Below are positions 1 to 34,563 of a DNA stretch of 34,563 nucleotides, piece after piece; positions within the stretch are counted from its first letter, which is position 1, and every line of letters starts with the position of its first letter. The stretch comes from Acidobacteriota bacterium (GTDB taxonomy: Bacteria > Acidobacteriota > Terriglobia > Terriglobales > Acidobacteriaceae), in assembly GCA_021828835.1 (NCBI GenBank), contig JAJZCY010000012.1, positions 1-34,563 of the forward strand, written 5' to 3'. The notes below the pieces were generated by a model, which was not told the DNA's origin, ran no database searches, and was given only the letters and a program-made list of their open reading frames with translations. A program made the position numbers and the translations under genes.

Positions 1-183
1 ACCGAGAAGATCGACGGGATTCCTTACCGCGATGTCCGCCTGCTGCAGCAGTTCGTGGCCGAGCGCGGCAAGATCGTGCCCCGGCGTCTGACCGGCGTGT
101 GCACCACGCACCAGCGCCGCCTCACCCGCGCCATCAAGCAGGCCCGCAACATCGCCCTGCTGCCCTTCGCCACGCACCACTAA
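1..183 (+). CDS. rpsR: 30S ribosomal protein S18, C-terminal part (5' end outside window)
   Basis: The window opens inside this gene, and 60 codons remain before the TAA at 181-183. The protein binds 16S rRNA next to S6 in the platform of the small ribosomal subunit. The visible part carries the family's hallmark C-terminal run, [17 protein letters not shown], followed by [16 protein letters not shown], an arginine/lysine-rich RNA-binding helix. The short tail ATHH closes the protein. It lies directly upstream of rplI, the common rpsF-rpsR-rplI order, with a 187-base gap that holds two hairpins. The start and any upstream rpsF are not visible. Recognition is confident from the motif alone. 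Confidence 0.96.
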
Positions 184-225
184 AGCGCGGTGCAGACCTG
201 CTCCCGGAGGGAGCGCGGATCTTAG

Positions 226-290
226 CCCCGGATGGAGCGAAGCGGAATCCGGGGATGCGGCCCCTCAGGCCGAGCGAGCCCCGGAGGGGC
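226..290. repeat. Pair of GC-rich inverted repeats between rpsR and rplI
   Basis: Two back-to-back perfect hairpins are seen. The first has 8-bp arms (CCCCGGAT 226-233 with ATCCGGGG 247-254, 13-nt loop). The second has 7-bp arms (GCCCCTC 260-266 with GAGGGGC 284-290, 17-nt loop). Both loops contain GAGCGA. Neither is followed by a T-run, so they look more like a REP-type intergenic repeat or an mRNA-processing/stability structure than a terminator. The downstream rplI ribosome-binding site is clear of them. Confidence 0.5.
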
Positions 291-370
291 GATGCTCTTG
301 CATGGGTTCCGCAACTGCTTGCCCTTCGGCTTGCAGCGCGGGAGCTCGAAAAGGAATTGGAGAACCACCG

Positions 371-865
371 ATGGAAGTCATTCTGAAAGAAGACATCCCC
401 AGCCTCGGCAGCCGCGGAGACGTGGTGAAGGTCGCCGACGGCTACGGCCGCAACTACCTGCTGCCGCGCAAGCTGGCCCTGCAGGCCACTGAAAACAACA
501 AGGCTGTCATCGAGCAGATGAAGGCCTCCGCCGCGCGCCGCTCGGCCACCGAGAAGGCCGCCGCCGAAGAACTGCTCGCCAAGCTCGAGCCGCTGACGCT
601 CAGCTTCACGCGCAAGGCCGGCGAGCACGGTCACCTGTTCGGCTCCGTCACCTCGTCCGACATCGCCGCCGAGCTGGCCGCTCAGGGCTTCGAGATCGAC
701 CGCCGCAGGATCCTCCTCGGCGAACCGCTGAAGAGCATCGGCGAGTCCAAGGTCGCGGTCAAGCTGCACCGCGAGGTCACCGCGCATCTGACGGTCAAGG
801 TCGAAGCCGAGGCCACCGAAGAGACCGCTCCCGAAGCTGCCGCCGAAGAAGCCGCCGCCGAGTAA
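371..865 (+). CDS. rplI: 50S ribosomal protein L9
   Basis: L9 is an elongated protein on the large subunit near the L1 stalk; it binds 23S rRNA and supports frame maintenance. The start at 371 is chosen because MEVILKEDIPSLGSRGD is the family N-terminus and a GGAG lies 8 nt upstream; the longer in-frame opening from 302 has no family similarity. The N-domain contains the signature GDVVKVADGYGRNYLLPRKLA (about residues 15-35), followed by the connecting helix (EQMKASAARRSATEKAAAEELLAKLE) and the C-domain (GHLFGSVTSSDIAAEL). At 164 residues it is longer than the usual 148 or so, because of an Ala/Glu-rich low-complexity acidic tail. It follows rpsR and was probably co-transcribed with it. Confidence 0.96.
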   Translation: MEVILKEDIPSLGSRGDVVKVADGYGRNYLLPRKLALQATENNKAVIEQMKASAARRSATEKAAAEELLAKLEPLTLSFTRKAGEHGHLFGSVTSSDIAAELAAQGFEIDRRRILLGEPLKSIGESKVAVKLHREVTAHLTVKVEAEATEETAPEAAAEEAAAE

Positions 866-879
866 GTACCCACCGGGTG

Positions 880-919
880 CCCACCCCTGGCGACCTTTTG
901 TCTTTGTCGCCGGGGTGGG
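880..919. terminator. Long hairpin downstream of rplI (terminator-like or dispersed repeat)
   Basis: Arms 880-894 and 906-919 pair over about 14 bp with one bulged base, around an 11-nt T-rich loop. It begins 15 nt after the rplI stop, so ending the ribosomal-protein transcript is a reasonable role. The T-run is in the loop rather than after the stem, which is not a classic intrinsic terminator. The rest of the 866-1109 gap holds no convincing gene. Confidence 0.45.
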
Positions 920-1064
920 AGAGCACGACTCCCAAGGTGGTGGCCCTTCAGGCCATCCACGCCGCCGTTTTCCGGGACATCCGACCGCGGCCGCGAAGCG
1001 CGCATCGAACCTCCACTACCAGGCCTCCTCGCGGAGCCGTTGAGCACCTCGCCGTTGCGAGGGG

Positions 1065-1092
1065 TTTGCCTCGACGCCGAAGGGGCCATAAT
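1065..1092 (+). promoter_or_regulatory. Candidate promoter of the phosphoribosyltransferase gene
   Basis: TTTGCC (1065-1070), a 16-nt spacer, then CATAAT (1087-1092), ending 17 nt before the ATG at 1110. The -10 matches five of six consensus bases; the -35 is weak. Read by eye only. Confidence 0.28.
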
Positions 1093-1109
1093 ATCCCTGG
1101 CAGGCCGCT

Positions 1110-1763
1110 ATGCTCTTCCAGGACCGCAAAGACGCCGGCCGCAAGCTGGCGGAAATGCTCTCCAGCTTGCCCGATCTCGCCGATGCCGTAGTGCTCGGCC
1201 TCACCCGCGGTGGTGTGCCGGTGGCCTATGAGGTCGCCCGCGCCTGCCATCTTCCTCTCGACATTCTCGTTGTGCGCAAGATAGGCGCTCCCGGCCAGCG
1301 CGAGCTCGCTGTTGGCGCCGTCGCCCGGGGCGTCGTCACCCTTAATCCCGAGATTGTGCGTGTTCTCCACCTCTCGGAGGAGTGGCTTCAGCAGGCCGCC
1401 GAACGCGCCTCCGCCGAAATTTCCAGCCTGGAAACCCTCTATCGCGGTGGCTACCCACCCGTCGAGACCGCCGGCCGCACCGTAATCCTCGTCGATGACG
1501 GCCTCGCCACGGGCGCCAGTATGCGCGCCGCCGCGCGCGCCGTTCGCCCCAAGGCCCGACACCTCGTCATCGCGGTTCCCGTCGCCGCCGCCGGCACCTG
1601 CCGCGCTCTCGAATCCGAAGCCGATCGCATCGTCTGCATGGCCACACCCGAAAACTTCGAAGCGGTGGGCCAGTTCTATCGCAGCTTCGAGGCCACCGGC
1701 AACGATGAAGTCCGCGGCCTGCTCGCCGATGCCCGCCGCCAGTCGGCAAAACCAGCTGCCTGA
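1110..1763 (+). CDS. Phosphoribosyltransferase-domain protein
   Basis: A 217-residue type I phosphoribosyltransferase fold. The PRPP-binding loop is VILVDDGLATGAS (about 125-137), with the paired acidic residues and the GLATG loop intact. The N-terminal LGLTRGGVPVAYEVA (about 29-43) is the usual first strand and helix. Family members of this type occur alone or fused to dienelactone-hydrolase-like domains, and their substrate is generally unknown; salvage of a nucleobase is possible but nothing here fixes it. The ATG at 1110 is preceded by a weak ribosome-binding site (CAGGCC). The next gene begins about 80 nt downstream on the same strand, with no obvious functional link. Confidence 0.82.
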   Translation: MLFQDRKDAGRKLAEMLSSLPDLADAVVLGLTRGGVPVAYEVARACHLPLDILVVRKIGAPGQRELAVGAVARGVVTLNPEIVRVLHLSEEWLQQAAERASAEISSLETLYRGGYPPVETAGRTVILVDDGLATGASMRAAARAVRPKARHLVIAVPVAAAGTCRALESEADRIVCMATPENFEAVGQFYRSFEATGNDEVRGLLADARRQSAKPAA

Positions 1764-1849
1764 TCCCACCGCGTCGGGCCACCTCCCCTTCCATTTCCCT
1801 GACGCCATCTGTCCAGCCTGCATCCTACCCCGATGCGAGGCTTATGGGC

Positions 1850-3640
1850 ATGACGAGTTCGAACCCAACCCGGCTGCTCTCGCGGCTCGTCATCATGATC
1901 ACGGCCGTGCTGGCGGTTGCGGCGCTCTATCTGGCGAAGGTTCTCTTCCTGCCGCTCGCATTCGCCGTCCTGTTCGCCTTTCTGCTTGCTCCGCTGGTCA
2001 GCTCCCTCGAACGGATTCGCCTCCCGCGCACCCTGGCAGTGCTCGTGGTGATCGCAGCGTTTGCCGTTCTGCTGGGATCGATCGGCTGGCTGGCAGCATC
2101 GCAAGTGATCCAGATGGCCGGGAACCTGCCCAACTATCAGGCGAATATCGACAAGAAATTTGCCCTGGTGCTCCATCACAAGAATGCCGCTTTCGGCCGG
2201 GCAGAGGCCGAGGTGCAGCGCCTCGGCAATCGTCTGGAAGTAGCCGTGCTGGGCAACAATACAGACAACGGCGCTCCGGCAAACCCAAGTGGCCCTCAGC
2301 AGCAGCCGGTTCGGGTGCGGGAGGTCAAGCCAGGACGGCTGGACCAGGTCGGCGGAATCCTCGATCCGCTGCTCACCGCGTTCCTCACCACAGTCTTCAC
2401 CTTCTTCGTTCTGCTTCGCAGAGAGGATCTGCGCGACCGCCTGATTGGTCTCACCGGCCACGGCCACGTGACTACGCTCGCCATGATGGATGCGGCGACG
2501 CGCATCAGCCGGTACTTCCGATTGCTGCTGGCGGTCAACGCGACCTATGGAACAATCATTACCCTGGCCCTCTATTTGATTGGGGTACCGCATTTTTTCC
2601 TGTTCGGCGCGCTCGCCTCGATTCTGCGCTTTATCCCTTATGTCGGCGCCCCCACCGCCGCGCTCCTGCCGACTGCACTCGCCTTTGCGGTGTTTCCGGG
2701 TTGGACCCAGGGCCTGCTGGTGATGACCGTGTTCTTCTGCCTGGAAGTGATGACCGCCAACTACGCCGAGCCTCGTCTTTACGGCAAGCACACGGGACTC
2801 TCGTCCATCGCAATTCTGGTCGCAGCGGCGTTCTGGACCCTCATCTGGGGTCCCGTGGGCCTGGTGCTTTCCGTGCCCCTCACGGTATGCCTGGTGGTCC
2901 TGGGCAGTCACGTTCCCAACTTTGAATTCCTCACCGTCATGCTGGGCGATCAGCCCCCCATTCCGCCCTCCTCCCAGCTGTTTGAGCGGCTGCTGGCACG
3001 CGATGAACACGAGGCCAGCGGAGTTCTCGACGCCTATCTGCACGATCACACTCAGGCGCAGGTCTATGACGAGGTGGCGATCCCAGCCCTGACCATGGCC
3101 GAACGCTACCGCCACCAGCAGGACCTTCCCGAGGATGCGGAGCGCTTCATCTACGCGACCCTGCGCGAGCTGATTCTGGAGATCGGCGAAAGGGAACCCC
3201 AAGGCAGCGCCAAGGAACTGAAGCTGCCTGCTTCCGGGCCAAGAATTTTGTGTGTGCCTGTGCGCGATGAGGCCGACCATCTGGCCGGCATTATGGTGGC
3301 GCAGTTGCTTCAGGCCGTCGGTCTCGACGCCACGGCGATTCCGGTGGAGCGCGACGACCAGCTCAGCCTGGTCGCTGCGGAGACACAACCGGATCTTGTG
3401 TTGTTGTCCGCCCTGCCTCCCTTTGCCCGCGCCCGCTCGCGGCGCGTCTACAACAGCGTGCGTTCCCGCTATCCCGATCTGCGTATCATCATCGGCCTCT
3501 GGAACTACCGCGACGATTCGGTTCAGGCAGCAATGCAGATCAGCCGCGGCGAGGTCAGCGAAGCCGCAACCACCCTGGCAGAGGCAGTGACGCAGATTCG
3601 GGCAGCGGTAACCGGGACGGGCTCGATCCGAGCCGCCTAA
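1850..3640 (+). CDS. AI-2E family transporter fused to a C-terminal helical plus B12-binding-like domain
   Basis: The N-terminal two thirds (to about residue 365) is an AI-2E/PerM-type inner-membrane permease. It has hydrophobic segments at about 15-45, 62-85, 178-192, 228-262, 265-285, 290-305 and 322-352, with the family-like FIPYVGAPTAALLP and ANYAEPRLYGKHTGLSSI stretches. A soluble insertion (about 95-165) lies between early helices. The roughly 230-residue tail is unusual: a helical region (about 378-446) resembles the cap bundle preceding B12-binding domains, followed by a Rossmann-like region (about 467-590) with ADHLAGIMVAQLLQAVGLDA and QPDLVLLSALPP. The cobalamin motif DxHxxG is reduced to AxHxxG. 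ATG 1850 is chosen over ATG 1844 because GAGG (1837-1840) is then 9 nt away. Substrate is unknown. It converges with the ABC ATPase gene. Confidence 0.8.
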   Translation: MTSSNPTRLLSRLVIMITAVLAVAALYLAKVLFLPLAFAVLFAFLLAPLVSSLERIRLPRTLAVLVVIAAFAVLLGSIGWLAASQVIQMAGNLPNYQANIDKKFALVLHHKNAAFGRAEAEVQRLGNRLEVAVLGNNTDNGAPANPSGPQQQPVRVREVKPGRLDQVGGILDPLLTAFLTTVFTFFVLLRREDLRDRLIGLTGHGHVTTLAMMDAATRISRYFRLLLAVNATYGTIITLALYLIGVPHFFLFGALASILRFIPYVGAPTAALLPTALAFAVFPGWTQGLLVMTVFFCLEVMTANYAEPRLYGKHTGLSSIAILVAAAFWTLIWGPVGLVLSVPLTVCLVVLGSHVPNFEFLTVMLGDQPPIPPSSQLFERLLARDEHEASGVLDAYLHDHTQAQVYDEVAIPALTMAERYRHQQDLPEDAERFIYATLRELILEIGEREPQGSAKELKLPASGPRILCVPVRDEADHLAGIMVAQLLQAVGLDATAIPVERDDQLSLVAAETQPDLVLLSALPPFARARSRRVYNSVRSRYPDLRIIIGLWNYRDDSVQAAMQISRGEVSEAATTLAEAVTQIRAAVTGTGSIRAA

Positions 3641-3642
3641 GC

Positions 3643-3668
3643 GGCACGCCCGCGGCAGTGCGGGTGCC
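3643..3668. terminator. Hairpin between convergent permease and ABC ATPase genes
   Basis: GGCA (3643-3646) plus CCCGC (3649-3653) pair with GCGGG (3660-3664) plus TGCC (3665-3668), giving a 9-bp stem with a 2-nt bulge and 6-nt loop. It sits 2 nt after one stop codon and 8 nt before the other, so it may serve both strands. There is no T-run on either side. Confidence 0.4.
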
Positions 3669-3676
3669 GAGCTGCC

Positions 3677-4492
3677 CTAGACGATGGCTAGCGGCCTCTC
3701 GCGATCAGTGCGCAGCGTCGGCACCGCGGCCAGCAAACTCTTCGTATAAGCGTGCTGCGGGCTCGTGAGCAACTGCAGGGCAGGCCCTTCTTCCACCACG
3801 ATTCCGGCTTTCATCACCGCCACCCGCCCGGCTACTTCGCCCACCACCGCCAGATCGTGCGAAATGAACAGCATCGCCAGCCCGTGCTCGCGCTGGAGCT
3901 CCCGGAGTAGCGCCAGAATCTGCGCCTGTACCGTGACATCTAGCGCGGTGGTTGGCTCATCGGCGATCAGCAGCCGCGGCCGGTTGATCAGAGCCATCGC
4001 GATCAGGATGCGCTGCCGCTGTCCACCGGAAAACTGGTGCGGATAATCGCCGTAGCGGCGCCCGGCCTCAGGAATCCGCACCGCCTCCAGCGCTTCAATG
4101 GCTTTGCGCTTCGCTTCCCTGCCTGTGAACGGGTGGTGAGCCGCGGCGCACTCCGCAACCTGCCTGCCGATGGACATCACCGGGTTCAGCGCCGTCATCG
4201 GCTCCTGAAAGATCATCGCGATCTCGCGCCCGCGTACGCTGCGCAATTCGGCATTGCTTCGCCGCAGCAGGTCGATCTCTGTTCCGCCGCCGCGCCACAG
4301 GATCTCACCCCCGGTCCGGGCTGCCGGCCCAAGAAGCCCCAGGATAGCCAGCGAGGTCGCGCTCTTGCCCGACCCCGACTCGCCCACCAGCCCCAGCACT
4401 TCCCCTTCATCCACATGCAGATCGATGCCGCGCACCGCCTCGTTGGCGCCGAAGCCCACGCTCAGCTTCCGGACTGCAAGCAGTGCTCCCAT
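3677..4492 (-). CDS. ABC transporter ATP-binding protein, oligopeptide/dipeptide (OppD/DppD) type
   Basis: This is a cytoplasmic ATPase subunit that would drive an inner-membrane importer. All ABC motifs are present: Walker A GESGSGKS (37-44), Q-loop Gln96, signature SGGQRQR (155-161), Walker B LLIADEP (174-180) and switch His212. [11 protein letters not shown] and [10 protein letters not shown] place it in the OppD/DppD/NikD branch. At 271 residues it lacks most of the C-terminal extension with the cysteine cluster found in full OppD (about 330). No permease, binding protein or OppF partner is adjacent, so it is an orphan here. An AGGA lies 6 nt before the start. Its start is only 44 nt from the divergent larE start, so their promoters must overlap. 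Confidence 0.85.
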
Positions 4493-4524
4493 GCAGCCAT
4501 CCTACGTGTTTTTCGAGCCAAAGA

Positions 4525-4530
4525 TATAAT
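4525..4530 (+). promoter_or_regulatory. Consensus -10 element, probable leaderless larE transcript
   Basis: A perfect TATAAT ends 6 nt before the larE ATG at 4537, so transcription would begin at or next to the start codon. No ribosome-binding site is present, which fits leaderless translation. No good -35 is visible. On the other strand the same segment reads TATATC, a possible -10 for the divergent ABC gene. Confidence 0.42.
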
Positions 4531-4536
4531 CGGACC

Positions 4537-5400
4537 ATGGCGGCAGCCGCACCGACGCACGGCAATCAGAGCGCAGCGGACAAGCTGCGCGCGCTGGAAG
4601 ACCGCCTGCGCGCAGCCGGCAGCCTGATGGTGGCCTACTCCGGCGGCGTCGACTCCGCATTCCTCGCAGCCACAGCCCACCGTTTGCTGGGCGGCCGCAT
4701 GATCGCTGTGCTGGCCGACTCGGCCTCGCTGGCGCGCCGCGATCTGGAGCAAGCCAAAGCCTTCGCCGCATCGATCGCAATGCCGCTCAAGGTTGTCCTC
4801 ACGGAGGAACTCGACCGGCCCGAGTACGCGCGCAACGACGGCAACCGCTGCTTCCACTGCAAGGATGAGCTCTTCACCGCGATGGAGCGCCTGCGCGCCG
4901 AGCTCGGCTTCGAGCACATCGCCTACGGCATGAACGCCGACGACCGCGGCGACTACCGCCCCGGCCAGCGCGCCGCCCAGCAGCATGAAGTTCTCGCTCC
5001 GCTGGCGGAGGCCGGCCTGACCAAGGCCGATGTGCGCGCGCTGGCGCACGCCGCCGGCTATCCCGTCTGGGACCGCCCCGCCGCACCCTGTCTCTCCTCG
5101 CGTGTGGAGTACGGCCGCACCGTGACCCGCGAGGTCCTGGAACAGGTCGAGAACGGCGAAGAATGCCTGCGCCAACTCGGCTTCCGCGAGTTCCGCGTGC
5201 GTCATCACGGCGAGTTGGCCCGCGTGGAGATCGCCCGCGATGAGTTGCCCCGCGCGCTCAGCATGGAGATGCTGGATGCCATTACCGCAGGGCTGCGTGC
5301 CGCCGGCTTCAAGTTCGTGACCCTGGACTGCGCAGGCTTCCGCTCCGGCTCTATGAACGTCGTCCTGCCCGCCGAGCTTCTCGCTCGCCGCGGCGCCTGA
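4537..5400 (+). CDS. larE: ATP-dependent sacrificial or catalytic sulfur transferase LarE
   Basis: LarE adenylates and thiolates the two carboxylates of pyridinium-3,5-biscarboxylic acid mononucleotide in nickel-pincer nucleotide (NPN) synthesis. The PP-loop SGGVDS (35-40) follows MVAY. The region NRCFHCKDELF (103-113), then GMNADDRGDYRPG (131-143), then APCLSSRVEYGR (183-194), are LarE hallmarks. Cys105, Cys108 and Cys185 are all present; single-Cys LarE proteins use the last as a sacrificial sulfur donor, whereas three-Cys homologues have been reported to hold a 4Fe-4S cluster. This 287-residue copy therefore may be the reusable type (inference). The start at 4537 is preferred over the upstream in-frame ATG at 4483, which lies inside the divergent gene. 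larC begins 40 nt downstream. Confidence 0.93.
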   Translation: MAAAAPTHGNQSAADKLRALEDRLRAAGSLMVAYSGGVDSAFLAATAHRLLGGRMIAVLADSASLARRDLEQAKAFAASIAMPLKVVLTEELDRPEYARNDGNRCFHCKDELFTAMERLRAELGFEHIAYGMNADDRGDYRPGQRAAQQHEVLAPLAEAGLTKADVRALAHAAGYPVWDRPAAPCLSSRVEYGRTVTREVLEQVENGEECLRQLGFREFRVRHHGELARVEIARDELPRALSMEMLDAITAGLRAAGFKFVTLDCAGFRSGSMNVVLPAELLARRGA

Positions 5401-5425
5401 GTCCGCTCCCACTGAAACAACCGTT

Positions 5426-5431
5426 TAGAAT
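5426..5431 (+). promoter_or_regulatory. Possible -10 element between larE and larC
   Basis: TAGAAT lies 9 nt before the larC ATG in the 40-nt gap after larE. It would give a leader of only a few bases, as at larE. No -35 is evident, and larC may simply be co-transcribed with larE. Confidence 0.22.
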
Positions 5432-5440
5432 CAAGACGCG

Positions 5441-6799
5441 ATGCGTATTGGCTATCTCGAATGTTTTTCCGGCATCAGCGGCGACATGCTTCTCGGCGCG
5501 CTTGTCGATGCCGGAGTTCCCTTCTCCCTGCTCGAAGACACCACAGCGGCGCTCAACATCGGCGCGCGCCTCGAACTGCGCAAGGTGATGCGCGGCGGCC
5601 TCACCGGCTCCAAAGTGGATGTAATCCCCCCCGGCGATCCGGCCCACGACCACGCCCAGGAGCCTAGTCATGGCCACTCCCACGAGCACGCGCAGGAGCA
5701 CAGCCACAGTCACGAACATGGGCATTCCCACGCGCACGAACACGCGCAGCATCACGCGCACGCACATGCCCCCGCGCACGCGCATGCGCCGCACGAGCAC
5801 AGTCACGAGCACCGCTCGCTCTCCACGATCCTCGGCATCATCGCCGCTGCGCCGCTTGCCGAGCGCGTCAAGCAGCGCGCCAGCCGCGCCTTTCAGCTCC
5901 TGGGCGAAGCCGAGGCCGCCATCCATTCCACCCCCATCGAGAAGGTGCACTTCCATGAGGTCGGCGCGGTCGACACCATCGTGGACATCGTCTGCGCCGC
6001 TGCCGGCTGCGAGTCGCTCCACGTCGACCGCTGGATGGCCTCGCCGCTGAACGTAGGCAGCGGCACCGTGAAGTGCGCGCACGGCACCCTGCCGGTGCCC
6101 GCGCCGGCCACCATCTCCCTGCTGGGCGATGCGCCCATCTACTCCGCCGGAATGCCCATGGAACGCGTCACGCCAACCGGCGCGGCGATCCTGCGCATGC
6201 TCGACGTCAGCTATGGCCCTCTCCCCGCGATGCGCGTCACCGCGCGCGGCTACGGCGCAGGCGGCCGCGATATGCCCGGCGAAGCGAACCTCGTCCGCCT
6301 GCTGGTCGGCGAGAGCACAGAACAGAAAGCCGCGCACCAACCGGCCGCAGAGCCGATCGCGGTCATCGAAGCCGTCATCGACGACTCCACGCCGCAGTTG
6401 CTGGCCTATGTCAGCGAACTGCTGCTCGAGGCCGGCGCATGGGACGTCTTCCGCACCCCGGTGCAGATGAAGAAAGGCCGCATGGGCGTGCAGTTAACGG
6501 TGCTCTCCAGTCCCGAGCTGGCTTCGGCGATGCGCGAACTGCTGCTGCGCGAGACCACCTCCATCGGCCTGCGCTGGCGCATCGAACAGAAGATCGCGCT
6601 GCCGCGCGAATTTGCTGAGGTGGAAACCCGCTGGGGCAAGGTGCGCATCAAGATCGCCCGCTTCGCCTCGGGAGAGATCGCCAACGTCTCGCCCGAGTAC
6701 GAGGACTGCCGTACCCTGGCCCGCCGTCACGGCGTGCCCCTCAAAACCGTGCTCCAGGAGGCAATGCGCCTCTACGCCGCATCCCAGGAGGGCCGCTGA
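5441..6799 (+). CDS. larC: Nickel insertion cyclometallase LarC with a histidine-rich loop
   Basis: LarC inserts nickel into the dithio-acid pincer nucleotide in a CTP-dependent step, the last reaction of NPN cofactor synthesis. The N-terminus MRIGYLECFSGISGDMLLGA is characteristic. EKVHFHEVGAVDTIVDIV and MERVTPTGAAILR are further family blocks, and the C-terminal half (from about residue 300) contains EAVIDDSTPQLLAYVSELL and RMGVQLTVLS. Between about residues 69 and 124 is a low-complexity metal-binding stretch with 24 histidines in 56 positions, probably a nickel store or delivery loop. In Lactobacillus plantarum LarC arises by programmed frameshift of two frames; here one continuous 452-residue frame encodes it. 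No strong ribosome-binding site precedes the ATG. The larC TGA overlaps the larB ATG by 1 nt. Confidence 0.95.
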   Translation: MRIGYLECFSGISGDMLLGALVDAGVPFSLLEDTTAALNIGARLELRKVMRGGLTGSKVDVIPPGDPAHDHAQEPSHGHSHEHAQEHSHSHEHGHSHAHEHAQHHAHAHAPAHAHAPHEHSHEHRSLSTILGIIAAAPLAERVKQRASRAFQLLGEAEAAIHSTPIEKVHFHEVGAVDTIVDIVCAAAGCESLHVDRWMASPLNVGSGTVKCAHGTLPVPAPATISLLGDAPIYSAGMPMERVTPTGAAILRMLDVSYGPLPAMRVTARGYGAGGRDMPGEANLVRLLVGESTEQKAAHQPAAEPIAVIEAVIDDSTPQLLAYVSELLLEAGAWDVFRTPVQMKKGRMGVQLTVLSSPELASAMRELLLRETTSIGLRWRIEQKIALPREFAEVETRWGKVRIKIARFASGEIANVSPEYEDCRTLARRHGVPLKTVLQEAMRLYAASQEGR

Positions 6800-7548
6800 T
6801 GGATCGCCTGCAACTCGAAAACCTGCTCACCGATCTTCGCGAGGGCCGCACCGAGGTGCCGGAGGCGCTGGAGCGGCTGCGCGGCATGCCCTTTGAAGAT
6901 CTGGGCTTCGCCAAGCTGGATCACCACCGCGCGCTGCGCACCGGCATGCCCGAGGTGATCTTCGCCGAGAGCAAGACCGTGGAGCAGGTGGCCACCATCT
7001 TTGCGCGCATGGCTGCGGCCGGCGGCAACGTGCTCGCCACCCGCGCCACACCAGCCATGTTTCAAGCCGTCGCGCGAGAGGTCCCTAAGGCTGAGTTTCA
7101 CCCATCCGCGCGCGCCATCACGCTGCACCAGACCGATCCCGCGCCTGGCAACGGCGCCGTAGCCGTGGTTTGCGCCGGTACCAGCGACCTGCCCATCGCC
7201 GAAGAGGCGGCCATTACCGCGCGCCTGATGGGCAATACCGTCGAGTTGATCGCGGACGTGGGTGTGGCCGGCATTCACCGCCTGCTGGCCCAGCGGCACG
7301 CGCTCAAGTCGGCCCGGGTTCTGATCGTATGCGCGGGCATGGAAGGCGCGCTGCCTACCGTGGTCGGCGGCCTGGTGAATGCCCCCGTCATTGCCGTGCC
7401 CACCAGCGTCGGTTACGGAGCTTCGCTGGGCGGCGTCGCCGCGTTGCTGGGCATGCTCAACACCTGCTCGCCGAACGTCTGCGTGGTGAACATCGACAAT
7501 GGCTTCGGCGCGGCCTGTATCGCCTCGCTCATCAACCATCTGAGCTAG
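6799..7548 (+). CDS. larB: Nicotinate mononucleotide carboxylase/hydrolase LarB
   Basis: LarB carboxylates the pyridinium ring of nicotinic acid adenine dinucleotide and cleaves the phosphoanhydride, giving the biscarboxylate mononucleotide that LarE thiolates. The C-terminal half is PurE-like: VVCAGTSDLPIAEEA (about 124-138), VCAGMEGALPTVVGGL (177-192), PVIAVPTSVGYGAS (196-209) and VVNIDNGFGAAC (229-240). Cys223 in MLNTCSPNVCVVNID probably matches the reactive cysteine known in LarB. The length of 249 residues is normal. An AGGAGGG precedes the ATG by 6 nt, and the ATG overlaps the larC stop (TGATG), which implies translational coupling. With larE and larC this completes the cofactor pathway; no lactate racemase larA is in the window. 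Confidence 0.95.
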   Translation: MDRLQLENLLTDLREGRTEVPEALERLRGMPFEDLGFAKLDHHRALRTGMPEVIFAESKTVEQVATIFARMAAAGGNVLATRATPAMFQAVAREVPKAEFHPSARAITLHQTDPAPGNGAVAVVCAGTSDLPIAEEAAITARLMGNTVELIADVGVAGIHRLLAQRHALKSARVLIVCAGMEGALPTVVGGLVNAPVIAVPTSVGYGASLGGVAALLGMLNTCSPNVCVVNIDNGFGAACIASLINHLS

Positions 7549-7551
7549 GCA

Positions 7552-7797
7552 TCAGTGGCCGCAGCCACAACCGGCGCCGCAACCGCCGCTCATCTGCGGC
7601 ATGCAGCATTCGCCGGCGCCGCAGGGCGCCGGAGCGCTGGCTGCGCCGCCCTTGGCGATCACACCGGCGCCTCCGCTGATAAGCCGGCGCACTTCGCCGC
7701 CGCACGCCGGACAGGCCGTAATCTCGGCGTCCGACATCTTCTGGCGACGCTCAAAGCGGTGGCCGCAGGAGTCGCACAGGTACTCATAAGCCGGCAT
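7552..7797 (-). CDS. FmdB-type zinc-ribbon protein with a Cys/Gly-rich tail
   Basis: This is an 81-residue protein. The N-terminus MPAYEYLCDSCGHRFE is typical of the FmdB/CxxC-CxxC regulatory-protein family. Cys8, Cys11, Cys29 and Cys32 form the two zinc knuckles, with KMSDAEITACPACGG between. The start at 7797 is chosen because MPxYEYxC is the family beginning and GAGGTG lies 5 nt upstream; the in-frame GTG at 7803 falls inside that site. After residue 50 a flexible Ala/Gly tail adds six more cysteines (59, 64, 65, 73, 77, 79) and a final histidine, possibly a second metal site. Its function is unknown; such proteins are often guessed to be regulators. It converges on larB with a 3-nt gap. 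Confidence 0.88.
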   Translation of the reverse strand: MPAYEYLCDSCGHRFERRQKMSDAEITACPACGGEVRRLISGGAGVIAKGGAASAPAPCGAGECCMPQMSGGCGAGCGCGH

Positions 7798-7831
7798 AAA
7801 CACACCTCAAAACGACTGGAATGATGCTCCC

Positions 7832-7837
7832 ATTATA
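7832..7837 (-). promoter_or_regulatory. Consensus -10 element for the zinc-ribbon gene
   Basis: On the minus strand a perfect TATAAT lies about 34 nt before the ATG. Transcription from about 7825 would give a leader of roughly 28 nt containing the GAGGTG ribosome-binding site. No recognisable -35 is seen. Confidence 0.4.
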
Positions 7838-7885
7838 GCCGGGGCGGAAGTCTCCCCGCCCGGCCGCGGAGAGCCCGCTGACAAC

Positions 7886-7914
7886 GCGGGCCGGGAGCCA
7901 TGCTCCCGGCCCGC
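7886..7914. terminator. Strong 13-bp hairpin after the secreted glycine-zipper gene
   Basis: Perfect arms 7886-7898 and 7902-7914 enclose a 3-nt loop. It lies 21 nt past the stop of the minus-strand gene ending at 7936, where a terminator is expected. There is no T-run after it, so Rho assistance or an mRNA-stability role is possible. Confidence 0.5.
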
Positions 7915-7935
7915 CCAGATAACTCTGCTGCCAAT

Positions 7936-8913
7936 TTACGGATGCAGAATCATCGTCCGCTGCAACTGGAAGGTGAGGGTGGCTTCGGCCGGCACGTGCA
8001 CACGCTTGCCGCGGGTCAGGTATTGGGTCAGTGCGCCCGCGCCGCCGCCGGCCAGAGCGCCAATACCCGCGCCCCTGCCGCCGCCAAACACCGCGCCCAG
8101 CAGCGCGCCCAGTCCGGCCCCGCCGCCTGCGTACTCTGCCGTCTTCTTGTTCATTCCGTAACCTGCCTTGCCGGTTTCAACAACCGAAGAAGAGTCCAGC
8201 TTGTAGACGGTTCCGTTCAGCGTCACCGACGCCAGCGCCAGCGCCAGGTTTGGCGATTTGCCCGTTCCCTGGTTCAGGTCGATCACCTTCACGTGGGCCC
8301 GGGTCCCTGAGGGAATGCCCACCGAGCCGGTGCTATCCACAACCGCCTGCTCGATCGTGGCCGGGTAGAGCTTGCCGACCGTGTCGGTGGCCGTATCAAT
8401 CCCGGTATCGGTGCGCACCGAAATCTGGGTGCCCGATGGAACCACAATCGAAGGAATAGCCTGGCCGCCCGCCGCGCTCATGGTCCGCGCGTTGCCGGCG
8501 GGTGGCACGCTGCCAGTGGCCCCAGCCATGTAGCCCGATGCCGGGGCCGCCGCCCCTGCGGTCGGTTGGTCGTTGGTAATCACCAGCGAAGAGACATCCT
8601 TGAGCGGAAAGACATAACCGACGCCGTTCGATCCGCGGAAGCGGATCGCAGTCACGCCGGTCAGATGACCGCTGTACGACTGGCCATTGCGCAGCGCTAC
8701 ATGGTCCGAAACATTCGAAAACACCAGCGACTGCACCTGGCTGACGGGAAAGGTGTACTGAATCCCCGAGCCATCGGTGAAGGTCACCTTGCCGGTGGCA
8801 GCTCCGGTGTAGACGCCCGAGTAGCTTCTGCCATCCCGCAAGATCACAAAATCCGCATGCGCGGCAGTTGAAAACAACAGTGCGGCGAACAGCAGCACAA
8901 CCGCTCGTTTCAT
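7936..8913 (-). CDS. Secreted protein with two Sm-like beta repeats and a glycine-zipper segment
   Basis: The 325-residue product has a clear Sec signal peptide (MKRAVVLLFAALLFSTAAHA). Two related beta-rich units follow, about 22-66 and 70-113. Each runs from V-L-R-(D/N)-G-(R/Q)-SYSG through a G-(V/I)-x-Y-x-FP motif to a final SLV(F/I), recalling small beta-barrel (Sm-like) folds. A Pro/Ala/Gly linker (115-150) leads to another beta region beginning VPSGTQISVRTDTGIDT. Residues about 262-294 are a glycine zipper, typical of outer-membrane or 17-kDa-antigen-like proteins, and the end is again beta-forming. GGAGG sits 8 nt before the ATG. The function is unknown; an envelope role is inferred from signal peptide and zipper. 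It has its own transcription unit. Confidence 0.78.
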   Translation of the reverse strand: MKRAVVLLFAALLFSTAAHADFVILRDGRSYSGVYTGAATGKVTFTDGSGIQYTFPVSQVQSLVFSNVSDHVALRNGQSYSGHLTGVTAIRFRGSNGVGYVFPLKDVSSLVITNDQPTAGAAAPASGYMAGATGSVPPAGNARTMSAAGGQAIPSIVVPSGTQISVRTDTGIDTATDTVGKLYPATIEQAVVDSTGSVGIPSGTRAHVKVIDLNQGTGKSPNLALALASVTLNGTVYKLDSSSVVETGKAGYGMNKKTAEYAGGGAGLGALLGAVFGGGRGAGIGALAGGGAGALTQYLTRGKRVHVPAEATLTFQLQRTMILHP

Positions 8914-9080
8914 TCCATCGTCCTCCGGGAAAGATATTTCTGGGCTAGAGTCTTAGACCGCAAATCCGGACGGAAGTTGCTCGGCGGTCCTGCCTATCTG
9001 TCGCTGGCCACCCTCCATCCGCCAGCGCCGTGAAGATCCAAGCACTTGCGGGCGTCGACCTGCGGAGAAGGCCTAAAATC

Positions 9081-9111
9081 CCTCTTGACACCTTACGGCA
9101 CCAGCAAGAGG
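9081..9111. promoter_or_regulatory. Inverted repeat overlapping a TTGACA
   Basis: CCTCTTG (9081-9087) and CAAGAGG (9105-9111) are perfect 7-bp inverted arms, and a consensus TTGACA (9085-9090) overlaps the left arm. The -10 position at a 17-nt spacing (GAGGAT) is poor. It may be an operator-promoter for the gene at 9201. The rest of the 8914-9200 gap shows nothing else clear. Confidence 0.28.
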
Positions 9112-9200
9112 ATGGAGCAAATCGCCAGCCGGTTCCGGCATCCATCCAACATGGCCTCGTCGGACCCAAGAGGCGAAGATCGCGTGCAGGAGATGGACTC

Positions 9201-9647
9201 ATGGTAGTGAGAACGCTCGGCAGCGGACGCGGAGTCACGGGGCTCTACATCGGCCCGCGCAACGCGCGGCGCTACTTTTCGCGGCGGATCCGGCACATCG
9301 AACTGCTGCTGGGCCACCTGCATATCTACTGCGATCTGCCCGATGCCTTCTGGCAGGGCGAACCGCAAATCTGCGATCCGCGGCTGGCGGACTGGCTGTT
9401 TTCGCGGATCTTCCACGGCAAAGCTGGCCGGTCGCCTGCGCCGGTAGCGCTCATCCGGCAGGGGCACCACGGGTTTCGGGTGCTGCCGTTCACCATCCCC
9501 GCGGCTTCGGCCAACGCCATGACCCACATCGGACCACCGCATCGGTTAGAAGACGGCCAGCGGTTCGAGAACGCTTTACTCAACCTGCCCAGAAGTTTTG
9601 TTCCCAACGCCCTGCGGGCCGGTGTCGCTCGCCGCGCAGGGATTTAG
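9201..9647 (+). CDS. Unknown protein, 148 residues
   Basis: I do not recognise this protein. Evidence that it is real: an AGGAG 8 nt upstream of the ATG, a frame that fills the space between two genes and stops 10 nt before the convergent rpoN end, and protein-like content rather than the Ala/Arg-rich bias of shadow frames. A core of about residues 11-112 is rich in aromatics and has IGPRNARRYFSRRIRHIELL followed by HLHIYCDLPDAFWQG and DPRLADWLFSRIF. The last 35 residues look less constrained, and the functional end may be earlier. There is no signal peptide or membrane segment, so it is probably cytoplasmic. The upstream in-frame opening from 9030 lacks a ribosome-binding site and is probably not translated. 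Confidence 0.6.
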   Translation: MVVRTLGSGRGVTGLYIGPRNARRYFSRRIRHIELLLGHLHIYCDLPDAFWQGEPQICDPRLADWLFSRIFHGKAGRSPAPVALIRQGHHGFRVLPFTIPAASANAMTHIGPPHRLEDGQRFENALLNLPRSFVPNALRAGVARRAGI

Positions 9648-9657
9648 CCCCGCGCTG

Positions 9658-11352
9658 CTACTCCCGCTTGCGGCGCTGGTGCGTGCTGGGGATGTTCATG
9701 TCCTCGCGGTACTTGGCGACCGTGCGGCGGGTGATCTGGATGCCCTGGGCCTGGAGCATGGCCGCGAGCTGGTCGTCAGTGAGCGGCTTGCGCGGGTTCT
9801 CATCCTCGATCAGCTTCCGCACCTTGCGCTTGAGCACCAGCAGCGGGGTGTCGGCGCCCTCCGGGCCGTTGGCCCCCTCGGTAAAGAAGAAGCGCAGCTC
9901 GAGCACGCCCTGCGGAGTGTGGGCGTACTTGTTCGCCACCGCGCGGCTCACCGTGGAAGGGTGCACGCCGATCTCCTCCGCCGCCTCCTTGATCATCATG
10001 GGGTGCAGAGCCTCAACCCCGTGCTCGAGAAAGTCCTGCTGGCGGCGAACGATGATCTCGCAGACACGCAGGATCGTGCTCTTGCGCTGGGCGATGTTGC
10101 GCATGAGCTGGAGCGCGGAGCGGAAGCGCTCCTTCACGTAATCCTTGACCTCTTTATCGGTGTTCTCGGCCACCAGCATGTGCCGATAGCGACGGCTGAG
10201 CCGGAGGCTGGGCAAATCTTCTTCGTTCATGCTGACCACCCACTCGCCGCCGCGCTTCACGAAGAAGACGTCCGGCTCGATCAGCCGGGTCTCCTCGCGG
10301 TTGTACAGGCGGCCGGGGCGCGGATCCAGGGTGCGGATAAATTCGATGCCCTGCTGGGCTTCGTCCTGGGTGATCTGAGCGGCGCGCGCCAGGTCCTTCA
10401 AATCGCGCTTCTGCAGCAGGTGCAAGTGGTGGTCGACGATGAGTGCAGCCACCTCCATCGCGCGGCGGCGCTCCTCGATCTTGCGCTCGGCTTCGTCCTG
10501 CAAGTGGCCGTGTGCGTCGGTTTCCAGCAGATCCGGCAAGCGTGTGCCATAAATCTGCTCGAACTCGTCCTGCTGCGCGGCAATCTGGAGCAGCAGCGAT
10601 TCACGCAGGTCGCGCGCGCCGATGCCAGCGGGGTCCAGGTGCTGCACCAAGTCGATGGCGCGGCGGATGAGCTCGATATCGGCCGCAGGAGCCAGCGGGC
10701 GCGGCGGCTCCGGCTCGACAGAGACGGGCGGCAGGGGCGCGGAGAGGCCGGCCGGGCCATTGATGAAAGCGGGGACTTCTACCGGAACTGGCGGCTCCGC
10801 GTGTCCGTTCTGCCGTTCGGCGGGTACGGTCGGCTGGCGGAAGGCCAGGGCCAGCTCCTCGTCGGTAGCGGCCAGGTAGCCATCCCCATCCAGGTTGCCC
10901 ACCACAAACTCGGCGGCGTCCACAAGTTCCCGGTCGAGTGTCAGAGCCCCCAGCTGCCACGCCAGGTGATCGGTGAGCGTAGTAGGAGCGGAAAGGAAGG
11001 TCTCGAACGAGGGCTTCTCGCTCTCTTCAAACTCAGGCTGCGTGCGGTAGCCGGGGTCGAGGTACTCCTGAAAGTAGGAGCCGAAGTCGATCTCGTTAAA
11101 AACATCCTTGGGCGGAGCCGCGGCCTCCTCGGCGCTGCGCTCCAGGCGCTCCTCGCGCCCGGCCACCTCATCCAGCATCGGAACCGATTCGTCAATCTCT
11201 TCCAGGACGGGGTTTTCCACCATCTCGGCATCGATCATCTCCTTCAGTTCGAGCTTGTTGAGGGCCAGCACGCTGACCATCTGCATCAGGCCCGGAGTGA
11301 GGACCTGGCGTTGCGCGACTTTGAGGTTCAGTTTAGGTTGCAGCAGCGCCAT
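9658..11352 (-). CDS. rpoN: RNA polymerase sigma-54 factor
   Basis: RpoN directs RNA polymerase to -24/-12 promoters and needs an AAA+ activator. Region I is the Gln/Leu-rich N-terminus MALLQPKLNLKVAQRQVLTPGLMQMVSVLALN, with ENPVLEEIDE ending the activator-contact segment (46-55). An acidic, Pro-rich linker (about 55-250) precedes the core-binding domain (from about LIRRAIDLVQHLDPAGIGARDL). The helix-turn-helix GVHPSTVSRAVANKY (about 462-476) and the RpoN box TRRTVAKYRE (541-550) are intact; the usual first Ala of the box is Thr. Length is 564 residues, somewhat above the usual because of the linker. It lies downstream of lptB, a conserved linkage, but with a 186-nt gap and its own promoter candidate. 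No hpf gene follows. Confidence 0.96.
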   Translation of the reverse strand: MALLQPKLNLKVAQRQVLTPGLMQMVSVLALNKLELKEMIDAEMVENPVLEEIDESVPMLDEVAGREERLERSAEEAAAPPKDVFNEIDFGSYFQEYLDPGYRTQPEFEESEKPSFETFLSAPTTLTDHLAWQLGALTLDRELVDAAEFVVGNLDGDGYLAATDEELALAFRQPTVPAERQNGHAEPPVPVEVPAFINGPAGLSAPLPPVSVEPEPPRPLAPAADIELIRRAIDLVQHLDPAGIGARDLRESLLLQIAAQQDEFEQIYGTRLPDLLETDAHGHLQDEAERKIEERRRAMEVAALIVDHHLHLLQKRDLKDLARAAQITQDEAQQGIEFIRTLDPRPGRLYNREETRLIEPDVFFVKRGGEWVVSMNEEDLPSLRLSRRYRHMLVAENTDKEVKDYVKERFRSALQLMRNIAQRKSTILRVCEIIVRRQQDFLEHGVEALHPMMIKEAAEEIGVHPSTVSRAVANKYAHTPQGVLELRFFFTEGANGPEGADTPLLVLKRKVRKLIEDENPRKPLTDDQLAAMLQAQGIQITRRTVAKYREDMNIPSTHQRRKRE

Positions 11353-11486
11353 ACAGCAGGACCAATTCCCCTTCGTTCAATCAACAAGTCTAGCCGCAGG
11401 GGAAGAAGGATACTTCAAGCATTGTCTCACCTTCCGCTCTTCGCGTTGGGAAGGGCCCCAGTCGAGCCGGGAGTTTCGTTTTGGAA

Positions 11487-11515
11487 ATTGTATAGGAGGG
11501 CGAACCACGGTTGAA
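11487..11515 (-). promoter_or_regulatory. Candidate sigma-70 promoter for rpoN
   Basis: Reading the minus strand: TTCAAC, 17-nt spacer, TACAAT. The -10 matches five of six consensus bases and the -35 three. It would give a leader of about 130 nt before rpoN, letting rpoN be expressed apart from the lpt genes. Confidence 0.35.
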
Positions 11516-11538
11516 CGGAACGTCCGAAGGAAAGAAAT

Positions 11539-12267
<729 letters not shown>

Positions 12268-12355
12268 TCGGTCTCTGGCTCTCGCTTCCCCACCCTGGCA
12301 GCAAAACAGGAATGCCGCGAAGGGAGGGCACCCGGCGACACAATCCCGCCACTGA

Positions 12356-14743
12356 CTACCGCGGCGCGGTGGTCCGGGTGGTGGTCTCCTGCTGGCCGCC
12401 TTCGATACTGACGCTATCATCGCGGCTATGGAAAATCAAAGCGTTGCCGGTGACGCTGCCGCGTAGCGGATCAACGAGGCGGGGAGGCTCCGCCGGCGTC
12501 CCGGTCAAAACGTAATCGCCGCTGCTGCCGCTGTACGCGAGCTGTTGCCCTGTGCCCCGCCGGCCCTGAGCGCGAAGCACCACGTGCCCACGTGCGGTCA
12601 TGCGCTCCACCTGAGCGACGGCGCCGGCGGCATGATTCCCGGGCTGCGAAAGGTAAAGATCCACCTCATCCGAGGTAGAGGTCACTGCTCCGGACTCGGC
12701 AGTGACGCTGGCAAGAGGCGCAGCACGGAAGAGCGCGGTGCGCTCCACACCGGAATAATCAAGTTCGCCGCCGCGCACGCGGATGACAGAAGGCGCGGCG
12801 GAGCGGGACTTGGAGCCCGGCCTTGCCTGCGGCGCGCCCAGAAGCACAGCGACAACCGGCCGGGCAGAGGAACTTGTCCGCGCGGTGAGGCTCTGCTGGC
12901 TGCGGTTGAGGATCAGCAGCGGCGCAGACACCGAGTTGGCGTCCTGCCATAAGCGGGCGTCCCCGCGGAAAAAGGCCTGGCCCGTGGACTGGTGCAGCTC
13001 CGCCTCGTGGGCGATCACGTGGGCGGGTCCGCGGCCGCCCAGAGAGAACGCTGGCGTCCCGGCGCCGGCGGCGGATTCAATCCAGGTAGCCTTCACATTT
13101 CCATGCCCAAACGCTTCGCCGGACTGCTGCGAGACGTCAATGCCGTTGGCCGAGAGAACCATTCCCCCATCTGTGACGCGCGGGCTCTCGGTGAGGTGCA
13201 GCCACTGCCCGGCGCTCTGGTAGATGGCCCGGCCGGCCGTCGCGTGCACCGGCTGCTGCTGCGCGCCTGCGCGGGCTGGGGGCTGCTCGTCGAGAATGAC
13301 GTGACCGTCAAGCTGCGCGAATTCAAGCTGCGCGGGCGCTCCCGAGCCCTTCTTCGGCAGACGCGCCCCAGCGGCAGGAACAAAACGCGCCTGAATGCGA
13401 TCGGCGCTGGCGGTCTGAAGAGCGCCATCTGCGGCAGTCTGCCGCAAGCTGGCGTGCCCGGCCCCGGTGAGCGTCTTGAGGCTGGAGTTCGGACCGAAGA
13501 CGCCGGTGAGATCGTCGGCGGCCATCTCCGAGGGCTGCGGAGACTGGTTGCCACGCTGGGTCTCGCCGGTGAGAATGACTCCCCCGGAACCGTGCAGCCG
13601 CGCCGGTTCCACCTTGCCTCGGGCCACCGGGCGGAACTCCACATCCGCCACATTGGATCGCCAGGTGCGCGTCAGGTGAACCGGCAGAGAACGGCCTCCG
13701 GAGACCGGCTGGGTCTGCTGCTCGCGCAGCCGCACCTGGTTTTCGAGATGCAGGTGGCACAGTTCGCCGGCGGCGGCAAACACCAGGTCCGCGCGTGCCG
13801 CCGAGCCGGTGATAGAGCGGCCCGGCTGCTCGGATGACAGCGTAATCCCGCCGCTGAGATGCGCGCTGGCCGGCTGGTTGTACGCGGTGAATTCCATCTG
13901 GCCGCCCGGCGCGGCCAGGTGGCTGCCTTCCAGAGTGGAGAGGGTGAAGCCGCCGCTGGCGGTGAGGCTCTCGACCGAACCGTCATCGCGCACGTTGATC
14001 TGAGCCTGGCCGGCGGAGGCTTGCCCGGTGCGCATCTCCGCGCTAACCGCCGTAAGCCGGAAAATCTGCTGGTCGCGATCGAACACAGCGTGGCTGGCGC
14101 GAACCCGCACCGGCCCGGTGTTGCTGCCCGGGCGCGGCTGCGCGATCATCTCCACGGCGCTCTCAAGAATCAGCATTCCGCTGTCGGAGTTGTAGCTGGC
14201 GCCAACTGCGCTGCCGCTTCCCTGCCCCGAGGAGAAATCGACGTGCTTGGCCGTAGAGACGATCCCGGTCTTCTGCGCGAAGGTGATGCCGCTGGTGTGG
14301 ACGCTGATCACGTCACTCGCCGCTTGCGTTTGGACTGACTTGCCAGAGCGCGCGGAAGGCCGCGACAGCGTGATCTGGACAGGCCCGGCAGCCGTGGCGA
14401 TCTCGGTCTTCTGGTTGTACTCGAACTCGTCGCCCTTGATCACGTCTACGCGGCGGCCATCCTGCCCGTACAGATCGATCTCCACGTCGCGTAGCGTGGC
14501 ATGGCTGTTGCGGAGCTGAATCACGCGGGAGGCGTGAATCTTGAAGATGGTGTGGCCGCCATGCGCCTGTGTGTAGGTGACCCCATTCGCCTCCTGCTGA
14601 ATCTCAACGCCCAGCCTGGCGGGAATGTCGCGGGGCACCGCGCGCTTGAGCTTGTCGAACACCAGAAATCCCACAATGGCCAGCACCAGCAGCACGCCCG
14701 CCGCCAGCACCAGGGTCCGGATTCGCTCGATGGTGAAGCGCAC
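12356..14743 (-). CDS. Large LptC/LptA-like periplasmic LPS-transport protein
   Basis: The 795-residue product has one N-terminal membrane anchor (about 9-29), then an LptC-like domain ([40 protein letters not shown]) and a long series of beta-jellyroll OstA/LptA-like stretches to the C-terminus. Examples are MELIDA-like [20 protein letters not shown] and the final [23 protein letters not shown], an LptA ending. It therefore appears to combine the inner-membrane clamp and the periplasmic bridge in one chain. Typical LptC is about 190 and LptA about 180 residues. The start is GTG with AGGGA upstream, 3 nt after the previous stop, indicating coupling. The last part of the fusion interpretation is inference from context and repeat style; assignment to LPS transport is firm from lptB next door. 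Confidence 0.82.
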
Positions 14744-14746
14744 GGA

Positions 14747-15370
14747 TCAGTTCCCTATGCCGTGGGCGGCGGCCAGGCGCTGGGCAAGCCGCTGGGCCAG
14801 GCTCTCGCCCAGTTCGCTCCACAGCAGGCGCGCGGTGGCGCCAGATTCCTTCTCGACAGCCTGCACCAGGGCGATGAGCTGCGTAATGTTCTCTTCAATG
14901 TGGCGCGCCGTCTGCGGATCGAGCTCGACCTCCTCTTCCAGAAACGGCCCGTCGGAGCCGAAGTCGATGCGGATGTGGCCGTCCTGCTCGTAGGCGCCCT
15001 CTTCAAACAGCGGACCGAAGCCGGTGACGCGCACCAGCCGCGGACTGCGCACCCAGCGCGGGTCCAAACCGCCGCCGGTTTCCAGCTCCCATAGGCTCCA
15101 GCCAATCTGGAATTCGTAGGCGTAGTCCTCGTGGAGCAGCTCGAGGGTTTCTTCCACCGCCTCGCGCGGTGCGACGCCTTCGGAGCCTCGCCCCCAGACG
15201 CGCTGAAAGACAGGCGCTTCGCTCCAACTCACCGGCCACACAGTCGCCGCATAAACACCGCGCTCGCCGCCCTGCGCGGCAAAGGTGGACAGAACCTGGG
15301 CGAGCTTGTCGGGGAGCGAAGCAAGCCGGAGATTGGGGTACCAGAGACTGAGATAGAGCGTGTCAGACAT
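14747..15370 (-). CDS. Unknown cytoplasmic protein, first gene of the lpt operon
   Basis: I do not recognise the family. Start 15370 (MSDTLYLSLWYPNLRLASLP) has AGAGG upstream and removes a divergent leader, giving 207 residues. The protein is acidic, with no signal peptide or membrane segment. A central aromatic stretch (YAYEFQIGWSLWELETGGG) and an extended acidic middle (FGSDGPFLEEEVELDPQTARHIEENI) are followed by a helical C-terminus that may form a coiled coil. It ends 3 nt before the GTG of the LptC/LptA-like gene, so it is almost certainly co-transcribed and perhaps coupled. A link to LPS export is guilt by association only. The divergent ZIP gene starts 111 nt away. Confidence 0.7.
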   Translation of the reverse strand: MSDTLYLSLWYPNLRLASLPDKLAQVLSTFAAQGGERGVYAATVWPVSWSEAPVFQRVWGRGSEGVAPREAVEETLELLHEDYAYEFQIGWSLWELETGGGLDPRWVRSPRLVRVTGFGPLFEEGAYEQDGHIRIDFGSDGPFLEEEVELDPQTARHIEENITQLIALVQAVEKESGATARLLWSELGESLAQRLAQRLAAAHGIGN

Positions 15371-15481
15371 GGCCTCTATCAGTTTAGACGGGAAAGACGG
15401 CTGGGCTGGATCGATCATCACAGCGCGGCGGCCAGCACCCGTTGTATAAGTGTTAACAATTCCCTGCAAGGGGCTCTGGCT

Positions 15482-16231
15482 ATGTCCGTCGGTTGGTCCA
15501 TCGCTATCTCCGCCTTGCTGGCCAGTGTCGGTGTGGTTGCCGCAGCGACGCTGCTGCTGCTTGCGGGCACGCGGACCCTGAGCGCTCTCACCCCTCGCCT
15601 GGTCAGCTTTGCCGTCGGAACGCTGCTGGCAAGCGCCTTTCTCGGGCTACTGCCGGGAGCACTGGCGGGTGCGGATGCAGCGCAGATCCTCCCCACCACG
15701 ATGGCCGGCATCCTGGGCTTCTTCCTGCTGGAGAAGCTGCTGATCTGGCGCCACTGCCATCAGCCCGGCTGTGAGATCCACAGCGCCTCCGGCACGTTGA
15801 TCCTGGTTGGCGATGGATTTCACAACTTCGTGGATGGGGTCGTCATTGCCTCGGCCTACCTGCAATCGACAGCACTCGGCGTCTCCGCTACCTTGGCGGT
15901 AGTGGCCCATGAAGCACCGCAGGAAGCCGGCGACTTCGGCATCCTGCTCCATAGTGGTTACAGCCGCGTGCGTGCTGTCCTTTTTAACCTGCTGTCCGCG
16001 TGTTCCACGATTCTTGGAGCCGGTGTTGCCTATGTTGCCGTCCGGCAGGCCGCACAGGTGGTCCCCTTCGTCCTGGCGGTCTCGGCGGCCAGCTTTCTCT
16101 ACATCGGGATGGCCGATCTGATTCCCAATCTGCATCGCGACACCCGTCTAGCCTCGGTCCTGGAGCAGATTCTGCTGGTGGGCGCTGGCATGCTACTTAT
16201 CTGGGTGGTCCGGCAGTTGGCACGGGGGTAA
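15482..16231 (+). CDS. ZIP family metal (probably zinc) transporter
   Basis: An inner-membrane protein of 249 residues with about eight hydrophobic segments. The metal-binding helices carry HNFVDG (114-119) and HEAPQEAGD (143-151), the ZIP signature HExPQExGD with conservative changes. A short loop before helix 4 (about 90-100) has WRHCHQPGCEIH, three His and two Cys, probably a metal-sensing or relay loop. Import of zinc or a related divalent ion into the cytoplasm is expected. ATG 15482 is chosen because AAGGGG is 8 nt upstream and the sequence becomes family-like there; the longer frame from 15131 runs through the divergent gene. TATAAG (15445-15450) and a palindromic TGTTAACA (15451-15458) lie in the promoter region. 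Confidence 0.88.
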   Translation: MSVGWSIAISALLASVGVVAAATLLLLAGTRTLSALTPRLVSFAVGTLLASAFLGLLPGALAGADAAQILPTTMAGILGFFLLEKLLIWRHCHQPGCEIHSASGTLILVGDGFHNFVDGVVIASAYLQSTALGVSATLAVVAHEAPQEAGDFGILLHSGYSRVRAVLFNLLSACSTILGAGVAYVAVRQAAQVVPFVLAVSAASFLYIGMADLIPNLHRDTRLASVLEQILLVGAGMLLIWVVRQLARG

Positions 16232-16343
16232 GGGGCTGTGGTTTCTGGAGGGGTGGTCGAGCGATCATTGTCTCCCGCGCTCAACGCAAAGACGCGTTTG
16301 GGAGGGGTACTCGCACCGGTACGGGCGCGGGGGAAGCGTGTGT

Positions 16344-16377
16344 GCTCTCCCAGGTCCCTTCTGGGGGACCCGAGAGC
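16344..16377. terminator. Two-part hairpin between convergent ZIP and glyS genes
   Basis: GCTCTC (16344-16349) pairs with GAGAGC (16372-16377), and inside it GGTCCC (16353-16358) pairs with GGGACC (16365-16370). It lies between two convergent stops and could end both transcripts. There is no T-run. Confidence 0.42.
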
Positions 16378-16394
16378 CCGGTTGCGTGGCTGAC

Positions 16395-18476
16395 TCAGGC
16401 GGTGACGATCTCGCTGAAATCGGCGATGGTCGAGAAGTTGCTCAGCACCTCATGAATCAGCGCAAGATGCGCGCCACGCAGCGTCTCGTCCGGGTCGAGA
16501 ACCATGACCTTGTCAAAGAAGGTATCGACGGTGGGCCGCAGCGTGGCGATCAGCGCCAGCGCTTCGGCGTAGTTGCGCTGCCCGCGCAACTTCTCGAACT
16601 CAGGCGCAACTTTCGCCGCCGCGTCGCGCAGGCCAACCGCCTCCGCGGCCTTCGCATGGCCTGAGTTACCGAGCGCGAAGCCCTTCTCCTCCGCCTGGCG
16701 CAGGATGTTCTTGATGCGCTTGAAAGCTGCTGAGACCGCCACAAAGTCTTCCGAGCCCCGCGCGGCGGCCAGCCCCTCGGCGCGGGCGATGGCGTCGCGC
16801 ACGTCGTCGGCCCCGGCAGCCAGCACCGCATTCACCACGTCGTAGGCGAAGCCGCGCACCTCCTTGAGATAAAAGTTCAGGCGCTCGCGAAGGAAGATTG
16901 CGGTTTCCCCGTAAACCAGATCGCCCTGTGCGGACTCATTGATTACATCGCCCAGGGTTAGCGGCAAATCGGACTCGGCCAGAATCTTGATGATTGCATT
17001 GGCGGCGCGTCTGAGGGCGAAGGGATCCTTCGAACCTGTGGGCTGGAAGCCTTTCCAAAACATCGAGGTTATTGTCTGAATGCGGTCGGCGAGTCCCAGA
17101 AGCTGGCCCTCCACGCAGACCGGAATGTTGTCCTCCATCGAGGCCGGCAGGTATTGCTCGTAGATCGCCAGAGCCGTGCGCTCGCCCAGATGCTGCGCGC
17201 GGGCATACAGCCCGCCGATGATGCCCTGCAGCTCGGTGAACTCCTTCACCAGTTCGGTGGTGAGGTCGGTCTTGGCCAGCTCGACCGCCTTGAGCAGCGC
17301 CGCCTCATCGAATTTCGTGCCCTTGGCCTTCACCAGGCCGGCCAGGGCCTGCGCCACGTGCAGGTTCTGCTCGGTCTTCCAGTGGTAGCTCCCCAGCTCC
17401 TTCTGGAAGGTGACATGCTTCAGGCTCTCCACGCGATCCTTGAGCGGCGTCTTCTGATCGAAATCCCAGAAGAAGCGCGCGTCTTTAAAGCGGGCGACGA
17501 GCACCTTCTGGTTGCCGTGACGAATGATGGCCGCGCCCTCTTCGTCGGCGCGGGTGTTGAGCACGGCCAGGAAGTGCGGCGCCAGCTTGCCATGCGCATC
17601 TTCCACGGCGAAGTACTTCTGGTGGTCGCGCATCACCGTCACCAGCACTTCTTCGGGCAGCGCAAGGAATTCGCGGTCGAAGTTGCCGAGGATTACGCTG
17701 GGCCACTCGGTGAGATGAACGACCGTCTCCACCAGCGGCTCGTCCTCGCGCCAGCGCGCGCCCGCAACCGTGCGGGTCACGGCGTCCAGGGCCTTGCGGA
17801 TAATCTGCCGGCGGTCGGCGACACTCACCACCACCGCCGCGCCCAGCAGGCTTTTGGAGTAGTCGCAGGCCTGGAACACGGGCACGGGCACATCGCCGTG
17901 CAGAATGCGGTGGCCGCGGCTCTCGCGGCCGGCGGCGATCCCGGCAATCTCGAGCGGCACCACTTCGGAGTCAAGCAGCGCAATCACCCAGCGCACCGGC
18001 CGCACGAAGCGCTCCGGCTTGCCGGCACGCCAATACATGTTCTTGGCCCAGTAGAGGGCCAGCACTTCCTTGGGCAGATCGGCCGTCAAAATCTCAGACG
18101 CCGAACGCCCCGCGCGCTTCACCGTGGCGCCCACATATTCACCCTTGGGCGTGGTGACCTTCTGGAGCGCGGAGACATCGACGCCCGCCTTCTTGGCGAA
18201 GGCCTGGGCCGCGGCGGTGGGCGCATCGTCCTTGAAGGCGACCTTCCACGAGGGGCCGGTGAGCTGCTCCTCGGTGTCGGCCTGGCGGGCGAGCACGCCC
18301 TCGGCCAGCACCGCCAGGCGGCGCGGGGTGGAAAAGGTGGTGACGGTGCCCCCCGCAGCGAGCAGGTGCTCCCGGGTGAGCAGATCCGTAACGCGGCGGC
18401 CGAGCTCGGCCTCGGCACCGGCGATCATGCGGGCGGGGATTTCTTCTAGGCCGAGTTCGAATAAAAAGTCAGACAT
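16395..18476 (-). CDS. glyS: Glycine--tRNA ligase beta subunit
   Basis: The beta subunit of the alpha2-beta2 bacterial glycyl-tRNA synthetase binds tRNA-Gly and is needed for charging. The N-terminus MSDFLFELGLEEIPARMI is a family hallmark. VLARQADTEEQLTGPSWKVAF, RFVRPVRWVIALLDSEVVPLEI and the later GSKDPFALRRAANAIIKIL are also characteristic. The C-terminal region (about residue 560 on) is the helical DALR-type anticodon-binding domain. Start 18476 gives 693 residues, normal for the family, and drops ten non-homologous residues. It follows glyQ after 94 nt on the same strand and is surely co-transcribed. A short direct repeat lies in that gap. Confidence 0.96.
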   Translation of the reverse strand: MSDFLFELGLEEIPARMIAGAEAELGRRVTDLLTREHLLAAGGTVTTFSTPRRLAVLAEGVLARQADTEEQLTGPSWKVAFKDDAPTAAAQAFAKKAGVDVSALQKVTTPKGEYVGATVKRAGRSASEILTADLPKEVLALYWAKNMYWRAGKPERFVRPVRWVIALLDSEVVPLEIAGIAAGRESRGHRILHGDVPVPVFQACDYSKSLLGAAVVVSVADRRQIIRKALDAVTRTVAGARWREDEPLVETVVHLTEWPSVILGNFDREFLALPEEVLVTVMRDHQKYFAVEDAHGKLAPHFLAVLNTRADEEGAAIIRHGNQKVLVARFKDARFFWDFDQKTPLKDRVESLKHVTFQKELGSYHWKTEQNLHVAQALAGLVKAKGTKFDEAALLKAVELAKTDLTTELVKEFTELQGIIGGLYARAQHLGERTALAIYEQYLPASMEDNIPVCVEGQLLGLADRIQTITSMFWKGFQPTGSKDPFALRRAANAIIKILAESDLPLTLGDVINESAQGDLVYGETAIFLRERLNFYLKEVRGFAYDVVNAVLAAGADDVRDAIARAEGLAAARGSEDFVAVSAAFKRIKNILRQAEEKGFALGNSGHAKAAEAVGLRDAAAKVAPEFEKLRGQRNYAEALALIATLRPTVDTFFDKVMVLDPDETLRGAHLALIHEVLSNFSTIADFSEIVTA

Positions 18477-18493
18477 GATCAACGTTCCAATCG

Positions 18494-18518
18494 AGCTTGT
18501 AGCCAATAGCTTGTAGCC
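18494..18518. repeat. 11-bp direct repeat in the glyQ-glyS gap
   Basis: AGCTTGTAGCC occurs at 18494-18504 and again at 18508-18518, a period of 14. It lies 18 nt before the glyS start on the coding strand. Its origin as replication slippage is likely; effect on glyS translation is unknown. Confidence 0.5.
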
Positions 18519-18570
18519 GGCAGCTCAACCTTTCGATTCACTTCAAGATTTTCCACCACGAAGCTGCGAG

Positions 18571-19536
18571 CTACTGGCTGGCGGCTGCCTGTTGCGCCGC
18601 ATACGCCTTGGCAACCCCAACCGCCAGATTGCGGATGCGGCCGATGATCCCGACGCGCTCCGTCACGCTGATGGCGCCGCGGGCATCGAGCAGGTTGAAC
18701 AGGTTCGAGCACTTGAGCGCCAGCTCATACGTCGCCAGCAGCGGAAAACGGCGCTTCTCGGCGGGGCTGGCCTTCTCGTCGTTCAGCACCGCGCTCGCCT
18801 GCTCCAGCAGCGACTTGGCCTCGGCTTCGAAGCTGTTGAAGTGCTCCCACAGCCGCGGCACATCGGCATACTCGAAGTTGTACACCGAGAATTGCAGCTC
18901 CTCGGCCAGGCGCACATCGCCATAGGTGATCGGCGCGCCCGTCTCGGGGTCCCGCGCCCACACGATGTCGTAGATCGAGTCCACGTCCTGCAAAAAGGCC
19001 GCGATGCGCTCCATGCCGTAGGTCAACTCGGCGCAGATGGGATCGAGGTCGAGACCGCCGCACTGCTGGAAATAGGTGAACTGCGTGATCTCCAGGCCGT
19101 CGAGCATGACCTGCCAGCCCACGCCCCAGGCGCCGCCCGCCGGCCACTCCCAGTTGTCCTCTTCGAACTTGAGGTCGTGCTGGCGCAGATCGATGCCCAT
19201 GGCCTCGAGCGACTCGAGGTAAAGCTCCTGCACATTCACCGGCGGCGGCTTGAGGATGAGCTGGAACTGGGTGTGCTTGAACAGCCGGTTGGGATTCTCG
19301 CCGTAGCGGCCGTCTGCCGGCCGGCGCGAGGGCTGCGCGTAGCCGACCTTGTAAGGCCGCGGCCCAAGCACCCGCAGAAAGGTCTCGGGAGCCATGGTGC
19401 CAGCGCCCACTTCTACGTCGTAGGGCTGCTGGAGAACGCAGCCGCGCTCCGCCCAGAAAGACTGCAAGCGGAAGAGCAGGTCCTGAAAGGTGAGCGGGGA
19501 TCTTTTTCTTGCTGAAGCAGTTTCAGTGGCTGGCAC
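18571..19536 (-). CDS. glyQ: Glycine--tRNA ligase alpha subunit
   Basis: The alpha subunit is the class II catalytic chain that activates glycine with ATP. The core starts at [19 protein letters not shown] and runs through [60 protein letters not shown] and [25 protein letters not shown], all near-invariant blocks. The start is not an ATG: GTG at 19536 follows an AAGAGAG and begins [18 protein letters not shown], giving 321 residues, slightly longer than the usual 290-300. The upstream frame to 19854 has no family similarity and overlaps the next gene. It is the first gene of a glyQ-glyS pair. Confidence 0.94.
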
Positions 19537-19686
19537 GCGTTCTCTCTTTCCCTCGGGACTCAAGGAAATTCTAGCAGTTGGGGGAATGCAGAAGCCGACG
19601 AAACAAGCCGGAAGGCCCCTGTAGGAACAGAGAATTGCGGCGAGAATGCGCCGGGGATCAGGATCGAGCAGCACTCGCTGGCGGGC

Positions 19687-19812
19687 ATGGGCTGGGTTGC
19701 GGCGTGGCTGTTCACGATCGGCTATCTGCACCTGGGCTTCTGGAAGGGGTTTTTCGCGATCGTGGTCTGGCCGTACTTCATCGGCGTTCACGTCAGCACG
19801 CTGGTGCGATGA
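19687..19812 (+). CDS. Predicted 41-residue membrane peptide
   Basis: A short frame encodes a mostly hydrophobic peptide: [19 protein letters not shown] at the start, [18 protein letters not shown] in the middle and TLVR at the end. One or two membrane helices separated by a single Lys are predicted, with a tryptophan/tyrosine-rich interface pattern unlike out-of-frame noise. It sits alone on the plus strand between the glyQ start and the recO end and stops 10 nt before recO's stop. No good ribosome-binding site precedes the ATG, and the frame stays open upstream without another start, which lowers confidence. The function is unknown. Confidence 0.45.
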
Positions 19813-19822
19813 CGCCAGGCCT

Positions 19823-20566
19823 TTACCCGCCGAGCCGGGCCAGCGCTTCGGCACTCTTCAGCTTCCGTTCCAGGTGCCGCTCCAGCGTTTGCAGGGTGAA
19901 GCGGCGCAGGTCCTGACCGCGCCGCCGCGGCCAGGCTTCTGTGGCAAAGCTCGCCACCGGCGCGCGCTGGATGGTCTGCGCAAGCTGCCAGGAGTCGGGG
20001 CTCAATGCCGCCGCACTCGCGTTACGATGCACCGCGCAAAACAAGCCATCGGAGTAGGAGTTGAACCACGCCGCCTCCGCATGCAAGCCTTCGCCGCAAA
20101 CAATGCAGTGGGCGAGGTCCGGCAGCAGGCCCATGAGGCGCGTCATCCACAGCATGAAATAGGTGAGCGGCATCCACGGATTCGATTGCGTGGTCTGCTC
20201 CAGCACCGACACCAGCAGGCGGAAGACCGCATCCTGGGGATCATGCTCGGGCAAGGCTTCATCCACCAGCTCGGCGTAGAAACTCAGCACCGTTAGCAGC
20301 ACGGCATCCACCGGACCGGCAAGCGGCGACCGCACGATCTCGAGATGATCGAGGCGGACAAGCTCCTGGCGGGGACGCTCGGCAAAGAAGGCGCGGGCCA
20401 GGGTCATCGGCTCCAGCGCGCCCCCGAAGCGCTTGCGGCTTTTCAGTGCCGACTTGGCAATACCCTTCAGCCTGCCGTAGTCGCGCGTGAAGAAGCTGAC
20501 CACCAGGTCCGCCTCGTGCACGGGCCAGGTGCGCAACACCACCGCTTCGGAGGTAAGTACGGGCAT
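19823..20566 (-). CDS. recO: DNA repair protein RecO
   Basis: RecO works with RecF and RecR to load RecA on gapped single-stranded DNA. The N-terminal OB-fold begins [23 protein letters not shown] and continues with [25 protein letters not shown], strongly diagnostic. The C-terminal helical domain includes a zinc-binding region with Cys154, Cys157 and Cys177; the fourth position of the usual CxxC...CxxC is His180, so the site would be Cys3His. Start 20566 gives 247 residues, normal; the frame extension to 20617 is not family-like. It lies 118 nt after the triple-BON gene on the same strand, with hairpins between, so it may have its own promoter. Confidence 0.92.
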
Positions 20567-20589
20567 GCGACTACTATCTTCGCATCTGT

Positions 20590-20648
20590 CCCACGCAGGC
20601 CCGCTCTCCGTGATCATCCAGCCTGCGTGTGGGCCGCTCGGCCCACAC
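20590..20648 (-). terminator. Overlapping hairpins between the BON gene and recO
   Basis: A 9-bp perfect hairpin (20627-20635 with 20640-20648, loop of 4) lies 37 nt past the BON stop. Its inner arm can instead pair with CCCACGCAGGC (20590-20600) through 20621-20633, with a 2-nt insertion. The two pairings exclude each other. The first could be the BON gene terminator; no T-run follows. Confidence 0.4.
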
Positions 20649-20684
20649 CAGTCTCAACGGGAAGGCGGCGATCCTGAAGCGTCT

Positions 20685-21485
20685 TCACTGCTGCGGCGGC
20701 TGCATCTGCTGCTTCTCGTTCTGCCCCTGGCCACCCACCTGGATGTAGTCCTTCACATCGAAGACGTTGGGCACGGTCCTGGCGCGAGCCATCACCAGGT
20801 CGCGGTCCTGCTTGCTGTCCACGGTTCCGTACAAGGAGACGTGGCCGTTGACCACCACGATCCGGATGGGTCGCACCGGGTTCACGGCATACTTCTCCAG
20901 CGGCGGATCGCTGTAGATGGCCCGCATCATCCTCATGCGGATCTGCCAGTCCATCGGCGAGGGCGGATCCACCTGGATGTTGTCGATCACCTGCTTGACG
21001 CCGGGCGTGGTCGCCGCAAGTCCCACCGCCGCATCGCGGTCGGGATAGCTCTTCACATGTCCCGACAGCGTCACCACGCCGTTCTCCACATTCACCAGGA
21101 TGGCGTCGAAGACCATTCCGTACCCGGCGCGGTTGAAGGCAATCTCCGGGCCCAGCTTCTTCATGATCGCGGCGTCGGATACCGGCTTGCCACCCGCCTG
21201 AATCTGGTTGTCCACCGCCTTTACGCCCGGGACCGCACGGGCAATCCGTTCGGCATCCTCTTTGAACTCGAAGAGCGGCACGGTTCCGGTCAGCGTGGCG
21301 GTGCCGTGCGGGCCCACCGTCACCTGCACGTCCTTGAACTCCGATCTCTTCAGCTTCAGCCGCACGCTATTGGCGACATTGCTGTTGTTTTGCGCGGCGG
21401 CTGCGGAAGCCGCGGGAAAGGCCAGCAGCACTCCGGCCAGGGTCACGGCCAAAGCCGTCGCCCGGGAACGCATCGTTCTGCTCAT
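20685..21485 (-). CDS. Secreted protein with three BON domains
   Basis: BON domains bind phospholipid or peptidoglycan in the periplasm and at the outer membrane. The 266-residue protein begins with a signal peptide (MSRTMRSRATALAVTLAGVLL, cleavage near AASA/AAAQ). Three alpha/beta BON units follow at about 36-96, 103-171 and 178-250. Each contains a GTATLTGTVP-like turn (VVTLSGHVKSYPDRD, HVSLYGTVDSKQDRD) and ends with a V-x-x-IQ(V/A) strand. A Gln-rich tail closes it. Start 21485 is supported by AGGAGAG 6-8 nt upstream; the longer frame from 21539 would place the signal peptide internally. A role in envelope stability, as with OsmY-type proteins, is inferred from the family. Confidence 0.85.
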   Translation of the reverse strand: MSRTMRSRATALAVTLAGVLLAFPAASAAAAQNNSNVANSVRLKLKRSEFKDVQVTVGPHGTATLTGTVPLFEFKEDAERIARAVPGVKAVDNQIQAGGKPVSDAAIMKKLGPEIAFNRAGYGMVFDAILVNVENGVVTLSGHVKSYPDRDAAVGLAATTPGVKQVIDNIQVDPPSPMDWQIRMRMMRAIYSDPPLEKYAVNPVRPIRIVVVNGHVSLYGTVDSKQDRDLVMARARTVPNVFDVKDYIQVGGQGQNEKQQMQPPQQ

Positions 21486-21734
21486 TGGGAACTCTCCTCT
21501 GGGGCGCTGTCCCCTTTCCTCCCGGCAGCCGCCCCGCAAGTGGCGTCTTTTGAATCTGCCGTACCGCTCCTATAGACACCCGCCGCCCGCGCCGGGTTGC
21601 GTGGGGCGAGACGCCGCAGGACAGAACATTGCCTAGCGCCAGCAAGGCCGCAGCCGCGGCACGACTGGCAACCACCCCGTTTTGCCGCGCATCTAGGCGG
21701 GTAGAGGCGTCTCTGCACAACGGAGGAGTCTAGT

Positions 21735-21752
21735 CTGCACCCGGAGGTGCAG
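21735..21752 (+). promoter_or_regulatory. Hairpin holding the ribosome-binding site of the MEDS kinase gene
   Basis: CTGCAC (21735-21740) pairs perfectly with GTGCAG (21747-21752). The loop and 3' arm contain the GGAGG (21743-21747) and the last paired base is the first base of the GTG start. Folding would hide the initiation site. The rest of the 21486-21751 gap has no gene. Confidence 0.35.
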
Positions 21753-23587
21753 TGCACAAGCTCTATATGGGGAATCGACAAAAGGCTCCGGGCCAGCAGT
21801 TCATCACGCCCTCGTCTCATTCCGTTCAGTTCTATGAAGACCCGGAGGTCTTCCTGGAGCAGCTTGCCGGATTTGCCGGCGCCGCCGTCGGGGCAGGTGG
21901 GTGCTACCTGGTCCTGGCCACCGCGGAGCACCGTTGCAGCCTTCAGCAGCGCCTGGCACGGAGGGCGATCGATCTGCGCATGGCTGCGGCGGGCAATCGG
22001 TTCATCGCGCTCGATGCGCGCGAAGTGCTAACCACCTTCATGGTCGAAGGCTGGCCCAACCGCGAGCGCTTCTTCGCGTCCCTGGAACCCCAGCTTCTGC
22101 GCGCCAGGTCTGCCCGGCTGCGCCCGGATGCTCCCCTTTCTGCCTTCGGCGAGATGGTGGCCTTGCTCTGGGAGGACGGCCATCGCGAGGCGGCGGTGCA
22201 CCTCGAACAGCTCTGGAACGAGCTGCTTGGCCGGCATAGCTTTTCTCTGCTCTGCGCCTATCCCATCGCTTGCTTTGCCCACGATTCCCGCGACGACTTG
22301 TTTGCGCGAGTCTGCCGCGAGCACACAGAGGTGATGCCCACGGAGGGGTACACCGCACTGCAAAGCGATGCCGAGCGCCTGCGCCTGGTCAGCACCCTGC
22401 AACAAGAAGCAGCCGTCGTCCGCGCCGTGGTGGAAGAGCGCGAGCGGGCTATCGCCCAGCGCCGGCACGCCGAAGAAAAGCTGTGGCGCAGTGAGGAGTT
22501 CGTGCGCCGCATCATCGAAAGCGGCGTGGACTGCGTAATGATCCTCGATCCCCAGGGCCGCCTCGAGTACATCAGCCCCTCCGGCCAGCAGGCGCTGGAG
22601 ATCTCCAATTTGAGTAACTTCCTGGGCCGCAGTTGGGTCGAGTTCTGGAAGGACGAGGATCGCCCCCGCGTGGAAGCCGCGCTGGCCGCGGCGCGCGCCG
22701 GCGGCATCGGCAGCTTCCAGGGCGACTGTTCCACGCCCCAGGGCACGCGCAAGTTCTGGGACGAACGGATTACGCCGGTGCGGGGCAACGACGGCCAGGT
22801 GGAGCAACTGATCGCGGTCGCGCGCGATCTCACCGAGTTGCGCCAGGCCCAGCAGATCGCGGTGCAGGCCGAGAAACTCGCGGCCGCCGGACGCATGGCG
22901 GCTACCATCGCTCACGAGATCAACAATCCCCTCGAAGCGGTGACCAACTTCATCTACCTGGCGCGCACCACGCCTGATATGCCCGAGGAGGCGGCCCGGC
23001 ATCTGGAGGTCGCCGATCGCGAGCTCACCCGCGTGGCCCAGATTGCCCAGAAGACGCTGGGCTTCTACCGCGACACCTCCAAGGACAAATGGCTGCACGT
23101 GCGCGAGTTGGTGGAAGATGTGCTGCTCATCTACGAACGCAAGATGCGCAACAAGCAGATCACGGCGGAGGTGAGCGTCGATCCCGAGCTGCGGATTTAC
23201 TTCAAGCAGGGCGAGCTCCGCCAGGTGCTCTCCAATCTTCTGGTGAATGCCATCGACGCCTGCGCAAGCGGCGGACGCATTTGGCTGCGCGCCCACGCCA
23301 GCACAGACTGGTCCGAGGGCGGTGAAGACGGCGTTCGCTTCACCATCGCCGACAACGGCGCCGGCATGTCGCCTGAGGTGCAAAAGCGCATCTTTGTGCC
23401 CTTTTTCACCACCAAGGCGAATGTGGGCACCGGCATTGGCCTCTGGGTCTCCAAATCACTCCTCGAGCAACATGGCGGATCGCTGCGCTTCCGCAGCCGT
23501 CAAGGCTCGCCTTCGGGAACCGTGATGAGCTTTTTCGTTCCCGGCAATGCCAACCTGCAAGTGCACGAACTCCCCCGCAGCGCCTGA
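21752..23587 (+). CDS. MEDS-PAS sensor histidine kinase
   Basis: A soluble sensor kinase of 611 residues. The N-terminal MEDS-type domain (about 22-200; HSVQFYEDPEVFLEQLAGF) is thought to sense small ligands such as hydrocarbons. A coiled coil (about 205-245) joins it to a PAS domain (about 246-365). The HisKA motif has His388 in AATIAHEINNPLEAVTNF. The ATPase region shows the N box (Asn499 in NLLVNAIDA), DNGAGM (534-539), and GTGIGLWVSK (559-568). No membrane segment is present. The start is uncertain: GTG 21752 has GGAGG only 4 nt away, whereas ATG 21767 is 19 nt away; the GTG is chosen. A receiver gene follows 24 nt downstream, probably its partner. Confidence 0.9.
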   Translation: MHKLYMGNRQKAPGQQFITPSSHSVQFYEDPEVFLEQLAGFAGAAVGAGGCYLVLATAEHRCSLQQRLARRAIDLRMAAAGNRFIALDAREVLTTFMVEGWPNRERFFASLEPQLLRARSARLRPDAPLSAFGEMVALLWEDGHREAAVHLEQLWNELLGRHSFSLLCAYPIACFAHDSRDDLFARVCREHTEVMPTEGYTALQSDAERLRLVSTLQQEAAVVRAVVEERERAIAQRRHAEEKLWRSEEFVRRIIESGVDCVMILDPQGRLEYISPSGQQALEISNLSNFLGRSWVEFWKDEDRPRVEAALAAARAGGIGSFQGDCSTPQGTRKFWDERITPVRGNDGQVEQLIAVARDLTELRQAQQIAVQAEKLAAAGRMAATIAHEINNPLEAVTNFIYLARTTPDMPEEAARHLEVADRELTRVAQIAQKTLGFYRDTSKDKWLHVRELVEDVLLIYERKMRNKQITAEVSVDPELRIYFKQGELRQVLSNLLVNAIDACASGGRIWLRAHASTDWSEGGEDGVRFTIADNGAGMSPEVQKRIFVPFFTTKANVGTGIGLWVSKSLLEQHGGSLRFRSRQGSPSGTVMSFFVPGNANLQVHELPRSA

Positions 23588-23611
23588 GGACCGCGAACCA
23601 CCTGTTTCCGT

Positions 23612-24064
23612 ATGGCATTTCTATCCCGCTTACTCGCCGCCCGCGCGCCGGCGCGCGAGGCGTTTCCGTCTTTTTCGGATGGCCCGCCCGTTTCCGCTGT
23701 CCGCCGTCCCCACGTGCTGGTTGTCGATGATGAAACCCTGATTGCCGACAGCGTAGCCGCCATTCTCAACCGCAACGGATATGACGCTGTGGCCCGCTAC
23801 AGCGGTCTCGCCGCCATTGAGTACCTGGAAAAGAAACGACCCGATATCGTAGTGACGGACGTGATGCTTCCCGACTTGGACGGCGTGCATGTGGCGCTGA
23901 CGGTGCGCAAGGTGCTTCCTCAAACCCGCGTGGTGCTCTTCTCCGGACACGTCTCCACGACACAGCTCCTGGAACTCAACTCGGCCGCTGCCAATTCCTT
24001 TGAGCTGCTCTCCAAGCCGGTGCACCCGGCCCAGCTTCTCAAGGCGCTTCAGCCTGCGGATTAG
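23612..24064 (+). CDS. Single-domain response regulator
   Basis: A 150-residue receiver domain preceded by about 32 linker residues. The phosphate acceptor is Asp83 (VVTDVMLPDLDGVHVAL), with acidic pair Asp39-Asp40 in VLVVDDETLIADS, Ser111 in VLFSGH, and Lys135 in LLSKPVHP. There is no DNA-binding or enzymatic output domain. It is likely phosphorylated by the kinase encoded just upstream (24-nt gap, same strand) and may act by protein contact or as a phosphate sink. It converges with the TamB-like gene; the stops are 18 nt apart. Confidence 0.93.
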   Translation: MAFLSRLLAARAPAREAFPSFSDGPPVSAVRRPHVLVVDDETLIADSVAAILNRNGYDAVARYSGLAAIEYLEKKRPDIVVTDVMLPDLDGVHVALTVRKVLPQTRVVLFSGHVSTTQLLELNSAAANSFELLSKPVHPAQLLKALQPAD

Positions 24065-24072
24065 TGGACCCC

Positions 24073-24095
24073 GCGTTACGGCTTACCGGTAACGC
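24073..24095. terminator. Hairpin at the junction of the receiver and tamB-like genes
   Basis: GCGTTAC (24073-24079) and GTAACGC (24089-24095) form a perfect 7-bp stem. It lies in the short gap after the receiver gene and extends into the last codons of the convergent TamB-like gene. It may reduce read-through in both directions. Confidence 0.35.
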
Positions 24096-27000
24096 CGCGT
24101 GGCCTTGATGACCATCGAGAACACGCCCGCTTCATCACGCGCCACCACCAGCGAGACATGGCGGTTGACAGCGATCTCCGCTTGCAGCAGTTGCTGTCCG
24201 GTAGTGTTCACGTCGGTTGCGTAAGTCAGCGTCACATTGCGCCCCACCTGCTCCTGCACGGTGATGCGCGAGGTGGAGTTGCCGAACGCACCCAGATAAT
24301 CAGGATCCACCTTCACCGAGCCGGCCCCGAACAGCTTTTGCACGCGGCTGCTCATGGTGGCGTTCAGCGCCCCGCCCAGCAGAGCGTCCGTGGCCGGGTT
24401 GCCGAACTCCTGCTGCTGTTGCTGCGTGTAGAGCCGCTCCTGGTCCTGCGTGTGCCCCGAGGCGAGCAGGGCAACCACGTCCGACTCCGACATCGGCGGA
24501 TCGCTGCGATAGGTCACCGACATCTTCTGCAAAGTGCCGTGCAGTCCCAGGGTGATGTCATAGTCCTGCACCCGCGCTGTGGCCGTCATGTCGATGACCG
24601 GCTCGATGCGCACCGGATTGCTGAAGGTGATGTCGCCGCGCTGCAGTTCGTAACGCGTGCCGGCGATCACGGCGCTGCCTTCGGTCACCGAGACTCGTCC
24701 CAGCACCGAAGGCGAGGCCATGGTGCCCCGCAGGCGCAGGTCCACGTTGCCGGCGAGCTTGGCAAAGGCGTTCTGGAAGTTGAGCTGCGGCGAAGAGGTC
24801 AGGTGAATATCCAGGCGCAGGCGGCTTGAAGGTGTGTTGGGCATAACCACCGTCTGCGTCTTGGCGCTGGCCTGCGCGGCCAGCGAGGCCAGATCGAGGT
24901 CCGGGCTAGTGGCAAAGCGTGTGATCAGCACGTTGCCGCTGAGCAGAAGGTTATTGGCCGGCCCTTGCAGGCGCAGGTCCGCATCGGCTAGCGAGCTGAT
25001 GCCTTCCGGATAGCGGATGCGCACGCCCTTGCCGGTGACGGTGAGATCGGCAAAGACGCCGCGCTGGTAGCTGAGCGAGCCGCCCACATTCAATAATCCG
25101 CCGCCGGTCATGGCGGTGAGATTGCGCACCTCCAACCGGTTGCGGTTGAACATCAGCGTGCCCTGCATCTGGCTCAGGCCGTTGGGAATGTCTTCGAGCG
25201 AGAGCGAGCCATTGTGAATATCGATGCGGCCGCGCAGCCCGGGATTCTGCACCGTGCCATGCGCTTCCACTTCAAAGGTGGTGGTGCCGCTCGCCGTCAG
25301 ATCGGGATCCAGCGTCTCGGCGAGCTTCAGGTTGATGGTGCCGCTGGCGGCCAGGTCCAGCGGACGCTCGCGAGAGAAAGCAATGGTTCCCACCGCATGG
25401 ATATCGGTATCCTCGCCGGTCACGTGAACGGGATCAAGATGAATGCGGCCGCCACTCAGCGTGGCGTGCAGGCCACCGTCGCCCACCAGGTGCACGCCGG
25501 CCAGAGTCACGGCAAGCTGCTCCAGCTTGGCTTCGCCCTGAAGCTGGTCAGGATGCGCCAGCGGCCCGGTCAACGTCACCGTTCCCTGCAAAGCCGACTG
25601 CCCGCTGAGAGCGTCCACGTGCGCCAGTTTGAGCAGCGCGCCCACATCGAAGCGGGAAAACTCGATGCGATTCTCGGTCGCGTAATCGCCGTGCAGTTGC
25701 GTCTGCCCGTGCAGGTTCAGTTCCGCTCCGGCGAGAAAGGTTGTGGCGTCGTAGAGAAGTGCGTGGCCGGCGGTGTGCGCGGTCGCATGCAGCGCGCCCA
25801 GCGTCTCGCCATCCACCACCAGTCCGGCCACACTGGCATTGCCCTGCACCTGCGGATCGTCCAGGGTCCCCGATCCGGTGGCCGAGATGCCCAGCTTGCC
25901 CGCCACGGAAAACTTCGCTTTCTGAGGCCATCTGATTTGCGCCAGTTCCAGTCCGGCTCCCTTGACCGCGGCTTGGAAGCGCCGGGCGGCAAAATCGTAG
26001 CTGCCGCTCCCATTCAGTGTTCCGCTCGCGGTCTCTACGCGCAGCGAGGAGAGCTTCAGCGTCTGCCCGGCGAACGCGCCCTGCGCACGCGCGCGTGCAA
26101 CCGGCTGGCTATAGATGCTGCCGTTGCTCAGTTCCACCCAGCCTGATCCGCCCGGCGCGGCCAGCGTACCGGTGACATCGAACTGCGCGGCCAGAGTACC
26201 GGTTGCAGGCAGTTGGCCCGGGAGATACGGCCGCAGGTCGTCCAGGGAAACATGATCTGCCTGAACGTGCAGGCGCGCCGCGGTCTGTTCGTTGTAGCTG
26301 GTCGCCTCAAGGCTCTCGCTGCGCCGCGCCGCTGTCTGCGGCCGCCGCTCTTCGGGACTGCTCGTTTCCTTTGGCTGCACCGCCGCATCCAGAGTGCCGC
26401 TCACGGTGACCCGCGCTGCTCCGCGCTGAAAAACGCCCTGCTGGATCGCGATCCTCGCGTCCGAGTAGCTGCCCGACGCCTCCACGGTATCCAGGCTCAG
26501 GTAGCGCGGCTGGGCGCCGGTGGTCTTCGCCGCGGGCATCTCTACTGCCAACTGCGTCGCATGCACGCTGCCGGCGATGCGCGGTCGCAGCAGCGATCCG
26601 GTCCAGGTGCCGTTGAACTGCGCCTGGCCGTTGAGTTGCGTGGGCAGCGCGGCCGCACCCTTCCGCGCGCCGCGCTCCAGTCCCATGTCGCGCAGAACAG
26701 TGTCGAACTCGGCAAGCCGGGCAGAGTGAAAGCTCACCGTCAGGACCGTCGGGCTGGTCATGGGATAGGCTCCCAGCCTGCCGTTCGCCTCAATGGAACT
26801 GCCGGGCAGATGCAGCGACAACTGGCGCAGATCGACGACGCCGTCTTTTTGGGTGTAGGTGGCGTCCACCGTACCCGTAGCCGGAACCTCGCCGCCCGGC
26901 GGACGTCCGGAAGGGCTCAGCGCGAGCTTTGTGCTCACAGCCACCGTGTTGGCGTCGCCGTGAGTCCAGGCGGCTTCGGCCGGCCCGTTCAACAGCGCAT

Positions 27001-28402
27001 CGATGCCCAGCCGCTGATAGGGCTTCTCGCTGACCATATCGAGCAAGACATCGAGCGGCAGATTCTCGAGCTGCGCCGTGACTTTTCCATCCACGGGGAT
27101 CGTAGTGGTCAGGGCCTGCACCGTCACCGGGCCACGCGAGCGCGGCGCATGCGTCTGCTGGCTGCGCTGCTCCGGAAGCGACGAAGCCATCACCTCCACC
27201 GGATTGGCGGGTTGAGGCAGCCAATGGCGCAGGTCCACCGTGCCCTCCATGACGCCGCCCGCGCTGAACCGCGCCACCACGTGGTCGATCAACAGCCGGT
27301 CGGGATTGGCAGCGACCTGCGCGTCCAGCGTGATGCCGCGCGCCACCACGCCCGTGCCCACGTAGGCGCCGCCGTCCACGTGCACGCGGCCGTCAATCTC
27401 GAACATGCTGCCTTCACCGCTCTCGGTCAGGTCCAGGCGCGCGATGCCCTCCGGCGCGTTCGGATAGCCGGTGAGCGGCTCGATGAGGCGCATGTCCAGA
27501 TCGCCTTGCGTCTTTGCCTGCCAGTGCGGATGCGAGAAGTCCAGAAGCGTGCCGGTGACGGTGAGGGTGTGCACCTCGCCGCGGGCCGGACCCGGGGCGC
27601 TGATGCGCAATTCTTCCAGCCGCACGGCGTTGCGCATGAGCACCAGCGTGGCCTGCGCCGTGCCGCGAACCGCCGGCTCCCGCTTCTTCCCTGCACCGCG
27701 AGTGAGAACCAGGTTCGCCCCGCCCAGTTCGATACGATAACTCTCCTCCGCGCCCGCGGCCGGCGGCACGTAACTGGTCTGGAGCAGCACGTCCTCCGCA
27801 GAGAAATTGATCGGCTCGAGGCGGTCCTGAAAATCGAAGCGCGCAGCGCGGTTTTCGTAGTGCAGCCATCCGTCCCGCACGGCCAGGTGCCTGGCCTTGA
27901 GCGCAAAGAGCCGTTGCAGGGCCGGGGTCTTGCTGACGCGCCTGGTCTGCGGCTGGGGCTGGTTGGTGGCGCCATCGGGATAGACGATCAGGTGCAGCAT
28001 CGGCCGGTCGATCTCCAGATTGGCCAGCTCGATGTGCGGTCGCAGCAGCCCCAGCACGCTGATCTGGGCGCTCAGCCGCTCAATGCTCGCGTACGGCGCT
28101 TCGCTCGCCGCCTCGCGGCCGTGGATGACCACATGGTCCGCCTCTGCCTGGAGGTGCAGCAGCCGCCAGTGAAAAGCGCCAACCTCCACTTGGCCACCGG
28201 TCAGATTCGACAGCGACCTGACTAGCCGCTCGCGCACGACATTTTGGAAGCTCTGCGAGCTGGCATAGAAGTAAAGCCCGGTGAGCGCCAGCAGGAGCAG
28301 CAGAACTCCGCTGCCCACGGCCAGCGGCACATGGCGCAGCAGGAAGCGGCGCAGGCGCGCGCGTTTGCTCCCTAGCGGGTTGGAGTGGACGATCTCGCTC
28401 AT
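24083..28402 (-). CDS. TamB-like translocation/assembly protein (AsmA-like superfamily)
   Basis: A 1439-residue envelope protein. An N-terminal anchor (about 24-47; LAVGSGVLLLLLALTGLYFY) is followed by an AsmA-like start (RLVRSLSNLTGGQVEVGAFHWRL) and then a very long beta-taco region of repeated short strands with T-x-T-G-T-L/V and G-x-G turns. The C-terminal TamB domain includes NPVRIEPVIDMTATARVQDYDITLGLHGTL, MSESDVVALLASGH and the final RHVSLVVARDEAGVFSMVIKATRRYR. TamB spans the periplasm and partners an Omp85 protein (TamA), or moves phospholipid between membranes. Here an Omp85 gene and a SurA-like gene lie immediately upstream, with an ATGA 4-nt overlap to the latter, so the three are one translationally coupled unit. 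Confidence 0.9.
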   Translation of the reverse strand: MSEIVHSNPLGSKRARLRRFLLRHVPLAVGSGVLLLLLALTGLYFYASSQSFQNVVRERLVRSLSNLTGGQVEVGAFHWRLLHLQAEADHVVIHGREAASEAPYASIERLSAQISVLGLLRPHIELANLEIDRPMLHLIVYPDGATNQPQPQTRRVSKTPALQRLFALKARHLAVRDGWLHYENRAARFDFQDRLEPINFSAEDVLLQTSYVPPAAGAEESYRIELGGANLVLTRGAGKKREPAVRGTAQATLVLMRNAVRLEELRISAPGPARGEVHTLTVTGTLLDFSHPHWQAKTQGDLDMRLIEPLTGYPNAPEGIARLDLTESGEGSMFEIDGRVHVDGGAYVGTGVVARGITLDAQVAANPDRLLIDHVVARFSAGGVMEGTVDLRHWLPQPANPVEVMASSLPEQRSQQTHAPRSRGPVTVQALTTTIPVDGKVTAQLENLPLDVLLDMVSEKPYQRLGIDALLNGPAEAAWTHGDANTVAVSTKLALSPSGRPPGGEVPATGTVDATYTQKDGVVDLRQLSLHLPGSSIEANGRLGAYPMTSPTVLTVSFHSARLAEFDTVLRDMGLERGARKGAAALPTQLNGQAQFNGTWTGSLLRPRIAGSVHATQLAVEMPAAKTTGAQPRYLSLDTVEASGSYSDARIAIQQGVFQRGAARVTVSGTLDAAVQPKETSSPEERRPQTAARRSESLEATSYNEQTAARLHVQADHVSLDDLRPYLPGQLPATGTLAAQFDVTGTLAAPGGSGWVELSNGSIYSQPVARARAQGAFAGQTLKLSSLRVETASGTLNGSGSYDFAARRFQAAVKGAGLELAQIRWPQKAKFSVAGKLGISATGSGTLDDPQVQGNASVAGLVVDGETLGALHATAHTAGHALLYDATTFLAGAELNLHGQTQLHGDYATENRIEFSRFDVGALLKLAHVDALSGQSALQGTVTLTGPLAHPDQLQGEAKLEQLAVTLAGVHLVGDGGLHATLSGGRIHLDPVHVTGEDTDIHAVGTIAFSRERPLDLAASGTINLKLAETLDPDLTASGTTTFEVEAHGTVQNPGLRGRIDIHNGSLSLEDIPNGLSQMQGTLMFNRNRLEVRNLTAMTGGGLLNVGGSLSYQRGVFADLTVTGKGVRIRYPEGISSLADADLRLQGPANNLLLSGNVLITRFATSPDLDLASLAAQASAKTQTVVMPNTPSSRLRLDIHLTSSPQLNFQNAFAKLAGNVDLRLRGTMASPSVLGRVSVTEGSAVIAGTRYELQRGDITFSNPVRIEPVIDMTATARVQDYDITLGLHGTLQKMSVTYRSDPPMSESDVVALLASGHTQDQERLYTQQQQQEFGNPATDALLGGALNATMSSRVQKLFGAGSVKVDPDYLGAFGNSTSRITVQEQVGRNVTLTYATDVNTTGQQLLQAEIAVNRHVSLVVARDEAGVFSMVIKATRRYR

Positions 28403-29154
28403 TGCGCCTTCCCCGCCGGCGCGGCCTCGGCCCGCTCGAACGCCGGGTCCAGAATCTCAACATCGCCCTGCGCCCGCAGTGTCTTCAGCCATTGATCGAA
28501 TAACCCGCTCACCTGCTGCTCCAGCAGGATTTCCTGAATGCGGCTGGACACCACATCGAGAGGAGGAACAGCGGATGGATCGGCGTAGTGGGGGGCCAGC
28601 TGGTCGCGATAGTAAGTCTCCACCGCCTGCCGCGAGATGTGAATCCCGGGCCGGAACTGCTGCTCGATGAAGCGCAGGATCTCCATACGGTAGCGGATGT
28701 AGGCGCGCACGCGTTGCGGAGTGAGGTCGTGCTGGGCGAGCAGCGCCTTCCAACCCGCATCGCTTTCACATGCATGCCGGGCACAGGCCGGCAACTGGCT
28801 GCGCAATTCCTGGATGCGCGCATCCACCTCGGCCGGGGTGGGCATCGCCGCTTCCTCGTCCTGCTGGCGAATCTCCCGTTCGACAAGGGCGCGGCTGATG
28901 AGCTGCTCGAGGGCGCGCTGCGGGCTCAAGGCGGGCTCGCCAGGACGGGTGGCGTCGAGAAACGCCAGGCGAATCTCGTCCTCCACGTCGCTGGCCAGAA
29001 TGGGCCGGTTATTGACCACCGCTACCACCTCGTCCAGCATCACCGGGTGCGCGTTCTGCGCAAGCACACCGCCGGCGAACAGCACCATCCCCAGCGCGCA
29101 GCCCGCGATCCAGCGGGAGGCGCGGCAGCTCGGTTTGTGGAAAGACTGCGCCAT
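28399..29154 (-). CDS. SurA-like periplasmic chaperone lacking a PPIase domain
   Basis: The 251-residue product has a signal peptide or anchor (about 13-32; hydrophobic GCALGMVLFAGGVLA). The mature N-terminus MLDEVVAVVNNRPILASDVEDEIRL (39-63) is the SurA N-domain hallmark, followed by helices to about 168 and a C-terminal helical lobe (175-232) ending QVSGLFDQWLKTLRAQGDVEIL. The parvulin isomerase domains of full SurA (about 430 residues) are absent. A loop has CARHAC (124-129), which could form a disulfide. Such chaperones carry unfolded outer-membrane proteins. It overlaps the Omp85 gene by 1 nt (TGATG) and the tamB-like gene by 4 nt (ATGA), implying a common function in outer-membrane assembly. 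Confidence 0.86.
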   Translation of the reverse strand: MAQSFHKPSCRASRWIAGCALGMVLFAGGVLAQNAHPVMLDEVVAVVNNRPILASDVEDEIRLAFLDATRPGEPALSPQRALEQLISRALVEREIRQQDEEAAMPTPAEVDARIQELRSQLPACARHACESDAGWKALLAQHDLTPQRVRAYIRYRMEILRFIEQQFRPGIHISRQAVETYYRDQLAPHYADPSAVPPLDVVSSRIQEILLEQQVSGLFDQWLKTLRAQGDVEILDPAFERAEAAPAGKAQ

Positions 29155-32100
29155 CAGAACGCCTGCCCCAGACTGAAGAAGAAATTGAAGTGCGGCGCCT
29201 GCCCGAGATGCGGGTCGGTCTCGTAACCGGGAATATTCAGCGGGCCGCTCGCCGTGGTGGGGATCGAATAGTCGATGTTCACCGGAAAGATGGGCGGATT
29301 CAGGTTATAGCTGAAGTCGAACCGGATCGGACCCACCGGCGTATGGTAGCGCAGCCCGATTCCGGGGGCGTGCGAAAAGTAATTGAAGTCGCACGGGCCC
29401 TGCTGCCCGGTCGAGGTCACCGGTCCCGTTCCTGCCGGATCGTAGGAGGCCGGGTCGTTGGGATTCGCCACAGCCGCCTGGCAAGCCGCGCGATCCGGCT
29501 GATGGATGCGCAGCGCGCTCTTCCAGGCGTCGCTGGATTTCGTAAATACATTGCCCATATCTTCAAACAGTACGAAGCTCAGGCTGTTGCCGAACCAGGG
29601 CAGCGTCGGCGGAGGCAGGCGCAGCTCCGTGCTGTTGATCAGCGCCCCGGCTCCCCCAAGGGGAAATCCGGTCTCCGGATCGCGTGGGCCGGCCGCGTTC
29701 TGGCTGAACCCGCGCATCGAGGTCGGCCCGCCCGCGTAAAGCCGCTCCGGCAGCGGAATCTGTCCGCTGAACCCCGATCCAAAGGAACGCACCTGGCCGT
29801 AGCGCGTATTGCGCGCTACCACAACTTTGTCCTTGTCGAAGCTGTAGTAGCTGGAGTTGGACGTGTCGATACGGTTGAACTCCGCCTGCGACCCGAAGGG
29901 ATGCGACGACAGAAACTCCTGAAAACTGGTGTAGGTGCCGCGGTGCGCATCCATGGCAGAGTCGCGCGTATCCCGAATCCATGTAAACGACGGCCCGCCC
30001 ACGCGCACCGCGGTGGCCAACTCCGAGATGGAGGCCGGGTACACCTGAAGGCTGCCGGCCGCGACCTTTACGCGCCGGAAATCGTATTCGTAGATGAACG
30101 TATTGGCCTTGGAAAGCAGCGCGCCCGGCGCGGCGAAGTTTTGCGTCCAGCGGAACGATCCGTCCAGGCGCGAAGCCACGTACGTCGTCACGTCCTGGCT
30201 GTTGGCGTAGCCACCCGAGATATTGAACCCGATATTCCTGCGGCCCTCGAAGCGGGGCACCTGGTAGAGAAGCCCGATCTGCTGTTCGAGCAGGCCGTAG
30301 GTGGCCTGGAGCGAAGCCGACTGCTCCCGCCCGAAGAGATTGTTGCGGGTGATGTCCAGAATGACGCGCGGGCTGACGCCGGTCTTGCCGTTGGGATTGC
30401 AGGCCACCCCACCGGCGATGGCCCCGGCGCAGTTGTTCTGCGGCTGCCCGGTCTGCGCCTCAAAGCCGAAGCCGTAGGTCAGAGCCCAGCGCCGCGCCTC
30501 CGCGATCTGCAACATCACCATCTTGTAGGGCGCGCCTCCGTCCGGGTTCTGCACCGCGGTGTTCACTTCATTGAACAGCGCGTAGTCGTACAGGTTGCGC
30601 TGCGTGTCCTGGAGCGCGGTCTGGCTGAGCGGCTCGCCCGCGCGCAGGGTGATGGCATCGGCAATGGTTTGCGGACGGGTGTAATGCAGGCCGGTGACCA
30701 GCACGCGCCGCACAAAGATCTGCTCTCCCTCATGGATGCGGAAGATCACGTTGACCATGTGCGGCTGGTCCTTGGCCGGCTCCTGGCTCACATCCACCAC
30801 CACATGATCGAAGCCGCGGCTGAGGTACATGGTCATCAGCGCGTCGCGGTCTCCGGCCATATTCTGCTCCGAGAGCAACTGCCCGGGAACGGTGTTGAGC
30901 AGCGGGGTAAGCATGCCCGCATTCAAGTGGGCGTTGCCCTCGATCGTCACCGCGCCCACACGGGTCTGCGGCCCTTCGTCGATGTGGTAGATCACGGTCA
31001 GCGGCGCGGAACCGTCTCCGGACCCAGGGGCCGGACCGCCGGAGGGGTCGGGGCTCATAGTCGCGGGCGTGCTCGTGGTCGCCGTCACCTTCACCTGCGC
31101 AAATCCGTTGTTGTGGTATGCACCCTCCAGCGCGCTGATGTCGGACGCCACCAGGGCCTGGCTGTACGCGCCGTGGCGATCCAAGGTGTTGGCGGCATGA
31201 ACGCTAAGCAGATCCTTGAGGGTTTCCGTATCAAAGTAATGATTTCCGGCCACCTGCACGCGCTCCACGCGGCGCCGCGGTCCCAGCGCTACTTCAAAGA
31301 CGATCCTCACCTCGGCGAGGGTGGGACGCTGCTCGGTATGGGTGACCTTGGCATCGAAGTAGCCCTGGCGCTGAAAATAATCGCGCAGGCGCCGATTGCC
31401 CTCATTCAGCAGGTCTTCGTCCACCGAGCCTTCCTCGAAGATGGGCACCAGGCGCTTCACGCGCTCGCCGCCCACTTTGGCGCCCTGCACCTCGACGTGA
31501 ACCACCGGGCCGCGGTTCGCCGTGAAGCGGTAAGCGACCGTGCGGGTAGCCTTGTCGTAGTGCGCCGCGGCCAGCTTCACGTCCGCCTCCAGGCGTTCCT
31601 GGCCCTGGTAGTGCTTCAGGACCCCGTTGAGGGCATGATCCACGGTGTCACGGTCCACGTGCGTGCCCTTGCGCAGGTGCGCCACGCGCCGGAACTCCGC
31701 GAGACTCATGCCGGCATCGCCGCTGACCTCCACGCTGCCTACCCGCGCCCGCGGACCCGAGGTCACATGAAATTCGACATTGACGAGCTGTTCGTCGGCG
31801 TGCGGAATCTCGGTATCCACGATGACCGGCTCATAGTAGCCGTTTTCCGCCAATGCGCTGCGCATCTGGGTGATGGCCCGCGTCAGCTTGGACTCAGTAA
31901 AACGGGTTCCGGGCGTAAGCTGCGCGGCGCTTTGCAACTGGGTGTTGGCCGTCGGCCCTTTGGCGCCGTCCACTCCCACCGTGCCGATGAACAGGCGGGG
32001 CCGGCCGCGGAAGATGACCGCTACGCCGCTGCCGCTGCGCTCGCCCACCGCTTCCACGGTGTCAAAAAGACCGGTGGCGTAGAGGCGGCGCAGCGCGGTC

Positions 32101-32417
32101 TTCAGAAATCCTTCGCTGAGCGGCTGGCCGACAGATGTTTCCAGTTGCTCGGGCAGGGGCCGGAGGCGGCGGGCCGGCACCCCTTCGAAGCGCATGCTGG
32201 TGATCGGCAGCCCCTCCAGGGTTGCGGCCGGGGCAGGCAAGGCGGGAGCAGCGTGCACGCCGACCTGCGCCGGAGCGCACGCCGCTCCCGCCGCCAGCAA
32301 CCAGGCCAGCGCCATGCGAACTGCCCATCCAGCCAACCGCAGCCGGCGCCGAGTACCCGCGACCACAGTTCCCTGCTGCCGCAGCTCTGGGGCGCTGCCG
32401 TCCATCCAAGCCGCCAT
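29154..32417 (-). CDS. Omp85-family outer-membrane protein (BamA/TamA-like) with about seven POTRA modules
   Basis: The 1087-residue protein has a basic n-region and hydrophobic signal (about 24-50), then repeated POTRA-like beta-alpha-alpha-beta-beta units starting near 70, 141, 223, 304, 381, 484 and 566. Each opens with a strand such as RVERVQVAGNHYF or RVGAVTIEGNAHLN and has a G-F/Y turn (ENGYYEP, RQGYFDAKV, SRGFDHVVV). A Pro/Gly insert (450-470) interrupts the fifth. From about 645 the barrel follows (YGFGFEAQTG), with GGPTSMRGFSQN as the conserved loop-6 RGF motif and a C-terminal Phe signature (FFFSLGQAF). BamA has five POTRA units and TamA three. Coupling to a SurA-like and a TamB-like gene favours a TamA-type role; an outer-membrane insertase function is expected. 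Confidence 0.9.
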   Translation of the reverse strand: MAAWMDGSAPELRQQGTVVAGTRRRLRLAGWAVRMALAWLLAAGAACAPAQVGVHAAPALPAPAATLEGLPITSMRFEGVPARRLRPLPEQLETSVGQPLSEGFLKTALRRLYATGLFDTVEAVGERSGSGVAVIFRGRPRLFIGTVGVDGAKGPTANTQLQSAAQLTPGTRFTESKLTRAITQMRSALAENGYYEPVIVDTEIPHADEQLVNVEFHVTSGPRARVGSVEVSGDAGMSLAEFRRVAHLRKGTHVDRDTVDHALNGVLKHYQGQERLEADVKLAAAHYDKATRTVAYRFTANRGPVVHVEVQGAKVGGERVKRLVPIFEEGSVDEDLLNEGNRRLRDYFQRQGYFDAKVTHTEQRPTLAEVRIVFEVALGPRRRVERVQVAGNHYFDTETLKDLLSVHAANTLDRHGAYSQALVASDISALEGAYHNNGFAQVKVTATTSTPATMSPDPSGGPAPGSGDGSAPLTVIYHIDEGPQTRVGAVTIEGNAHLNAGMLTPLLNTVPGQLLSEQNMAGDRDALMTMYLSRGFDHVVVDVSQEPAKDQPHMVNVIFRIHEGEQIFVRRVLVTGLHYTRPQTIADAITLRAGEPLSQTALQDTQRNLYDYALFNEVNTAVQNPDGGAPYKMVMLQIAEARRWALTYGFGFEAQTGQPQNNCAGAIAGGVACNPNGKTGVSPRVILDITRNNLFGREQSASLQATYGLLEQQIGLLYQVPRFEGRRNIGFNISGGYANSQDVTTYVASRLDGSFRWTQNFAAPGALLSKANTFIYEYDFRRVKVAAGSLQVYPASISELATAVRVGGPSFTWIRDTRDSAMDAHRGTYTSFQEFLSSHPFGSQAEFNRIDTSNSSYYSFDKDKVVVARNTRYGQVRSFGSGFSGQIPLPERLYAGGPTSMRGFSQNAAGPRDPETGFPLGGAGALINSTELRLPPPTLPWFGNSLSFVLFEDMGNVFTKSSDAWKSALRIHQPDRAACQAAVANPNDPASYDPAGTGPVTSTGQQGPCDFNYFSHAPGIGLRYHTPVGPIRFDFSYNLNPPIFPVNIDYSIPTTASGPLNIPGYETDPHLGQAPHFNFFFSLGQAF

Positions 32418-32556
32418 CTTGAAAACCGTCTCTCCCCAAAAAGTCGGGAACCGCCCCGCGCAGGCAACGCAGAGCGGGGATTTGTCTCATTCCGTGAAAC
32501 TTACTACCCGCCGTGCGGTTTTTCTTCCAGTCCCGGCAACTCGGAGAGCTTCTTTT

Positions 32557-32573
32557 TATACTAACGACTATAG
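32557..32573. promoter_or_regulatory. AT-rich divergent promoter region between the Omp85 and sigma-factor genes
   Basis: TATACT (32557-32562) on the plus strand could be the -10 for the sigma gene (start 32625). TATAGT (32567-32572, minus strand) and TATAAA (32555-32560, minus strand) could serve the Omp85 operon. No clear -35 is seen for any of them. The 207-nt gap has no other obvious feature. Confidence 0.28.
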
Positions 32574-32624
32574 AGGCCGTTGTTACGGCAGCGGCCCAAG
32601 TGTGATCATTCATTAAGGAAGCGC

Positions 32625-33314
32625 ATGCCAAGGCCGCCCTCCCCCGCGCAGTCGCCGGACGCAACTATGCCCAAACGCAACGAAGAAACCGCCGCATCCC
32701 GTCCGGCCGGCAGGACTTCGTTTACTTCTATCAATCCACCCAATCCTATCGAGGATGACGTTCTCGCCCGCGCTCAGGCCGGAGACCACCAGGCCTTTGC
32801 ACAACTCTACGCGCTCCATAAGCGGCGGATCTATTCGCTCTGCCTGCGCATGGTCGGCAATATCGCCGAGGCCGAGGATCTGACCCAGGAAGCCTTCCTG
32901 CAACTGCACCGGAAGATCGGCACCTTCCGCGGCGACTCCGCCTTCTCCACCTGGCTGCACCGCCTGGCCATCAACGTGGTGCTGATGCAGCTGCGCAAGA
33001 AGGGCCTGTCGCTCATCTCGCTCGACGAGGCCATGGAGCCTACCCCCGAGGAGGGTCCAGGCCGCAGCTTCGGCGCCCCCGACCTCACCCTCACCGGGGC
33101 CATCGACCGTTTGGCGCTGGAGCGGGCCGTGGCCGACCTGCCGGCAGGTTACCGGCTGATTTTCATCCTTCATGATGTCGAGGGTTTTGAGCATAATGAA
33201 ATTGCATCTATGCTCGACTGCTCAATCGGCAACAGCAAATCGCAACTTCACAAAGCGCGCCTCAAGCTACGCGACGCGCTGCGCAAACATCTTCCCCAGG
33301 AGACGCAGCTATGA
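32625..33314 (+). CDS. ECF-type RNA polymerase sigma factor
   Basis: A sigma-70-family factor with regions 2 and 4 only. Region 2 (about 52-127) includes FAQLYALHKRRIYSLCLRMV, EAEDLTQEAFLQLHRKI and FSTWLHRLAINVVLMQLRKK. Region 4 (about 166-218) includes LPAGYRLIFILHDVEGFEHN and the helix-turn-helix IGNSKSQLHKARLKLRDAL. Start 32625 is chosen because AAGGA is 5 nt upstream; ATG 32667 is a second option, since the first 40 residues are disordered and Pro/Ser-rich. Its length is 229 residues. The stop overlaps the anti-sigma start (ATGA), so the two are coupled. Divergence from the Omp85-SurA-TamB operon raises an envelope-stress role, but that is inference. Confidence 0.93.
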   Translation: MPRPPSPAQSPDATMPKRNEETAASRPAGRTSFTSINPPNPIEDDVLARAQAGDHQAFAQLYALHKRRIYSLCLRMVGNIAEAEDLTQEAFLQLHRKIGTFRGDSAFSTWLHRLAINVVLMQLRKKGLSLISLDEAMEPTPEEGPGRSFGAPDLTLTGAIDRLALERAVADLPAGYRLIFILHDVEGFEHNEIASMLDCSIGNSKSQLHKARLKLRDALRKHLPQETQL

Positions 33315-33574
33315 CCCATCCCGGTGAAATGAGCTGCGCCGAGTTCCAGGCTCACCTTCCCGAGCTGATCGGCTCCGGCCAGGACATGTCCAACCACCCG
33401 CATCTGCGCGAGTGCGAGCTCTGCCGCGCGCTGTTGGCCGATCTGCAAACGATCGCCGACGCCGCCCGTCAGCTCTTTCCGCAGGAGGAGCCGCCGGCGG
33501 AGATCTGGGACAAGATCGAGTCGGCCCTGAAGAGCGAGGACGGCAAGGAAGAGTCCCTGCCGAAATCCAAATAG
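33311..33574 (+). CDS. Soluble zinc-finger anti-sigma factor
   Basis: An 87-residue protein with the ZAS motif His31-x3-Cys35-x2-Cys38 (HLRECELC), preceded by Cys9 in MSCAEFQAHLPELI, the usual first zinc ligand region. Such domains bind and inactivate the paired ECF sigma factor, sometimes releasing it when thiols are oxidised. No membrane segment is present, so the signal is probably sensed in the cytoplasm. The C-terminus is charged and Lys/Glu-rich. Its ATG overlaps the sigma gene's TGA by 4 nt, the typical coupled arrangement. A hairpin (33603-33630) follows. Confidence 0.9.
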   Translation: MTHPGEMSCAEFQAHLPELIGSGQDMSNHPHLRECELCRALLADLQTIADAARQLFPQEEPPAEIWDKIESALKSEDGKEESLPKSK

Positions 33575-33602
33575 CAGTCTGAAACCATGGGCCCCTATCC
33601 CG

Positions 33603-33630
33603 GCCGCACCGGACACCCGCCCGGTGCGGC
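33603..33630 (+). terminator. Terminator-like hairpin after the sigma/anti-sigma pair
   Basis: A perfect 10-bp stem (33603-33612 with 33621-33630, 8-nt loop) lies 28 nt after the anti-sigma stop. The sequence after it is only mildly T-rich, so it may depend on Rho. Confidence 0.55.
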
Positions 33631-33805
33631 ACGGTCGATTTCTCGCTCCAAAATATCTCCACGTTTTTGATAATTGTCACATTCCAAAAGACTTAGAAAA
33701 CAGACCCGCCATAAGTGTATGATTCTGCTCGCCTTCCTTTGCAGATGCTTGAAAAGAAAACACTTAGAACACCCCAGGTCGGCTGAATGCGTGCCGAGGC
33801 TGCGG

Positions 33806-33840
33806 CTCTCCACCGAGTATGCTTCATCGCGGAGAGTTTT
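33806..33840 (+). terminator. Possible intrinsic terminator within the lon upstream gap
   Basis: CTCTCC (33806-33811) pairs with GGAGAG (33831-33836), followed at once by TTTT. No gene ends here, so if it functions it would end a non-coding transcript, perhaps one begun near TATGAT (33718-33723). Confidence 0.35.
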
Positions 33841-34132
33841 CTCGCAACGCGACGGTACAGATTGAAGTCGCCTGAGCGTGGATCGAGAACTCCCGAGAAA
33901 GTCCCGCCCGCAGACCGTCGCGCCCCGGGGCGAACCTCGCCCTGTGGCCAAGTTCACTTCTCCGGTCGGGCTGCCGATAATTGCTCTGGGCACAAGGCGC
34001 GCGGAAGCAGCGACCAGGCCAGGAATCGCGCCTGGAAAAGGGCCGGTGCGAAGGCAAGCGGCATCAGAAGATATGGGAACCCCTCACCGGAACCGGCACA
34101 GGACAAAAGCCGTAAGCTCAACAGCCGGAACA

Positions 34133-34163
34133 CCAGTTGCGCGCAACTGGCAGGATGGTAGAA
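34133..34163 (+). promoter_or_regulatory. Candidate lon promoter with an 18-bp palindromic operator
   Basis: A perfect palindrome (CCAGTTGCG 34133-34141 with CGCAACTGG 34142-34150) lies 7 nt before TAGAAT (34158-34163), a good -10. TTGCGC (34137-34142), within the palindrome, is a poor -35 at a short 15-nt spacing. The layout fits a repressor site over the promoter. It matches neither the HrcA (CIRCE) nor the HspR consensus as I know them. Confidence 0.4.
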
Positions 34164-34223
34164 TCTGAAACTTTCCAGAGCTTGCGCTATCCAATTGGAT
34201 GAAATCTGACAAAAGGACACTCA

Positions 34224-34563
34224 ATGCTGAATCGTCCCTCGAATCCGCAGTCTTCCGAACCGGCCGCCCAGAACCCGCACGCCCAGAGCGAGAGGCGTCG
34301 CGTAGCGGTTCTCCCCGTCCGTGACACGGTCCTTTTCCCCCACGCGGTGCTGCCGCTGACCGTCGGACGCGAAAGTTCTATTCAACTCATTGAATCGCTG
34401 GGCGAGGAACGCACCATCGTGGTCGCCGCCCAGCTGGATCCGCGCCTGGATTCGCCCCAGCCTAACGACCTGCATCACGTCGGCACCCTGGCCACCGTAC
34501 ACAAGGTGGTGCGCATGCCCAACCAGAGCCGGTTTGTGTTCACGGAGGGCGTGAACCGGGTGC
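34224..34563 (+). CDS. lon: ATP-dependent protease Lon, N-terminal part (runs off the window)
   Basis: The first 113 codons of a Lon protease, a cytoplasmic AAA+ serine protease that degrades damaged and regulatory proteins. After a polar leader of about 22 residues, the LON substrate-recognition domain is clear: RRVAVLPVRDTVLFPHAVLP, then LTVGRESSIQLIESLGEERT, IVVAAQLDPRLDSP, and HHVGTLATVHKVVRMPN. The AAA+ and protease domains would be downstream of the window. The ATG at 34224 has AAAGGA 6 nt upstream. Promoter candidate and palindrome lie about 60-90 nt ahead. The gene continues past 34563, so length and integrity cannot be judged. Confidence 0.92.
   Translation, partial: MLNRPSNPQSSEPAAQNPHAQSERRRVAVLPVRDTVLFPHAVLPLTVGRESSIQLIESLGEERTIVVAAQLDPRLDSPQPNDLHHVGTLATVHKVVRMPNQSRFVFTEGVNRV

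Follow-up and report, generated by a model that had tools for sequence, protein, structure and literature searches.

The permease gene and its surroundings

The window considered here, the whole 34,563-nucleotide stretch of DNA that was analysed, carries on its forward strand (1844..3640) an open reading frame for a protein of 598 amino acids that combines an AI-2E permease with a C-terminal B12-binding-like tail, and the same long open frame is common to its relatives. The permease core occupies residues 15-370 (1886..2953, + strand). It is recognised by the Pfam family PF01594 (AI-2E) over residues 15-351 (E 2.4e-39; 135.9 bits against a cut-off of 34.3), and the end of this match, at residue 351 of 598, agrees with the original prediction that roughly 230 extra residues follow the core. 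The full-length protein was modelled by AlphaFold2 as a monomer (pLDDT 89.5, pTM 0.77), and its predicted core, residues 3-370, has the fold of a TqsA-type permease, matching TqsA of E. coli (7nb6), an AI-2 exporter, with a Z score of 25.4 and an rmsd of 3.6 over 313 aligned residues. TqsA has no such C-terminal domain, however, and the match stops near the start of the tail, at residue 370 of the model and 341 of TqsA.

The possibility that the gene is split or chimeric was considered and is unlikely; in the loci of 80 relatives the open frame extends at least 287 residues beyond the start of the match, with the qualification that contig ends cut two of these loci (L070 upstream and L088 downstream) and that the upstream part of a third, L091, is short (441 aa). 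The source genome, which is 88% complete, contains three AI-2E genes, the tailed one and two ordinary open frames of 386 and 399 aa.

The gene neighbourhood shows no consistent theme. Neighbours lie on the same strand in 40 of 73 cases upstream and 43 of 75 downstream, as defined by a simple longest-ORF script and not by a gene caller, and when 127 of the 148 adjacent ORFs were compared with Pfam (E up to 1e-5) no shared function emerged, no family occurring in more than four. At the present locus a phosphoribosyltransferase-fold gene (1110-1763; PF00156, E 8.6e-14) precedes the permease gene by 80 bases, also on the + strand, and PF00156 is absent among the 25 neighbour families listed for the relatives. 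Further downstream, at 4483-7548 (+), there are three ORFs whose translations read like the nickel-pincer cofactor synthesis proteins LarE, LarC and LarB.

A predicted cobalamin-binding-type fold with a probably rebuilt cleft

AlphaFold2 predicts the tail, residues 370-598, with high confidence (pLDDT 91.8, pTM 0.89, from an alignment of 81 rows) as a four-helix cap followed by a five-stranded Rossmann domain. The cap (residues 375-450; 2966..3193, +) is B12-binding_2-like, its helices spanning residues 375-384, 388-401, 404-424 and 430-450 in the full-length model, and PF02607 (B12-binding_2) is found in the tails of 61 of 81 relatives (E up to 1, best 6.7e-6). Two segments that had been assigned to a cap bundle from the sequence, LLARDEHEASGVLDAYL (residues 383-399) and IPAL...ER, both fall within these helices. 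In the B12-binding-like Rossmann domain (residues 467-590; 3242..3613, +) the five strands alternate with helices, and PF02310 (B12-binding) is found in 68 of the 81 tails (E up to 1, best 4.8e-9).

The single protein reveals this kinship poorly. PF02310 matches it weakly (18.9 bits against a cut-off of 32.1, E 0.0014), PF02607 does not match its tail at E up to 1, an NCBIfam search returned nothing on the tail, and phmmer of the single protein against the PDB found no sequence. A profile of the tail family, searched against PDB sequences, reached the B12 domain of CtMerR at E 2.5e-6. Comparison of the tail model with solved structures, by Foldseek and by fold comparison with Z scores, placed photocobilin (8j2x, Z 19.6), the SCHIC domain of AppA (4heh, 18.9) and methionine synthase, MetH (1bmt, 18.4), among the closest folds, with CtMerR (8jbs, 16.9) and CarH (5c8d, 15.8) as further matches. 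The Rossmann-like B12-type domain foreseen in the original prediction is therefore borne out by the structure prediction of residues 370-598, by these fold matches and by the family hits in relatives, and profiles and model together support a B12-binding-type fold fused to an AI-2E permease.

Conservation was assessed across 100 aligned proteins (the 598-aa protein, 80 from genome records and 19 from further genomes), among which there are 98 distinct tails, two duplicate pairs (L004/L035 and L013/L041) having been left in. Dropped beforehand were five weak matches that by reading are not tailed permeases (L008, L026, L027, L028 and L029), the protein's own locus (L001), the fragments L009-L012 and the near-copies L015, L018, L030 and L031. 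One of the weak matches, L028, is a stand-alone B12-binding-like protein that reads DEYHQLG at the motif.

By the usual nomenclature the motifs of the B12-binding fold include, besides DxHxxG with its cobalt-ligating histidine, GG and SxL, the former of which follows strand 4 and makes room for the tail of cobalamin. Two alignments fix the register of these motifs. The profile alignment to CtMerR (8jbs) lays GDLHEIA over DEADELA, and that to L114, the protein of the source genome with the best B12-binding score (PF02310, 76.4 bits), which reads like a methionine synthase, lays GDVHDIG over DEADELA and GGA over GLW; each puts the cobalt-ligating histidine at position 478. In the 598-aa protein this position is D478 (3275..3277, +) within E476-A477-D478-x-x-A481, so that DxHxxG with its cobalt-ligating histidine is absent, and among relatives the column is aspartate in 97 of 100, leucine in two, cysteine in one, and neither histidine nor arginine in any. 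The two leucines belong to L023 and L024, tailed permeases of a divergent branch in the window's phylum. The GG motif is likewise replaced, by G551-L552-W553 (3494..3502, +), and mostly reads G-x-W in relatives, where W553 is kept in 94/100 and GG survives in 2/100. The SxL motif after strand 3 is present as S522 and L524, the exact pair occurring in 52 of the 100.

This register does not favour the original prediction in one respect. HLAG had been read as a degenerate DxHxxG from which the aspartate had been lost; that reading is rejected, since it is off by one residue and H479 (3278..3280, +) is histidine in only 3/100, this protein among them, and glutamate in 71/100, which makes HLAG an incidental string. 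What has been lost is the histidine, with a near-invariant aspartate in its place. The idea of a non-canonical ligand site survives on different grounds, namely the exchange of the axial histidine for aspartate and of GG for G-x-W. As an observation, then, the tail, its cap and its fold were correctly anticipated and the HLAG motif was not; as an interpretation, a B12-type fold on an AI-2E permease holds and the reason offered for its unusual site falls. Four of the 100 tails do contain a DxHxxG string, but elsewhere: three have it in the cap (residue 422) and the fourth in the linker (residue 461).

The cap side of the cleft is altered too. The position that matches the light-sensing cap tryptophan of CarH is arginine in 77/100, and the CarH cap signature Wx9EH is found in none of the 100 caps, the sole such string in the 100 tails lying outside the cap at residue 553 of L104. 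The cap residue H424 is histidine in 55/100. The loop after strand 1 has no conserved histidine, the maximum between positions 470 and 485 being 12/100 (at 474), with 1/100 at 476 and 0/100 at 480; arginine occurs near the axial position at 474 in 55/100 and at 477 in 11/100. Elsewhere the cap residues R382 (2987..2989, +) and P414 (3083..3085, +) are invariant, each in 100/100 aligned relatives, and P526, R533 and R423 are kept in 94, 88 and 77.

Ligands in this fold sit on the face formed by the C-terminal ends of the strands. On that face the loops following strands 1, 3 and 5 vary less (mean entropy 1.75, 1.69 and 1.80 bits) than those on the opposite side (2.85 bits), which is as expected if a pocket has been kept; the loops following strands 2 and 4 are poorly conserved (3.17 and 2.58 bits). 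Purifying selection acts on the tail: dN/dS lies between 0.17 and 0.33 in the five pairs whose dS is at least 0.17. Four of these pairs are drawn from four close relatives and hence are non-independent, and the range omits the low-divergence pairs L030/L031 and L014/L015. For the 598-aa protein against L002 the tail value is 0.25 at 70% tail identity. In the same five pairs the core, which in the relatives' loci includes residues before the start codon, has dN/dS of 0.07-0.22, and in each pair the tail is the faster-evolving part. Such constraint in the coding sequence argues for a working domain and not a relic.

Distribution and phylogeny of tailed permeases

At E up to 1e-10 the tail profile matches 14 of 247 genomes of the window's phylum. 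In the phylum to which an Azospirillum genome belongs it matches 22 of 299 (one of them over profile positions 1-143 only), and in that of a Phycisphaerales genome 8 of 149; all three figures may be undercounts, because only part of the first candidates was scored where these were numerous. Among the 27 matching places in the Azospirillum-phylum genomes, the four loci that were read all have the AI-2E core. In three of the eight genomes of the Phycisphaerales phylum, and for a second match in a fourth, the frames are short (262-352 aa), and L154, the one among these that was read, lacks a match to the permease core. L154 (1202-2044 of the reverse complement) is a stand-alone protein, possibly a non-permease relative, that reads NEPNELAG at the site of the axial histidine motif and keeps GG. 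An earlier tally gave 7 of 60 genomes, the source genome among them (8/60 less the non-permease G043/L008), and 14 of 247 in the window's phylum (18/247 less the four non-permeases L026-L029).

By record title the tailed loci come from Acidobacteria, Planctomycetota, Verrucomicrobia, Alpha-, Beta- (Burkholderiales) and Gammaproteobacteria, Myxococcales and Rhodothermaeota; as the 80 loci were selected with a query that contained the tail, no frequency can be read from them. On plasmids there are matches in three of 72,556 records (two from Azospirillum, one from Agrobacterium), all annotated as AI-2E family transporter, with tail coverage of at most 68%.

A tree built from the permease cores puts the 42 tailed rows (38 of the 100 and four tailed proteins read later) on one side of a single branch, with support of 98/97, and 14 tail-less rows on the other, L148 and L149 having been left out for want of a match to the core model. 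The tail-less sample is narrow, comprising TqsA and 13 of 15 proteins from the source genome, its genus and its order, and several branches are long; TqsA is the tail-less row that adjoins the tailed ones, possibly through a long-branch join, and the program itself warns that some joins, that of TqsA included, may be false.

A third domain is sometimes added. Fifteen of the 100 relatives extend more than 60 residues beyond residue 588, and in all six of these 15 that were given to Pfam the extension is a GAF domain above the cut-off; the 598-aa protein has no third domain.

A candidate ligand sensor beneath the permease

The nearest precedent is a single protein, HaAI-2E (WP_052573826), modelled as an AI-2E permease followed by a cobalamin-binding domain and a diguanylate cyclase; the accessible text of PMC11796333 describes it as lacking the light-sensing signature, as a negative control, and as binding hydroxocobalamin but neither AdoCbl nor MeCbl, and notes an arginine at the histidine position and limited space in the domain. 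As far as that description goes, HaAI-2E resembles the tailed permeases in having a cobalamin-binding-type domain, without light-sensing signature or axial histidine, behind an AI-2E permease, and differs in its diguanylate cyclase end and its arginine, where the present family has aspartate and, in some relatives, a GAF domain. The reported residue disagrees with our alignment, where arginine occurs at 478 in none of the 100 proteins, and it may belong to another branch or to a different superposition. The original prediction was aware of no earlier description of such a system; one published case now stands against that in part, and the full-text literature searched, which mostly excludes subscription journals, yielded no description of the tailed family, its spread or its conserved aspartate. 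Of the objection that such a tail might be both widespread in AI-2E transporters and already on record, half holds: the tail is present in several phyla, with one example in print.

The domains of CarH and CtMerR and of the photocobilins (5c8d, 8jbs, 8j2w) share the four-helix cap and Rossmann domain with the tail, and their signature is given in the accessible part of PMC11796333 as GxxW, EH, GxxH and GxxxP (for photocobilins see also the parts seen of PMC10979010, and further PMC10734443, likewise in part). The tailed permeases differ from them in having aspartate for histidine and in lacking Wx9EH from the cap; the published partners of these domains are DNA-binding, bilin or cyclase domains. 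The SCHIC domain of AppA shares the fold and is reportedly not a cobalamin user; in the portion of PMC9144470 available it is reported to ligate heme through a histidine shifted two residues from the cobalamin position, and so sets a precedent for a different tetrapyrrole in this fold.

Our contention is that the tail is probably a little-studied, built-in ligand sensor of the permease. We start from the observed fusion, predicted fold, substitutions, conservation and one-sided tree placement of the sampled tailed permeases. The C-terminus of the permease runs straight into the predicted cobalamin-binding-domain fold, expected on the cytoplasmic side. Between cap and Rossmann domain lies a cleft with conserved surroundings that appears rebuilt, histidine having given way to aspartate, GG to G-x-W and the cap tryptophan of CarH mostly to arginine. 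The permease itself would be a pentamer, judging from TqsA, for which the single entry 7nb6 has five chains of identical sequence, and binding of a ligand by the tail under each subunit would change permease activity; in some relatives the sensor tail may also connect to a GAF domain. On balance we lean towards a TqsA-type, probably pentameric permease with a sensor tail on each subunit that alters its activity, and with a ligand that is probably not base-off/His-on cobalamin. We infer the sensing or gating role, with which the further C-terminal extensions in 15/100 (GAF in the six compared with Pfam) agree, and the signal could run instead from the permease to the GAF or cyclase domains. The conserved loops after strands 1, 3 and 5 and the purifying selection on the tail favour the sensor reading; against it stand the poorly conserved loops after strands 2 and 4, the faster evolution of the tail relative to the core and the uninformative gene neighbourhood.

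Since HaAI-2E binds hydroxocobalamin, the tailed permeases should not be taken to have lost cobalamin binding. The tail might still bind cobalamin, for instance hydroxocobalamin in a base-on state or with another lower ligand, and serve as a sensor of B12 level or of redox state. The binding reported for HaAI-2E, a protein without the light-sensing signature that took up neither AdoCbl nor MeCbl (in the accessible text of PMC11796333), speaks for this, as does the fact that the nearest folds are cobalamin-binding domains; we nevertheless regard it as unlikely, given aspartate at the axial position in 97/100, GG in only 2/100 and Wx9EH in none of the caps, and HaAI-2E, which is absent from the sequence set here, is a putative relative of the tailed family. 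The loss of the key B12-binding residues, together with the limited space noted for the related HaAI-2E domain (same source, same extent), would also fit a tail that has given up all ligands and now serves the permease in protein interaction or assembly. This we consider quite improbable, since the Rossmann loops on the ligand face (strands 1, 3 and 5) are conserved and the opposite ones variable, and the charged residues D478 (97/100) and R533 (88/100) are kept. The idea that the tail is SCHIC-like and binds heme, or a different tetrapyrrole, in place of cobalamin draws on the rank of AppA SCHIC among the nearest folds (Z 18.9) and on the cap, where the tryptophan site is arginine in 77/100 and SCHIC has leucine and arginine for the tryptophan and phenylalanine of AerR (in the available part of PMC9144470); it is very unlikely on present evidence, as the strand 1 loop has no conserved histidine (at most 12/100, at 474), the shifted positions being histidine in 1/100 (476) and 0/100 (480), and H424 in the cap is histidine in only 55/100.

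The sensor reading can be carried further, to a multi-phylum subfamily of pentameric exporters that a ring of repurposed B12-type domains, holding a new ligand through the near-invariant aspartate, would gate from the cytoplasmic side; we put this forward tentatively, as a possible but doubtful elaboration.

AI-2E members may differ widely in function, to judge from the part of PMC7221264 available. The tail places a conserved sensor-type domain on AI-2E permeases in several phyla, and the one related protein touched on in the literature we found appears there (in the accessible text of PMC11796333) as a negative control. The near-invariant aspartate and tryptophan offer a handle for a ligand search and for tests of gating from the inside of the cell. 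We know of only cobalamin and heme as ligands of the B12-type fold, and identification of the ligand of the tailed permeases would add to that repertoire.
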